Shown: piece after piece, positions 1 to 64,000 of the stretch
Layout of the letters: each line of letters starts with the position of its first letter
Position numbering within the stretch: the first letter of the stretch is position 1
Assembly: GCA_004292755.1 (NCBI GenBank)
Contig: RDXE01000031.1
Coordinates: 1-64,000, forward strand
Length of the DNA: 64,000 nt
Origin: Alphaproteobacteria bacterium
GTDB taxonomy: Bacteria; Pseudomonadota; Alphaproteobacteria; Elsterales; Elsteraceae
Direction of reading: 5' to 3'
Made by a program: the position numbers and the translations under genes
The notes under the pieces: model-generated
Databases searched by the model: none
What the model was told of the DNA's origin: nothing
The model's input: the letters and a program-made list of their open reading frames with translations, nothing else

Positions 1-28
1 GATACGCACCTTCCCCCGTCCCGGTTGG

Positions 29-544
29 GTGCGCGCAGATCGACCTCAAAGTCTTGAAAAAGATGTAGAAATACTGCAACTACGCGCCAAAGTCAGTCAA
101 CTTGAGAGTGAGATACTTCAACTCAAAGGTAAACTTTTGAATAGAAATCATGTTTTACTCGAGTCGAAGGAAATTAAACTCAGATTCCGGACAGAACAAG
201 ACAGGGATTGGTCTATCCATTTTCTTGATGTAGACATTTCTAAAGCGTTTCAAGCATTTGGAAACTTGTTGTTAGAATACTCTTATCCGCCTGACATTGC
301 CCTCCACATCACAGATTATCTGATTAATTCCTTTGCTGTTAACACCGAACAAGCTTTGCATTCTAATTTAAATCTAGAGTCAGAAGAGACTCCTCGCCTC
401 ATGTCAATCTTCGAAACTCTGGGCCTAACCGAACGTCAAAGAGGGCATAGCGTTACATGGCACCTCACCGACCTCGGCAAGCAGCAACACAATCAGCTTC
501 TCTTGAAACATCTTTTTGGGTCAGGCACCACCGATGAGCCTTGA
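29..544 (+). CDS. Hypothetical coiled-coil protein, AT-rich, possibly 5'-partial
   Basis: Unrecognised protein of about 171 residues from a GTG at 29. The frame stays open to the left edge of the window, so the true start may lie outside. Residues about 10-45 are heptad-like (Leu/Glu/Lys rich), which suggests a coiled coil. The C-terminal part (about 120-160) ends in a pattern resembling a small winged-helix wing (TWHLTDLGKQ), but this is only a resemblance. Base composition is clearly AT-richer than glcE behind it. Its stop overlaps the glcE start by 11 bases, so the two could be translationally coupled. The usual neighbour here would be glcD; this ORF in its place looks acquired or rearranged. 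No function is assigned. Confidence 0.5.
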   Translation: MRADRPQSLEKDVEILQLRAKVSQLESEILQLKGKLLNRNHVLLESKEIKLRFRTEQDRDWSIHFLDVDISKAFQAFGNLLLEYSYPPDIALHITDYLINSFAVNTEQALHSNLNLESEETPRLMSIFETLGLTERQRGHSVTWHLTDLGKQQHNQLLLKHLFGSGTTDEP

Positions 545-1721
545 TGAACCCACCCTCGCCGCTCTGATTGCTGACCATGCTGCGCGTGGTGCGGCCTTGG
601 AAGTGGTGGGCAGCGCCACCCGGCACAGCTTTGGTCCTGGAGTGCGGCCCGAGGCGCAAGTCTCTACAGCTGCGCTGTCCGGCGTGATCACCTATGAGCC
701 GGAGGAGTTGATTCTGATCACCCGGGCCGGCACGCCCATGGCCCAGATCACGGATCTGTTGACCCAGCAGAACCAAATGCTGGCGTTTGAGCCGCCGGAC
801 TACGGCGCTTTGCTGGGCTCAGCCCCTGGAGGCGGCACGGCTGCTGGTATGGTGGCAACCAACTTGGCTGGCCCGCGCCGCATCTCCCACGGGGCCGCGC
901 GCGACCACACGCTGGGCTTCCGCGCGGTCAATGGCCGGGGGGAGGTGTTCAAGTCCGGCAGTCGGGTGATGAAGAACGTCACCGGCTATGACCTGCCGAA
1001 GCTGTTCGCAGGCTCCTGGGGCACCCTCGGTGTGATGACCGAGGTGACGCTGAAGGTGCTGCCGCGACCCGAGGATGTGGCAACCCTGCTTCTGCTCGGG
1101 CTGTCCGACGAGGCGGCGATTGCGGGCCTGTGTGCTGGCATGGGCTCTGCCCACGAAGTATCCGGTGCCGCCTACCTGCCCGCCGCGACCGCGGCCGCCA
1201 TGCCGGTGCTGGCCGGGATGGGGCACTCGGTGGCGGCGCTCCGCCTGGAAGGCCCCACCCCGTCCGTGGCAGCGCGCCTGACGGCCCTGCGCGAGGAGTT
1301 GGGCGACCGCGCTGTCTGCCATCACCTTGGCACTGCGGACAGCTTGACCCTGTGGGCGGACATCCGCGATGCCGGGCCGCTGGCCCGCCAGCCAGAGTTG
1401 CTAGTGTGGAAGCTGTCCGTCACCCCCAGCGAGGGGCCAGCCACCCTGGCGCGCATCGGCGACCATGTCCTCAGCTGGTTCGATTGGTCCGGTGGGCTGA
1501 TCTGGGTGGGCCTTGCCCCCGGCGAGACCGATGGCGGAGCGGCACGGGTGCGCGCGGCGATTGCGCCTGGGGGCGGCCATGCGACCCTGGTCCGTGCCCC
1601 GCTGGACCTGCGCACCCGCGTGCCTGTGTTTCCACCGCGCCAACCAGCAGTAACACTGCTGGAAGCGCGCATCAAGGCGGGGTTTGACCCCGCTGGCATC
1701 CTCAATCCCGGACGGCGCTAA
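534..1721 (+). CDS. glcE: Glycolate oxidase FAD-binding subunit GlcE
   Basis: FAD-linked subunit of glycolate oxidase (GlcDEF), which oxidises glycolate to glyoxylate at the inner membrane. The N-terminal half carries a PCMH-type FAD-binding fold: Gly-rich stretch GSAPGGGTAAGMVATN near residue 100 and the segment GSRVMKNVTGYDLPKLFAGS near residue 150, characteristic of GlcE. About 395 residues, slightly longer than the E. coli protein. I chose ATG 534 over an in-frame TTG at 516 because the protein from 534 aligns with the usual GlcE N-terminus. It is followed after 3 bases by glcF. glcD is not in the window; an unrelated AT-rich ORF sits directly upstream. Confidence 0.93.
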   Translation: MSLDEPTLAALIADHAARGAALEVVGSATRHSFGPGVRPEAQVSTAALSGVITYEPEELILITRAGTPMAQITDLLTQQNQMLAFEPPDYGALLGSAPGGGTAAGMVATNLAGPRRISHGAARDHTLGFRAVNGRGEVFKSGSRVMKNVTGYDLPKLFAGSWGTLGVMTEVTLKVLPRPEDVATLLLLGLSDEAAIAGLCAGMGSAHEVSGAAYLPAATAAAMPVLAGMGHSVAALRLEGPTPSVAARLTALREELGDRAVCHHLGTADSLTLWADIRDAGPLARQPELLVWKLSVTPSEGPATLARIGDHVLSWFDWSGGLIWVGLAPGETDGGAARVRAAIAPGGGHATLVRAPLDLRTRVPVFPPRQPAVTLLEARIKAGFDPAGILNPGRR

Positions 1722-1724
1722 GCG

Positions 1725-3014
1725 ATGCAAACCACCTTCTCGTTGGTGCAGTTGGCTGACCCAGACATGGCGGCGTCAGAGCAGATTCTGCGAACCTGCG
1801 TGCATTGCGGGTTTTGCACGGCGACCTGCCCCACCTTCGCCCTGCTGGGCGATGAGTTGGACAGTCCGCGGGGTCGCATCTACTTGATCAAAGATATGCT
1901 GGAACACCCGGATCGCCCGATCGGCGATGCCCATGTGAAGCATATCGACCGCTGCCTGTCGTGCCTGTCCTGCATGACCACCTGCCCCAGTGGTGTGCAT
2001 TACATGCATCTGGTCGATCATGCGCGCAACCATATTGAGGAACACTACCAGCGACCGTGGTTTGACCGCATGCTGCGCCAGGTGCTGGGCATGGTGCTGC
2101 CCTCGCCAACGCTGTTTCGCTTTGCCTTGATTGGGGCATGGTTCGGCAAGCTGGTTCGCGGCCTGTTACCCAGCCGCGTCGCACCGTTGATCGATCTTGC
2201 CCCCAGCAACACGCCGGGGCCCAGCTGGGTGGACAAGCCACAAGTGTTCCCAGCCGAGGGCGAGCGGCGGATGCGGGTTGCCCTGATGCCAGGATGCGCC
2301 CAGCAGGTGCTGAACCCAGGCATCAACGAGGCAACGGTGCGCCTGCTAACCCGCCACGGCGTTGAAGTGGTGATTGCCGAGGGTGGTGGCTGCTGTGGAG
2401 CGCTGAACCATCACCTGGGTCAGCACGATCGCGCCCTTACTAAGGTGAAGCGCAACATCGAGGCTTGGGAACGCGCCGCCACCGCAGCCCCCCTGGATGC
2501 CATTGTCATCACCGCATCGGGCTGCGGCACCACGGTGAAGGACTACGGTTGGATGCTGCGCGAGGATCCGGCCTATGCAGAACGGGCAGCACGCATTGCC
2601 TCTCTTGCCAAAGACGTAACAGAAGTGGTGGAGCGCCTGCCGCTAGCCCCCCTGGCGGCAGAGGATCGCCCGACGGTGGTCTATCATTCCGCCTGCTCGA
2701 TGCAGCATGGCCAGAAGCTGAAGACCGGCCCGCAGGCCTTGCTCCGCCAAGCAGGCTTCACAGTGCGCGAGCCTGCCGAGAGCCACCTGTGCTGCGGCTC
2801 CGCCGGTACCTACAACCTGCTGCAAGCCGAAATCGCAGCCCGCCTAAAGGAGCGCAAGGTCGGCCATCTGGAGGCGACCAAGGCCGCCCTCATCGCCACC
2901 GGCAACATCGGTTGCATGACCCAGATCGCCAGCGGCACCGCCCTGCCTGTGGTTCACACGGTCGAACTGCTGGACTGGGCCACGGGTGGGCCGCAGCCGA
3001 GCGCCCTCGGCTAG
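1725..3014 (+). CDS. glcF: Glycolate oxidase iron-sulfur subunit GlcF
   Basis: Electron-transfer subunit of glycolate oxidase. Two ferredoxin-like clusters are visible: C25-C28-C31-C35P and C78-C81-C84-C88P. Two cysteine-rich CCG domains follow ([13 protein letters not shown] about residue 223 and [11 protein letters not shown] about residue 350), as in GlcF/LutA/HdrD-type proteins. Full length at 429 residues. It lies 3 bases behind glcE in the same operon. Its stop overlaps the folD stop on the other strand by 4 bases, so the two transcripts converge with no room for a separate terminator. Confidence 0.95.
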
Positions 3015-3886
3015 GCGGTAAGCGGCGCCGGCAGCGTCAGCCCGCGGCGGTCACACGCCGCAATGACAGTGTTGCGCAGCAGGCAGGCGATGGTCATGGG
3101 GCCAACCCCACCGGGGACGGGCGTGATTGCAGCCGCATGCTCACACTCGGCTGTGGCGACATCTCCGACCAAACGGCCATCGGTCAACCGGTTGATCCCG
3201 ACGTCGATCACCACGGCACCGGACTTGACCCAGCTGCCGCGCACCATCTCAGCCCGGCCGACAGCGGCGACCAGGATATCGGCCGTTCGACAGACGTCCG
3301 GCAGATCACGTGTGCGCGAGTGGGCAATGGTGACGGTGCAATCGCTCTGCAGCAGCAGGGCCGCCATCGGGCGCCCCACGATCTGCGAGCGACCAAGCAC
3401 AACGGCGTGCTGGCCACTGAGGTCCAATCCCGTTTGGCGCACCAACAGCAAGGAGCCCTGTGGCGTGCACGGCACGAGGCGGGCCCGCCCCAGCGCCAGC
3501 AGCCCGGCATTGACGGGATGGAAGCCATCGACATCTTTCGCCGGGTCAATCGCATCCACGACGGCCTGGGTGTCATGGCCGGGTGGCAGCGGCAGTTGCA
3601 CCAGGATGCCATCCACCGCCGGATCGAGATTCAACTCCGCCACCAGCGCCAACAGGGCGGCCGGGCTGGTTTCCACCGGCAATCGATGCACATACGAAAT
3701 AAACCCGGCAGCAGTGGCTTGTTTCTCTTTCGCACTGACATAGACGCGGGAAGCTGGATCGTCCCCCACCAGCACCACATGCAAACTGGGACGCACCCCC
3801 GCCGTCTGTGTCAGGGTGGTGGTTGCCTGGGTGATCTGCTCCCGCACCACCGCCGCCAGTGCTTTGCCGTCAATCCGTGTTGCCAT
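3011..3886 (-). CDS. folD: Bifunctional methylenetetrahydrofolate dehydrogenase/cyclohydrolase FolD
   Basis: Interconverts 5,10-methylene-THF and 10-formyl-THF in cytosolic one-carbon metabolism. Seen: the substrate-site Tyr-x3-Lys (YVSAKEKQA, about residue 50), the signature [11 protein letters not shown] (about 90), the NADP-binding segment [14 protein letters not shown] (about 160) and the C-terminal [15 protein letters not shown]. About 291 residues, the normal length. ATG at 3886 ([10 protein letters not shown]) fits family N-termini better than the longer frame reaching 3916. It is convergent with glcF. Confidence 0.96.
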
Positions 3887-3957
3887 CTGCTGCAATCCTG
3901 TCGGTGGGTTGACCAAGGCCCACCTAAGAAGAAGGGAAATCGAGGCCGAACCAAAGG

Positions 3958-6542
<2,585 letters not shown>

Positions 6543-6543
<1 letters not shown>

Positions 6544-7604
6544 CAGGGGGTTGGCGCCGCGAGGCCCGCGGCACGGCCAACGCTTGCGTTCCAAGTCGCC
6601 ACGCAATCCTCGCCACACCGCTCCGCCCAGCGCGGCAGGATGGTGTCATGCAGAATGCGTTGTAGCAGCTGTCGGTCCGACTCGGGCGGACTGACGACGG
6701 TCATCGCGGCCCGTTGACCCAGCACACACTCAACCGATCCGCCGTTGCAGGCGATCCCCTGCTGGGTTTCATACTGGGCATTGGCCCAGATTTCCCTTTC
6801 CAGCACCGCCAATTGATCCGTCAGGAAGCTGCGGACACTGGGCGGCAGTGACCTCCAATACTCCCGATTGACGGCCAGAATGTTGATGCCCCAGTTGATC
6901 GGGAGGGTGAACAACGTCGTCGCAACCTCGTGCAGGCGAATGGCATTGCCAGACAAGGTGCCCGTGATCGCGCAATCAATCGCGCGGCGGCGCATGGTTT
7001 CGACGATTTGATTGAACGGTGCATTGATTGGCGTCGCATTCAGCCGCATCACCATGTCGGCCTGCACCACACCGGACACCCGCACCCGTTTGCCCGCAAG
7101 ATCCATCAGCGAGCGGAGCGGGCCATTGCAGAACAGCACCTGAGCGGGATAGGTATAAATTGAGAGAATCTCAACATTATATCGCTCCCGATACACTCGC
7201 ACCAGAGTGTCGCGGTAGCTGAACACGTGGCGGCGCAGCGTCTCAATGTCTGGGTTCAAGCCCGGCAGATCCAACGCGACCGACTCGGCATCGTCGGCGG
7301 CCAATGGCGCCAATGGCGTCGAGCCGAAGCTTAACACCCCCAGGCGCAACAGGTTCATCACCTCGCCAGACCGCAAACCCATGCTGTCGAAGGGCGCGAT
7401 TTCAGCCGTGATGCGACCCGCCGACTGGTCCCGCAGGGTCCTGGTCCAGAACGGCTCCTCAAAATTGTTGTACTGGCGCACACCACCCAGGCCGCCTGCT
7501 ACCTTTAGATGAAGCTGCGGCAGATCCTCGGCTCGTGCGGGAGCAGTCACGAAAAGTTGACCCGCCGCCACCATCAGTGCAGCCAGCCATACCACCGCCC
7601 GCAT
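6543..7604 (-). CDS. TRAP-type (DctP family) periplasmic solute-binding protein, probable sensory partner
   Basis: DctP/TRAP substrate-binding protein of about 353 residues with an N-terminal signal peptide ending near the AxA in APARAED. Family features are the segment LMDLAGKRVRVSGVVQADMV and the following NATPINAPFNQIVETM, which carry the ligand carboxylate contacts in TRAP SBPs. A strong Shine-Dalgarno (GGAGGGG) precedes ATG 7604. No TRAP permease (DctQ/DctM) genes flank it; instead its stop overlaps the start of a Cache-type hybrid kinase. That suggests ligand presentation to the kinase rather than uptake, which is inference. It contains several Cys (CNGGSVEC, CGEDC), unusual for the family and perhaps disulfide-bonded. 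Confidence 0.85.
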
Positions 7605-7626
7605 GAGCCCCTCCGTCGCGCCAAGC

Positions 7627-7650
7627 CGACGGAGTGTCACCCGTCCGTCG
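7627..7650 (-). terminator. Possible intrinsic hairpin after nifT
   Basis: Perfect 7-bp inverted repeat CGACGGA/TCCGTCG with a 10-base loop, lying between the nifT stop and the start of the binding-protein gene. There is no T-run, so this could be a terminator, an attenuator or chance. It lies just upstream of the Shine-Dalgarno of the next gene. Confidence 0.3.
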
Positions 7651-7694
7651 CGCTGCGGCGCAGGATAGGACGGAGTCGCGTGGAAGGGGAACCT

Positions 7695-7916
7695 TTACGT
7701 CGCAACCTCTGCCGTGTCGATCCGCGGCGCGTCCAGCGTAATCGGCATCCGGGTGTCAGCTGGCAGGGCTGGCAACTGGAAGCGCCAGCCATTGGACAAG
7801 TCGATCCAGCCCCCCCACAGGCTGTCCAGTTCCTGGGCGATGATCCGGGTCTCCAGATCCTTCTTCGGCACATAGGCCTCCAGGCCCTTTGGCGTGCGGC
7901 GGATGGTAATCTTCAT
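7695..7916 (-). CDS. nifT: Nitrogen fixation protein NifT (FixU)
   Basis: Small NifT/FixU-family protein of 73 residues. Recognised from MKITIRR at the N-terminus, the conserved YVPKKDLE (about 15-22) and LWGGWIDLSNGWRFQLP (about 33-49). Its role is unclear; in other diazotrophs it is linked to FeMo-co assembly or nitrogenase maturation and is often dispensable. The start overlaps the nifZ stop in an ATGA arrangement, so it is translated as the last gene of the nifB-fdxN-nifZ-nifT unit. Confidence 0.93.
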   Translation of the reverse strand: MKITIRRTPKGLEAYVPKKDLETRIIAQELDSLWGGWIDLSNGWRFQLPALPADTRMPITLDAPRIDTAEVAT

Positions 7917-8206
7917 GGCTGGTCTCCTGTCACCGCGGCCTCCAGATCAACCAATTCCAGCTCCCGTCGGCGCATGCCAACAATGTAGCCATGGTCAATC
8001 CAGTCCACGCCATAAATATAAAAGCGCTGCAGGAACGTCCCAATCGAGCGGATATAGCCGATATCCCCCTTGCGGACGAGAATATCGCCAATCTCGCGGC
8101 CCCGAAAGGTGCCGTCATTTTTGATGTAGCGCTTGGATCGAACCTTCTGACCATAGGTGAAGGCCGGGTCGCGAAAGATTTCAACCTCTTCGTCTTCGAT
8201 ACCCAT
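7913..8206 (-). CDS. nifZ: Nitrogen fixation protein NifZ
   Basis: NifZ-family protein of about 97 residues, involved in P-cluster maturation of the MoFe protein in other diazotrophs. The core is recognised from KNDGTFRGREIGDILVRKG followed by IGYIRSIGTFLQRFYIYGVD and VGMRRREL. ATG 8206 is preceded by GGGGGAGG at good spacing; a longer in-frame extension to 8371 would read through fdxN and is not credible. It sits 26 bases behind fdxN and overlaps nifT by 4 bases. Confidence 0.92.
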   Translation of the reverse strand: MGIEDEEVEIFRDPAFTYGQKVRSKRYIKNDGTFRGREIGDILVRKGDIGYIRSIGTFLQRFYIYGVDWIDHGYIVGMRRRELELVDLEAAVTGDQP

Positions 8207-8232
8207 CGGACCGGCCTCCCCCAAAATCAGTG

Positions 8233-8427
8233 TTACGCCTTGATGCAGGTCTTCGGAACTGGGCAGACCGCAACACATTGCGGCTGGTCGAACTGGCCTT
8301 CGCACTCGGTGCACTTGGCGGCGTTGATCACGTAGGTGTCGCCCTTCATCGAGATGGCGCCGTTCGGGCACTCGAATTCACAAGCACCGCATGCGGTGCA
8401 CTGAGAGGTGACGATCTTGTAAGCCAT
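8233..8427 (-). CDS. fdxN: nif-associated 2[4Fe-4S] ferredoxin FdxN
   Basis: Bacterial-type ferredoxin of 64 residues with two cluster motifs: [12 protein letters not shown] and a second, longer one, [18 protein letters not shown], in which an insertion separates the second and third Cys, as in nif-linked ferredoxins. In related diazotrophs FdxN donates electrons for NifB/FeMo-co synthesis or to nitrogenase. It is preceded by an AAGGA ribosome site and lies about 100 bases behind nifB. That gap shows no second sigma54 promoter that I can see, so it is probably read from the nifB promoter. Confidence 0.93.
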
Positions 8428-8525
8428 GGTGCGGATCCTTCTTGGGTTGGGCTGTTACTGGGGCTTGGGTCGGGGTCGTAACAAAGTCAGCCACCGGCAA
8501 TGGGGCGCCGCTGGCGTGCTGTCCC

Positions 8526-9998
8526 TCACGCACTGCGACGCAAGGGCGGGGCCTCCCGCAGCCGCTGATAGGCAGCCGCTGCGGCGGGTTCGATGTAGTC
8601 GGTCGCCCAGTCTTCCAGGACGACGAGACCAGCCTGCTCTAGACGATCCCGCGGGCAGTCACCGATCTTCGCTGTCAGGATCGCGTCGATCCCCTCTAGG
8701 GCAGCGATCACAGACTCCAGCCGGTCATCATCGCCATGACCGCCCAGGCAATAGTTGTCTGCGCGGCGATGGCCAACGAACCGCACCCCGCTGCGATCCA
8801 CCTCGTACACCTGGAACTCAGTCGCATGGCCGAAGTGCTGGTTGATCCGGCCACCGCCCTTGGTGGTGATCGCGATCAGCAGAGTGTCCCGCGCAGTGGC
8901 GAGGGCTTGATCGGCAGCACGGGCGGCCGCCCGGCGGTCATCCCGCTCAGCCTCCACCACATCGCGATAGGCGCTGCGACGGGCCGGGTCGTAAACCACC
9001 TCGTCGGGCAATTGATCGAGGGTGAATTCCTGCCCGCGATCTTCGCCCAACAGGCCCACAGCATCGGCCCGGCACTGACGGCAATGCTTCATCAAGTTGG
9101 CGCCACCGCCCAGTTGATCCTGCAGACCCTTCAGTTCCTGCGGTGTCGGCCCACGCTGACCGGACAGGCCAAACGCCGTCCCATGGGCGGCGTCAGAGAT
9201 CAGCGGCATGACATTGTGCAGGAAGGCACCGCGCGCTCGCACAGCAGCATTCACGTCCATCAAATGATGATCGTTGATGCCAGGAATCATGACCGAATTG
9301 ATCTTGACCAGAATCCCCTTGGCGACCACCGCCTCCAAGCCTTCCATCTGCCGCTCATGCAGAATCTTGGCTGCATCCAGGCCGGTCCAGCGGCGGTTGC
9401 GGAAGTAAATCCAGGGATAGATCTGCTCACCCACGGTCGGGTCGATCATGTTGATCGTGATGGTCACGTGGTCGATATTGTGCTGCGCCAACTCATCCAC
9501 ATAGTCCGGCAGGGCCAAGCCATTGGTTGACACGCAGAACTTGATGTCTGGGATTGCCTTGGCGACCAGATCGAAGGTCGCAAAGGTCTTGCGCGCGTCG
9601 TAGAGCGAGTCCCCCGGACCGGCAACGCCCAAGACCGAGAGTTGCGGAATCTCATTGGCGACGGCCACCACCTTGCGCACTGCCTGGTCTGGCGTCAGCC
9701 GCTCTGACACCACACCGGGGCGGCTTTCGTTCGCACAGTCATACTTGCGATTACAGTAATTGCACTGAATGTTGCACGCCGGAGCAACAGCAACATGCAT
9801 GCGCGCAAAGTAATGATGCGCTTCCTCGCTGTAACAGGGATGGTCCTTGATGCGCTCCCACACGGCGGCGGGCAAGTCATCGGGACCGGCGCTGGCACCG
9901 CATCGGTCTGTCGTGGAGCAGCCGCCGCTTTCCAAAGTTTGCCGGATATCGGCGACGGATGCGCTGGGCAGGATTCCAGAAATCGCAATCGGCTGCAT
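8526..9998 (-). CDS. nifB: FeMo cofactor biosynthesis radical-SAM protein NifB with C-terminal NifX-like domain
   Basis: Radical-SAM enzyme that builds NifB-co (8Fe-9S-C), the precursor of FeMo-co. The SAM cluster motif C75-x3-C79-x2-C82 (CNIQCNYC) is present, with further conserved Cys at about 27, 33 and 88, the HCRQCRADAVG segment near 300 and PGDSLYDARKTF near 130. The C-terminal part (about 350-480) is the NifX/NafY-like domain (GRINQHFGHATEFQVYEV), making the usual two-domain NifB of 490 residues. It is driven by a sigma54 promoter 43 bases upstream with two NifA sites behind it. nifHDK are not in the window. Confidence 0.97.
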   Translation of the reverse strand: MQPIAISGILPSASVADIRQTLESGGCSTTDRCGASAGPDDLPAAVWERIKDHPCYSEEAHHYFARMHVAVAPACNIQCNYCNRKYDCANESRPGVVSERLTPDQAVRKVVAVANEIPQLSVLGVAGPGDSLYDARKTFATFDLVAKAIPDIKFCVSTNGLALPDYVDELAQHNIDHVTITINMIDPTVGEQIYPWIYFRNRRWTGLDAAKILHERQMEGLEAVVAKGILVKINSVMIPGINDHHLMDVNAAVRARGAFLHNVMPLISDAAHGTAFGLSGQRGPTPQELKGLQDQLGGGANLMKHCRQCRADAVGLLGEDRGQEFTLDQLPDEVVYDPARRSAYRDVVEAERDDRRAAARAADQALATARDTLLIAITTKGGGRINQHFGHATEFQVYEVDRSGVRFVGHRRADNYCLGGHGDDDRLESVIAALEGIDAILTAKIGDCPRDRLEQAGLVVLEDWATDYIEPAAAAAYQRLREAPPLRRSA

Positions 9999-10040
9999 GG
10001 TCTCGCCCCTGACGCTGAGTGACTGGTGGATTGGTGCTTC

Positions 10041-10055
10041 GCACGCGCCGTGCCA
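10041..10055 (-). promoter_or_regulatory. Sigma54 (RpoN) promoter of nifB
   Basis: On the minus strand the sequence is TGGCACGGCGCGTGC, which fits the -24/-12 rule (GG-N10-GC); the -24 box TGGCAC is perfect and the -12 box is GTGC instead of TTGC. It lies 43 bases upstream of the nifB start codon with no competing gene. Together with the two NifA sites upstream it explains NifA/RpoN control of nifB-fdxN-nifZ-nifT. Confidence 0.8.
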
Positions 10056-10100
10056 GGACTTAACCTATTGTTTTTCCTTCAGTTTAGCTGGATTGAGGAC

Positions 10101-10116
10101 TGTTCGGTCTCCGACA
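10101..10116. promoter_or_regulatory. NifA upstream activator sequence (UAS) 1 for nifB
   Basis: Exact TGT-N10-ACA (TGTTCGGTCTCCGACA), the NifA enhancer consensus, about 46 bp upstream of the -24 box of the nifB promoter, in the nifA-nifB intergenic space. Confidence 0.75.
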
Positions 10117-10120
10117 TCTC

Positions 10121-10136
10121 TGTCGGGGATCGAACA
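10121..10136. promoter_or_regulatory. NifA upstream activator sequence (UAS) 2 for nifB
   Basis: Second exact TGT-N10-ACA (TGTCGGGGATCGAACA), starting exactly 20 bp from the start of the first. The spacing of about two helical turns puts both sites on the same DNA face. It lies 8 bp beyond the nifA stop. Confidence 0.75.
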
Positions 10137-10143
10137 GGCGATG

Positions 10144-11829
10144 CTACAGTCGCTGCAGCGGAATGTTGTGCTTCTTCAAGGCATAGCCGATCTGGCGCGG
10201 GGTCAGGCCCAACAGGCGGGCGGCTTTGGCCTGCACCCACCCAGCCTTCTCCATCGCCTGCACCAACCGCTCGCGACTGGTGGCGGGCAAGCCATCCATC
10301 TCGTCATCCTCGGGCTCCATCACCTCTGAACGCGGCAGGGCTGGACGTTGGGGAGGCTCGCTGACGGCAGGGCGCGCGCAGGTTCCACAGGAGGTGATCG
10401 GGGTGTCGCGCACCGGTGTTGGCCACAGGCTTTGCGACAGGCACAGCCCGCGCTGACAGGTAAGGTCCGCCAGCGTGATGGTGGTACCACGCACCAGCGT
10501 CGCAACGCGGGCGACACAATTCTCCAACTCGCGCACATTGCCGGGAAACGCACAGCTTTCCAGGACGGCCTTGGCGTCGCTGCTCCATTTGAGCGAGCGA
10601 CCGTTTTCGCGATTGAAGCGGTCCAGGAACACATCGGCCAGCAACCCAATGTCGCCGGGCCGCTCCCGCAGTGGCGGTAGCATCACTGGCACCACGCTGA
10701 TGCGGTAATAAAGGTCCGCGCGGAACCGGCCTGAGGCCACCTCTGCCTCCAAGTCCCGATTGGTCGCACAAATCAGCCGAACGTTCACCCGGTGGGTATG
10801 CACGCCGCCAACCCGCTCAAACTCCCCCTCCTGCAGCACGCGCAGGAGCTTGGCCTGGAAGGAGGCCGAGATCTCACCGATTTCATCCAGAAACAGGCTG
10901 CCGCCGTCGGCCAGTTCGAACCGGCCCTGGCGATCCTTCATGGCACCGGTAAAGGCGCCGCGCTCATGGCCGAACAGTTCTGATTCCAGCAAGGTCTCAG
11001 ACAAGGCTGCGCAGTTGACCTTCACAAAGGGCTTGCCCTTGCGCGCACTCCAATCGTGGATCATGCGCGCGAACACTTCCTTGCCAGTGCCGGTTTCGCC
11101 GCGCAGCAACACCGTGGACATGGATGGTGCGACCTGACGCACCAACTCCACCACCTGGCGGATCGCAGCACTTTCACCGACGAAGCCGCCTTTCGGCTGC
11201 GGGTGGCGGCGGCTGGACACGTCGATCACACCACGCCCGGTCTCCTCCCGGTCCAGCAGCTCCTTTTGAAGGCGCGATTGCTCCAGCAGCAACCGCTCCC
11301 GGTCCTGGGCCACAGCTGCTTGCAGGCGCAGCGCCTGACCAACCAGCGCACCCACCATCGCCAAAAATTCGATATCGGCGTCAAAGCGGATTTCTGCGGC
11401 ACCGTCCCACAAGCGATAGATCGATAAGATGCCGATGGTCTGTTGCCCATCCTTGATCGGGACGGCGATGTACGACACCAGGGCTGGATCGCCATCGATC
11501 ACAGCGCTCTCGTCCATCTGCTCGGCCCGGATGTCTGGCACGCAGATTGGCATGCCTGTGGATTGAACGTGGCGTGCCACTTCGTGGGGAAACACGATGC
11601 GGCGGGTGCGCAGATGCTCTGGCTTCACACCAGCGGCGGCAATCACCACGGGTGCACCGTCGCCGCCAAAGGTAGCGACACACCCGCGCCGCATTGCAGC
11701 ATAGGACGACAACAGATTCAGAACGTCATGTAAGGTTGCCGCCACATCCAGCGCGCCGGCAAGCATGCGGCTGACCTGATAGAACAGGCCAAGGGAAAGA
11801 TCGGACCGGGAAGTGCGCTCGGTTGTCAT
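10144..11829 (-). CDS. nifA: Nif-specific transcriptional activator NifA (oxygen-sensitive type)
   Basis: Sigma54-dependent activator of nif genes, 561 residues. N-terminal GAF domain about 20-170; AAA+ domain about 215-445 with Walker A GETGTGKE (244-251), the sigma54-contact loop GAFTGA (291-296) and Walker B LFLDEIGE (312-319); C-terminal Fis-type HTH about 517-561. The cysteine pattern C426-x11-C438-x19-C458-x4-C463 is the arrangement of oxygen-sensitive NifA, which act without NifL, so direct O2/redox control is expected. The linker also has an extra CGTC (481-484). The gene lies immediately upstream of nifB. Confidence 0.97.
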
Positions 11830-11856
11830 GTCCTACCATCGCCCAAGGGGATGGGG

Positions 11857-11872
11857 TGTCGGGAACAGGACA
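11857..11872. promoter_or_regulatory. TGT-N10-ACA element just upstream of nifA (possible autoregulatory NifA site)
   Basis: Exact match to the NifA UAS rule (TGTCGGGAACAGGACA) starting 28 bp before the nifA ATG. No sigma54 promoter was found for it to serve, and there is no divergent gene. It could mediate NifA autoregulation in the leader, or be chance: the pattern fixes only 6 bases. Confidence 0.4.
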
Positions 11873-11953
11873 GAACCGCGCACTCCGACACCTATCCCCT
11901 GTCATTGTGCATCGCATCATTGAGGGGGCAACGCTCAAGAAAGCGGCAGCTGC

Positions 11954-11983
11954 CTTACACCTTTGAGAATGATTGTCATCAAA
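11954..11983 (-). promoter_or_regulatory. Candidate nifA promoter overlapped by a Fur/FNR-like palindrome
   Basis: On the minus strand TTGATG and TGTAAG are separated by 17 bp, an acceptable sigma70-type -35/-10 pair about 125 bp before nifA. Overlapping the -35 is a palindromic segment (plus strand 11965-11983, core ATGATTGTCATCAA). It matches the 19-bp Fur box at about 13 positions and the FNR/FixK rule TTGAT-N4-ATCAA at 9 of 10. The position over the -35 suits repression better than activation. Assignment is tentative. Confidence 0.35.
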
Positions 11984-12159
11984 CCTCAAACACAGCCGTG
12001 ACAGATGGGAAATCACGCATAAAATCATATGGTTAGGCTGGTTTTCGGGGACTGCTGCAGAATCAGCGTCTCTGCCCGTCTCCCAGGCAGTCACTGCGAC
12101 AGGCTGCTATCGCGACGGAGTGTCGCGCTTGCCTATCGCAGGTGCGATCTAGCGGCGGT

Positions 12160-13188
12160 TTAGTGGGCGCGGTGAACCGCAAACGACACGGCCTCAATCA
12201 GCGCGGCCTTGGCAGCGCCGTCGGCGAACACGTGCAGGGCAGCGACCGCGTCATCCCGATGGCGCTCGGCCGCCGCGATGGTGTCGGCAATGGCGCCGTG
12301 ACGCTCCAGCAATTGCTGGGCTTCTGCTAGATCGCCATCGTGCTGGTCCAAATCCTCAATGCAGCGGCGCCAGAATACCCGCTCGCTGTCGCTACCACGG
12401 GCATAAGCCAGGATGATCGGCAGGGTCACCTTACCCTCGCGGAAATCATCGCCAACGGTCTTGCCCAGTGCTTCTTGACTGGCTGCATAGTCGAGAGCGT
12501 CATCAACCAATTGAAAGGCCGTCCCCAACGCCATCCCATATCGAGCCAGGGCGTGCTCTTCCGCTTCGGGCCGTCCTGCGACGACAGCACCCACCTGCGC
12601 TGCTGCCTCGAACAACACCGCAGTCTTGCCGCGGATCACCTCCAGATAGGCTGCTTCATCCGTGGACAGGTCATTCTGAATCTGCAGTTGAGCCACTTCC
12701 CCTTCGGCAATCACAGCCGAGGCACGGGACAGAATCGCCAGCACCTTCAGCGAGCCATCGGCGACCATGAGTTCAAAGGCGCGGCTGAACAGGAAGTCAC
12801 CCACCAGCACGCTCGCCTTGTTGCCGAACAGCGCATTGGCGCTTTCCTGCCCCCGGCGCAGGAGGCTTTCGTCCACCACATCATCGTGCAGCAAGGTGGC
12901 GGTGTGGATGAACTCCACGCAGGCCGCCAAGCTGACATGGCGATCCCCGTCATAGCCGCACAGGCGCGCCGCCGCGAGGGTGAGCAATGGGCGCAGCCGC
13001 TTGCCGCCAGCGGCAATCAAATGCGCCGCAAGCTGCGGAATCAGCGCCACGGGGCTGTGCATCCGCTCCACAATCAGCCGATTGACGGCTGCCATATCCT
13101 CCTGCACCAGCGCCAACAGCGGCTGTAGCGACGGAGCTGAGGCAGACGAGGAGCCCGGCAGCGCGGGCGTGTGGGCAACAGCAGACAC
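12160..13188 (-). CDS. ispB: Polyprenyl diphosphate synthase (octaprenyl/decaprenyl type)
   Basis: Trans-prenyltransferase making the side chain of ubiquinone. Both aspartate-rich motifs are intact: LLHDDVVDESLLRRG (first, DDxxD) and LVDDALDY (second). GGKRLRPLL near the N-terminus and GDFLFSRAF are also conserved. The frame is open to 13377, but GTG 13188 has CAGGAAG in front and gives about 342 residues, close to the family length; ATG 13254 is an alternative. Chain length cannot be read from sequence alone. It is divergent from the DUF2007 gene. Confidence 0.9.
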   Translation of the reverse strand: MSAVAHTPALPGSSSASAPSLQPLLALVQEDMAAVNRLIVERMHSPVALIPQLAAHLIAAGGKRLRPLLTLAAARLCGYDGDRHVSLAACVEFIHTATLLHDDVVDESLLRRGQESANALFGNKASVLVGDFLFSRAFELMVADGSLKVLAILSRASAVIAEGEVAQLQIQNDLSTDEAAYLEVIRGKTAVLFEAAAQVGAVVAGRPEAEEHALARYGMALGTAFQLVDDALDYAASQEALGKTVGDDFREGKVTLPIILAYARGSDSERVFWRRCIEDLDQHDGDLAEAQQLLERHGAIADTIAAAERHRDDAVAALHVFADGAAKAALIEAVSFAVHRAH

Positions 13189-13400
13189 CGGAGCTTCCTG
13201 ACACAAGGGGACACCACGCGTCGAACGCGACCGCAACGAGCGGCGCGCGAGCATAAGCCGCCCACCGCTTGGGTCAAGCGAGGCGGGGTGAGACAGTGTC
13301 TCGGCGGCTGCGATGCGGGTCGGCCTCGGGTATCCTTCGCGGGGGAAGCGTGTTTTGGTGGCTGGGCGCCCAAGCACCCTGCCCCGCTTGGGAGCCCAGC

Positions 13401-13610
13401 ATGGTTGAGTTGTTGCGAACCAATGACCCCGTCCGCCTGTCGTTCCTGCAAGCCGTGCTGACCGACGCCGGGATTGAGAGTGTGGTGCTGGATGCCTTCA
13501 GTGCTGCCGTCGATGGCTCAATTGGCGCCGTGCAGCGCCGCCTTGCTGTGCTGGAGGAGGACCTGCCCGCCGCCCAACGCCTGCTCAAAGAGATTGGTGA
13601 GGCATGGTAG
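13401..13610 (+). CDS. DUF2007 domain protein
   Basis: Protein of 69 residues matching the DUF2007 pattern: MVELLRTNDPVRLSFLQAVL followed by a short segment ending in GSIGAVQRRLAVLEED and AAQRLLKEI. The family is annotated as putative signal transducing but has no settled role. Its stop overlaps the start of the next gene, a methyltransferase, so the two are co-translated; this pairing recurs in Alphaproteobacteria. Confidence 0.75.
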   Translation: MVELLRTNDPVRLSFLQAVLTDAGIESVVLDAFSAAVDGSIGAVQRRLAVLEEDLPAAQRLLKEIGEAW

Positions 13611-14389
13611 CCCTCACCCAGGATCGCCTGCTGGATGGCCGAGTGGTGATCGATCAGCCAACCGATGGTCTGCGGGCAACGCTGGATACGGTCATGATCG
13701 CAGCCACAGTCACTCCCGAGGCCAACGCAACGATTGTTGAGCTGGGCGCCGGCAGTGGCGCGGCGCTGGCCTGTGTGCTCCATCGCCGCCGCGATCTGAC
13801 CGCCCTCGCCGTGGAGGCAGAGCCGGAGTTGGTTGCCCTGGTCGGGGCCAATTGTGCCCGTGCGGGCGGAAGCGTGCTGGCCCTGGCGGCGCGGGTGGAG
13901 GCGCTGCCACTGCGGCACGGGATCGCCGATTGGGTGTTCACCAATCCACCGTTCCACACCCCGCATTCCCGCCCGCCCCATCCGCAGCGCCGCAGAGCGA
14001 TGCAGGAGGACACGCCGCTCGCCTGCTGGATTGTTGCGGCCGCCCATCTGCTGCGTCCAGGCGGGCGCTGTTCCCTGATCCATCGGGCGGATCGCCTGCC
14101 CGAGGTGCTGGCCGCGCTCACCCCGCGATTCGGCGCGATCACGGTGTTGCCGTTGTGGCCGCGCGCCAACCAGCCTGCGCGCCGTGTGCTGATTGGCGCC
14201 ACCCTCGGCTCGGGCGCGCCCGCAGCCCTGTTGCCAGGCCTTGTCCTGCACGAAGCCGATGGTCGCTTCACCGCAGAGGCCGACGCCGTGCTGCGCGGTG
14301 GGGCCACTCTGCCGCTGACCAACCCGGCAGTCGCGGCTAGGTTGCAGAGCCGCAGTGTTGTCCTAGACTCACGCGTCGGAATGCCGTAG
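13604..14389 (+). CDS. TrmN6-like SAM-dependent methyltransferase
   Basis: Class I methyltransferase of 261 residues. SAM motif I is VELGAGSGAALACVL (about 46-60); the catalytic NPPF motif of N6-adenine methyltransferases is at about 113-116 (VFTNPPFHTP), as in tRNA1(Val) A37 N6-methyltransferase TrmN6/YfiC. It starts inside the DUF2007 stop codon region (7-base overlap) and is followed 5 bases later by addB. The tRNA target is inferred from family. Confidence 0.8.
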   Translation: MVALTQDRLLDGRVVIDQPTDGLRATLDTVMIAATVTPEANATIVELGAGSGAALACVLHRRRDLTALAVEAEPELVALVGANCARAGGSVLALAARVEALPLRHGIADWVFTNPPFHTPHSRPPHPQRRRAMQEDTPLACWIVAAAHLLRPGGRCSLIHRADRLPEVLAALTPRFGAITVLPLWPRANQPARRVLIGATLGSGAPAALLPGLVLHEADGRFTAEADAVLRGGATLPLTNPAVAARLQSRSVVLDSRVGMP

Positions 14390-14394
14390 GCGAA

Positions 14395-17370
14395 GTGGCT
14401 ATGGGTTGCGTGCTGACAATTGCTGCTGGGGCTCCCTTCGTCGATGTGCTGGCGGAGCGTCTGCTGGCCGCGGCCGCCCCACAGGACTTGCCGCGCTGGA
14501 CCGTGCTCATGCCCAACCGCCGGGCCTGCCAGTCGCTGACCGAGGCCTTTCTGCGCGTCAGCGATGGCCGCACGGTGCTGCTGCCTCGGCTGCTGGCCCT
14601 GGGCGATGTGGAGGAAGACTCCCCCACCCTCTGGCCGGGCGGGGCAGAGGCCACTCTGCCCCCGGCGATCCCGCCGCACCTCCGGCGCTTCTTGCTCGCC
14701 CGGCTGGTCAGCGCCTTTCGTGCGGCCATCGCACAGCCCGTATCAGCCGATCAAGCCGTCGCCCTTGCCGATGCGCTGGCAGACTTGCTGGATCAGTTTC
14801 AAACGGATCGCGTGTCCCTGGCCGAGCTGGCAACGGTGGTACCGGAGGAGCATGCCAGCCATTGGCAGCAGACCATCGACCTCCTGGCGATCATTGCGGA
14901 GCATTGGCCAGTGGAGTTGGACCGCCTCGGCATGCTTGATCCTGTCGACCGCCGCAATCGGCTGCTGACGGCACAAGCAGCCGCTTGGCGGGCAAGCCCG
15001 CCCGCGGACCCGATCATTGTTGCTGGCTCCACTGGCTCCATCCCGGCCAGCGCCGATCTGATCACGACTGTCGCCCACCTTCCACTGGGAGAGGTGATCC
15101 TGCCCGGCCTGGACCTGTTCCTGGGGGAGGAGGACTGGGAGGCAGTGCGCGACGACCCCACCCATCCCCACTATGGCCTGCTGCGCCTGTTGGACCGCAT
15201 TGGGATCACACCCCGCGACGTGGAGCGGTTGGGTCCGCCACCCAGTCCGCGGGCGGCGCTGGCCTCTCTTGCCCTGCTGCCGGCCTTGCGCACCCAGGCG
15301 TGGCGCACGGCGACGCTCGGCGCCTCCGTCGCCGAAAGTCTGGCTGGTCTCTCTCGTATTGATGCTGCGGGACCGGCGGAGGAAGCCACAGCCATCGCAC
15401 TGGCTTTGCGCGAGGTTCTGGAGGTACCAGGCCGCACCGGCTGCTTGATCACGCCCGACCGCGGCCTCGCCCGCCGCGTTGCGGCCGAGTTGCGCCGCTA
15501 TGGCGAGGGCAATGCGCGACTGGAGATTGATGACTCGGCGGGTCGCCCGCTGCACCGGACCCGCGTCGGCGTGTTTCTTGGCTTGATCGCCGGGTTGACG
15601 GGCGGGCGCGTCCAGGCCGTGCCACTGCTGGCGCTGCTGAAGCATCCCCTGGCCGGGTTTGGCTACCACCCCGCTGAGCTGCGGCGCGCGGCGCGATTGT
15701 TGGAGCGCAAGGTGCTGCGCGGCCCGCGTCTGGCCGGGCACCTCTCTGCTTGGCGCCAAGGCATCGCCACCATCACGTCCGAGGCGCAACGGCTTGTCTG
15801 CCTGGACCTGTTGGAGCGGGTGGAGCAAACCTTGGCCCCGATCCTCACGCTGGGTCCGTCCCCGCCGCACCAGATTGCCGACGCCTTGGTGCGTGCGGCC
15901 GAGGCTGCCGCGGCGACAGCCAGCGATGCCGGTGCCGACCGCCTGTGGCGCGAAGAAGATGGCGAGGCTGCCCGCCACCTCCTGGCCGATCTGATCGCCC
16001 TGGACTTGCCCGAGGTTGAGCTTGACCCCGTCACTGCGACCGAGGTCGGCGATTTGATGCAACGCTTGATGGCCGATGTCGCGGTCCGCCCCCGTTGGGG
16101 TGGGCAGGCGCGGCTGAAAATCTTGGGGCCAATTGAGGCGCGATTGGTGCGCGCTGACGTGGTGATCCTTGCTGGCCTGACCGAGGGCATTTGGCCTGCC
16201 CCGCCGCCGCTCGATCCCTGGCTTGGCCGCGCGCTGCGCGACACCGTTGGCTTATCGCCGATGGATCGCCGGATCGGTCAGGCCGCCCACGACGTTGCGC
16301 AAGCGCTGGCGGGCGAACGGGTGATCCTGTCGCGCAGTCGCCGGGTCGATGGCGCAGACACTGTGCCCTCTCGCTGGCTGCAGCGGCTGGAGGCGGTGCT
16401 GGTTGCCCTGGGCGGGCCGTCCATTGAAGAGGCACCCTACAGCGGCTGGGTTGCAGCCTTGGACGAGGCGGCAACGGTTGTCGCGGCCTCTCGTCCCAAC
16501 CCCTGCCCACCGCTGGACTGGCGTCCGACCAGCCTGTCGGTCACGCAAGTTGAAACCCTGATGCGCGACCCCTACGCCGTCTATGCCCGCCATATCCTCC
16601 GCTTGGAGGCGTTGGACCCCATCGATGCGGAGATCGACGCTGCGATTCAGGGCATGGTGATCCACGAAATCCTGGAACGCTTTGTGCGCGCCCATCCGAA
16701 TCAACTTCCCGCTGACCCAGCCGCCCGTCTGATTGAGCTGGCCGAACAGGAGTTCACCGACGCCAGCCACCGGCCCGAAGTGGTGGCATTCTGGCGCCCG
16801 AAGATCCACCGGCTGGCACTCTGGGTTGCGGCACAGGAGCAGCAGCGCCGCGCCGACACGCTGGCAATTGCGACGGAAGTCACAGGCTGCCTGGAGATCG
16901 CGCGACCGGGTCGGCCCGCCTTCACCATCAAGGCAACCGCCGACCGCGTGGAACACCGGCGCGATGGCAGCATTGCCATCATTGATTACAAAACCGGGTC
17001 TGTGCCAAAGCCCGAAGAAGTGCGCGCTGGCTACGCCCCGCAACTGCCGCTGGAGGCAGTGATTGCAGCCGCGGGCGGCTTTACGGGCATCCCCGCAGCA
17101 CCGGTGACGGAGCTGGCATTCTGGAAGCTCGGCGGGCGCGAGGGCGGGCGCGACATCCCCGCCATCAAGCCAGAGAAGGGGGAAGACCCAGCAGCCGCCC
17201 TCAGCGCCGCCATCGCAGCCGCGCGGGTTGGCGTGGAAGGCGTGATCACCGCCTTCGATGACCCCAGCCGCTGCTACACCGCTCAGCCTCGGCCCGACAC
17301 GGCGCCGCGCTACAATGATTATCGTCATCTGGCCCGCACGGCCGAATGGGCGACGGGGTCAGACGGATGA
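14395..17370 (+). CDS. addB: Double-strand break repair protein AddB (alphaproteobacterial type)
   Basis: Nuclease/helicase-like subunit of AddAB, the functional replacement of RecBCD in this group. 991 residues from GTG 14395 (an ATG follows at 14401). The N-terminal helicase-like part shows MPNRRACQSLTEAF. The C-terminal PD-(D/E)xK nuclease is visible with VIHEILERF near 750, DRVEHR then IDYKTG at about 862-867 and YAPQLPLEA after it. It ends in an ATGA overlap with addA, so the subunits are coupled. Confidence 0.93.
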   Translation: MAMGCVLTIAAGAPFVDVLAERLLAAAAPQDLPRWTVLMPNRRACQSLTEAFLRVSDGRTVLLPRLLALGDVEEDSPTLWPGGAEATLPPAIPPHLRRFLLARLVSAFRAAIAQPVSADQAVALADALADLLDQFQTDRVSLAELATVVPEEHASHWQQTIDLLAIIAEHWPVELDRLGMLDPVDRRNRLLTAQAAAWRASPPADPIIVAGSTGSIPASADLITTVAHLPLGEVILPGLDLFLGEEDWEAVRDDPTHPHYGLLRLLDRIGITPRDVERLGPPPSPRAALASLALLPALRTQAWRTATLGASVAESLAGLSRIDAAGPAEEATAIALALREVLEVPGRTGCLITPDRGLARRVAAELRRYGEGNARLEIDDSAGRPLHRTRVGVFLGLIAGLTGGRVQAVPLLALLKHPLAGFGYHPAELRRAARLLERKVLRGPRLAGHLSAWRQGIATITSEAQRLVCLDLLERVEQTLAPILTLGPSPPHQIADALVRAAEAAAATASDAGADRLWREEDGEAARHLLADLIALDLPEVELDPVTATEVGDLMQRLMADVAVRPRWGGQARLKILGPIEARLVRADVVILAGLTEGIWPAPPPLDPWLGRALRDTVGLSPMDRRIGQAAHDVAQALAGERVILSRSRRVDGADTVPSRWLQRLEAVLVALGGPSIEEAPYSGWVAALDEAATVVAASRPNPCPPLDWRPTSLSVTQVETLMRDPYAVYARHILRLEALDPIDAEIDAAIQGMVIHEILERFVRAHPNQLPADPAARLIELAEQEFTDASHRPEVVAFWRPKIHRLALWVAAQEQQRRADTLAIATEVTGCLEIARPGRPAFTIKATADRVEHRRDGSIAIIDYKTGSVPKPEEVRAGYAPQLPLEAVIAAAGGFTGIPAAPVTELAFWKLGGREGGRDIPAIKPEKGEDPAAALSAAIAAARVGVEGVITAFDDPSRCYTAQPRPDTAPRYNDYRHLARTAEWATGSDG

Positions 17371-20300
17371 TCGCGAGCGCCACCACGGGTCAACGCGCCC
17401 ACGCCGACCAGCACCAAGCCTCCGACCCCGCTGTCAGCGTCTGGGTCAGTGCATCGGCCGGCACCGGCAAGACCAAGGTGCTGACCGACCGTATGTTGCG
17501 CCTGCTCATCGCAGGCTCCGCCCCCGATCGCCTGTTGTGCATCACCTTCACCAAGGCAGCCGCCGCGGAGATGGCGAACCGCTTGAACCGTCGACTGGCG
17601 GCTTGGGCGACCATGCAGACGACGGAATTGGATCGCGATTTGAAGGAGTTGCTGGGCGGCCCCCCCGACGATGCGACGCTGATCCGCGCACGCCGGTTGT
17701 TCGCTCTGGTGCTGGATGCGCCGGGGGGCCTGCGCATTCAAACCATCCACAGCTTTGCCCAGACCATCCTGGGGCGGTTCCCACTGGAAGCAGGCCTTGC
17801 CCCCGGCTTTCAAGTGCTACAAGACACCGTCGCCGACAGCCTGCTGGATCAAGCAATTAACGCCAGCATCGAAGCAGCAAGCCTGGATGGCACCACGACT
17901 GACTTGGACCGCTTGGTCGCCCGCCTGCCAGAGGATCGCTTTCGCACCCTGATGGCTGGTCTGGTCAGCGATCGTGGGCGGTTCGCCGATGCCATTCAGC
18001 GCTATGGCGGCCTAGACGGATGGACCGCAGCCCTCGCCCAGTATCTTGACGTTCCGGCGGAGATCGAACCAGACACACCGCTCCTGCAGCTGCTGGGTCC
18101 GGCCCGCGATGCAGCGGATTTCACCTGGGCCGCGGGTCTGTTGAGCCGCGGAGGCAAGACAGAGCAACGTATGGCCGAGGCGTTGGTCGCAGTCCGCGAC
18201 GCGCCCGACCGGCTGGCCCAGTGGGACCTGTATCGCAGCATTTTCCTCACCACGGAGAACACACGGCGTGCCCGCACGGTGAGCAAGGCGCTGGCCGCAG
18301 CCCAGCCCGACCTTGTTGCCTGGGTGGAGCGCGAAACAGACGCCGTGGAGCGCGCGCTCGACCAGCGCCAGCGGGCCGAAACCCTGGTCAACAGCCGGGC
18401 GGCCGCACGCCTCACCTCGGTTGTACTTTCACGCTATCAGCAATTGAAGCGCCAGCGCGTTGCGTTGGATTTCGACGATCTGATCCTGGCAACCCGCCAG
18501 GTCTTGACCACCCGGGGCGGAGCAGCGTGGGTTCTGTTCAAGCTGGACGGCGGCCTGGACCATGTGCTGATCGACGAAGCGCAGGATACCAACCCCGACC
18601 AGTGGCGCATCGTTGCCCAGCTGGTGGAGGAATTCGCGGCTGGACGCGGGCGGGCGGAGCGGCCGCGCACCTTGTTCGTTGTGGGCGATCCCAAACAGTC
18701 CATCTACAGCTTTCAGCGCGCAGACCTCGCCGTGTTCGAGGCCATGCGCCGTCAGTTTGAGCAGCGCTTTCAGCCCAGTGAAAGCGCCTTCCAGCCCCGC
18801 TGGCGCTCGGTGGCGCTCCAGGTCTCCTTCCGCTCCAGCCGCGCTGTGCTGGCGCTGGTGGACCAGGTGTTTGCCGACGGCCCGGCGCGCCAGGGGGTGC
18901 CCGCGTCAGGTGCGCACATCCCCCACCGGGCCGAGGTTGGCGGCAGTGTGGAGCTCTGGCCGCTGGCAGAGCCTGAGGCGATGCCAGACTTGCCAGAGTG
19001 GCAGCCGCCAGTGGCCCATCCTCTGCCAGACATCCCGAAACTGCGCTTAGCCAAAGCACTGGCCGGACACCTCGCGACGGTGATCGGGCGCGAGGTGCTG
19101 GCGGAGACGGGGCGGCCAATCACCCCAGGCGATGTGCTGGTACTGGTGCGCAGCCGCGACGACTTCGTCGACCTGTTGATCCGCGAGTTGAAACGCGCCG
19201 GTGTGCCCGTCGCGGGCAGCGACCGCATGGCCTTAACCAGCCAGATTGGCGTGGAAGATCTGCTGGCCTTGCTGCGCGTTGTCTTGCTGCCAGAGGATGA
19301 CCTCAGCCTCGCCTGCCTGTTGCGGTCCCCATTGATTGGGATGAGTGAGGACGCGCTGATGCAACTGGCTGGGGGCCGGGCCGATGGCACCCACTTGATC
19401 GCAGCGTTGATGGCTGACGCCGAAGCGACACCCTATGCGACCGCGGCCAACAGCGTTCGGCACTGGCTGGCGCGGGCCGACGCTGTCCCACCATTCGAGT
19501 TCTTGTGCGAAGTGCTGGGCCGCGACCGTGGTCGCCACCGCCTGCTGGGTCGCCTCGGCTCCTCCGCGCTAGACCCGGTCGATGAGTTGCTCAATCTGGC
19601 TTTGCGGTACGAGGCCTTGGGACCACCCACCCTGCAAGGCTTCCTAGCCTGGATTGACAGCAGCGCCATCGAAATCAAACGCGATAGCGACACGAGCGCG
19701 CGCGCCGTGCGGATCATGACAGTTCACGGGGCCAAAGGGCTGGAAGCACCGCTGGTGGTGCTGGCCGACGCCTATCGTGAGCCGGTTTCGGTTGCCAATG
19801 CGCCAATGCTGCTGTGGCCGGGGGCAGATGCTGCCTTCAGCGGGCCGATTTGGTCGCCCAGTTCGGCCAATGCCGATCCTGTGACCAAAGCCCTCTATGA
19901 CCAAGCGCGCGAGCGCCAGCTGGAGGAGCATAATCGCCTTCTCTACGTGGCCCTGACCCGCGCGCGGGATCGGCTGATCATCTGCGGTGTCAAAGGCAAG
20001 CGCGAGCCGATCCGCCAGGATTACACGTGGTGGGCATCGGTTGCCGCTGGCCTCACGCGGCTGGAGGGGGTGGAAAGCCTGACCGACGCGATTCCTGGCC
20101 TGCCGGGCGTGGTGCGCCGCTATGCCTTGGCAAACACTGGACCAGCACGATCCCCAGCCGCCAGCAGCCCGCATCGCACCGCCACGCCGCCACCGGCTTG
20201 GCTGCACCAGCCACCACCACCAGAGCCGCCGCGCCCGCGCCCACTGGCTCCATCGCGACCGATTGATCTGCCCGCCCTCGCCTCGCCGATCAGCGAAGGA

Positions 20301-20816
20301 CGCGCGACCGCCCTACGCCGGGGTCGCCTGATCCATCGCTTGCTGCAAGTGCTGCCGGAGGTGCCCGCTGACCAGCACGCAGCCCAGGCGCAACGCATCG
20401 CAAGCCGCGCGATCTATGGTTTGGCGCCGACTGAGCAATCAACCGCAGTTGCCGAGGCGTTGCGCGTGCTGGGCGATGCCCGCTTTGCTGCTGTGTTCGG
20501 CCCGCACAGCCGTGCCGAAGTACCGGTGGTCGGCGATGTCAATGGCTACCTGGTCAATGGCCGGATTGATCGCTTGGCCGTGCTGCCCAGCCATATCCTG
20601 CTGGTGGATCTGAAAACCGACCGACCGGCCCCAACCAGCATCGATGGCGTTGGTGCTGGTCATTTGCACCAGTTGGCGCTGTATCGTGCCCTCCTGACCG
20701 CGCTTTATCCCGACCGACCCGTGGAAGCCGCCCTCTTGTGGACTGATGGGCCGCACCTGATGCCCATTCCCGCTGACCGGTTGGACCAGCATGTGCCGAC
20801 AGTTCCCAACCGTTAG
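17367..20816 (+). CDS. addA: Double-strand break repair helicase/nuclease AddA
   Basis: UvrD-like helicase plus RecB-type nuclease, 1149 residues. Walker A SASAGTGKTKVLTDR lies near residue 30, motif Ia FTKAAAAEM near 62, motif II LIDEAQDTNPDQW near 400, motif III VGDPKQSIYSFQRAD, motif V IMTVHGAKGLEAPLV and motif VI LLYVALTRARDRLII; the C-terminal nuclease has LLVDLKTDRPAP near 1080 and LHQLALYRALL. ATG 17367 overlaps the addB stop by 4 bases. AddAB degrades DNA ends up to a regulatory site and loads RecA. Confidence 0.95.
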   Translation: MIASATTGQRAHADQHQASDPAVSVWVSASAGTGKTKVLTDRMLRLLIAGSAPDRLLCITFTKAAAAEMANRLNRRLAAWATMQTTELDRDLKELLGGPPDDATLIRARRLFALVLDAPGGLRIQTIHSFAQTILGRFPLEAGLAPGFQVLQDTVADSLLDQAINASIEAASLDGTTTDLDRLVARLPEDRFRTLMAGLVSDRGRFADAIQRYGGLDGWTAALAQYLDVPAEIEPDTPLLQLLGPARDAADFTWAAGLLSRGGKTEQRMAEALVAVRDAPDRLAQWDLYRSIFLTTENTRRARTVSKALAAAQPDLVAWVERETDAVERALDQRQRAETLVNSRAAARLTSVVLSRYQQLKRQRVALDFDDLILATRQVLTTRGGAAWVLFKLDGGLDHVLIDEAQDTNPDQWRIVAQLVEEFAAGRGRAERPRTLFVVGDPKQSIYSFQRADLAVFEAMRRQFEQRFQPSESAFQPRWRSVALQVSFRSSRAVLALVDQVFADGPARQGVPASGAHIPHRAEVGGSVELWPLAEPEAMPDLPEWQPPVAHPLPDIPKLRLAKALAGHLATVIGREVLAETGRPITPGDVLVLVRSRDDFVDLLIRELKRAGVPVAGSDRMALTSQIGVEDLLALLRVVLLPEDDLSLACLLRSPLIGMSEDALMQLAGGRADGTHLIAALMADAEATPYATAANSVRHWLARADAVPPFEFLCEVLGRDRGRHRLLGRLGSSALDPVDELLNLALRYEALGPPTLQGFLAWIDSSAIEIKRDSDTSARAVRIMTVHGAKGLEAPLVVLADAYREPVSVANAPMLLWPGADAAFSGPIWSPSSANADPVTKALYDQARERQLEEHNRLLYVALTRARDRLIICGVKGKREPIRQDYTWWASVAAGLTRLEGVESLTDAIPGLPGVVRRYALANTGPARSPAASSPHRTATPPPAWLHQPPPPEPPRPRPLAPSRPIDLPALASPISEGRATALRRGRLIHRLLQVLPEVPADQHAAQAQRIASRAIYGLAPTEQSTAVAEALRVLGDARFAAVFGPHSRAEVPVVGDVNGYLVNGRIDRLAVLPSHILLVDLKTDRPAPTSIDGVGAGHLHQLALYRALLTALYPDRPVEAALLWTDGPHLMPIPADRLDQHVPTVPNR

Positions 20817-20887
20817 CGCCCCGCCGCGGCGGCGGATCAACGAGAAAAACCACCAGCCTTAACTCCCATCGCGTGTAACGGCTGTTC

Positions 20888-20955
20888 TTGACCATCACGG
20901 CGGGCCCTGGCTAGAGTCCGCGCGATCCGCCTCACCGCAACCGACTTTGGTTGCG
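20888..20955 (+). promoter_or_regulatory. trxA promoter candidate and 5'-UTR hairpin
   Basis: TTGACC (20888-20893) and TAGAGT (20912-20917) are 18 bp apart, a plausible sigma70 promoter. Downstream lies a perfect 7-bp stem CGCAACC/GGTTGCG with a 6-base loop (20936-20955), ending 7 bp before the AAAGGAAAG ribosome-binding site, so it would be part of the trxA leader. Confidence 0.5.
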
Positions 20956-20977
20956 TGCGAATGAAAGGAAAGTAGTC

Positions 20978-21298
20978 ATGGGTACCCAAGCAGTCAGCGA
21001 CGCCTCTTTTGAAGCGGACGTCTTAAAGGCGCCGGGCCCGGTTCTTGTTGATTTTTGGGCGGAGTGGTGCGGACCTTGCCGCCAGATTGCACCAGCACTG
21101 GAAGAGCTGGCCACCCAGCTGGGTGACCGGGTCACCGTGGCGAAGCTGAACATCGACGAGAATCAAGGCGCACCGCAGCGCTATGGCGTGCGCGGCATCC
21201 CGACCCTGCTGCTGTTCAAGAACGGCCAGGTGGTGGCCCAGAAGGTTGGCGCGCTGCCGAAGTCGGCGCTGTTCCAGTGGGTTGAATCCGTCCTGTAG
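20978..21298 (+). CDS. trxA: Thioredoxin TrxA
   Basis: Cytosolic disulfide reductase of 106 residues. The active site is WCGPC with C31 and C34; the buried Asp is D25 ([11 protein letters not shown]) and the cis-Pro loop is GIPTLLLF. The start is ATG 20978, because AAAGGAAAG precedes it at proper spacing and it aligns with TrxA; an in-frame start at 20951 would place the ribosome site inside the gene. Monocistronic from its own promoter. Confidence 0.96.
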
Positions 21299-21330
21299 CC
21301 GGCTCACCACACACACCCTTCCCAAGACAT

Positions 21331-21350
21331 AAAGATATGTTTATATCTTT
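21331..21350. promoter_or_regulatory. Operator palindrome upstream of sahR-metF
   Basis: Perfect 8-bp arms AAAGATAT / ATATCTTT around a 4-base spacer in otherwise GC-rich DNA, 35 bp before the regulator start codon. ArsR-family regulators bind such AT-rich palindromes. This is the expected autoregulatory operator controlling both the regulator and metF. Confidence 0.7.
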
Positions 21351-21385
21351 GTGCGTCCGCCCCAGGCGGTCGGGAGGGTTGCGTG

Positions 21386-22375
21386 ATGGAGACCGTGCTC
21401 ACCTGTCTGCGCGCCGCGGCGGAGCCCACACGGCTCCGCCTGTTGGTGCTGTGCGCGCGGGCGGAATTGACGGTCTCTGACCTTACTCAAATCCTTGGCC
21501 AGTCACAGCCGCGCGTCTCGCGCCATTTGAAGTTGATGTGCGATGCGGGCCTGCTAGAGCGGTTTCGCGAAGGGGCCTGGGCGTTCTATCGCCTCGCTGC
21601 GCGGGGTCGCCCGGCCGCCATCGCCCGCCAGATGGTGGCGATGGTCCCAGCGGATGATGCCGAGGTGATGCGCGACCTAGAGCGGCTGGCCCAGGTCAAA
21701 CGTTCGCGCGCCGAAGCAGCCGACGCCTACTTCACCGAAGCCGCTGCCGACTGGGCACGCATCCGCGCCATGCATGTGGATGAGCGGGAGGTGGAGCGGG
21801 CATTGCTGGATTGTCTGCCCGCCCGCGCCGATGGTCGCCCGATTGCGGACCTGCTGGACCTGGGCACCGGCACAGGTCGCTTGCTGGAGTTGCTGGGACC
21901 GCGGGTCAGCCAAGCCATTGGGCTCGACAGCAGCCGCGCCATGCTGTCCGTGGCGCGCGCGGCGTTGGAGCGCGCGGGCCTTGCCCATTGCTCGGTCCGC
22001 CAGGGCGATGTCTATCAACTGCCCTTCGCGCAGGCGAGCTTTGACGCCGTTACCCTGCACCAAGTGCTGCACTTCCTGGATGACCCCGCGGCGGTGCTGG
22101 CGGAGGCTGCCCGCGTGTTGCGTCCCGGCGGGCGCCTGGTGGTGGTGGATTTCGCGCCCCACACCTTGGAAGAACTGCGCGAGCGTCATGCCCATCGCCG
22201 CCTGGGCTTCCGAGATCCCGACGTCGTTTCCTGGCTGGTAGGGGCTGGCTTGACGCCGGAGCCTACCCGCCACTTGCCCGGCCATCCCCTGACCGTATCG
22301 CTGTGGCCTGCCCTGCGCCCTGGCGCGGTCACCCCGACCATGTCTGCCCACCCCGCTCCGGAGTTCGCATCATGA
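21386..22375 (+). CDS. ArsR-family regulator fused to a SAM-dependent methyltransferase domain (SahR-like)
   Basis: 329 residues: an N-terminal ArsR winged helix (about 5-80; LTVSDLTQILGQSQPRVSRH is the recognition region) and a C-terminal class I methyltransferase domain (about 140-260; LLDLGTGTGRLLELLG, then VLRPGGRLVVVDF). This architecture next to metF is that of SahR, which in Proteobacteria senses S-adenosylhomocysteine and represses methionine-cycle genes. ATG 21386 follows GGGAGGG. It overlaps metF by 4 bases. Whether the methyltransferase domain only senses SAH/SAM or also catalyses is not visible from sequence. Confidence 0.82.
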   Translation: METVLTCLRAAAEPTRLRLLVLCARAELTVSDLTQILGQSQPRVSRHLKLMCDAGLLERFREGAWAFYRLAARGRPAAIARQMVAMVPADDAEVMRDLERLAQVKRSRAEAADAYFTEAAADWARIRAMHVDEREVERALLDCLPARADGRPIADLLDLGTGTGRLLELLGPRVSQAIGLDSSRAMLSVARAALERAGLAHCSVRQGDVYQLPFAQASFDAVTLHQVLHFLDDPAAVLAEAARVLRPGGRLVVVDFAPHTLEELRERHAHRRLGFRDPDVVSWLVGAGLTPEPTRHLPGHPLTVSLWPALRPGAVTPTMSAHPAPEFAS

Positions 22376-23253
22376 GCCAGACCCCGACCATCAGCTTCGA
22401 GTTCTTCCCGCCGAAATCGGCGGAGGCCGAAGCCGGGTTGTGGAGCGCCTTCGACCGGCTGGCCCCGCTTGCCCCCAGCTTTGTGTCAGTTACCTACGGT
22501 GCGGGTGGCTCAACGCGCGAGCGGACCCACGCCATCGTCCGCCGCATCCGCCAGGAAACCGCGATCCCGCCCGCGGCGCATCTGACGTGCGTTGCGGCCA
22601 CACAGGCAGAGATCGACGCCGTCGCTCAAGACTATTGGGATGCGGGCATCCGCCACATCGTGGCCCTGCGCGGTGATCCACCGGCGGGCGCCAGCCAGTA
22701 CGAGCCGCACCCCGGCGGCTATGCCTATGCCAGCGACTTGGTGGCTGGCCTGAAGCGCATTGGCGACTTTGAAATCTCTGTCGGCTGCTACCCGGAGGGA
22801 CACCCCGAAGCCGCCTCTCTTGATGCAGATGTTGAGGCGCTGAAGCGCAAGCTGGATGCCGGGGCAACCCGCGCGATCAGCCAATACTTCTTCGGCACTG
22901 AGATTTTTGAACGGTTCCTGGAGCGCTGCGCGCGCGCAGGCATCACCGCCCCCATCGTCCCCGGCCTGCTGCCGATCAGCACGATTCCTCAATTGGTGCG
23001 GTTTTCCGCCACCTGCGGGGCAACTGTGCCAGATTGGATCAAGGCGCGCTTTGCGGGGCTCGACTCCGACCCGGAAACCCGCAAGCTGCTGTCCGCACAG
23101 GTGTTGGCGGAACAGGTGCAAGACTTGCTGCGCCTGGGCTGCACCACCTTCCACTTCTACACGCTGAACAAGGCGGAGCTGGTGTATGCAACCTGTCGGT
23201 CTCTTGGCATCGCACCGGACACAGCCCCGGAAACCCGCCTCGCCGCGGCCTGA
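22372..23253 (+). CDS. metF: 5,10-methylenetetrahydrofolate reductase MetF
   Basis: FAD enzyme that makes 5-methyl-THF for methionine synthase; 293 residues, full length. Family motifs: ISFEFFPPKS at the N-terminus (catalytic Glu in FEFFPPK), VTYGAGGSTRERT, HLTCVAATQ, ALRGDPP and the flavin-site segment QYFFGTEIFERF. ATG 22372 overlaps the sahR stop in an ATGA junction, so it is co-expressed with and probably repressed by SahR through the palindrome upstream. Confidence 0.97.
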   Translation: MSQTPTISFEFFPPKSAEAEAGLWSAFDRLAPLAPSFVSVTYGAGGSTRERTHAIVRRIRQETAIPPAAHLTCVAATQAEIDAVAQDYWDAGIRHIVALRGDPPAGASQYEPHPGGYAYASDLVAGLKRIGDFEISVGCYPEGHPEAASLDADVEALKRKLDAGATRAISQYFFGTEIFERFLERCARAGITAPIVPGLLPISTIPQLVRFSATCGATVPDWIKARFAGLDSDPETRKLLSAQVLAEQVQDLLRLGCTTFHFYTLNKAELVYATCRSLGIAPDTAPETRLAAA

Positions 23254-23746
23254 TCGCGGCGGCGGCTTGGTTCTGGCGCTTGGTCTCGTCAGCCTGCTGC
23301 TCAGCACAACCGCGCTCGCCTGCACCGGCACACCCGCCCCGCGGGTGGACTGGGCGCGGTGCGTCCTGGACGGCCAAGGCCTTGTCGGTGTCGACCTCAC
23401 CGGTGCGCGATTGCGCGACACAAGCTTTTTGCGTGCAGACTTAAGCCGTGCCCGCTTGGACCAGGTCGATGGCTTCCGCTCCAAGTGGGTGCGGGCCACC
23501 ATGGTGGCGGCAACGCTGGACCGCGCACGCCTGCAGGAGGCGGATTTCACCCGTGCGAACCTACGCGGCGCCAGCTTTACGGCCACCGACCTCCGCCGCG
23601 CCCGGCTGGACTATGCCGACTTGACCGGCGCCGACCTGACCGGCGCGCAGATCGAGGGGGCTGTGTTTTTGCATGCCACCCTCGACGACGCGCGCTGGCC
23701 CGATGGCCGGGTGTGCGCCAAAGGCTCCATTGGCCGGTGTGAGTGA
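23186..23746 (+). CDS. Secreted pentapeptide-repeat protein
   Basis: Protein of up to 186 residues with a hydrophobic segment (LVLALGLVSLLLSTTALAC) and then pentapeptide repeats of the A(D/N)Lxx type (LTGARLRDTSFLRADLSRAR, later ANLRGASF, ADLTGADLTGAQIEGAVF), which fold into a right-handed quadrilateral helix. Start uncertain: ATG 23186 has GGAG in front but overlaps metF by 68 bases and gives a long Arg/Pro-rich n-region; TTG 23267 would give a conventional signal peptide. Cys at the likely cleavage site and two near the C-terminus may form disulfides. Function unknown. Confidence 0.75.
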   Translation: MQPVGLLASHRTQPRKPASPRPDRGGGLVLALGLVSLLLSTTALACTGTPAPRVDWARCVLDGQGLVGVDLTGARLRDTSFLRADLSRARLDQVDGFRSKWVRATMVAATLDRARLQEADFTRANLRGASFTATDLRRARLDYADLTGADLTGAQIEGAVFLHATLDDARWPDGRVCAKGSIGRCE

Positions 23747-23751
23747 ACCGG

Positions 23752-25248
23752 CTACCCCCGCTTCAAGCGCTTGAGCAGGGGCGCTGACACGCACAAGGCC
23801 GACAGAATCAACAACCCAAGAGTGACCGGGCGTTCCCACAGGAACGCGAAGGACCCATCGTGGACCAGCAGCGCCCGGCGCAGGTTCTCCTCCATCAGCT
23901 TGCCCAGCACGAAGCCCAGCAACAGCGGCGCCATCGGGTAGTCCACCAGCCGCAGCACAACTGCCACCCCCGCGAGCGCAATCATCAGCCACAAGTCGAA
24001 CGGGTTGAAGGAAACGAGGTACACCCCGACTAGGCAGAAGAACAAGATCAGCGGTACCAGCATCGTCTCTGGTATCGCCAATGTGCGCGCGATGTAAGGG
24101 ATCAGGGGCAGGTTGATGATCAACAAGATCACATTGCCCAGATACATGGACGCGACGACGGCCCAGAACACCTCGGCATGCTCGATGTATAGACGCGGTC
24201 CCGGCTGTACCCCGAGCGTGATCAAGGCACCCAGGATCACAGCCGTGGTGCCAGAGCCCGGAATGCCAAGGGTCAGCAACGGCACATAAGCACCGCCGGC
24301 AGCGGCGTTGTTCGCTGTCTCCGGTGCGGTGATGCCGCGCAGCGAGCCCTTGCCAAACATCTCCTTCGCGGGGCCGCGGGCCAGATTGCGCTCCACGGCG
24401 TAGGACATGAACGCCGCAATTGTGGCGCCAGCCCCCGGCAGCACACCCACCATAAACCCAAGGATGGAGGACCGCACCGCGGTCGGTGCCACATCGCGCA
24501 CCTCGGCGGCCGAGAGCTTCAACGAGCCAACCTTGCCGCGGGCAGCGGCTTTCGCCTCCTCCGACAGGCGTTGGTTGCGCAGGGCAGCGATCAACGCCTC
24601 CGACAGCGCAAACGCTGCCATCGCCAGAAGCACGAAGGACAAGCCGTCGGACAAGTCGGGGATGCCGAACACATAGCGCTCCACTCCATCGGCGATGTCG
24701 GTGCCAATGGTGGCGAGCATCAAACCCAGAACCGCCATCAGCAGCGCCTTGATCACGCCCCCTTCTTCCGTAAAGGCCGCAATCGCCGTCAGCCCCAACA
24801 CCATCAAGGCGAAATACTCCGACGCCTGAAAGCCAACGGCCCAGCTGGACAAGGTGGGCGCGGCCAGCATCAGCATCAGTGTCGCGATGGTACCCCCGAC
24901 GAACGAGCCCCAGGCACACAAGGCCAGGGCCTTGCCGGCCTGGCCGTTGCGGGCCAGCGGATAGCCATCGAAGGTGGTCGGCACCGAACTCGATTCCCCC
25001 GGTGCATTGATCAGCACCGACGCGGTGGAGCCACCAAACATCGCCCCATAGTAGACCGCCGCCAGCAGGATCATCGCCCCCGCTGGGCTGAGCCCATAGG
25101 TGATCGGGATCAGGAGGGAGACTGCGGTCACCGGTCCCAACCCGGGCATCATGCCAATGAAGGTGCCCAACAAGCAGCCGCCAAACAGCAAGACCAGGTT
25201 GGCCGGGCTGGCGACGGCCGCAAGGCCAGTCAGCAAGCCTTCAATCAT
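23752..25248 (-). CDS. tctA: Tripartite tricarboxylate transporter large permease TctA
   Basis: Polytopic membrane protein of 498 residues. The TctA signature GTFIGMMPGLGPVTAVSLLIP is at about 29-49, and a second, symmetric GxxxGxxPGxGAT motif (VGVLPGAGATIAAFMSY) occurs in the middle, as expected for the inverted-repeat TctA fold; further conserved are YYGAMFGGSTASVLIN and PGESSSVPTTFDGYPLA. It forms the translocation channel with TctB and takes ligand from TctC. ATGA overlap with tctB. The ligand is unknown; the family carries citrate and other carboxylates. Confidence 0.95.
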   Translation of the reverse strand: MIEGLLTGLAAVASPANLVLLFGGCLLGTFIGMMPGLGPVTAVSLLIPITYGLSPAGAMILLAAVYYGAMFGGSTASVLINAPGESSSVPTTFDGYPLARNGQAGKALALCAWGSFVGGTIATLMLMLAAPTLSSWAVGFQASEYFALMVLGLTAIAAFTEEGGVIKALLMAVLGLMLATIGTDIADGVERYVFGIPDLSDGLSFVLLAMAAFALSEALIAALRNQRLSEEAKAAARGKVGSLKLSAAEVRDVAPTAVRSSILGFMVGVLPGAGATIAAFMSYAVERNLARGPAKEMFGKGSLRGITAPETANNAAAGGAYVPLLTLGIPGSGTTAVILGALITLGVQPGPRLYIEHAEVFWAVVASMYLGNVILLIINLPLIPYIARTLAIPETMLVPLILFFCLVGVYLVSFNPFDLWLMIALAGVAVVLRLVDYPMAPLLLGFVLGKLMEENLRRALLVHDGSFAFLWERPVTLGLLILSALCVSAPLLKRLKRG

Positions 25249-25706
25249 CGCTTGAGATCCTCAAACCAGCCCCAGTCCAGTTCGACGTCCAACTGGCGGA
25301 ACAGAAACCAGAAGCCAACCGCCGTACCCGCCGCCACCAGGGCCAACACCAGGGGCCGTCGCTCACCCAGCAAGCGGAAGCCACCAGCGAGGAACAGGGC
25401 CGTGGTGATGACAAAGCCCAGGCGCGTCACGGCCAGCGCGTAAAAGCCCATCAGCGCCAACAGGCCGAGGCTTCTAAGCCAAGCCTTGCGCTCGAACGCG
25501 ATCACGTCACCATGGCTGGGCTTCAGGGCGACCAGCGCCGACAGCACCATCGCCACGGCGCCCAGCGCGAACGGGAAGGAGCGCGCCGACAACGGGCTAT
25601 CATCGCTGGAGGGTGGCACCCGGATTTGGAATGCCAGAAGGAAGTAGGCGGCAGCGAAGGCGAACACCGCCAGCGCCACCGCCCGGTCAAGCTGCCGGAA
25701 CGGCAC
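25245..25706 (-). CDS. tctB: Tripartite tricarboxylate transporter small permease TctB
   Basis: Small membrane subunit of 153 residues with four hydrophobic segments (about 8-26, 46-62, 75-110 as a pair, 118-137), the TctB pattern. It lies 7 bases behind tctC and overlaps tctA by 4. The sequence is weakly conserved in the family; the call rests on size, topology and position. Confidence 0.9.
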   Translation of the reverse strand: MPFRQLDRAVALAVFAFAAAYFLLAFQIRVPPSSDDSPLSARSFPFALGAVAMVLSALVALKPSHGDVIAFERKAWLRSLGLLALMGFYALAVTRLGFVITTALFLAGGFRLLGERRPLVLALVAAGTAVGFWFLFRQLDVELDWGWFEDLKR

Positions 25707-25713
25707 GGTCCGC

Positions 25714-26721
25714 TCAGCCGATAAAGCCGAGTTCGGTCAACAGCTCGCGCAGTTCCTTTTCGTGGGTCTCAAAGAACGTCGCGAGGGCTGGGCCGCGCAG
25801 GAAGAAGGTGTTCCAGGCGTTGCGCGCGCGCACCTCTTCCCAGGCGGGCGTGGCGATCAGGCGCTCCATCAAATCGGCAAAGGCATTCACCCGTGCTGGC
25901 GCCATGCCCGGAGCAGCCATGAAGGCGCGCATATTGTACATCAGCGCCTTGGGCAGGCCCTTTTCCCCCATCGTCGGCACGGTCGGCACGTCGGGGGACC
26001 GCTTGTCGCTCATCAATGCCAGCAAGCGCACTTGACCGGAGCGCACCTGCGGCAGCGCCTCGGTGAAGGGCATGAACAGGGCCTGCGCCTCGCCGCCCAA
26101 CAAACCAGCCAGTGCCCGCCCGCCGCCGTCATAGGCGATGTATTGAATGGCGCGCGGCTGCACCCCTGCTTCCTTGGCGTACTTCGCAGCCGCCATATGG
26201 TCGATCCCACCGCGTGGGCTACCACCAGCAAGGCGAACCGCGCGGGCATTGCCGCGCAGCGCCTCGGTCATCTGGTTCAGATCGGTGTAGGGGGAGTTGG
26301 CCGCGACCAGCACGCCGTAAATCTCGGACGTGATCGCATTCACCAGCGTGACATCGCGGAAGGTCTGGTTGAACTCCCGGCTCAGAGAGCGAATGACGAT
26401 GGACGTGCCATTGACCATCAAGGTGTTCTGCTGACGCGGTGCCGTCTCAATCAAATGGGCTATGGCGATGGAGCCACCAGCACCCGTGCGATTCTCCACG
26501 CTGACATTGGCCATCAGCCCAGACTTCTGCAGCGCTTCCATCGTACCGCGCGCAGTTTGATCGAAACCGCCGCCAGCGCCGAACCCAACCAGGAAGTGAA
26601 GCCGGTCAATCGTCTCGGCAGAGGCGCTGGTGTTGAGCGCCAGCGTCGCAGCGACCGCACCGCCGCCCGCCAACACGGCCCGACGCGAAACCGATGCCCC
26701 AGTAATCCGATGATCCGTCAT
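25714..26721 (-). CDS. tctC: Tripartite tricarboxylate transporter substrate-binding protein TctC
   Basis: Periplasmic binding protein of 335 residues. It has a Tat-like signal (SRRAVLAGGGAVAATLALN) with cleavage near SASAET. Family features: FLVGFGAGGGFDQTARGTMEAL at the start of the mature protein, VENRTGAGGSIA, and GSPRGGIDHMAAA near 170. It is first in the tctCBA operon and divergent from tctDE; both are probably controlled by the repeats between them. Confidence 0.94.
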   Translation of the reverse strand: MTDHRITGASVSRRAVLAGGGAVAATLALNTSASAETIDRLHFLVGFGAGGGFDQTARGTMEALQKSGLMANVSVENRTGAGGSIAIAHLIETAPRQQNTLMVNGTSIVIRSLSREFNQTFRDVTLVNAITSEIYGVLVAANSPYTDLNQMTEALRGNARAVRLAGGSPRGGIDHMAAAKYAKEAGVQPRAIQYIAYDGGGRALAGLLGGEAQALFMPFTEALPQVRSGQVRLLALMSDKRSPDVPTVPTMGEKGLPKALMYNMRAFMAAPGMAPARVNAFADLMERLIATPAWEEVRARNAWNTFFLRGPALATFFETHEKELRELLTELGFIG

Positions 26722-26740
26722 AGAATCCTCCCTCGCAGGT

Positions 26741-26804
26741 GTCGCTTGCCGCGACTGGTTTGATCACGTCGCTTGGTGCGACTGTGGGCTGCACGCTAGC
26801 GTGC
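26741..26804. promoter_or_regulatory. Tandem operator between tctC and tctD
   Basis: Two copies of an inverted repeat GTCGC-N5-GCGAC, at 26741-26755 and 26768-26782, start points 27 bp apart; the 17-base units GTCGCTTGCCGCGACTG and GTCGCTTGGTGCGACTG differ at two positions. A perfect 14-bp palindrome GCACGCTAGCGTGC follows at 26791-26804. This is the expected binding region of the OmpR-type regulator TctD for both divergent units. Confidence 0.7.
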
Positions 26805-26834
26805 CAACCTGTCGCGCACCTGACGGATGCCCTG

Positions 26835-27500
26835 ATGCGAATTCTCCTGGCCGAAGACACCCACGATGTTGGCGAGGCGATTGCCGCCCGGCTGCAGCGC
26901 CTTGGCCACGCCGTGGATTGGGAACGGGACGGCACTCTCGCCGATGAATTGCTGCAGGTGCAGAGTTACGACTTGGCCGTTCTGGATGTGATGATGCCAG
27001 GCCTCGACGGGTTCGAGATTCTGCGCCGCCTGCGGGCCCGCGGCGCGCGCCTGCCCGTGCTGATCCTGACCGCCCGCTCGCAAGTGGAGGATCGCGTCAG
27101 TGCGCTCGACCTCGGCGCCGACGACTATCTGGTCAAACCCTTCGATGTTCGGGAGTTGGAGGCGCGGGTGCGGGCGCTGCTGCGCCGTCCACTCGGCAGT
27201 GCCACCAACCTGACCCGCTGCGGGGACTTGGTGGTGGACCGCACCGCCATGCTGGTCACCCTCGCAGGCCAACCCTTGGCGCTGACCCGGCGGGAGTTTG
27301 CCTTGCTGGAGGTGCTGGCGGCCCGGCCCGGTCGCATCGTCACCAAGGATGATCTGATCGATCAGCTGTTCGGCATCGACGACACGCCCAGCGCCAATGC
27401 GATTGAACAGTATGTCGCCCGCCTGCGCCGCAAGCTGGAAGGCGGGTCGGTGCACATCCGCACCTTGCGCAATCTGGGCTATCGATTGGAGGCAGAGTGA
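26835..27500 (+). CDS. tctD: OmpR-family response regulator (TctD-like)
   Basis: 221 residues: a receiver domain with acidic pocket E7/D8, phospho-acceptor D51 (LDVMMPGLDGF) and Lys near 101 (VKPF), then a winged-helix DNA-binding domain (about 125-220; LTRREFALLEVLAARPG, then YVARLRRKLE). It starts at ATG 26835 (MRILLAED); the upstream in-frame extension lacks homology. It overlaps the kinase gene by 4 bases and is divergent from the tct transporter, the classic TctDE arrangement. Confidence 0.92.
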   Translation: MRILLAEDTHDVGEAIAARLQRLGHAVDWERDGTLADELLQVQSYDLAVLDVMMPGLDGFEILRRLRARGARLPVLILTARSQVEDRVSALDLGADDYLVKPFDVRELEARVRALLRRPLGSATNLTRCGDLVVDRTAMLVTLAGQPLALTRREFALLEVLAARPGRIVTKDDLIDQLFGIDDTPSANAIEQYVARLRRKLEGGSVHIRTLRNLGYRLEAE

Positions 27501-28882
27501 TCCGCCGACCGCTCTCCCTCGCCACCCGGTTGATCGTGTTGATGGCCCTGGTGCTGATGGTGGGGGCTGCGGGTTTGGTCGCCCTGGCAGGCGCCTATGC
27601 CCGGCTGGCGGCTGATGAGGCCTATGACCGGCTGTTGGCCGGTGCGGCCTTTCAAATCGCAGGCAGCATCGAGATTGTGGACGGTGTCGCCGGGGTTGAC
27701 CCACCGGTGAGTGCGTTTGAGACCCTGGCCCTCGCCCAGGATGACCGGGTGTTCTACGCCGTGATCGGCCCCGATGGCGCCCTGCTGACGGGAGAGGAGG
27801 CGCTGGCCCGCCTGATCGGCCCTGGCCCTAGTGGTGGATTGGAGACGGCAAATCTGGTGCATCGCGGCGTCGCCGTGCGGGCAGTCGCGATCGGGCGCGC
27901 CTTGTCGGATGCGCAAATCCAGGGCCAAGCCCAGGTGGTGGTGGCACAAACCACCCTGGCGCGCGAGCGGCTGGCCCAAGATCTGACCGTCAAGGCGGTG
28001 GTCATCGTCGCAGCCCTGTCGGCGCTGGCGCTGGCATCGATGGCGCTGGCGGTGCGCTTCGCGCTCAGCCCCTTGAAGCGGCTGGAGGCGGTTCTGCGCG
28101 AGCGCGGACCAACCGCGCTCCATCCGATCACGCTCGCCACGCCGAAGGAAATTACCCCCCTTGTTGGCGCGCTGAACCAGTTCACTGGGCGGCTGGCGGA
28201 GCATCTGTCGGCAACCCATCGCTTCATCGCCGATGCCGCCCACCAACTGCGCACGCCGATTGCCGCCCTGGCCGGGCAGGTCGACCTGCTGGCCCATGAC
28301 GGGGACGAGGGCCGCCGCCGCCACCATTTGCAGCGCATTGAGGAGAGAACCGCCCAACTCTCGCGCCTAACCACCCAGTTGTTGAACCACGCGATGGTGA
28401 TCCATCGCGCGGGCACCGCCACGCTTGACCGGCTGGACATTACTGACTTGGCGGGGCGGGTGCTGGCCTCTGCCATCCCGTTGTCCGATGATCGGGACAT
28501 TGAAATCGCCTTCCACCCACCTGCCCAACCAGCGTTGGTGGCTGGCGATGCCGTCAGCCTGGGGGAGGCGCTGGGCAACCTGATCCACAACGCCCTCAAG
28601 CACGGCGTGGAACGCCGCTTGAGCGTTGCTGTTCTGGTGGACCCCGCCAGCGTCACAATACAAGTGATTGATGACGGCCCCGGTATCCCCGTGGACCAGT
28701 TCGAAGCACTGCTGGAACCCTTCCGCAGCCGTGGCGGTGGCTTCGGCCTTGGCCTCGCCATCGCCAATGAAGTGGCGGAAAGCCATGGTGGAAGCCTGTC
28801 TGTGGCACAGGTGGAGAGCGGGTTCGCCGTGCAACTGCGGCTGCCCCACGCCCCAACCCGCGGGCAGGAGGCAGTGCCGTGA
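27497..28882 (+). CDS. tctE: Sensor histidine kinase (TctE-like)
   Basis: 461 residues: TM1 about 12-33, a periplasmic sensor segment to about 163, TM2 about 164-188, a short HAMP-like linker, HisKA with phospho-His H249 (FIADAAHQLRTPIAAL) and HATPase (NLIHNALKHGVE, DDGPGIP, GFGLGLAIANEV). The N-terminal domain resembles the 2CSK_N domain of TctE-type kinases. The start is GTG 27497 overlapping the regulator stop. The downstream binding protein overlaps its end and may be its periplasmic co-sensor. Confidence 0.92.
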   Translation: MIRRPLSLATRLIVLMALVLMVGAAGLVALAGAYARLAADEAYDRLLAGAAFQIAGSIEIVDGVAGVDPPVSAFETLALAQDDRVFYAVIGPDGALLTGEEALARLIGPGPSGGLETANLVHRGVAVRAVAIGRALSDAQIQGQAQVVVAQTTLARERLAQDLTVKAVVIVAALSALALASMALAVRFALSPLKRLEAVLRERGPTALHPITLATPKEITPLVGALNQFTGRLAEHLSATHRFIADAAHQLRTPIAALAGQVDLLAHDGDEGRRRHHLQRIEERTAQLSRLTTQLLNHAMVIHRAGTATLDRLDITDLAGRVLASAIPLSDDRDIEIAFHPPAQPALVAGDAVSLGEALGNLIHNALKHGVERRLSVAVLVDPASVTIQVIDDGPGIPVDQFEALLEPFRSRGGGFGLGLAIANEVAESHGGSLSVAQVESGFAVQLRLPHAPTRGQEAVP

Positions 28883-29967
28883 TCGCTTGGGTGCGCACCC
28901 TGGCAGCTCTGCTCGCCGTTGCCTGGGCTGTGCCAGCGCTCGCCCAACCCGTAGCGCCGACGGTCCACCTTTTCCCCGCCAGCGACGGGACGCAGGCGCC
29001 AGCCCTTGCCATCCATGCTGCGACCGACCTGGTGGCGATGGCACCGCTGATCCGGGACTTTCAGCAGCGCTACCCCGATATCCCGGTCCGATTTGAGGAG
29101 TATGTCACCACCCACTTGTTCCAGCGCGCCACAGCTGACTGTGCTGCTGGCCGGGGGGAGATGGATTTGATCCTGTCCTCCTCGGCCGACCAAGTGGTGG
29201 CACTGGTCAATGATGGCTGCGCCCAGCAACACCGCTCCCTTGAGACCACGCGCCTACCCGCCTGGGCGCGCTGGCGCGATGAAGTGTTCGGCTTCACGTT
29301 CGAACCTGCGGCGATTGTGGTGCATCGCGATCTGGTGCCGGTGACCGAGGTTCCGGAAACCCGGCTCGACTTAATCGCCCTGCTGCGCGCCCGGCCGGAG
29401 CGCTATCGCGGTCGCATCGGCACCTATGACATTGAACTGTCCGGCATTGGGTTTTTGTTCGCAGCGACCGATGCCAGACAGTCCAGCCTGTTTGGCCAGT
29501 TGATCGAAGCGTTTGGCCGCACCGGTCTGGTGACCCGCTGCTGTTCGGCCGACCTGTTGGACGACATTGCAGCCGGTCGCTTGCTGATCGGCTACAACAT
29601 CCTGGCCTCCTACGCCTATGGCGCGCGCGAACGCGGGGCACCGATTGAGATTGTGTTGCCCCACGACGGCACCATCGTGCTGTCCCGCGCCGCCATGATC
29701 CCCACCCACGCGCCCAACCCAGCCCTGGCCCGGTTGTTCCTAGACCACCTGCTGTCCGAGCGCGGACAAGCCATCGCCCGCACCCAATCCTTCTTCTTCG
29801 GCATGGATGGCAGCGTCCCCCTGGACGTGATCGCCCCCGGCGGCATGGCGGCCGCAGGCCTGTTGCGCCCCATCACCATCGGCCCCGCCCTCCTCGCCGA
29901 ACAAGACCGCGCCCGCCGCCAACGCTTCCTCACGACTTGGCGACGCGCGGCGAGACCGGTGCCGTAA
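28879..29967 (+). CDS. Periplasmic ABC-type solute-binding protein in the tctDE operon
   Basis: 362 residues with a Sec signal peptide (TLAALLAVAWAVPALAQ). The mature part resembles Fe3+/spermidine-type binding proteins: FQQRYPDIPVRFEEY, MDLILSSSADQVVALVNDG, FGFTFEPAAIVVHRDL and the helix PNPALARLFLDHLLSERGQA. GTG start overlapping the tctE stop by 4 bases, so it is translated with the two-component system. No ABC permease or ATPase is next to it. A binding protein placed last in a tctDE-type operon probably acts in sensing; that is inference. Cys pair CC at about 215 is unusual. Confidence 0.8.
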   Translation: MIAWVRTLAALLAVAWAVPALAQPVAPTVHLFPASDGTQAPALAIHAATDLVAMAPLIRDFQQRYPDIPVRFEEYVTTHLFQRATADCAAGRGEMDLILSSSADQVVALVNDGCAQQHRSLETTRLPAWARWRDEVFGFTFEPAAIVVHRDLVPVTEVPETRLDLIALLRARPERYRGRIGTYDIELSGIGFLFAATDARQSSLFGQLIEAFGRTGLVTRCCSADLLDDIAAGRLLIGYNILASYAYGARERGAPIEIVLPHDGTIVLSRAAMIPTHAPNPALARLFLDHLLSERGQAIARTQSFFFGMDGSVPLDVIAPGGMAAAGLLRPITIGPALLAEQDRARRQRFLTTWRRAARPVP

Positions 29968-30573
29968 AGCAAATCGCTGTCAGGTCCGATCATCTGACTT
30001 GTGACGATGCTCTTAAACCAAGGAGTTTGGGTGGTTTGGCGGAGCGTATGCAATGTCAAACCACCCTAGTGGATCAAACCAACTGGTTCGAACGGTTCGT
30101 TTTGATCGAAAAGACATTGTGCTTGCGGGCTGATTGACGCAACGCATAGTCGCGGGGAGCGCAACGCACCAACCCGCGTCTACCCGACATGAGGGAAACT
30201 CGCCCCTGTGCGCCAGAAGCACGAAAGGCGCGCTTGCGACCGTCGGACGAAAACTTGTCCATCGCTTTGCTCAGGGTGGCTCCATCTTCTCAGCAGTGCG
30301 AGCCTTCGCCTGACTTGGGACCGTTGCTCCTGCGATGCCGACCGGGAGGGGGGTGTCCAACCCATGGGTTCACTCTGGGGCCCCTTAGTTGGTGCTTTGG
30401 TGTATTCTGCTGCTTTTTGCGTAATCCTCTAAATATTAGAACCTTTAACGCGTTTTTCTGCTCTTGCTATATCTCTTTTTTGTATCTATCTGTCAGCGAC
30501 GGGGCTACCAGTGCTACCCTACGCTCTTAAAAAGCTTTTTCCTTCTAACTCTCCCTTTCCAGAGGATACTACC
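29968..30573. other. Intergenic stretch with no credible gene
   Basis: About 600 bp between the tct block and the AT-rich patch. Short ORFs on both strands show no recognisable family. It holds a 36-bp imperfect palindrome (30072-30107) with outer arms GATCAAA/TTTTGATC and a perfect GTTCGAAC centre. Composition shifts from GC-rich to AT-rich around 30400, which looks like an insertion boundary. I see no transposase. Confidence 0.5.
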
Positions 30574-30795
30574 ATGTGTCGCATTTTTGGATATTTGTTG
30601 GACCAAGGGGGCGGTTACCCGCCCCGTATCGCTGCAGTTCCAAGGATGCAGATACATGGTAGACCAGACTCTCAGCGCTTCGTGGCCTCCCATGGTTACT
30701 GAATAGGTGCAAACCGACTCTCTATCGTCGATCCAAAAGGGGAAGATCAACGGACGCCGGCGCATGAAACAATTGAGCCCTATCGCAGCGCTTGA
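30574..30795 (+). pseudogene. Nonsense-mutated N-terminal fragment of a glutamine-hydrolysing asparagine synthetase
   Basis: ATG 30574, behind an AGAGGA ribosome site, reads MCRIFGYLLDQGGG, matching the class II glutamine amidotransferase N-terminus MCGIFGYL with the catalytic Cys2; it continues with MQIHGRPDSQ (normally HRGPDS, here transposed). After HGY comes an in-frame TGA (30700-30702), then the same frame goes on with IGANRLSIVDPKG, the next conserved block, before a second stop at 30793. The rest of the gene is missing. So this is a decayed remnant: G3R, HRGP to HGRP, one internal stop, truncation. A 35-codon ORF (30764-30871) overlaps in another frame and is not recognised. Confidence 0.75.
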
Positions 30796-30918
30796 TCGAT
30801 TGAAAATCTTCTTCTTTCACGAAGACTATTGGTCAATTCGTAAATTGGAGGCGACTATGCGATGTATATAAGACATCTCAGAAATGGCGCCCGCCTTCCA
30901 TTATGACTGGAGATCATT

Positions 30919-31851
30919 ATGTTAAAGAGATCCTTGATCGGACCTGTTTTTGTACTCTTAGCCGCAATACTATGGGGCTTCTCTGCATTTACGAAGAAGT
31001 GGTTACTCGCATATATTGATCCACTTACCCTCATGGTATTGAATTCAATTGCTACCGCTCTGACGCTAGTCTTTGTCTGGACCCGACCAGTTGCTGCGCT
31101 GAGTTCCTTCAAACGGTTCGCATGGTTTTTTCTTGGACTCGCATTCTTTGGAACCACGATTGGCACGACCCTCCTCTACGCTGCGATTGACAATCTTGAT
31201 CTCGCAGTTGCAAGTATAGTTGGTAAGATACAGCCGGTGTTTGTGATAATACTGGCTGCGATGTTCCTACGAGAAAGGATTTTTCTGTCAGATTGCCTGT
31301 TGTCGCTAGCTGCAATCATCGGTGCAATACTAGTGACAATAAGATCACCTGCTGATCTGCTAACAATCTCTCATGTTACTGTGATTGGTTTATCCGCTGC
31401 CGTTGGCAGTTCAATTGGCTGGTCAATCAGTGGCGTAATTGGCCGACATCTCTCCAGCCACGAGCAGTCTCCCACTCCGTCTGAAATCACGTTTTTTCGC
31501 TACCTCTTGGGCGCCATAATCGTTACGCCGCTTGTCGACTTCCCCGCGTTACAGAACGTCGACCAACGGTGGGAATATGATTGGCCCTTCGGCGCAGCAG
31601 TCGTTGTATTGGCATTTCTTACTACAACACTCCCAGCATGGTTCTACTATAAGGGGCTGAAGACCGTATCCGCCGGATACGCGTCTGTGATTGAGCTATT
31701 TTCGCCCCTCACCGCGATTCTCCTTGGCGTTGTATTCCTTGGAGAGAGACTCAGCATCTGGCAGTGGACGGGCGGCCTCATCGTCCTGGCCTCCATCACC
31801 GTCATGGAAGTCATGAGAACGAGACGGAAGCGTGTCAATCTGTCAACCTGA
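30919..31851 (+). CDS. DMT-superfamily (EamA) transporter
   Basis: Integral membrane protein of 310 residues with about ten hydrophobic helices in two EamA repeats (about 5-140 and 155-300). Family features are LLAAILWGFSAFTKKWLL at the N-terminus and, near the C-terminus, GYASVIELFSPLTAILLGVV with FLGERLSIWQWTGGLIVL, the typical (L/F)xGE motif of the last helices. Probably an exporter of amino acids or metabolites; the substrate cannot be told. Codon use is AT-rich against neighbours on both sides, so it is likely acquired together with the asparagine-synthetase remnant. Confidence 0.88.
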   Translation: MLKRSLIGPVFVLLAAILWGFSAFTKKWLLAYIDPLTLMVLNSIATALTLVFVWTRPVAALSSFKRFAWFFLGLAFFGTTIGTTLLYAAIDNLDLAVASIVGKIQPVFVIILAAMFLRERIFLSDCLLSLAAIIGAILVTIRSPADLLTISHVTVIGLSAAVGSSIGWSISGVIGRHLSSHEQSPTPSEITFFRYLLGAIIVTPLVDFPALQNVDQRWEYDWPFGAAVVVLAFLTTTLPAWFYYKGLKTVSAGYASVIELFSPLTAILLGVVFLGERLSIWQWTGGLIVLASITVMEVMRTRRKRVNLST

Positions 31852-31965
31852 TCCCAGTAATCTCTAACGGATCATGTCAAGTGAGAGGCCGCACCTGCGA
31901 GTCAATACGTCTGCGATCCGCGACCGTGTTCCCAGAATGCCCTCTAAATCGCGCCGGGTCAGGCC

Positions 31966-32598
31966 CTACCCCCGCGTCGCTTCCATCACCAGGGTTTCGA
32001 AGCGGTTGGCGGCGTCGTCGCCAATAACCCGACCGTGGTGTTCCAAGTCGCGGAACCAGGGGTCGCTGCTGTGAGAGACAGACTGGCGAACCGGGTTGAC
32101 GAAGCCACGATCAATCAGCACCGCGGCCAGCAGGCTTTCATCAAACAGGCAGCGGTGACCGTGGCCGTAGATCAACAGGTTGGCGGCAATCCCGGGGTGA
32201 ACCGCGGCCCCAGTCACGCCCGCGGCCCGGCAACTGACGGCGACATAGTGGGCGGCCTCAGCATCCAACGGCGGGGTCACCAGACGGGTGATCTGGCGCA
32301 GGTCGGGGGTGGCGATGCGCACCCGGCCACCGGGGGCGAGGCAGCGGCGGAGCTCCCCCAGCAGGGCGACGGCAGAGGGAAGGTCCAGATGCTCAATCAT
32401 GTGCTCGCTGAACACGCGGGCCAGCGCGCCGTCGGGCAGCGGCAGCGGGCGGGTCGCATCCATTGCCACCACGCTGGCGTGGGCGGGAGCGATGTCAGCG
32501 TTCAGCCATCCCTCCAACAGCACAGGACCACAGCCAAGGTGCAGGCGCGGCACCTCGGCTGTGGAGAGATAGTGCTGGATCGCGGCGTGGCCGGTCAT
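31966..32598 (-). CDS. SAM-dependent methyltransferase
   Basis: 210 residues; class I methyltransferase. Motif I is RLHLGCGPVLLEGWLNADI (about 18-36), then a conserved SEHMIEHLDLP (about 65-75) and LRRCLAPGGRVRIATPDL (about 83-100), as in the type-11 methyltransferases that often sit with glycosyltransferases. It lies 24 bases behind the ABC permease gene and may be its operon partner. Substrate unknown. Confidence 0.85.
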   Translation of the reverse strand: MTGHAAIQHYLSTAEVPRLHLGCGPVLLEGWLNADIAPAHASVVAMDATRPLPLPDGALARVFSEHMIEHLDLPSAVALLGELRRCLAPGGRVRIATPDLRQITRLVTPPLDAEAAHYVAVSCRAAGVTGAAVHPGIAANLLIYGHGHRCLFDESLLAAVLIDRGFVNPVRQSVSHSSDPWFRDLEHHGRVIGDDAANRFETLVMEATRG

Positions 32599-32622
32599 GG
32601 CGATTGAGTCATGGCGTTTGGG

Positions 32623-35145
32623 TCATGCCGTGCGCAGAACCGGGGCTGCCTTCTGCCCCAGGGCCCGCCAGGTGCCAATCATGCCCAGAAGGATGGTCAA
32701 GGCCGCGCACGCAGCCGCGGTGACGGCAATGGTCCAGGGCAGCAGCACAAACTCCGCCCGCATCACGGTGGTCACCACCAACCAGCCGCCGATGCCACCC
32801 AGCACCGAGGCGATCACCGCCGTCATCAAGCCCAGCAGACCGTATTCGATCAGATAGGCCGTGAGGACATCGCCGCGCGTCGCCCCCAACACCTTCAGCA
32901 CCACGGCGTCGCGCACCCGTCGGCGATGGCCGGCCACCAGGGCGCCGATCAGCACCAGTGTGCCCGCCAGCAGCGTGATCGCCGCGACGGCGCGCCCTGC
33001 GGCTGCGATGCCACCGATCACGCCCGCCACCGTGTCCAACGCATCCTTCACCCGGATCGCCGAGACATTCTGGAACGCATCGGTGACACGGCGCAGCAGG
33101 GCTTGCTCGGCTGCGTCATCGGCGGCGTAGGCGACCGCCAGATGGGTGTGGGGTGCGGCCTCCAACAGGCCCGGCGCGAAGATGATGGTGAAGTTGATGC
33201 CTAGGGTGGTGAAGTCAATTTCCCGCAGGCTGCCGATGCGCGCGGTCACATCCCGGCCCAGCACGTTGATGGTGAGCGTGTCGCCTACGCCAATCCCCAT
33301 GCCACGGGCAATCCGCGCATCGAACGAGATCAGCGGCGGGCCGGAATAGTCAGCAGGCCACCACTCGCCCGCAACCACGCGCGCGTCCGGTGGCATGGCT
33401 GCGGCGTAGGTGAGGCCGCGGTCATTGTCCACGGCCCAGGCCACTTCCGGTGCAATGCTCGCCTGGGCCACCGGCACGCCATTGATGCGAATGATGCGCC
33501 CGCGCAGGCTGGGCACCCGCTCCAGCCGGGTCACCCCTGGTGTTTCGCGCACCACTCGGTCAAACGCCGCCACCTGATCGGACTGCAAGTCGATGAAGAA
33601 GAAGGACGGGGCGACACCGGGCAAACGCTCGGTAATCTGACGGTTCAGATTGCCCTCAATCAGCGCCACCGTCACCAGTACGGTCAAGCCCAGGCCCAGG
33701 GACAACACCACATGCGGGGTGGCAGCGCCCGGCCGGTGCAGATTGGCGAGCGCCAGCCGCAACCGCGGATCAGACGGGCGCGGCAAACGCCGGGCCAGAG
33801 CCATGATCGCCAAGGCCGCAGCGCGGAACAGCGCGAAAGCCGCCAGTGCCGCCACGACAAAGCCTGCTGCCAAGCGCTGCGCGGGAGGTGGCTGCACAAC
33901 AACGGCCAGGATCGCCAGGGCAGCAACCGCCGCCACTGTGCCCGCCACATAGGGCCAGCGCGGCCAACGACCCGCCGGGGCGACAACATCCCGAAACAGG
34001 CTGGCAGCAGCCACATCGCGCGCCCGACCCAACGGCCAGACCGAGAACGCAATCGCCGTCAGCACACCAAACAGCCCCGCCAGCAACAGCGGCAAGGGGT
34101 AGACCCCCAACGCCAAGGGCACGGGCAGCAGATCAGCCGCCAGATGTGCCAGGGCAAACGGCGCCAAGCTGCCAAGCATCAGGCCAGCTGCAATCCCCAC
34201 CAGCGACAACAGCAGCACCAGCACGAAGTAGGTGGTGAACACCAGCCCACCGGGTGCGCCCATGCCCTTCAAGGTGGCAATGGTCGCCGTCTTTCCGTCC
34301 AGATAGCCGCGCACAGCGTTGCCCACGCCGACGCCGCCCACCAGCAAGGTGGTCAGGCCAACCAGGATCAAGAACAAGCCGATTTGCGTGATGAACCGCT
34401 CCGCACCCGGTGCGGATTGGCGCAAGTCGCGAATGCGCCAGGGCGCCTCAGGCCAATCACGCCGCAATTGCTGGGCGTAGCTGATCGAGTCTGCTCCCTC
34501 CGGTAGGCGCAGCTTGTAGTGGTACTCCACCAGCGAGCCCGGCAGGATCAGGCCGGTTTGGGGCAGTGCCGCACTCTGAATCAGCAGCCGCGGGCCGAAA
34601 TCCATCGCGCTGACGCCGCGATCAGGCTCCCGCAAGACGATGCCGCGCACGGCAAAGTCAGCATCGCCCACCCGCACCCGGTCCCCTACGCCAATGTTGA
34701 GGCGAACCGCCAGGGCCCGCTCGATCACCGCCCCGAACACACCAGCCTCTGGAGCAAGCAACCGCTGAAGATCGCCCCCGCCGTCAATCTCCACCTGACC
34801 GAACAGCGGGTAGGCCTGATCCACCGCCTTCAACTCCACCAGGACCCGGCGGTCCCCGGCGCGGGCCATGGCTCGCAATTCCGAGGAGGCAGCAATCGCC
34901 ACCGTGTCGCGAGCCAGGTAGGCCATCTGCTGCGCCGTCGCCGGCTGGTGCATGATCCGCAACGCGATGTCACCGCCCAAGATGGAGCGGGCATCGCGCT
35001 CCAATCCCGCGCGCACCGACTGGGCCACCGAGCCGACAGCCGCGATGGCGCCGACGCCAATCGCAAGGCACGCGAGAAAAACGCGGAACCCTCGGATGCC
35101 GCCGCGCAGCTCCCGTCGAGCTAAGGTGATAGCCAGTGCCAGCAT
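32623..35145 (-). CDS. ABC transporter permease, FtsX/YbbP type
   Basis: 840 residues, the MacB/FtsX-like permease of the YbbA-YbbP kind: an N-terminal TM helix after ARRELRGGIRGFRVFLACLA, a large periplasmic domain (about 40-250), a cluster of TM helices (about 255-440), a second periplasmic domain (about 500-690) and three C-terminal helices. FtsX domains are seen near VGLTTLLVGGVGVGNAVRGY and TLLAGTLVLIGALVAGHRRR. It lies 3 bases behind the ATPase gene. In this position it usually pairs with the TesA-like esterase encoded divergently, as here; probable lipid or lipoprotein-related export. Confidence 0.9.
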   Translation of the reverse strand: MLALAITLARRELRGGIRGFRVFLACLAIGVGAIAAVGSVAQSVRAGLERDARSILGGDIALRIMHQPATAQQMAYLARDTVAIAASSELRAMARAGDRRVLVELKAVDQAYPLFGQVEIDGGGDLQRLLAPEAGVFGAVIERALAVRLNIGVGDRVRVGDADFAVRGIVLREPDRGVSAMDFGPRLLIQSAALPQTGLILPGSLVEYHYKLRLPEGADSISYAQQLRRDWPEAPWRIRDLRQSAPGAERFITQIGLFLILVGLTTLLVGGVGVGNAVRGYLDGKTATIATLKGMGAPGGLVFTTYFVLVLLLSLVGIAAGLMLGSLAPFALAHLAADLLPVPLALGVYPLPLLLAGLFGVLTAIAFSVWPLGRARDVAAASLFRDVVAPAGRWPRWPYVAGTVAAVAALAILAVVVQPPPAQRLAAGFVVAALAAFALFRAAALAIMALARRLPRPSDPRLRLALANLHRPGAATPHVVLSLGLGLTVLVTVALIEGNLNRQITERLPGVAPSFFFIDLQSDQVAAFDRVVRETPGVTRLERVPSLRGRIIRINGVPVAQASIAPEVAWAVDNDRGLTYAAAMPPDARVVAGEWWPADYSGPPLISFDARIARGMGIGVGDTLTINVLGRDVTARIGSLREIDFTTLGINFTIIFAPGLLEAAPHTHLAVAYAADDAAEQALLRRVTDAFQNVSAIRVKDALDTVAGVIGGIAAAGRAVAAITLLAGTLVLIGALVAGHRRRVRDAVVLKVLGATRGDVLTAYLIEYGLLGLMTAVIASVLGGIGGWLVVTTVMRAEFVLLPWTIAVTAAACAALTILLGMIGTWRALGQKAAPVLRTA

Positions 35146-35148
35146 CGC

Positions 35149-35835
35149 TTAAGCCGCCGCAGCCACGCCGCGCTCATCGGCGGCGATCAATCCATCGGCA
35201 ATTCGGACCACGCGACCGCACTGGCGGGCAAGGTCCAGATCATGGGTGATCAGCAACAGCGTGGTGCCGTGCTGGCGCGACAGCCCAAACATCAAATCGA
35301 TGATTTGCCGCCCGGTGCCGCCATCCAGATTGCCCGTTGGCTCATCAGCCAGCAGCAGCTTTGGCTGGCCGACAAAGGCGCGGGCCAGAGCCGTGCGCTG
35401 CTGTTCACCACCCGATAACTGGTCCGGATAGTGGTCCAGACGATGGCCAAGGCCGACGGCTGCCAGTTGCGTGGCCGCCCGGTCAAAGGCGTCCTTGGCA
35501 CCAGCCAGTTCCAATGGCACTGCCACATTCTCCAGTGCAGTCATGGTCGGGATCAGCCGGAAGGACTGGAAGACAATCCCCACCTGCGCGCGCCGCCACA
35601 GCGCCAGTTGATCTTCCGACAAGCGGGTGAGATCAGCACCGGCGACCTGGACGCGACCGGAGGTTGCTTGTTCCAACCCCCCGATCACCATCATCAGGCT
35701 GGATTTGCCAGCCCCAGACGGGCCGACCAGGCCAACCGTCTCGCCTGCCGCGACAGCAAGGCTCACGCCGCGCAGGATGTTGACCTCACCGGCAGCACTC
35801 GCCAGTTTCAGATGGACGTCTTGAAGCTCGATCAT
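35149..35835 (-). CDS. ABC transporter ATP-binding protein, YbbA/LolD type
   Basis: 228 residues. Walker A GPSGAGKSSL (about 39-48), Q-loop VFQSFRLIPTMTALENV, ABC signature LSGGEQQR, Walker B LLADEPTGNLD and switch His in LLITHDLDLA are all intact. It starts at ATG 35835 (MIELQDVHLKL). It forms one unit with the FtsX-type permease and is divergent from the esterase gene, an arrangement also found in ybbAP-tesA of enterobacteria. Confidence 0.93.
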   Translation of the reverse strand: MIELQDVHLKLASAAGEVNILRGVSLAVAAGETVGLVGPSGAGKSSLMMVIGGLEQATSGRVQVAGADLTRLSEDQLALWRRAQVGIVFQSFRLIPTMTALENVAVPLELAGAKDAFDRAATQLAAVGLGHRLDHYPDQLSGGEQQRTALARAFVGQPKLLLADEPTGNLDGGTGRQIIDLMFGLSRQHGTTLLLITHDLDLARQCGRVVRIADGLIAADERGVAAAA

Positions 35836-35941
35836 GGGCGAGGCGCTCAGCAGCAAGGGGATGGGAACGGTGTTCAACGACCTGAAGGTTCTACGGCTCA
35901 ACCAGACCGGCATATCCCTGACGCGCGACTGCGGTCTTGGT

Positions 35942-36616
35942 GTGGCTTCATTGCTTCAGGCATATGGCGCGCGCGCTCGCCGCTTCAACCGCGTCTGGCT
36001 CGCAACACTGCTGGTGGTGGTCAGCGCAGCCGTGCTAGCCCCCCTGCCAGCCAGCGCACAGCAGCGCTTGTTGATGCTGGGCGACAGCTTGACCGCGGGC
36101 TATGGCTTGGGCGCCCAGGATGCCTTGCCCGTCAAACTTCAGGCCGCGCTAACCCGGTTGGGGCACCGGGTTGAGGTGCTGAATGCCGGGGTCTCGGGCG
36201 ATACCACCCAGGGCGGTGCTGCGCGGGTTGGCTGGGCGCTGGCAGATCGGCCAACCCATGCGGTTGTGGCACTCGGCGGCAATGATGGCCTGCGCGGGCT
36301 GGAACCTCGGGTGACCCGGGCCAATCTTGACCGCATTCTTCAGCAATTGCGCACCGCCGGGGTACCCGTGCTGCTAGCGGGCATGGTCGCCCCCCCTAAC
36401 CTTGGCCGCGAGTATGGGGAGGAGTTCAACCGCCTGTTCCCGGAGTTGGCGGCCCAGCATCAGGTGGCCCTCTACCCCTTCATCCTCGACGGTGTCGCGG
36501 CTGACCCTGCCTTGAACCAAGCCGATGGCATCCACCCCAATGCCCGCGGGGTGGAGGTGATGGTCCAGCGCATGCTGCCCCAGGTGTTGACGCTGCTTGG
36601 CCTGCAAGGCAGTTGA
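35942..36616 (+). CDS. tesA: TesA-like SGNH arylesterase / acyl-CoA thioesterase I
   Basis: Periplasmic SGNH hydrolase. Block I LMLGDSLTAGYGLG carries the nucleophile (Ser about 49 from GTG 35942), block III is ALGGNDGLRG, and the D-x-x-H dyad is in ADGIHPNARG. A signal peptide ends at ASAQQ. The frame is open to ATG 35834, but that start would overlap the divergent ATPase gene; GTG 35942 gives a normal signal peptide, though ATG 35861 is also possible. Divergent from ybbA-ybbP and 3 bases ahead of a LysR gene. Hydrolyses acyl esters in relatives; true substrate unknown. Confidence 0.9.
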   Translation: MASLLQAYGARARRFNRVWLATLLVVVSAAVLAPLPASAQQRLLMLGDSLTAGYGLGAQDALPVKLQAALTRLGHRVEVLNAGVSGDTTQGGAARVGWALADRPTHAVVALGGNDGLRGLEPRVTRANLDRILQQLRTAGVPVLLAGMVAPPNLGREYGEEFNRLFPELAAQHQVALYPFILDGVAADPALNQADGIHPNARGVEVMVQRMLPQVLTLLGLQGS

Positions 36617-36619
36617 GCC

Positions 36620-37474
36620 GTGCCGGGCACGGGGCTGGACTTCGATCTGCTGCGGAGCTTCGTCGCGGTTGTCGACAGTGGCGGCTTCACCCGCGCTGCG
36701 GAGCGGTTGAGGGTCAGCCAGTCGACCATGTCCCTCCACATCCGCCGGTTGGAGGAGGCGCTGGGCCGCAGCGTGCTGGATCGCGGCCCGCAACTGGCAC
36801 CGACCGCGGCGGGCGAAGTGCTGCTGGGCTATGCCCGTCAGATCCTGCGCCTTGTGGACGAGGCAGGCATGGCCTTGAAGGAGGGTGAGGTGGAGGGGCG
36901 CGTGCGCCTTGGCACGCCGGAAGACTTCGCGACATCCCACCTGCCCTCCGTGCTGGCGGCCTTTGCCCGCTCCCATCCGCGGGTTGCACTGGATGTCCGC
37001 TGTGACTTCACCCTAACCCTGCTGGATGGCTTTGGCCGCGGTGAGTTTGACCTCGTGCTGGTCAAGCGCGAACCCCAGGGCCCAGGTGGCGGTGTTCCTG
37101 TGTGGCGGGAACCCTTGGTGTGGGTCGGCGTCGGGGACAGCCTGTTACCGCGAGACCAAGTCGTGCCTCTGGTCGCTGCCCCGCCGCCCGATGTCTACCG
37201 CAGCCGCGCGGTGGCGGCCCTGGAGGGGGTGGGCCGCGGCTGGCGGGTGGTCTACACCAGCCCCTCGCTTGCGGGCATTCAAGCCGCAGTGCGCGCGGGT
37301 CTGGGCGTCACCATCCTGCCACGCGGCCTGGTGCCAGAGGATTTCACCGTGCTGGGCCGCAGCCACGGCCTGCCCCCACTGCCCGACGCGGAAATCGCCC
37401 TGCTGCGCGCGCCTGCCCTCGCCCCCGCAGCCGAGCGGCTGGCAGAGCACCTGATGCGCAGCCTGAATTCGTAA
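36620..37474 (+). CDS. LysR-family transcriptional regulator
   Basis: 284 residues from GTG 36620. The N-terminal HTH is LLRSFVAVVDSGGFTRAAER followed by LRVSQSTMSLHIRRLEEALG (about 9-50), then a linker helix and an effector-binding domain of the LysR type from about 90 (GRVRLGTPEDF ... ALDVRCDFT). It follows the esterase gene by 3 bases, so it is probably co-transcribed with it. Target and ligand unknown; the LysR family often regulates a neighbouring gene, possibly ybaN opposite. Confidence 0.9.
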   Translation: MPGTGLDFDLLRSFVAVVDSGGFTRAAERLRVSQSTMSLHIRRLEEALGRSVLDRGPQLAPTAAGEVLLGYARQILRLVDEAGMALKEGEVEGRVRLGTPEDFATSHLPSVLAAFARSHPRVALDVRCDFTLTLLDGFGRGEFDLVLVKREPQGPGGGVPVWREPLVWVGVGDSLLPRDQVVPLVAAPPPDVYRSRAVAALEGVGRGWRVVYTSPSLAGIQAAVRAGLGVTILPRGLVPEDFTVLGRSHGLPPLPDAEIALLRAPALAPAAERLAEHLMRSLNS

Positions 37475-37548
37475 TCAACACTGGGTCGGATCAACCACGC
37501 TGAGACCAGCGCATCGCGCGCCGCCGTTGTTCCGGCAATCGCCCTCTC

Positions 37549-37938
37549 CTACCGAGCCGTTCGGCGGGTGGCGATGAACAGGGCGCTGCCAGCAAGCGCG
37601 ATTGCCTGCAGGGCCAGCGCCAAAGGGCTGAGGCCAAGGGCGATCGACAGCGTGAACACTGCTATCATCGCCACATAGGCGGCCCGCTTGGCACCCGCAG
37701 GGATGGAGCGGTCCCGCTGCCACGCGGCGATCAGTGGGCCGAAGATACGGTGGGTGACCAGCCAGTGGTGCAGGCGTGGCGATGACTTGGCGAAGCAGAA
37801 TGCCGCCAGCAACACAAACGGCGTGGTGGGCACCAGCGGCAACACCACGCCCGCCGCTCCGCAACCAACGGCCAGAAGACCAGAGCCAGTCCAGAACCAC
37901 CGGCGCATGCCTGCTAGACCTGTTGTCACCCCAGGCAT
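37549..37938 (-). CDS. YbaN-family (DUF454) inner-membrane protein
   Basis: About 129 residues with the DUF454 pattern: two N-terminal helices around GSGLLAVGCGAAGVVLPLVP, then TTPFVLLAAFCFAKSSPR, LHHWLVTHRIFGPLI, and two C-terminal hydrophobic helices. ATG 37938 fits the family length; the frame extends to 38031 with no support, and ATG 37908 is another option. Convergent with the LysR gene. Function unknown. Confidence 0.83.
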   Translation of the reverse strand: MPGVTTGLAGMRRWFWTGSGLLAVGCGAAGVVLPLVPTTPFVLLAAFCFAKSSPRLHHWLVTHRIFGPLIAAWQRDRSIPAGAKRAAYVAMIAVFTLSIALGLSPLALALQAIALAGSALFIATRRTAR

Positions 37939-38167
37939 CTCGTCCCCCGCACTCCCCCGCGACATCTCACCGCAGACGGTGGAGGATCGCAAGCAGGGAG
38001 ATGGGCTGTCTTGACCGTCCTGTCCAGCCACCCATCAGCCGCCAGCGACGCCACAGTGCCGGAGGATTGCACCCCAAGGGTTGCGCCTGCCCATGGGGAG
38101 AACACCATCCCGATCCCGCGGTTTGCGGGCCGCCCACTGCACTAGGTTCGGGCACTTCGCCGGCCCG

Positions 38168-38461
38168 TCAGCTGGGGGGATCGGACGGCACCCGGCTCTC
38201 CTCCAGCCGTTCGTAACAGCTTTGCGCCTCGGGAGCGGGGCCGCGTCGGGTGGGCAGCGACAGGATGCGGATCACCTGGATGTGATTGGCCTGCGGGAAG
38301 GTCAGCACGTCGCCCACCCGCACGGGTGCGGCCGCCTTCTCCACCACCCGGCCCGAGACCCTGACGCGTCCGTCGCGGCACAGATCAGCGGCTGCCGCAC
38401 GGGTTTTGAGAAAGCGCGCGTACCAGAGAAACAGATCAAGGCGCAGGCTGTCCGCGCTCAT
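38168..38461 (-). CDS. S4-domain RNA-binding protein (Hsp15/RluB-like S4)
   Basis: 97 residues, mostly one S4 domain: RLDLFLWYARFLKTRAAAAD (about 6-25), CRDGRVRVSGRVVEKAA and VRVGDVLTF, as in heat-shock protein 15 (HslR), which rescues stalled 50S subunits with attached peptidyl-tRNA. ATG 38461 overlaps the helicase stop by 4 bases, so the two RNA-related proteins are translationally coupled, a conserved pair in Alphaproteobacteria. Confidence 0.88.
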   Translation of the reverse strand: MSADSLRLDLFLWYARFLKTRAAAADLCRDGRVRVSGRVVEKAAAPVRVGDVLTFPQANHIQVIRILSLPTRRGPAPEAQSCYERLEESRVPSDPPS

Positions 38462-40962
38462 CGTGCGCGCAATCCTGGCATGCGAAGCCCCGCCAGGGCC
38501 GCGAACGGGCTGTCTGGATTGGCTGGCGCCGTGGCGGTGCGGCTGCGTCGGCGGACAAGACGCCCCGTGCCTTCGCCCCGGCGCGGTCGATAGCCAAGGG
38601 CTGCCAGCACCGCTGGCACCTCCGCGATCTCGCACCCCGCCAACCCAGCAAGGCGGGCTGGGTCGGAAGTGGCCTCGCCAGCCTGCTCCGCGGCCGTCTT
38701 GGCGTCTTGGCGCACTGCCTGGGCAAGGGCCTCCAGCCGGTCAACCCGCATTGCCATGGGCCCGACGCACCGATACCCCACCAGACGGTACCATGCCTCG
38801 GGTAGGGCAGGATCGCGGCGCACGACGATGGCCTCCGGCGGCAGAGGCGGGGCGATGTCCAGCCAGACTGCCGCCAGCAGTGATTTCAGTGCCACCGCCT
38901 CCGCACTCAGTTGCGAGGCGACATAGATCACCTCCCGCCCGAAACGGACGTCCAGGCGGGACAAAGCCGCACGGTCGGCGGCCTCCATCTCCATTGGCCC
39001 TGCTGCGGCAACATCAAGGGTGCCGAGTGCCTCGACCAGTTGATGGGCCACGCCACGGGCAACCCCGCCCAACCTCGCCGCTGCAATTTCGCGCAGGTCA
39101 CCACACCAGCCATCAATCAGACGACGAACCCAACCGGTCAGGTGGCGCTGCACCCGCTCGGCATCGGTGGGCCGCATCAAGTCGGCTGGAATGGGCTGCA
39201 CGCGCGGCGCCAAGGGCGAGGGGCCAGCGAGCAGACGGGCGACGGGCCAGCGGTCCTCCCCCTGACACCACACCAGAGTCCCATCGGGCAGCAGCCTGAC
39301 CCCCTCGTCGGGAGTGCTCAGCAGGGCAGCCACGCGGCGCGCGATCTCTGGCCCCAGCGTGCGGCGGGCTGCGGCCAGAAGGGGCCGGGCCGCCTCGCGA
39401 TCCCCAACAATGTCAGGCTCGAACTGAAACCCTGCCAGCCGCCCCACGGGGTGACCTTCCACCACCACGGCACCATCGGCAGCCACACCGGCCAGCAGTT
39501 CGGCTTGATCGGCCAAGCGACGGATCAAGAACGCACCGCGCCGATCGACAAAGCGCTGGGTCAGACGCTCATGCAGCGCATCGGACAGCTTATCCTCAAT
39601 CTCCCGCGCCTGGGCGGCAAAGCGATCGGCCGTTGGCAGCCAATCGGGTCGGTGGGACACATAGGTCCAGGTGCGCACATGGGCGAGACGGGCCGACAGC
39701 GTGTCAATATCGCCATCGGTGCGATCCAGCCGGGCGAGGGCACCGGCCACCCAATCGGCTGGCAACCGTCCCGACGGCCCGGTGAGATGGAGGAAGATTT
39801 GCTTGATCAGGCCCAGATGGGTGTCTGACAGGGTTTTGCGGAAGTCTGGGATCTGGCACGCCTCCCACAGCAGGCTGACGGCCGTGCGGCCTTGCGCGCG
39901 GGCAGTCACCTCCTCCTGCCGGGCCAGCAGGGAGAGCACGCGATGATCCTCCGCGTCACGCTTGCGGTGCAGAAACCGCAACGGCGGCGGTTGATCCAGG
40001 CTGCGCAACAGCGCCGGGACGGAGCGAAAATCCAGCTCAGCCGAGCGCCAGAAAATCTCCGTCACCGGTGGAAAACTGTGCGCCTCCACCTGCTCCACAA
40101 TCTCAGCATCCAGTTGGCCCGCCTCTGGCGTGGTGCCGAAGGTGCCATCATTCTGATGGCGACCCGCCCGCCCGGCGATCTGGGCGACTTCAGCCGCGGT
40201 TAGCCGCCGCGGCCCACGACCATCGAACTTGGTCAGTCGAGCGAAGGCGACATGGTCCAGGCTCATGTTCAGGCCCATGCCGATTGCATCAGTGGCAACC
40301 AGAAAGTCCACCTCGCCCGATTGATACAGCGCCACCTGGGCGTTGCGCGCGCGCGGGCTGAGCGCCCCCATCACCACTGCACAACCGCCGCGGGAGCGGC
40401 GCATCAGTTCGGCAATCTCATACACCTCCGCCGCTGAGAAGGCGACCACTGCGCTGCGCCGCGGCAGGCGCGATAGTTTTTTGGAGCCCGCAAAGCTTAA
40501 GGTAGAAAACCGTGGCCGCTGCACCACCTCCAACCCTGGAATCAAGGCGCGCAGAATGGGTGCCACCGTGTCAGAGCCGAGCAACATGGTTTCCGACATG
40601 CCACGGGCGCGCAACACGCGGTCGGTGAAGATGTGGCCGCGCTCCCCATCCGCGATCAACTGCACTTCATCGACGGCAAGGAACTCAACCAGCCGGGTGA
40701 CTGGCATCGATTCGACTGTGCAGATGAAGTAGCGCGCTGTGGGCGGGTGGATTCGCTCCTCCCCCGTGATCAGGGCGACGGCAGCTGGCCCTTTTTTCTG
40801 CACAACGCGGTCGTAGTTCTCCCGCGCCAAGAGGCGCAGCGGGAATCCAATCATGCCGGAGGCGTGGCCCATCATGCGCTCTAGCGCTAGGTGGGTCTTG
40901 CCGGTGTTGGTCGGGCCGAGCACGGCCGTGACACGCCGTTCCATCGCGTGATCAGTTTGCAT
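38458..40962 (-). CDS. SUV3-like DExH RNA helicase
   Basis: 834 residues. Motif I is LGPTNTGKTHLALERM (about 14-29), motif II is AVDEVQLIAD (DEVQ, typical of SUV3/Ski2-like helicases), motif VI is AEVAQIAGRAGRHQNDGTFG. The C-terminal part contains the SUV3 C-terminal segment. Mitochondrial SUV3, its eukaryotic relative, unwinds RNA for degradation. The C-terminal 70 residues are basic and disordered-looking (RRRSRTATAPANP). Coupled to the S4 protein by a 4-base overlap. The start ATG 40962 is the first of two near Mets (the other 6 codons in). Confidence 0.9.
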   Translation of the reverse strand: MQTDHAMERRVTAVLGPTNTGKTHLALERMMGHASGMIGFPLRLLARENYDRVVQKKGPAAVALITGEERIHPPTARYFICTVESMPVTRLVEFLAVDEVQLIADGERGHIFTDRVLRARGMSETMLLGSDTVAPILRALIPGLEVVQRPRFSTLSFAGSKKLSRLPRRSAVVAFSAAEVYEIAELMRRSRGGCAVVMGALSPRARNAQVALYQSGEVDFLVATDAIGMGLNMSLDHVAFARLTKFDGRGPRRLTAAEVAQIAGRAGRHQNDGTFGTTPEAGQLDAEIVEQVEAHSFPPVTEIFWRSAELDFRSVPALLRSLDQPPPLRFLHRKRDAEDHRVLSLLARQEEVTARAQGRTAVSLLWEACQIPDFRKTLSDTHLGLIKQIFLHLTGPSGRLPADWVAGALARLDRTDGDIDTLSARLAHVRTWTYVSHRPDWLPTADRFAAQAREIEDKLSDALHERLTQRFVDRRGAFLIRRLADQAELLAGVAADGAVVVEGHPVGRLAGFQFEPDIVGDREAARPLLAAARRTLGPEIARRVAALLSTPDEGVRLLPDGTLVWCQGEDRWPVARLLAGPSPLAPRVQPIPADLMRPTDAERVQRHLTGWVRRLIDGWCGDLREIAAARLGGVARGVAHQLVEALGTLDVAAAGPMEMEAADRAALSRLDVRFGREVIYVASQLSAEAVALKSLLAAVWLDIAPPLPPEAIVVRRDPALPEAWYRLVGYRCVGPMAMRVDRLEALAQAVRQDAKTAAEQAGEATSDPARLAGLAGCEIAEVPAVLAALGYRPRRGEGTGRLVRRRSRTATAPANPDSPFAALAGLRMPGLRAR

Positions 40963-41055
40963 TGCAGCGCGGCCAGGGCAAGGGGAAGCTCGCCATCAAT
41001 CCGCCGCACCGCCCTGGCGATGCTGACCTCGCCCACCACAAGGAGCCCAGCACCC

Positions 41056-41400
41056 ATGCAGACCCACCTGCTCGCCGCTGTCACCGCCCTCTGCCTCGCC
41101 GCCCCTCTGGTGGAGGCAAGTGCCCAGCAACGCCCCGCCGGGTCGGAAAGCGTTGAGGTAACGGTGCGCAACATGGAAGCCGCGATCAACCGCTTGAACC
41201 AGATGCGCGACAACCCGAAGGCGGCCCAAGCGGCCCTGGTGCTGCAACTGCTGCGCGGTGCCGGCCGCCCCGGCCCAGCCGAGAATGGCCGCTCCCGCCT
41301 CGACTACCGAATCGACGTCGCCCCCGATGGCCGGGTGTTGGTCAACGATGTCGATGTCAATGCCCTGATCGACACCATCAATCGGATGCAACGTCGATGA
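41056..41400 (+). CDS. Secreted hypothetical protein
   Basis: 114 residues beginning with a clear Sec signal (MQTHLLAAVTALCLAAPLVE then ASAQQ). The mature part has a helical segment VTVRNMEAAINRLNQMRDNP and a terminal VNDVDVNALIDTINRMQRR. AAGGAG precedes ATG 41056 at good spacing; the frame is open upstream but overlaps the divergent helicase start. No family recognised. Confidence 0.65.
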   Translation: MQTHLLAAVTALCLAAPLVEASAQQRPAGSESVEVTVRNMEAAINRLNQMRDNPKAAQAALVLQLLRGAGRPGPAENGRSRLDYRIDVAPDGRVLVNDVDVNALIDTINRMQRR

Positions 41401-41590
41401 TCAGTACCAGAGCGGCATCTTCAAAATTGAGGTGAGAATTTTTGATTAATTTCCATATTCTTGATGTGATTGCGCTAGACAGGCGCTGTTGATTCGCGAA
41501 CGCTCTACTTGTCAGCGGCCACACGGCGTTGGCGGGCTTTGTGACCCGCTGAGGCCTGTCGGTCAGCCACTGCAAGCAAGTGGACCGGCA

Positions 41591-42697
41591 ATGAGCAACG
41601 AAGACGCACCCGGGCAAGCCAACAGCGGCGCCAATCGCCGGACGTCGGACGCGGCAGCAAAGCCGCGACCCGCGCAGCCAACAAAGTCGTCGCCGTCGGG
41701 CCGCGTGCCAAGGATCACCTTGGACGAGTTGATGCGGCGCTTGGCCGACCCGGAGGTCGACTTCAACAGTCTGGAACCTTACCTCGTCGCTGAGCGCAAC
41801 CCCCGCCTCGGTCTGGCACCCATCCTGCGCGAGAACCGGAACACCGTGATCTCGGAGGGAGATATCTCTGGAGCCCTCGGTGAAGCGCGGGCGCGCGGCG
41901 ATATCGGTATGGGGTTCCTCAATGACATCGCCCGCGGTCGCCGCCGCGTGCAGTTTGAACGCGCCCAGCGGTTCGGCAAGAAGCGACCAGTGTTGCTGGC
42001 AGAGGGCGACTCCTGGTTTCAATATCCGATGCGTCTTAAAGATGTGGTCGACCATTTGAGTGATGACTTCAGCATCTTCTGCATTAGTGCGGCTGGTGCA
42101 GAATTGAAAACGATGGTTGATACACACGAATATCGCGACTACCTAATCCGCCTTGCCAAAGACACCGCTGTCACGGCGATGATTTTCTCCGGTGGTGGTA
42201 ACGATGTTGCAGGAGAAGAACTCAAAGAGTTGTTGATCGACTATAATCCAAGGCTGAAACCACACGAACACATCAAGACCGAGGTGTGGCAGCGCAAGCG
42301 GGACGATATTCGTCATGCCTATCGTCGCATCTTCACCACGGTTCACGAAGTGATCCCAAAGCTCCCCATCCTGGTTCACGGCTACGATTATGGCAATCCG
42401 TTGCCGGATCAGGTGTCTGTGTGGCCCGTTGACGGCTGGCTGGGCGAGCCAATGCGCGCACGCGGAATCCCGGATGGGGATGTCCAACGCCAGATCGTTG
42501 CCGCTCTGATTGATGACTTCAACGAGTTGCTCGCCGGGTTGGCCGGGGGCAATCGCAGGGGCGGCCTCAGCCCGCACGTGTTTTACGTCGATAACCGAGG
42601 TGTGGTGAAGGACCGCTGGTTCGATGAACTGCACCCCGATGATGACGGATACGGCGCCGTCGCCCACCAGTTCCGCACCGTGCTGAAAACGCTGTAG
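41591..42697 (+). CDS. SGNH/GDSL-type hydrolase, cytosolic, novel context
   Basis: 368 residues with a low-complexity N-terminus (about 1-40, Pro/Ala/Ser) and no signal peptide. SGNH blocks: LLAEGDSWFQYP with nucleophile Ser141; block II Gly169 in ISAAGAELK; block III FSGGGNDVAG (Asn204, Asp205); block V FDELHPDDDGY with the Asp345/His348 pair. So a complete hydrolase catalytic set is present. It differs from secreted TesA/GDSL lipases by its GDSW box and location. It is followed 40 bases later by a papain-like/alpha-beta hydrolase fusion gene, with which it likely forms an operon. Base composition is lower in GC than the flanks. Substrate unknown. Confidence 0.82.
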   Translation: MSNEDAPGQANSGANRRTSDAAAKPRPAQPTKSSPSGRVPRITLDELMRRLADPEVDFNSLEPYLVAERNPRLGLAPILRENRNTVISEGDISGALGEARARGDIGMGFLNDIARGRRRVQFERAQRFGKKRPVLLAEGDSWFQYPMRLKDVVDHLSDDFSIFCISAAGAELKTMVDTHEYRDYLIRLAKDTAVTAMIFSGGGNDVAGEELKELLIDYNPRLKPHEHIKTEVWQRKRDDIRHAYRRIFTTVHEVIPKLPILVHGYDYGNPLPDQVSVWPVDGWLGEPMRARGIPDGDVQRQIVAALIDDFNELLAGLAGGNRRGGLSPHVFYVDNRGVVKDRWFDELHPDDDGYGAVAHQFRTVLKTL

Positions 42698-42737
42698 GCC
42701 ACACCGCAAAAAGAGGGGCGCTGCGTGCGCTGACGCC

Positions 42738-44792
42738 ATGACCGCATCAACCTCACGCCGACCCAATCCTGCCCGCCCTGCCGAGCGCGCTAACCGCACC
42801 CGTGTGGCCGAAGCGATGACCGCGCGGTTCGCAACGGATGCTGAACACAGCAGCACCAAGGGCCGCATCCAAGGCGTCGTCCTGAATGTCCGGCCCGATC
42901 CCGTTGATTTCCGCGATTTATTCTATCAAGCATCACTGGTCGATCTGCCGACGCAGATACTGCCGCCGAGCCTTGCAGCCATTGGGCTGGAGGTGCGCAA
43001 TCAGGGTACGGAGGGCAGTTGTACCGGGCAAGCTCTGGCGGCTGTCATTGACCTGCAAAACATCCATCGTTTTCAAGCCGGTGCGGCGGTGCCGCGCCAA
43101 GTCAGCGCACGGATGTTGTATGAAAGCGCGCGGCTGTTTGATGAATTCCCCGATGATGGGATCGTCGGCTCCAGCGCGCGCGGCGCAATCAAGGGCTTCT
43201 TCAATCGCGGGGTGTGCGGCAGCGACTTAGCACCCTACTTTCCCGGCGACCTCACCTGGACCTTGACGGTCGAACAAGCCAAGGCCGCTCGCTCTGTTGC
43301 CCTCGGGGCATATTTCCGTCTGTCCCATGTGCTGAACGACTATCATGCCGCGCTGGCGGAGACCAAGGCACTGTTCTGCACCACCATGGTCCATGATGGC
43401 TGGTCGCACGAGTCTGTCGCACGCAATGGCAATGTAATCCGTGCCCCGAGCGGTGACCCCAAACAAGCCACCCTGCAAGGCGCTCACGCCGTTGCCATTG
43501 TCGGTTACACGCCTGAAGGGTTCATCGTCTTGAACAGTTGGGGATCAGGCTGGGGTGGAGCGCCCCAGCCTGGCATGGCGCTGTGGCCCTATGCCGACTG
43601 GGCGGAGACCGTGCTGGATGCCTGGGTGCTGCGCTTGCAGGTACCAACAACCCTGCCGTCAGGCTTCGTTGGCGGCCATTTGGCCTCTCGCGGTTCAGGT
43701 AAGCGCAGCAGTGATGCCACTGATCGCGCCAGAGCACCGCTGGTGAGCGAGGTGCTGGGCCATGTGATTAATGTCAAAGATGGCTTGTTCCAGACACGCA
43801 CGCGCTATGGCACCTCGCTCGAGACCCTCAAGGAAACCGCAGACCTGCTGCAAAGTAAGATCAAAGATACGCCAAGACACTACAATCATCTGCTGTTCTT
43901 TGCCCATGGGGGGCTGAACAACGCCAATCGAGCCGCGGAGCGGGCTTCGGCATTGATCCCTGCTTTTAAGCGCAACGGCATTTACCCAATGTTTTACCTG
44001 TGGAACACAGGATTGCTGTCTAGTCTGATGGACGTGCTGAGCGGGTTGTTCCAAAGCCAGCTGACGCGCGCCCAGGGCATCACCAGCGATCCGACCGATG
44101 CCCTTCTAGAAGCGGCCGCTCGCACGGCTGTACGACCGATTTGGCGCGAGATCAAAGCCGATGCTCAGCGCAGCTTTGCCAGCGACGGCAATGGTGGCGC
44201 GGCGTGGGACGCAACCAAGGTCTTGGCCGAGGCTGTCGCCCCGAGCCATCCCAACGGCTTGAAAATTCATCTCGTTGGGATGAGTGCTGGAGCGATCTTC
44301 TTGGGCGAACTGTTGGCGCGCGCCCGACGTGAGGGGCATGCGCTGGCCAACGCGATTGCCAGCGTCAGCCTGTTTGCACCGGCCTGCACCCAGGCGTTCT
44401 TTGACAAGCACTGGACGCCCCTGGTGAGAACCGGCACCGACATCGCGCTTTACAACATGACCGATCAGGCCGAACAGGACGATACCGTTGGGGCGCTTTA
44501 TCGCAAGTCGCTGCTCTACCTCGTTTCCAACGCGCTGGAAGAGGTGGATGGCGCACCGCTCACAGGCATGGCGAAGCATGCCAAGCAGCGCCGTGGCGTC
44601 ACCCTCCACTACACACAGGGCGAAAAGACTGTTCCGACCTTCCCCAAATCCCTCGGCAGCACCGACAATCATGGCGGGTTCGACAATGATCCCGCGATCA
44701 TGAACCACATGCTGGCACGGGTGCTTGGCTCAACCCCGGAAACGCTGCGCCACACCGGCTTCAGCCAGGACGAGTTGGCAGGTGGCTTCTAA
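42738..44792 (+). CDS. Papain-like (C1) peptidase fused to an alpha/beta-hydrolase-like domain
   Basis: 684 residues, no signal peptide. N-terminal papain fold: oxyanion Gln89 and Cys95 in RNQGTEGSCTGQAL, His250 in GAHAVAIVGYTPEG, Asn266 in VLNSWGSGWGG, so the Cys-His-Asn set is complete. From about 380 a different domain: LLFFAHGGLNN, a lipase-like nucleophile elbow VGMSAGAIFLGE (Ser516) and a candidate His645 (TDNHGGFDND), fitting an alpha/beta hydrolase, with Asp576 or a near Asp as acid. Two hydrolases in one chain behind a third in the previous gene is unusual. Probably an operon with the SGNH gene. Role unknown; immunity, toxin or macromolecule turnover are all possible. Confidence 0.8.
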   Translation: MTASTSRRPNPARPAERANRTRVAEAMTARFATDAEHSSTKGRIQGVVLNVRPDPVDFRDLFYQASLVDLPTQILPPSLAAIGLEVRNQGTEGSCTGQALAAVIDLQNIHRFQAGAAVPRQVSARMLYESARLFDEFPDDGIVGSSARGAIKGFFNRGVCGSDLAPYFPGDLTWTLTVEQAKAARSVALGAYFRLSHVLNDYHAALAETKALFCTTMVHDGWSHESVARNGNVIRAPSGDPKQATLQGAHAVAIVGYTPEGFIVLNSWGSGWGGAPQPGMALWPYADWAETVLDAWVLRLQVPTTLPSGFVGGHLASRGSGKRSSDATDRARAPLVSEVLGHVINVKDGLFQTRTRYGTSLETLKETADLLQSKIKDTPRHYNHLLFFAHGGLNNANRAAERASALIPAFKRNGIYPMFYLWNTGLLSSLMDVLSGLFQSQLTRAQGITSDPTDALLEAAARTAVRPIWREIKADAQRSFASDGNGGAAWDATKVLAEAVAPSHPNGLKIHLVGMSAGAIFLGELLARARREGHALANAIASVSLFAPACTQAFFDKHWTPLVRTGTDIALYNMTDQAEQDDTVGALYRKSLLYLVSNALEEVDGAPLTGMAKHAKQRRGVTLHYTQGEKTVPTFPKSLGSTDNHGGFDNDPAIMNHMLARVLGSTPETLRHTGFSQDELAGGF

Positions 44793-44795
44793 TCC

Positions 44796-45629
44796 TTACC
44801 CAGCCGGGCACGCGCGCAAGAAGCGCTGGCCCAACGCGCGCAGGCCCGCCAGATCATAGCTAAGCCCGCGCGGCTCCTGACGCAGCACGCGGGCGAGGCA
44901 CTGGGCGAGCGGCTGCTGGTCGGGCGGGTCGAGCATGGTGGCGGCGTCGAAGGTCACACGCTCCACCCGAGTTTGCCCATTGGCGGGATCAAGGCGGTGG
45001 CGCACCGTGCCGCCGCAGGCCATCGCGTGATCCTCAAAGCTGGCCTCGGTGATCCCAGTGGCATCGGGGGCTGCCAAACGGACCAATGCCAGCGGGGTGG
45101 CGGCGCGCACCTCCACCAGACCGGCACTGTCACTCTCCAACTCTTCAATACCACCAAAACAGCGGCTGCCAGACGGGGTGACCCAGCGCCGCTCCAACAC
45201 CCGCACACGCCGCTGATCCAGCTGTCGCTCAGCGATCGCGAGGCCAATGGTCTGCTGGCCTGCACCAGAGCCAGCAGCACTGGTGGTCGCCAGCACGGCC
45301 GTGACACCGCGCTGGGCGGGCTGTGCCTCCAGGGTGAAGGCACCAACCTCATCTTCTCGTGTCACGCCGACACACGTCCGAACGTCGCACGCCTCGCCAA
45401 ACCACCGCCAAGCAACTGGCTGGCAGTCGTCCAGCACCACAAGACCGCGACGCGCCCGCTGCGCCACCGGGGCTGGCGGCTCGAAGGCAAGGTCCAACAG
45501 CAGGGCCACGCAATAGCCGTTGATGCGCTGACCACCGATGACCACGGTTGCCTCCGCCGCCGCCGCCCCGCGCAGCCCAGCCAGCATCAGCAGGACGGCA
45601 AGAAGCAGCAGCCGCGGCGGAACGATCAT
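44796..45629 (-). CDS. Secreted cysteine-rich hypothetical protein
   Basis: About 277 residues from ATG 45629, which overlaps the aminotransferase stop by 4 bases; a longer open frame to 46067 runs opposite to and inside that gene and is a shadow. The N-terminus is a strong signal peptide (RLLLLAVLLMLAGLRGAAAA). The mature part holds eight Cys, spread along the chain, suggesting disulfides. No domain recognised. Co-transcribed with the aminotransferase gene upstream by position; its 3' end lies 3 bases from the convergent C1 fusion gene. Confidence 0.65.
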   Translation of the reverse strand: MIVPPRLLLLAVLLMLAGLRGAAAAEATVVIGGQRINGYCVALLLDLAFEPPAPVAQRARRGLVVLDDCQPVAWRWFGEACDVRTCVGVTREDEVGAFTLEAQPAQRGVTAVLATTSAAGSGAGQQTIGLAIAERQLDQRRVRVLERRWVTPSGSRCFGGIEELESDSAGLVEVRAATPLALVRLAAPDATGITEASFEDHAMACGGTVRHRLDPANGQTRVERVTFDAATMLDPPDQQPLAQCLARVLRQEPRGLSYDLAGLRALGQRFLRACPAG

Positions 45630-46795
45630 GGCAAGGAGCCTGCAAACCGCACAATGCGCCGACAGGCCTCCCCCAGCTCCTCTGCAGGCACAGCCAGCGC
45701 CATACGCAAATGGCCCGCGGCGGAAGGGCCAAAGCTGTCGGCTGGAAGGATGGAGACCCGCTCCTCCTCCAACAGACGCTCGGCGAAGGGCAGCGGCTCC
45801 AGGCCGGTACCGCGCACATCCAGCATGACGAACATGCCGGCGTCCGGCTTCACCACCTTCACACGATTCTGACCACCCAGATGGTGCAGAACCAGATCGC
45901 GGCGTCGGCGCAATTCCTCCCGCATGTCGGCCACCGCTGCATCTTCGCCCAGGGCCGCCAGAGCGGCCGCCTGAATGAAACCAGGCACGCCGTACATCAT
46001 TGCCAGGGAGAGGGTGTAGAGGTGGTCCACCAGGGCCGTTGGGCCCTGCACCCACCCGATCCGCCACCCCGTCATCGCATGGCTTTTGGAGAATGAGGAC
46101 ACCACCACGGTGCGGTCTGCGATGTCCGCCAGGGAGCCAGCGCTGGTGAAAGGCACATCAAAGCACTGGTCGGCATACACCTCGTCGGAGATCAGCCAGA
46201 GGTCATGGGCTTTCGCCAGATCACCAATCGCGCGCACGGTGGCTGCAGGCAGGACAGCACCCGAGGGATTGTGCGGGCTGTTGATCACAATCGCACGGGT
46301 GCGCGGCGTGATCGCCTGGGCGATCTCCGCGAGGTCAGGCTGAAACCCATGCTCAGGCCGCAACGGCACTGTGACCAAGGTGGCGCCACCAGCGCGGAAG
46401 GTCGCTTCATAGGTGGCGTAGGTCGGCTCCAGCAGCACCACTTCGTCGCCAGTGCCGACGAGGCACAGGGCAGACGCAAACAAGGCATTCTGGGCGCCCG
46501 GCATGACGATCAAGGTCTCAGGTGCCACCGGACGGCCATAGCGCTGGGAAAGCTTGGCCGCCAGTGCCGTCCGCAGAGCCGGGGTGCCGCGAATCGGCGG
46601 ATAGTGGGTGTCACCCGCCTCCAACGCGGCGTGCGCTGCATTGCGGATCGCAACAGGGGTGTCGAAGTCAGGATCACCAATGGTTAACATGATCACTGGT
46701 TCGCCTGCCCGCTTGGCGGCGATGGCCCGTTCGTGAATGATCCAGGCATTGGCACCCTTGCCACCGATGCGGCGGGTGAAATCAGAGTAACGCAT
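45626..46795 (-). CDS. Class I/II pyridoxal-phosphate aminotransferase
   Basis: 389 residues. PLP fold type I features: TIGDPDFDTP, HYPPIRGTPALRTALA, VINSPHNPSGAVLPA (substrate Asn), the loop ISDEVYADQCFD (Asp and Tyr to PLP) and the Schiff-base Lys in SSFSKSHAMTGWRIGW. It belongs to the aspartate-aminotransferase-like group; the exact amino acid substrate is not evident. ATG 46795 (MRYSDFTRR) chosen over 46801 or 46834 by family alignment. Overlaps the downstream secreted-protein gene. Confidence 0.92.
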   Translation of the reverse strand: MRYSDFTRRIGGKGANAWIIHERAIAAKRAGEPVIMLTIGDPDFDTPVAIRNAAHAALEAGDTHYPPIRGTPALRTALAAKLSQRYGRPVAPETLIVMPGAQNALFASALCLVGTGDEVVLLEPTYATYEATFRAGGATLVTVPLRPEHGFQPDLAEIAQAITPRTRAIVINSPHNPSGAVLPAATVRAIGDLAKAHDLWLISDEVYADQCFDVPFTSAGSLADIADRTVVVSSFSKSHAMTGWRIGWVQGPTALVDHLYTLSLAMMYGVPGFIQAAALAALGEDAAVADMREELRRRRDLVLHHLGGQNRVKVVKPDAGMFVMLDVRGTGLEPLPFAERLLEEERVSILPADSFGPSAAGHLRMALAVPAEELGEACRRIVRFAGSLP

Positions 46796-46944
46796 GAGCA
46801 TCCTGCGGTGTGGCCTGCGGCGCGGGCGGAGCATGCCGCGCGGCCCGGCAGCCGTCTAGAGCGGATCGCGCGCCGCGCACAACTGTTGCCGCGACGAAGA
46901 TGGACTGAACTCAAAGACTTAGAGCGGGATGGCGGGCAGCACCG

Positions 46945-47088
46945 TCATCGTGTCGAGGGATAGGCCTGAGCTGGCGGACGCCATTTCCCTGGGACAGAAC
47001 CGACCAGACACCGCAGGATCCGAGCCATGCCTTCCTGCACCGGCAGGATCAAGTGGCGCCCATCACCCATCGTCAGGTCGCAGACGGC
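46945..47088 (-). pseudogene. Duplicated C-terminal fragment of the neighbouring PAS protein
   Basis: About 46 codons in a different frame directly behind the PAS gene read DLTMGDGRHLILPV then ILRCLVGSVPGKWRPP before a TGA, parallel to DWTRLMLPLEDG and ITRCLVGSLPGEWRTP at the end of the intact gene. So this is the tail of a paralogue left by tandem duplication and deletion. It has no start of its own that would make a domain. Confidence 0.6.
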
Positions 47089-47089
47089 T

Positions 47090-47704
47090 CTAGGGGGCGC
47101 TGCGCGGCGTGCGCCACTCGCCAGGGAGGGAGCCGACCAAACAGCGGGTAATTGTGCCATTGCCATCCTCCAACGGCAGCATCAGGCGCGTCCAATCCGC
47201 AACAGCGATCTCCGGTGGTGCTGGATGACGGCTCCAGACCGGACTGCCAGACTCCAGCATCATGCGCAGCAACGCGATGTGGAGCGGCAACGAGGCCGCG
47301 GGCAGACCGCGGCTCATGCGCTTGCCGGTCAACTCGGCACCAAACCGTTCGGCCAGCAGCGTGCCAAACACCCGGTAGCGGCCATCCCAGCCGTCATCGG
47401 TGACATCCAGCAGCACCACTTGACCCAGGGCCGGGCGAATATCCATGGGGTCGATCGCGCGGGCCAGCGGCAGCGCCTTACCGCGCGCCATGGTGGACCA
47501 GTGCTGGAGCAGAAACACCAACAGCGGCTCAGCAATGGCTGTCGGCGGCGGATTGATGCGGACCTGGCAGGCACTGGCGGCCCAGGGGGCGAGCGGCTGC
47601 AGCGCCCGCTCATTGCCCGCCAATGCTGCACGGACAGCACTGGTGATCCGTTGACGATCAGCCTGTGACAGGACCAACGATACCTCCGCTCTCAGCCACC
47701 GCAT
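47090..47704 (-). CDS. PAS_5-type domain protein
   Basis: About 204 residues from ATG 47704 (MRWLRAEV). The central part matches the PAS_5 family common in Rhodospirillales: PLLVFLLQHWSTMARGKALP, DPMDIRPALGQVVLLDV, GRYRVFGTLLAERFGAELTG, ending in RLMLPLEDGNGTITRCLVGS. No other domain, so it could be a small sensor or an adaptor; ligand unknown. The open frame extends to 47863 without support. A partial copy of its C-terminus lies directly downstream. Confidence 0.75.
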   Translation of the reverse strand: MRWLRAEVSLVLSQADRQRITSAVRAALAGNERALQPLAPWAASACQVRINPPPTAIAEPLLVFLLQHWSTMARGKALPLARAIDPMDIRPALGQVVLLDVTDDGWDGRYRVFGTLLAERFGAELTGKRMSRGLPAASLPLHIALLRMMLESGSPVWSRHPAPPEIAVADWTRLMLPLEDGNGTITRCLVGSLPGEWRTPRSAP

Positions 47705-47959
47705 TGGGCCAGCCACGTCGGAGACGCCCCCGCCTGTCTGGGGACGTGGCACACAGCTAGGGGGCTGGCAGTCGCCAGCGCCACCCGCTGCCGATGTGTT
47801 TGCCAGCCTGTGCCGAGTCAGAATTTCACAAGCCGGTCGTGTTTCCCACAGGCGAAACGTCACAAAGCCAGGGGCGAGCGCGTTGTTTGCGCCGAGTTAC
47901 CATGTGCCCCGATTGCGATGTGCCGCCAGCTGTGGGGTCCAATCCCATTGATCCGCTGC

Positions 47960-48373
47960 TTAGAACGGCAGCCCGTCTACGGCTGCCAGCATGGCCCGCG
48001 CGATGTCCAGTTCCGAGGGAACGGGATCCTCGCCAATCGGGCGCAAGGCCCCTGCGGGGTCGGCTGCAGACAGGGTGGCGACTTTGGCCGCCACTGCCTC
48101 GCGATCAATGTCCTTCATCGGGGTGGCAGTTTCGGCCAACACCACGCACCGATCAGGCGTGACTTCAGCAAAACCGCCGCCAACGAAGATTCGCTCCGTC
48201 ACACTGCCATTCTCATGCACGTCCAGCACCCCTGGACGCAGAGTCGCGATCAACGGTGCATGGCCGGCGAGCACGCCGAACAGACCCTCGCTGCCCGGCA
48301 GCACCACCATGTCCACGGGTTTGGACAACAGCAGCCGCTCCGGGCTGACCAGTTCGAACGTCACCTGCGCCAT
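47960..48373 (-). CDS. atpC: F1 ATP synthase epsilon subunit
   Basis: 137 residues. Recognised from FELVSPERLLLSKPVDMVVL and PGSEGLFGVLAGHAPLIATL at the N-terminal beta sandwich and IFVGGGFAEVTPDRCVVLAE; the C-terminal helical part is short. Last gene of atpHAGDC, 18 bases behind atpD. It links rotor and catalytic head. Confidence 0.96.
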   Translation of the reverse strand: MAQVTFELVSPERLLLSKPVDMVVLPGSEGLFGVLAGHAPLIATLRPGVLDVHENGSVTERIFVGGGFAEVTPDRCVVLAETATPMKDIDREAVAAKVATLSAADPAGALRPIGEDPVPSELDIARAMLAAVDGLPF

Positions 48374-48391
48374 GACCGCTCTTCCCTACGA

Positions 48392-50724
<2,333 letters not shown>

Positions 50725-50759
50725 ATCGGGCTCCGATCCTCAAGCGTCGCGGGCCGCGA

Positions 50760-52289
50760 TCAGGCGAAGGTGCGGACGAACTGGTCGAGGAAGCCCTTCA
50801 GCTTCTCTTCCGTCGGCGCCTTGATCTCCCGATCCTCACGGATCGCCGCCAGGATGTCCGGCGCCTTGGACTTCAGATCGGCGCGGAACTGAGCTTCCCA
50901 GCGGACCACGTCACCCGTCGCCACCTTGTCGAGATAGCCACGGACACCGGCGAAGATCGCAGCAACCTGCTCTTCCACCGGCAGCGGCTGGAACTGACCC
51001 TGCTTCAGCAGCTCAGTCAGACGCGCACCGCGGGCCAGCAAGCGCTGGGTTGCCGGGTCAAGGTCAGACGCGAACTGCGCGAAGGCCGCCATCTCGCGGT
51101 ACTGCGCCAGTTCCATCTTGATGCGACCGGCCACCTGCTTCATCGCCTTGATCTGAGCGGCCGAACCGACGCGGCTGACCGACAGACCGACGTTGATCGC
51201 CGGGCGAATGCCCTTATAGAACAACTCGGTTTCCAGGAAGATCTGGCCGTCGGTGATCGAGATCACGTTGGTCGGGATGTAGGCCGACACGTCACCCGCC
51301 TGGGTTTCGATCACCGGCAGTGCCGTCAGCGAGCCAGCACCCATGGAGTCGTTCATCTTCGCCGCGCGCTCCAGCAAGCGCGAGTGGAGATAGAACACGT
51401 CGCCCGGATAGGCTTCGCGGCCCGGCGGACGGCGCAGCAGCAGCGACATCTGACGATACGCAACTGCCTGCTTCGACAGATCATCATAGATGATCAGGGC
51501 GTGCATGCCGTTGTCGCGGAAGAATTCACCCATGGCGCAGCCCGTGTAGGGCGCCAGGAACTGCAGCGGAGCCGGGTCGGATGCAGTGGCGGCAACGACG
51601 ATGGAATAGTCCATCGCGCCGAAGTCCTGCAGCGTCTTCACGATCTGCGCGACGGTGGAGCGCTTTTGCCCAATCGCCACATAGATGCAGTAGAGCTTCT
51701 TCGACTCATCGCCCAGCGCGTTGACCGACTTCTGGTTCAAGATGGTGTCGATGGCAACGGCCGTCTTGCCAGTTTGACGGTCGCCGATGATCAACTCGCG
51801 CTGACCGCGACCGATCGGCACCAAGCTATCGATCGCCTTCAGGCCGGTCTGCATCGGCTCATGCACCGACTTGCGCGGGATGATGCCGGGGGCCTTCACT
51901 TCAACGCGCTGGCGGGTCACATCGGTCAACGGCCCGCGGCCATCAATCGGGTTGCCCAGACCATCGACGACGCGGCCCAGCAGGCCACGGCCAACCGGCA
52001 CGTCCACGATGGTGCCGGTCCGCTTCACGGTGTCGCCTTCGCGGATCGACTTGTCGTCGCCGAAGATCACGACGCCGACATTGTCGGTTTCCAGGTTCAG
52101 GGCCATCCCCCGGATCCCGTTCGGAAACTCCACCATCTCGCCAGCCTGGACCTGGTCCAGACCATAGACGCGGGCAATGCCGTCGCCGACCGACAGCACC
52201 TGGCCGACTTCGGCCACTTCCGCGCCAGCCCCGAAGCTCGCGATTTGGTTCTTCAGGATTGCCGAAATTTCGGCGGCACGGATGTCCAT
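50760..52289 (-). CDS. atpA: F1 ATP synthase alpha subunit
   Basis: 509 residues, full length. P-loop GDRQTGKT at 169-176, the signature [17 protein letters not shown], and the N-terminal [16 protein letters not shown] typical of Alphaproteobacteria. The start forms a TGATG junction with the atpH stop, so the two are coupled. Confidence 0.98.
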
Positions 52290-52849
52290 CAGGCCACTCC
52301 CTTCATGGCGAGCTGCAGACGCATCAGCTTGGTTTTGAGACTATGGTCGACCAACTTGGAACCGACCTTGACGACAAGACCCCCGATGAGGGTCGGATCA
52401 ACCGATTGGTTGATCGTGATCCGAGGTGCAACGCTGGCACGCAGACGCTGGCTGAGCTGTTCCACCTGTTCCCACGACAGCGGCTGAGCGGAGGTCACCT
52501 CCACCGTCACTTCACCGCGCTTGTCGGCTAGGCGCGCCAAAAAGGCGTTCGCCACCGGCACCAGCGCCGCAAGACGACGGTTCTGCGCCAGCACACCGAC
52601 CAGATTGCGGGTCAGCGGCGTGACACCCAGATGGTCGACAACCGCCATCACCGCTGTGGCGACGACGTCGCGCTTCAGCACGGGAATGGTGAGCAGGCGC
52701 TGGAATTCCGGCACTGAGGCCACGCTGGCGCTCAGTAGCCTTAAATCCTGCGCCACCGCGTCCAGTGCGCCCTGGCTGTCCGCCAAGTCGTACAAGGCCA
52801 CGGCGTAGCGTTCGGCAAGCCCTTTCAGGCCGGTGGTCTGTGTCGCCAC
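52289..52849 (-). CDS. atpH: F1 ATP synthase delta subunit
   Basis: 186 residues from GTG 52849 ([20 protein letters not shown]), the family start; the frame open to 52999 has no homology. Further motifs: [24 protein letters not shown] and [19 protein letters not shown]. First gene of atpHAGDC. Fo genes (atpIBEF) are not here, as is normal in Rhodospirillales, where F1 and Fo operons are split. Confidence 0.95.
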
Positions 52850-52935
52850 GCGTGCGATCCACTGTTGTTGAGAACCACACTCCGGAGGAGCCCGAAGCGC
52901 GGCTGCCGGTGGGTTCCGGCAAGAATTGACGAGGC

Positions 52936-52955
52936 CGGGACGTGCGCCCGTCCCG
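52936..52955 (-). promoter_or_regulatory. Hairpin in the atpH leader
   Basis: Perfect 6-bp stem CGGGAC/GTCCCG with an 8-base loop, 87 bp before the atpH start. Further upstream on the same strand TATGCT may be a -10 element. Could be a leader structure of the atp operon or the tail structure of metW transcripts; not decidable here. Confidence 0.3.
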
Positions 52956-53081
52956 AAGCGGCGCGATGGGTAGCATAGGCACTTCGACCCGCGCAACACG
53001 CGCCATCATCGCCGCAACGTCGCAGGCCATGCCGCCGCAGCATCCCCCCACACTTTATGGGGCGATGCTGCACCCGACCAA

Positions 53082-53705
53082 TCAGCGCCGTAACAGAAAC
53101 ACTGCCTGTTGACCGAAGATGTTGGCCAGTCGCTGCGACCGGATGTCCCGTCGCCGCCCACCCGCATCGAACGCGACAGCCCGCTCCACCACCAACCCCT
53201 CCAACAGCGCCAAGTCCAGAAAGTCCTGGATCGTGCACAGGTGAATGTTGGGGGTATCGAACCAGCTTTGTGGCAGGGCGGTTGTCACTGGCATGCGCCC
53301 CGTTGCCAACAGGGACCACCGTACCCGCCAATAGCCAAAGTTTGGCAGGGAAACAATTGCGTGGCGCCCAATCCGCACCAACTCCCGCAAGACTGTCCGC
53401 GGCTCCCGCGTTGCTTGCAGGGTTTGAGACAGGATTGCGTAGTCGAAGCTTTGATCGGGGAAATCAGCCAAGTCAGTGTCCGCATCGCCCTGGATCACCG
53501 ACAGCCCGCGGGCGACCGACATATTCACGCCAGCCTGCGACAATTCCAACCCGCGCCCTTCGCACCCACGGCCATCGACCAGTGCCTCCAGCAGCAAGCC
53601 GTCGCCGCAGCCAACATCCAGCACCCGGGCGCTCGGCTCGACCAGATCAAGGATCAGGTCGAGGTCAACGCGCCCGGTGCGACCAGTCGTCACCGCCGCG
53701 GTCAT
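53082..53705 (-). CDS. metW: Methionine biosynthesis protein MetW
   Basis: 207 residues; SAM-binding fold with [20 protein letters not shown] (about 28-47), [20 protein letters not shown] and the MetW-specific [20 protein letters not shown] and [14 protein letters not shown]. Partner of MetX in homoserine acetylation/succinylation in many Proteobacteria. Its ATG overlaps the metX stop by 4 bases. Confidence 0.95.
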
Positions 53706-54907
53706 GATGCCCCCCGTGAACGGTCCCGCCCGTTCAGGAACCCGCGCAACACGGCTTCCAGTTCTGGTTCCTCCAGCAGGAAGGCATCGTGCCCGCGGTC
53801 GGTTGCGATCTCACAAAAGCTGACATCCGCCGCCACTGCAGTCAGTGCTCGCACCAATTGGCGGCTCTCCACTGTCGGGAACAGCCAGTCGGAGGTGAAG
53901 GAGACCACGCAGAACCGGGTACGCGTGCCCCGAAACGCCGCGGCCACGCTGCCATGCTCGGCGGCGAGGTCGAAGTAGTCCATCGCCCGCGTGATGTAGA
54001 GGTAGGCGTTGGCGTCGAACCGCTCGACAAAACTGCGGCCCTGATGGCGCAGATAGCTCTCCACCTGAAAATCCGCATCGAACCCGAAAGACAGATTCGC
54101 CCGATTCTGCAAGGTTCGACCGAACTTTCGCTGGAGCGCCGGTTCCGACAGATAGGTGATGTGGGCCGCCATCCGCGCCACCGCGAGGCCGCGCTCAGGA
54201 CGGGTGCCCGCCTCGAGATACGCGCCACCGCGCCAATCCGGGTCCGCCATGATCGCCTGGCGACCAACCTCGTGGAAGGCGATGTTCTGGGCGGAGTGCC
54301 GGGTGGCCGTGGCAATCGGCACCGCCGCGCGCACCCGGTGGGGGTAGGCGGCGGCCCACTGCAACACCTGCATGCCGCCCATTGAGCCGCCAACGACAGC
54401 GGCCAGCTGGTCAATCCCCAGCCAGTCCACCAACGCCGCCTGGGCGCGCACCATGTCGGCGATGGTGATCACCGGGAAGGTCAAACCATAGGGTCGCCCG
54501 GTTGCGGGGTCGAGGTCGCGCGGGCCGGTGCTGCCCATGCAGCCGCCAATCACATTGGCGCAGATGATAAAGTGCCGCTGCGGGTCAATCGGCTTGCACG
54601 GGCCGACCAACGTGCTCCACCAGCCGGTCTTGCCAGTGATCGGATGGGTGTCCAGCACATACTGGTCCCCCGTCAGCGCGTGGCAAATCAAGATGGCGTT
54701 GGACTTGTCGGCGGCCAGCACACCGTGGGTGGTGAAGGCGATCCGGACATCGCGCAGCACCTGCCCCGAATCCAGCGGCAGCTCTGGCAAGGTTAAGAAT
54801 CGCCCCGGCAGCGCCTGGGGATAAAACGGCAGCGCCAGTGGTCCATCGACCATGGCAGCGCGCTGTGGTCCAGCGACCACATTGGGTACATCGGTGCGTA
54901 TCGTCAT
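53702..54907 (-). CDS. metX: Homoserine O-acyltransferase MetX
   Basis: 401 residues, alpha/beta hydrolase fold; activates homoserine for methionine synthesis. Catalytic Ser175 in [14 protein letters not shown], Asp340 in [10 protein letters not shown] and His373 in [11 protein letters not shown]. Acyl donor (acetyl or succinyl) cannot be told from this. ATG 54907 (MTIRTDV) chosen over a GTG at 54925. The region before the start is structured (see leader). Operon with metW. Confidence 0.95.
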
Positions 54908-54920
54908 TGGACGGGCGGTT

Positions 54921-54996
54921 GCCACTCCCGAGCAGTGGCCCCTTTCGTGTGCGCCGTGATCGGTCGCTTGGCGGGGCTTGGAACCAATGACGACCG
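54921..54996 (-). promoter_or_regulatory. Structured metX 5' leader
   Basis: Two hairpins on the metX strand: an outer stem CGGTCG/CGACCG (54961-54996) with an inner TTGG/CCAA stem, then GCCACT/AGTGGC around a 7-base loop (54921-54939), which starts 14 bases before the ATG. It could be a regulatory leader for methionine control. I do not see the SAM-II consensus in it. Confidence 0.35.
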
Positions 54997-55029
54997 TGCG
55001 GCCCGCTTGTCACTAAGTCAATTGTTCGT

Positions 55030-55058
55030 TTGCACCGCCCTACCCCTCTGGCTATGCA
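55030..55058 (+). promoter_or_regulatory. Candidate promoter of the chorismate mutase gene
   Basis: TTGCAC and TATGCA with 17 bp between them, ending 25 bp before the start codon. Reasonable sigma70 spacing, but short for a leader; moderate support only. Confidence 0.35.
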
Positions 55059-55083
55059 GAGACATGTTTAGTTGGTTCACGCC

Positions 55084-55941
55084 ATGACCTCGTCTAACTC
55101 CCCCCCCTCCCTGGCAGACCTGCGCCGCGAGATTGATGGCATCGATGATGCCTTGCATGATCTGCTGATGCGCCGGGCCGCCCTTGTGGATGCCATCGCT
55201 GCCGCCAAACGAGGCGAGCCGAGCCTCGCCGGGCCGGGACTGCGCCCAGGGCGCGAAGCGGCCATCCTGCGCCGTCTGCTGGCCCGCCATCAGGGGCGGT
55301 TTCCACGCAAGGCGCTGGTTCGGATCTGGCGGGAACTGGTCAACGCGATGACCAACCTGCAGGGCCCCTACGCCGTCGCCGTTCACATTCCCGATGGCAA
55401 CCCCGACTTGTGGGACTTGGCGCGCGACCATTTCGGCACCGTGGTGGCGGTCCGCGAGTATGATTCGCCGGGCGCCATCATCCGTGCGGTGGTGGAGCAG
55501 CCGGGCACGGTCGGCGTGCTGCGCTTCCCTGCCGAGGGCGAGGCGGAGCCTTGGTGGCCTGCCCTGCTGGTGACGGATCCGAAGGCACCCCGGCTGGTCG
55601 CCCGCCTGCCCGTCGCGCGTCAGGGTGAGCCTGACGTCGACGCCGTGGTGATCGCACGCAGCCCGCTTGACCCCTCCGGCCACGATGTCAGCCTGTTCGC
55701 GCTGGAAACCAATGGCCCTGTCAGCCGGGCGAGCCTGCTAGAGCGGTTGGCCGCCGCGGGCTTTGGCGCTGCCATTCTGGCAACCCAACCAGGCACCACG
55801 CCCGATAGTGGGCGCTGCCACCTGATCCAGGTGGATGGCTTCCACGATGCCACGGCGATTGCGTCCTTGCGAGCAGCCGGTGGCGATGCAGTGGTTGCGG
55901 GCGTGTGGCTGGGCGGCTATGCCGTGCCGATCGTGTTCTGA
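55084..55941 (+). CDS. Chorismate mutase (type II) with C-terminal extension
   Basis: 285 residues from ATG 55084. The first 90 residues are an AroQ-type chorismate mutase: LADLRREIDGIDDALHDLLM with the catalytic Arg/Glu set, RRAALVDAIAAAK and the second helix ending in ALVRIWRELVNAM. The rest (about 95-285) resembles the regulatory or degenerate prephenate-dehydratase-like half seen in Rhodospirillales homologues, but lacks a clear PDT catalytic motif (TxR). It converts chorismate to prephenate; starts the CM-hisC-tyrC group. Confidence 0.85.
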   Translation: MTSSNSPPSLADLRREIDGIDDALHDLLMRRAALVDAIAAAKRGEPSLAGPGLRPGREAAILRRLLARHQGRFPRKALVRIWRELVNAMTNLQGPYAVAVHIPDGNPDLWDLARDHFGTVVAVREYDSPGAIIRAVVEQPGTVGVLRFPAEGEAEPWWPALLVTDPKAPRLVARLPVARQGEPDVDAVVIARSPLDPSGHDVSLFALETNGPVSRASLLERLAAAGFGAAILATQPGTTPDSGRCHLIQVDGFHDATAIASLRAAGGDAVVAGVWLGGYAVPIVF

Positions 55942-56004
55942 CACACCCGCGCGGTCGACCGTGGCACCCAGCCCTCGGCACCCAGCGGTGGAGGGTTCCT
56001 GGCT

Positions 56005-57126
56005 ATGACCTCGCCTGCTCCCAAGCCCGGCATTCTGGAGATCGCAGCCTATGTTGGCGGCAAGTCGAAAGCCGCCCCTGGCGTAACGCCGATCAAACTG
56101 TCCTCCAACGAAGGGGCATTGGGTCCAAGCCCGAAAGCGATGGCGGCCTTCACAGCTGCCGCACCCGACCTGCATCGCTACCCCGATGGCGGCGCAATCG
56201 CACTGAGGGCCGCGATTGCGCGGCGCTATGGGCTGGAGGCGGATCGGATTGTCTGCGGGGCCGGGTCCGACGAGTTGATCGCACTGTTGACCAAGGCCTA
56301 TGCCGGGCCGGGTGATGAGGTGCTGTACAGCCAGCACGGTTTCTTGATGTACCCGATTGCGGCGAAGAGCGTTGGGGCAACCCCGATTGCCGTACCGGAG
56401 CAGAACCTGACCGCGGACATTGATGGGTTGCTGGCGGCTGTGACGCCAAACACCCGCATCCTGTTCCTCGCCAATCCCAACAATCCAACTGGCACGCTGT
56501 TGCCAGCAGAGGCGGTGCGGCGGCTGCACGCGGGTCTGCCGGCGTCAGTGCTCCTCGTGCTGGATGCCGCCTATGCCGAGTATGTTGACCGCAACGACTA
56601 TGACCCCGGCATCGGGCTGGTGCAGGCGGCCGACAATGTCGTGATGCTGCGCACCTTCTCGAAAATCTACGCACTCGCCGCCCTGCGGCTCGGCTGGGCC
56701 TATTGTCCGCCTGCCATCGCCGATGTGCTGAACCGGCTGCGCGGCCCGTTCAACACGGGTCTAGCCGCCCAAGCCGCTGGTGTTGCCGCGATGGAGGATC
56801 AAGCCTTCGTCGATGCCGTCAAAGCCCACAACGACATTTGGCGTCCCTGGCTGGCGCAGGAATTGGCAGCAGCGGGGCTGAGCGTGGTGCCTTCGGTTGC
56901 GAACTTCCTGCTGGTGCGCTTTCCCGGGGGGGCCGCAGCCGCGGCTGCCTGCTATCGCTTTCTTGAGGCGCGCGGGCTGATCGTGCGGGAGATGGGCGGC
57001 TATGGCCTTGGCGATTGCCTGCGCATCACGGTCGGCACAGAGGCCGAGTGTCGGGCCGTGGCAGCTGGCATCACCGCGTTCTGCACGGAGCAATCCACCA
57101 CCGCCGCAGCGGGATCAGCCGCATGA
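56005..57126 (+). CDS. hisC: Histidinol-phosphate / aromatic aminotransferase HisC
   Basis: 373 residues, PLP fold type I. Seen: KLSSNEGALGPSPKAMAAF, YPDGGAIALRAAIA, FLANPNNPTGTLL (substrate Asn), LVLDAAYAEYVD and the Schiff-base Lys220 in TFSKIYALAALRLGW. Downstream of chorismate mutase and overlapping tyrC by 4 bases, it probably acts in Tyr/Phe synthesis as a broad HisC-type enzyme, as well as or instead of His synthesis. GGAGGG precedes the start. Confidence 0.92.
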   Translation: MTSPAPKPGILEIAAYVGGKSKAAPGVTPIKLSSNEGALGPSPKAMAAFTAAAPDLHRYPDGGAIALRAAIARRYGLEADRIVCGAGSDELIALLTKAYAGPGDEVLYSQHGFLMYPIAAKSVGATPIAVPEQNLTADIDGLLAAVTPNTRILFLANPNNPTGTLLPAEAVRRLHAGLPASVLLVLDAAYAEYVDRNDYDPGIGLVQAADNVVMLRTFSKIYALAALRLGWAYCPPAIADVLNRLRGPFNTGLAAQAAGVAAMEDQAFVDAVKAHNDIWRPWLAQELAAAGLSVVPSVANFLLVRFPGGAAAAAACYRFLEARGLIVREMGGYGLGDCLRITVGTEAECRAVAAGITAFCTEQSTTAAAGSAA

Positions 57127-58004
57127 GCCTGCCGGTTCAGCGCCTCGCAATCATTGGCATCGGGCTGATCGGCTCCTCCATCGCACGGGTTGCGCGAGAG
57201 AAGGGCTTGGCACGGGCCATCGTGTGTTCCGACGCCTCGGCCGAAGCGCGCGCCGATGCGCTGGCCCTGGGCATTGTCGACGCAGCCGAGGCGGACCCTG
57301 CTGTCGCAGTGGCTGGTGCCGATCTGGTGATCCTCTGCACCCCCATCGGTACCTATCGTGCCCTCGCCATGGCCATTGCCCCGGCTTTGGCGCCGGGGGC
57401 GATCCTGTCTGATGTCGGCTCGGTCAAGCAGGCGGCGATTGCGGCCGTGGCGCCCCACGTGCCACCAGGGGTTCACTTCATTCCTGGCCATCCCGTGGCG
57501 GGGACAGAGCATTCCGGCCCAAAATCCGGCTTTGCCAGCCTGTTCGATGGCCGCTGGTGCATCCTCACGCCGTTGGAGGGGACTGACCAAGCCGCCCTGG
57601 CCCGGCTGGAGGCGTTTTGGCAGGGGGCAGGCTCCAATCTCGCCACCATGACGCCGCTCCACCATGACCGGGTGCTGGCGATTACCTCCCACCTGCCGCA
57701 CTTGATCGCCTACACCATCGTCGGCACAGCCGCCGACCTGGAGGAGCATTTGCAGGCCGAGGTGATCCAATACTCAGCCGGTGGCTTCCGCGACTTTACC
57801 CGCATCGCTGGCTCTGACCCCGTGATGTGGCGTGACGTCTTCCTGACCAACCGCGAGGCTGTCCTGGAAATGCTGGGCCGCCTGCACGAAGACATCGCCC
57901 TGATGCAACGCGCGATCCGCATCGGCGACGGCAAAACCCTCGAAGACCTGTTCACCCGCACCCGCGCCATCCGCCGCGGCGTGCTGGCGGCGAAGCAGGC
58001 GTAG
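57123..58004 (+). CDS. tyrC: Prephenate/arogenate dehydrogenase TyrC (TyrA family)
   Basis: 293 residues. Rossmann start LAIIGIGLIGSSIARVA, DLVILCTPIGTY, DVGSVKQAAI, then FIPGHPVAGTEHSGP with the catalytic His and YSAGGFRDFTRIAGSDPVMW. NAD or NADP preference is not decided from the fingerprint. Overlaps hisC in an ATGA junction; the trio supplies Tyr and Phe precursors. Confidence 0.94.
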   Translation: MSLPVQRLAIIGIGLIGSSIARVAREKGLARAIVCSDASAEARADALALGIVDAAEADPAVAVAGADLVILCTPIGTYRALAMAIAPALAPGAILSDVGSVKQAAIAAVAPHVPPGVHFIPGHPVAGTEHSGPKSGFASLFDGRWCILTPLEGTDQAALARLEAFWQGAGSNLATMTPLHHDRVLAITSHLPHLIAYTIVGTAADLEEHLQAEVIQYSAGGFRDFTRIAGSDPVMWRDVFLTNREAVLEMLGRLHEDIALMQRAIRIGDGKTLEDLFTRTRAIRRGVLAAKQA

Positions 58005-58178
58005 GGGGGGTGTCGAGGACTAAAACTATCGTCTGGCGGTCAAGCTTGAGACAGCCAGCGGCATACTGGGCTGTTCATTGCGGGAAACTGGTAGTTCATA
58101 CTCTCTGCCAACCTCGTTAGCCTCGGGATTTGAGCGTTCTTCAGTTTGACTGGTGACCAGGCTGGATTCTGGTTTGCA

Positions 58179-58619
58179 TTAAACAAGATCGACATTTTCG
58201 ATCTGTACGTACCAAACCGCCAGTGACTGAACCTTCTTTGCAATCTTGGCGGTGCCCCAGACCTCGCCGTGATGGTCGTTCCCCGGCAGCGGGACAAATC
58301 CAACCCGACACCCAAGACCACGAAGCGCCCCAGCGGTGAAGCGAACCGAGCCCATGAATCTGGGCGTAGTGACAAATTCCTTTGGCTTCAAGCCAGCAGC
58401 GAGTATCGACGCCTCTAAGTCTACTGACATACCAGCATTCGCGCCGGAAGATGGTTTGAAGCACATGGATGAGATGCGGCGACCGCCGCGGCCATCATCA
58501 ACGATGTGATACTCTGATACCCGCCGAATCACCCCATCATCAGGCGATATGTCTGGATGATCATAGGGGCTGACAGTACCGTCAGCATTACGCTGCGGTG
58601 GCTTCAGCAGCACGGCCAT
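58179..58619 (-). CDS. Hypothetical protein, third gene of the TIGR04255 island
   Basis: 146 residues from ATG 58619, overlapping the upstream gene by 32 bases. Begins MAVLLKPPQRNADGTVSPYD then HPDISPDDGVIRRVSEYHIV; the centre has GRGGRRISSMCFKPSSG and the C-terminal part RFTAGALRGLGCRVGFVPL. I recognise no family. No signal peptide or membrane segment, so cytosolic. Its base composition is nearer to the rest of the island than to tyrC. Co-translation with the two genes before it suggests one function. Confidence 0.6.
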   Translation of the reverse strand: MAVLLKPPQRNADGTVSPYDHPDISPDDGVIRRVSEYHIVDDGRGGRRISSMCFKPSSGANAGMSVDLEASILAAGLKPKEFVTTPRFMGSVRFTAGALRGLGCRVGFVPLPGNDHHGEVWGTAKIAKKVQSLAVWYVQIENVDLV

Positions 58620-59061
58620 TCCCCATCAGTGATTCCAGCCAGCCGACGACCAAAGTAAAGTCATTGGTCAAAGCTACTTCCTTAACCTGCTGGTCATGGT
58701 CTAGATACCAAGCCTCAACACGATTCGGCGCGAGAACGTGCAACTCAATTGATCCGCTCTCTGTGTGCCATTCCGCTTGGAGATCGCCATTCACGCCGGG
58801 AACAAGCTGCGGCACTTCACATCCTGGGATCTTTAACTGCGTCAACATGCTCAATGTAAAGTAGGCCGTGGAAAACTGTACTGGACGCGCTGCATACCCG
58901 TCCCACCCAATTGGCAGGTGGACGAGATCGTCGAGCCGCCGGACAACCGTCTCTGACCAAGGGTCATGTTCTGCCACTAACACATGCGACCGCGAAGCGT
59001 CCAATGAAGTGACGTTGGTACGCCGCGGACTGAAGAAACCCTCGCTGAAGGCAGTGATCAT
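58588..59061 (-). CDS. Hypothetical protein with a LPIGWDGY motif, second gene of the TIGR04255 island
   Basis: 157 residues from ATG 59061, which overlaps the TIGR04255 gene stop by 4 bases. Its landmark is LVHLPIGWDGYAARPVQFST (about 51-70), with ALLQPE-like continuation CEVPQLVPGVNGDLQAEWHT and SIELHVLAPNRVEAWYLD. Such GWDGY proteins recur beside TIGR04255 genes in scattered genomes, from my general knowledge of such loci, but no activity is established. No signal peptide. Confidence 0.65.
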   Translation of the reverse strand: MITAFSEGFFSPRRTNVTSLDASRSHVLVAEHDPWSETVVRRLDDLVHLPIGWDGYAARPVQFSTAYFTLSMLTQLKIPGCEVPQLVPGVNGDLQAEWHTESGSIELHVLAPNRVEAWYLDHDQQVKEVALTNDFTLVVGWLESLMGNGRAAEATAA

Positions 59062-59960
59062 TGAGTTCGCTCCCAAACCGCGTGTGCCGCCTTAGAAGTT
59101 ATCTCGGCGAACATCTTGACGATCAAATCGCGCCCTATGCAAAGGAAATCAAGTGCATCGGCGATGGACGTAGACCGCGGCGCTCCTCTCGCGGATAGTT
59201 GAACGACCAAAAGTGGCGCACCAACGCTGTCCAGCTGGCTATTCACCTCGCAGATCAGGCGACCCGTTGGGCTATTATCGGAACCATGAATTAGTTTGGT
59301 GAAGGTTAGTGACATATTCTCAACGTTAAAATCGTCTAAACCCATAATTCGGAACCATTGGCTTGGATAAATTTGACTACCCTTCAGTGAAATCTGATTG
59401 GTATAAGTAATTTCACATTGATTTATCCGAAGATCTTGGGTATTGAGATTTTTCATGTATTCGTTCAATAAATAAAGCTCCGCCTCAAAGTCTTTGATTA
59501 AACTCTCAAATCTAGGGTATTCATTTTCTGTATTCAGACCTTTTCTCCAATTATGCAGGAGCCGGTCTGATTGAAACTGAATTAATTGGTCCTTCTCTCG
59601 AGATAGAAACAAAAATCGATTGTGCAAAGCACAACTAACGAACCCGAACTCAACTCGTGGCCCCCGCTGAGGCAGGCCGAAGGTTTCAAAGGCAGGTGGT
59701 ATCGGTTGCCGTTCCTCAACGATTGGAAATTGATCTTGATATAGCATCCATACCTCATAAGCTCGGATATGGTGATAGCGCTCGGGTGTTTCAAATTGCA
59801 CACCTATCCCAACCTCGTTCAAAGGGGGAGTACGGAAGTCCGGTAGGTCGGTAGGCCGTTGGATCACGTCGATTTCGCCCTTGCTGCCGAATCGGTATAC
59901 AAGGTTTGCGATTGGGCGGGAAGGTTCGGAAAAAATGCAGGCGCTGAAGTCAAGCGCCAC
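59058..59960 (-). CDS. TIGR04255 family protein
   Basis: Up to 300 residues. Recognised from DFRTPPLNEVGIGVQFETPE, then VWMLYQDQFPIVEERQPIPP and a C-terminal half with mixed beta/alpha pattern, the layout of the sporadically distributed TIGR04255 family. Start uncertain: GTG 59960 as given, or GTG 59867, which is nearer the usual family N-terminus; neither has a strong ribosome site. Clearly AT-richer than tyrC and argC around it. Heads a three-gene overlapping operon beside tRNA-Glu. Function unknown. Confidence 0.7.
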   Translation of the reverse strand: MALDFSACIFSEPSRPIANLVYRFGSKGEIDVIQRPTDLPDFRTPPLNEVGIGVQFETPERYHHIRAYEVWMLYQDQFPIVEERQPIPPAFETFGLPQRGPRVEFGFVSCALHNRFLFLSREKDQLIQFQSDRLLHNWRKGLNTENEYPRFESLIKDFEAELYLLNEYMKNLNTQDLRINQCEITYTNQISLKGSQIYPSQWFRIMGLDDFNVENMSLTFTKLIHGSDNSPTGRLICEVNSQLDSVGAPLLVVQLSARGAPRSTSIADALDFLCIGRDLIVKMFAEITSKAAHAVWERTQ

Positions 59961-60119
59961 ACCGGCGCCGTTGGTCGCGCTCGCCTCGCGATTTCAGCCT
60001 TGACGCGGTTCCGGAATGCCGGATCAGTCCGATTGGCGCACGGGCGTTCCCAAACACACTCGGCGACGCCCCAACCAGGACGCTAAAACTCTAACCGAAT
60101 CATGGGCTTAAAAAGCGGC

Positions 60120-60195
60120 TGGCGTCCCGTAGGGGAGTCGAACCCCTGTTACCGCCGTGAGAGGGCGGTGTCCTAGGCCACTAGACGAACGGGAC
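60120..60195 (-). tRNA. tRNA-Glu (anticodon CTC)
   Basis: 76-nt cloverleaf on the minus strand: acceptor GTCCCGT/ACGGGAC, anticodon arm CCGCC-CTCTCAC-GGCGG with CTC anticodon, T arm with GGTTCGACTCC, discriminator G and encoded CCA at 60120-60122. Its 3' end faces the TIGR04255 island, the side at which islands integrate. Confidence 0.93.
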
Positions 60196-60309
60196 AAAGC
60201 CAGTGATGCCTGGCCGTAAGACATACGACCGGTGGCCCCGGTGGTGCAAGAGGTTCGTGCGCCGCGCCGGGGTGAAAGTCCACCGGCAGCTCAGCGTCTC
60301 GGCTGCCCG

Positions 60310-61776
60310 TTACTCCGCCCAGGTGCGGCTGGTGCGGGTGGCGGGGTCGTAGCGCAGGATGCGGTGGTGGTTGGTGTCCACCACCAGCACGGCGCCCTCG
60401 GCATCCAGCGCGATGCCAGCGGGTTCGTTGAGGGGGCGGCAGACGGCGTCGGTGCAGGTGTAGCCGTCGTCAAGGTCGCTGATCTGCTGGCGGGCCAAAT
60501 CGATCACCCGCACCGTGTCGTTGTAGCTGTCGGCAACGAACACCAGCGGCCCATCGACGGCCAGACCGAGGGGGTGCTGCAACCTTCCATCATCCAGGGA
60601 GCCGTTGACGTGCCCAAAATCGAACAGCCCAGTGCCAATGATGGTTGCCACCTCTGGCTTGTCGCGGAACACCAACGCGCGGATGGAGGAGGTTTCGCTG
60701 TCGGCGAAGAACACCACTGGACGGTCTGCCAACGCCGCCAACCCGCTCGGCTGGGCCAGGGCAGCTTCAGGCGCGAAGCCATCGGATATCGCTTCCCGAC
60801 CTGAGCCTGCCAGCCGCGTCACCGAGCCGTCGCTGGGGTCAAACAGCCCCAACTGGTGGGTGCCCGCGTTGCAAAACAACACCGCTCCGGAGAACACCTC
60901 AACATCCCAGGGGGAGGCCAGCGCCTGCTCCAACCCCAAGGTGGGTTGAGCCAGCGCAGGCCCGCGTTGACCTGTGCCTGCGACGGTGATCACCAAGCCG
61001 CTGGCGCGATCAATCCGGCGCAGCAGGTGGTTGCCGGTGTCAGCAACCCAAATCGCGTCCTCATCCGCAGCAACGCCCTCAGGGCGGTGGAAACTCGCGT
61101 GCAGCGCCTCGCCATCCTCGGCCCCCGGAAGACCGGAGCCATAGCGCACAAGCTCGTCGCCCTGGCTGGACAGCACGACGATTTGATGGTTGCCCGCATC
61201 GGCCAGCACAAAGCCGCCCTCGGGCAGTGCTTTCAGCTTGGCTGGAAAGTGGAAGCGACCAGGCTCAGGCGCAGCCGGGGCGACCAGCGCACCGCCGGGG
61301 GCAAGGCGCCCACCGGCCCGATGCTGGGCCACCATGCCTGCAATCAACTCCTCCAGCGCGTCGGGGTCGGGCTCGCCCGAGGTCGCGCCCACCACATAGC
61401 CATCGGGATCAATCACAGCGAGGGTCGGCCAAGCCCGTACGCCAAATTCCTGCCATAGCCGCATGTCTGGGTCGTGAACCACTGGATGGCCGATGCCATA
61501 GCGCTGGATCGCGGCGGCAACCTTGGTTGGATCCTTCTCCGCCTGGAACTTGGGCGAGTGGACGCCAATCACCGCCACCTCCTCCGGGAAGCGGCGTTCC
61601 AGCCGCGCCAGAGTGGGCAGCACCTGCAGGCAGTTGATGCAGCAGAAGGTCCAGAAATCGAGGATCACCAAGCGCCCGGCCAGCCGGTCTTTGGTCCAGG
61701 GAGCATCAGTGTTCAGCCAGATCAGGCCGTCGCGGGCAAGCTCTGGAGCGCGAACCCGCGGCAGCTCTTTGGTCAT
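60310..61776 (-). CDS. Thioredoxin-like/NHL-repeat protein (NHLRC2-like)
   Basis: 488 residues. The N-terminal TlpA-like thioredoxin domain (about 12-150) has the redox motif WTFCCINCLQVLP (Cys45, 46 and 49) and cis-Pro RAWPTLAVID. It is followed by an NHL beta-propeller (about 175-480) with repeats such as FHRPEGVAADEDAIWVADTG, NHLLRRID and LVFVADSYNDTVRVID. No clear signal peptide. The start is ATG 61776; the frame extends to 61800. It sits 7 bases behind argC, likely co-transcribed. Animal NHLRC2 has the same architecture; its bacterial role is not settled. Confidence 0.9.
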   Translation of the reverse strand: MTKELPRVRAPELARDGLIWLNTDAPWTKDRLAGRLVILDFWTFCCINCLQVLPTLARLERRFPEEVAVIGVHSPKFQAEKDPTKVAAAIQRYGIGHPVVHDPDMRLWQEFGVRAWPTLAVIDPDGYVVGATSGEPDPDALEELIAGMVAQHRAGGRLAPGGALVAPAAPEPGRFHFPAKLKALPEGGFVLADAGNHQIVVLSSQGDELVRYGSGLPGAEDGEALHASFHRPEGVAADEDAIWVADTGNHLLRRIDRASGLVITVAGTGQRGPALAQPTLGLEQALASPWDVEVFSGAVLFCNAGTHQLGLFDPSDGSVTRLAGSGREAISDGFAPEAALAQPSGLAALADRPVVFFADSETSSIRALVFRDKPEVATIIGTGLFDFGHVNGSLDDGRLQHPLGLAVDGPLVFVADSYNDTVRVIDLARQQISDLDDGYTCTDAVCRPLNEPAGIALDAEGAVLVVDTNHHRILRYDPATRTSRTWAE

Positions 61777-61783
61777 TGATCCC

Positions 61784-62713
61784 TCACGCAGCGCAATCAA
61801 GCATCAGGCGAATGTTTTGGACTGCAGCGCCGGAGGCACCTTTGCCCAAATTGTCCAACCGCGCGATCAGCACGGCCTGACGATGCGCCTCATTGTGGGC
61901 AACGCGCAGTTCCAGCCAATCGGGATCGGCCAGCGGCTCCGCCCGCACCCGGCCTGGAGGCGTGTCCAATGGCAACACCGTCACAAGGTCCGAGGCTGCA
62001 TAATGCTCCACCAACGCTGCATGCAGGTCAGCCGCAGTCACCGATGGGCCCAGCACGTCCAGGTGCAGGGGAATCTGCACCACCATGCCCTGCGGGATAT
62101 TGACCACTGCTGGCACGAAGATCGGGCGCCGGGTCAAGCCAGCATAACGCTGCAGCTCTGGCACATGCTTGTGGGTGAGGTCTAGACCATAGGCCTCGTA
62201 AGCCGCTGCCCCGCCATCGGCATTGGCCGCCTCATAGGCCTGGATCATGCTTTTGCCGCCGCCGCTATAACCGGAGACGGCATTCACCGTGATCGGCGCA
62301 TCGGGCGGCAGCAGGCCTGCATCCACCAGCGGGCGCAGCAAGGCGATGGCGCCAGTGGGATAGCAGCCAGGATTGGCAACCCGACGTGCCGTGCGAATGG
62401 CGCCTGCTTGGTCAGTTGTCAACTCCGCAAAGCCATACACCCACCCCGGTGCGACCCGATGGGCGGAGGAGGCATCGAGGATCTTCGGTCCATTGTCCCC
62501 GGCGAGAACGACGGACTCCTTTGCCGCCTCGTCCGGCAGGCACAGCACCACCAAATCCACCGACTGCATCAAATCGCGGCGTGCGGCGGGGTCCTTGCGG
62601 TGCTCTGGCGCGATCGATCGGATGTCGATGTCCGGAAAGGCGGACAGGCGCTCAACTATGCCGAGCCCGGTGGTTCCGGCTTCGCCATCGATGAACACAG
62701 TCGGCTTGGACAT
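61784..62713 (-). CDS. argC: N-acetyl-gamma-glutamyl-phosphate reductase (class 2) ArgC
   Basis: 309 residues. NADP-binding start [17 protein letters not shown], catalytic Cys in [12 protein letters not shown] (about 117), then [14 protein letters not shown] and [14 protein letters not shown]. Short class-2 ArgC as in many Alphaproteobacteria. Third step of arginine synthesis. Upstream 230 bp separate it from the divergent MoeA-like gene. Confidence 0.95.
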
Positions 62714-62940
62714 GACACACCTCATTCAGCTTGGGCCGCGACAGTATCGGGAGCGGGCGCGTTGCACAAGAGACCGCACCAGCCCAAAGACAGGCCAGCC
62801 GAGCCAACGTCGCGGTCAGATGCAACCGCCTGCTCACCAAGCGTTTTGTGGATCACGGCAGACAATTCGACCGAGCTAACGGGATCCACTAAGATCGTGG
62901 CGTTTACCTTATCCCTGTCGACACACCACAGGAGGCCAGT

Positions 62941-64000
62941 CTGAGCGAGGGGTTTGCAACACTCCATCCCGTGGCGGACGCACTCGCCGCACTGCTAAAC
63001 GGGCTTCAGCCCGTGCCACCGGAGCCGGTACCTCTGGCCGAGGCACTGGGACTGCGGGTGGCCGACGCAGTCGCCTCCCCTCCCCTGCCAGCCACCGCCG
63101 TGGCTCTGGCGCCAGGCTATGCCGTCAGCGCGGCTGATCTCGTTGGTGCTGATGCTTACAGCCCAGCGTTCGTTCCGATGCCACCTGCCATTGCCATCGA
63201 CCAGCCGCTGCCAAGCGGCACCGATGCTGTGCTGGCCGCCGATGCTGTCCAGTCAATCGGCGGGCAGGCAGAGATTGTTGCCAGCCTCGCCCCCGGCACA
63301 CGGGTGCGTCAGCCCGGCGAGGATTGGCCGGGCGACACCGCGCTGATCCCCGCCGAGCACCGCATCGGCCCTGCCGATCTGCTCGCCTGCCAGCGGGCGG
63401 GCCTCACCCATCTGCCGATCCGCCGCCCGCGGGTGGTGGTGGAGCAGCCTGAGGCGTCCCCGGCGACGGCCCTCTGGCTCACCAGTCTGGCGGTCACCTG
63501 GGGGTGCCGCACCAGCGGCCCTGCCGACTTGATCCTCCGCCTCACCCGGGGGCCCAACGATGGCACGGCAGCAGCAAGCCACCACGGCCTTGCCCTCGCA
63601 CCGGGCGAGTCCGCGGGTGTCGGGCGGCACAACGGCACCCCTGTGGTTTTGGTACCCGCCCGCTTTGATGGGGCTGTCGCTGCCGTGGTCGCCCTGGTGC
63701 TGCCAGTGCTGGCCCAGTTGCTGGCGATGCCGCTGCGGCAGGAGCGCCATCCCGTGGCGGCCAAGATCGCCTCCGCTCCTGGCGTCTGCGAGGTGGTCTT
63801 GCTGCAACGCACCCGTGGCCGCTGGCAGCCGCTGATGACCGGCGATGTGACCCTCGCCGCCTTGATGCGCAGCGATGCCGTGGCCCTGATCCCACCGGAC
63901 AGTGAAGGATTGGCCGAGGGCAGCGTGCTCGCTGGCCTGTCGCTCAGCCAGCCGTTCGCACCCATGCGCGGCGACCGGATGCCCGCAGACGCGGGGGGCT
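62941..64000 (+). CDS. Divergent MoeA-like molybdopterin-biosynthesis protein (3' partial)
   Basis: Open frame to the right edge, more than 350 residues. N-terminal part resembles MoeA: VADALAALLNGLQPV, LAEALGLRVADAVASPPLP, LAPGYAVSAADLVG (equivalent of DNSAMDGYAV), LPSGTDAVLAADAV and LVPARFDGAVAAV (where MoeA has LPGNP). The SGGVSxGDxD molybdopterin/catalytic motif is not recognisable (SGPADLILRLTRGP), so it may not be an active MoeA. The start is odd: AGGAGG is followed 5 bases later by CTG 62941; the first usual codon in frame is GTG 62971. Confidence 0.65.
   Translation, partial: MSEGFATLHPVADALAALLNGLQPVPPEPVPLAEALGLRVADAVASPPLPATAVALAPGYAVSAADLVGADAYSPAFVPMPPAIAIDQPLPSGTDAVLAADAVQSIGGQAEIVASLAPGTRVRQPGEDWPGDTALIPAEHRIGPADLLACQRAGLTHLPIRRPRVVVEQPEASPATALWLTSLAVTWGCRTSGPADLILRLTRGPNDGTAAASHHGLALAPGESAGVGRHNGTPVVLVPARFDGAVAAVVALVLPVLAQLLAMPLRQERHPVAAKIASAPGVCEVVLLQRTRGRWQPLMTGDVTLAALMRSDAVALIPPDSEGLAEGSVLAGLSLSQPFAPMRGDRMPADAGG

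Follow-up and report, generated by a model that had tools for sequence, protein, structure and literature searches.

The stretch of DNA analyzed here (64,000 nucleotides, hereafter the window) contains three small overlapping genes, A, B, and C, between a tyrC-like gene and tRNA-Glu(CTC), and raises the question of whether they belong to the core gene content of this lineage or form a mobile accessory unit and, if the latter, what such a unit would do for its host. The preliminary description had proposed a mobile accessory or defense module. We hold it to be nearly certain that A-B-C is a mobile accessory trio. We further consider it probable that the three genes form one mobile, co-transcribed cassette encoding a putative uncharacterized anti-phage or anti-mobile-element system, genomic context being the ground for the defensive role.

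Gene Content and Context of the Window Locus

The trio lies between tyrC and tRNA-Glu(CTC), with all three genes on the minus strand. The features of the locus are as follows:

57117 to 58004, plus strand: tyrC-like flanking core gene, convergent, present in 8/9 family genomes
58179 to 58619, minus strand: gene C, 146 aa, with no known family, kept as the third gene across the close clade
58588 to 59061, minus strand: gene B, 157 aa, with a GWDGY domain (ORF 58588 to 59076; ATG at 59061)
59058 to 59867, minus strand: gene A of the TIGR04255 family, 269 aa when read from a probable GTG start at 59867; the mechanically called ORF reaches 59960
59940 to 59958, minus strand: GC-rich hairpin and T-run (pattern scan), probable tRNA-Glu terminator, upstream of the likely A start
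60120 to 60195, minus strand: tRNA-Glu(CTC) (ARAGORN), 3' end toward the cassette
60310 to 61776, minus strand: flanking gene, thioredoxin/NHL-like (by reading the sequence), with a same-genus homologue 62% identical

Genes B and A overlap by 4 bases (ATGA, the ATG of B at 59061 lying on the stop codon of A), and genes C and B overlap by 32 bases. The trio has a GC content of 0.507 (0.46 in A, 0.55 in B, and 0.56 in C), whereas the window averages 0.640 (sd 0.037), and only approximately 1% of same-size stretches across the window reach a value as low. The ORFs, the ARAGORN prediction, and the GC content thus confirm the earlier account of three overlapping, AT-rich minus-strand genes at the 3' side of tRNA-Glu(CTC). 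The assignment of A to TIGR04255 is likewise upheld, with a match of 55.4 bits to the NCBIfam model (curated cut-off 30) over positions 2–234 of 252.

Gene A most likely spans 59058–59867 and begins ~250 bp past the tRNA: its relatives start with '(M)xRPxxLPDF', which corresponds to the window GTG at 59867, and the hairpin with its T-run (59958–59940) would fall inside the longer ORF that starts at 59960. The function of the hairpin is putative, the pattern scan having found 4 terminator-like sites vs. 2.7 expected in shuffles. Artefactual ORFs are ruled out, since A, B, and C are all conserved at the protein level. Comparison of the two Bradyrhizobium copies indicates purifying selection on both A and B (dN/dS about 0.09 for A and about 0.13 for B, near synonymous saturation; dS is saturated for C). 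Elsewhere in the window, a second low-GC patch (30000–31850; GC about 0.50) includes a gene for a 310-aa DMT/EamA-type permease, recognized by eye (30919–31851, plus strand), and is possibly another acquired gene.

Distribution of the Trio

The NCBIfam name of the family, 'sporadTIGR04255', is matched by its distribution, as the preliminary description had stated: TIGR04255 was detected in 19/385 genomes of the class, 30/398 of the phylum, and 0/14 control genomes. Within the window's family, A or B was found in none of the eight other genomes searched (0/8; several are incomplete, 75–99%). The region downstream of tyrC has a different content in each relative examined, and synteny with the same-genus genome breaks at 58006 (the tyrC end) and restarts at 60311, the two flanks lying on separate contigs in that genome. 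Occupation of the same place by the trio in all relatives is therefore not seen.

Within the class sample, four genomes encode a close relative of B, in each case beside A, and there is one weak match in addition. Close relatives of C also occur in four genomes; three of these represent the trio, and the fourth is weak, separate, and near a contig start. At L136:139–560, a weak relative of C (39 bits) occurs by itself, with neither A nor B, immediately past the end of a gene that looks winged-helix/LexA-like by eye. Searching about 85,000 genomes for A yielded ten close relatives, among which L062 and L068 correspond to the G077 and G233 copies from the class search. The alphaproteobacterial carriers are Hoeflea, two Bradyrhizobium, Rhizobiales, and two further MAGs; the others are Herbaspirillum robiniae and Rugamonas (Betaproteobacteria), Chromatiaceae (Gammaproteobacteria), and one MAG labelled 'bacterium'. 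A collection of viral contigs contained a single A relative, on phage contig L072, and no relative was found in annotated phage records.

The order and strand of A-B-C are the same in all ten close relatives and in L072, with B overlapping or abutting A. The trio was also identified on a large plasmid of Mycobacterium paragordonae (L139:6983–8722), where A is followed by B (hhalign E 3e-11) and then C (E 1e-6), and where it sits between a mobF relaxase and conjugation/transfer genes. Co-occurrence elsewhere, which had been in question, is thereby established for three proteobacterial classes, a phage, and an actinobacterial plasmid. In a tree of 57 A proteins, copies from Alpha-, Beta-, and Gammaproteobacteria fall into one group with that of the window, and this mixed-class grouping implies transfer between classes.

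Insertion Sites and Mobility

The trio keeps its gene order and overlaps, has passed from class to class, and is inserted at tRNA genes, in a phage tail module, and on plasmids. The tRNA link noted at the window locus holds across loci: 6/57 TIGR04255 loci have a tRNA on the same strand within 300 bp upstream, vs. about 0.1 expected if tRNA genes are assumed to occur once in about 80 kb (one was present in the approximately 164 kb of control stretches). The tRNAs concerned are Glu (window), Met (G077), Thr (Rugamonas), Arg (L014, L058), and Ala (L042). Within the short flanks of the tRNA-adjoining close-clade copies, no integrase, att repeat, or duplicated tRNA 3' end was found. For the window copy, no integrase was found among the inserted genes, and an att-site duplication of tRNA-Glu is rejected: the last 27 bases have no second copy in the whole window, and the 3' end has no second copy in 50001–64000. 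An integrase together with a duplicated tRNA 3' end, as expected of an integrase-borne tRNA island, is therefore absent from the window copy and present at the TIGR04255 operon of genome G661.

In G661, a 6.3-kb element at tRNA-Arg(CCT) (L128:3988–10321) carries a TIGR04255 operon that includes B and C relatives, along with a tyrosine integrase and an acyltransferase; the element is bounded by tRNA-Arg and by a 56-bp copy of the tRNA 3' end (94.6%). The site is empty in the sister species G778, in which the sequence is continuous where G661 has the element. Extra copies of the tRNA-Arg 3' end also occur in other genomes of the G661 genus, so that the tRNA-Arg(CCT) site looks like an integration hotspot in this genus.

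On phage contig L072, the trio is flanked by a minor-tail/NlpC gene on one side and the gene for the central tail fibre on the other, and its third-position GC is near 0.44 vs. 0.86 for the phage genes. In most hosts, the trio has a GC content of 0.47–0.52 vs. 0.58–0.63 for its flanks; the two Bradyrhizobium copies are higher. Even if its role is not defensive, the trio is an unusually compact unit that moves among tRNA sites, plasmids, and phage tail modules with no visible integrase.

Modularity of the Wider TIGR04255 Family

The TIGR04255 model describes A alone; the trio arrangement, the exchangeable third gene, and the tRNA, phage, and plasmid contexts were found in this analysis, and a search of a library of open full-text papers found none naming TIGR04255. 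Of 57 non-redundant TIGR04255 loci, 34 have a relative of B immediately 3' of A (iterative search; the weakest members are less sure), and XRE-HTH proteins or short proteins take its place elsewhere. Outside the close clade, TIGR04255 genes are paired with third genes of two or more unrelated kinds. The kinds encountered are the short C relative, a 190–280 aa 'S-x-T-C-D' protein, and an NlpC-like protein (by eye), the type labels having been assigned partly by eye; hhalign shows no relationship between the two main families, short C and TCD. The types of third gene are clustered along the A tree, yet with at least two changes. At one locus (L055:547–921, minus strand), the third gene behind the TIGR04255 gene encodes a 125-aa protein that is HEPN-like by eye, with no support from Pfam.

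Defense Context

The most telling evidence on function comes from a tRNA-Met site in genus g75, at which the trio is exchanged with an EcoRII-type restriction-modification system at one identical position. G077 and G437 share both flanks of the site, at 84–86% nucleotide identity. G077 has a 2.0 kb insert with the trio, and G437 has 3.3 kb (L125:4390–7376) encoding a C5-methyltransferase (E 5e-77), Vsr (E 1e-31), and EcoRII (N and C domains at E 3e-52 and 4e-62, respectively), which constitutes a complete type II restriction-modification system. G748 has neither the trio nor the EcoRII system within the stretch read at the tRNA-Met site.

Small hotspots of high turnover, whether in phages or at anchors, have been recognized as reservoirs of defense genes (PMC9122126). 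Like the trio, small hotspots at tRNAs and in prophages, such as those of P2/P4 phages, hold cassettes of 1–5 kb between conserved anchor genes, with high turnover and exchange with restriction-modification genes (PMC9122126); unlike the trio, which is found at many unrelated sites and mostly with no recognizable carrier, they are fixed to specific phages or satellites.

For the neighboring genes, PADLOC (E ≤ 1e-10) was applied to 110 proteins encoded no more than 5 kb from 19 TIGR04255 loci, after manual removal of the cassette genes. The matches comprised two AbiEii, one AbiEi, one retron-like reverse transcriptase, one viperin, one HsdS, and PDC-S13. The 135 proteins of 16 control stretches gave matches to methyltransferases, dGTPase, one Fic, and one cyclase-type protein, and several of these matches may be housekeeping genes. 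The comparison is suggestive of defense-gene neighbors being commoner at TIGR04255 loci than in controls, in a small sample that was judged by eye and with PADLOC families that include housekeeping-like ones. A viperin-like radical SAM gene (L150:9877–10851) and a retron-like reverse transcriptase gene (L158:8937–9857) each lie within 3 kb of a TIGR04255 operon. Among plasmid-borne TIGR04255 copies, that of Crinalium is near HsdM/HsdS, that of Thermus is near Argonaute, VapC, and cas6, and one from Vibrio is followed by a zeta-toxin gene. The close-clade cassettes are mostly situated among ordinary genes, outside defense islands, and no defense gene was seen adjoining the window copy.

At the protein level, the GWDGY domain of B matches the C-terminal third of the PADLOC candidate PDC-M32A (375 aa; positions 257–361, E about 1e-6). 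Membership of PDC-M32 is rejected, as B covers about 90 of the 375 positions and A and C match no PDC-M32 model. No characterized defense protein resembling A, B, or C was found. Of the preliminary proposal, the mobile accessory half is thus well supported; for the defense half, the case is one of context, namely the EcoRII swap, the moron position in the phage, the neighbors, and the PADLOC-candidate domain.

Proposed Function and Alternatives

If the cassette is defensive, the products of A, B, and C would act together. A, as the constant partner, would be the sensor or core of the system; B may serve as adaptor or regulator; and C would be the exchangeable effector, set free or switched on by infection to halt the infected cell or the phage. 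This division of labor is a guess, and a rather doubtful one. The chances are evenly balanced for the broader proposal that TIGR04255 is the shared sensor core of an undescribed modular immune class that ranges from Proteobacteria to Actinobacteria and Cyanobacteria and swaps its adaptor (GWDGY or helix-turn-helix) and effector. Under this broader proposal, the effectors would comprise short C, the 'S-x-T-C-D' proteins, the NlpC-like proteins (by eye), and others, and the window trio would be a complete minimal example of 1.7 kb. A defensive role would give a 'sporadically distributed' family a function and two fixed partners.

The principal alternative is a mobile, toxin-antitoxin-like addiction cassette that stabilizes itself or its element and has no specific anti-phage role. 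The small overlapping genes, the carriage on plasmids and phage, the XRE-type helix-turn-helix (an antitoxin trait) of some B genes in the wider family, and the zeta-toxin gene of the Vibrio plasmid would all suit such a cassette, but the cassette comprises three genes instead of two, neither A, B, nor C has a recognized toxin fold, and the chromosomal copies fixed between genes, as well as the EcoRII site swap, suit defense at least equally. We regard addiction as unlikely overall; many toxin-antitoxin systems are themselves defensive, so that the two readings overlap.

Still less probable is a moron that serves host fitness or regulation (envelope change, transcription control, superinfection exclusion, or fertility control) and travels on phages, plasmids, and small islands. 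The position of the trio in the phage tail module of L072, the cargo acyltransferase adjoining the TIGR04255 operon of G661, and the location of the Mycobacterium copy between mobF and transfer genes are consistent with a moron; the recurrent defense neighbors, the EcoRII swap, and the conservation of A with an exchangeable third gene argue against it. A chance association or a core gene cluster of this lineage would have in its favor nothing except the adjacency to tyrC and tRNA-Glu. It is ruled out for practical purposes by the absence of A and B from 8/8 other family genomes searched, and the gene order is shared with distant taxa. An anti-phage or anti-mobile-element system is the reading that we prefer.

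Predicted Structures and Remote Similarity

The AF2 models of A (pLDDT 83, pTM 0.83; a predicted alpha/beta protein) and C (pLDDT 94, pTM 0.88) had no significant Foldseek match in the PDB or the viral library, and profiles of A, B, and C against solved structures likewise returned nothing significant. Since A and C have no significant match to any solved fold, a cassette of 1.7 kb encoding three small proteins may, if it is defensive, reveal new sensing or killing chemistry. For A, SRPBCC/START folds recurred among the weak matches, at a TM below 0.25, which is too low for use.

For C, the best Foldseek E-values were 0.75 (PDB) and 0.047 (viral library, an unnamed protein), with TM ≤ 0.41. 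KptA/Tpt1 (tRNA 2'-phosphotransferase) and HopF2/AvrPphF recurred as weak matches in two libraries with the highest TM-scores (0.33–0.41), though with non-significant E-values and TM below 0.5. Residues R28, D63, R96, and H113 of C (alignment numbering) are invariant. These models offer a weak lead that C might have a divergent, NAD-using ADP-ribosyltransferase-like fold. The lead failed in the sequence test, in which hhalign of C against five KptA sequences gave a probability of 0.8%, and the identification of C as KptA or an ADP-ribosyltransferase is not supported. The weak Pfam matches of B and C (DUF5797, DUF5665) are below the cut-offs and are taken as chance. In the wider family, one C protein gave a single match to AbiEii (E 1e-4).
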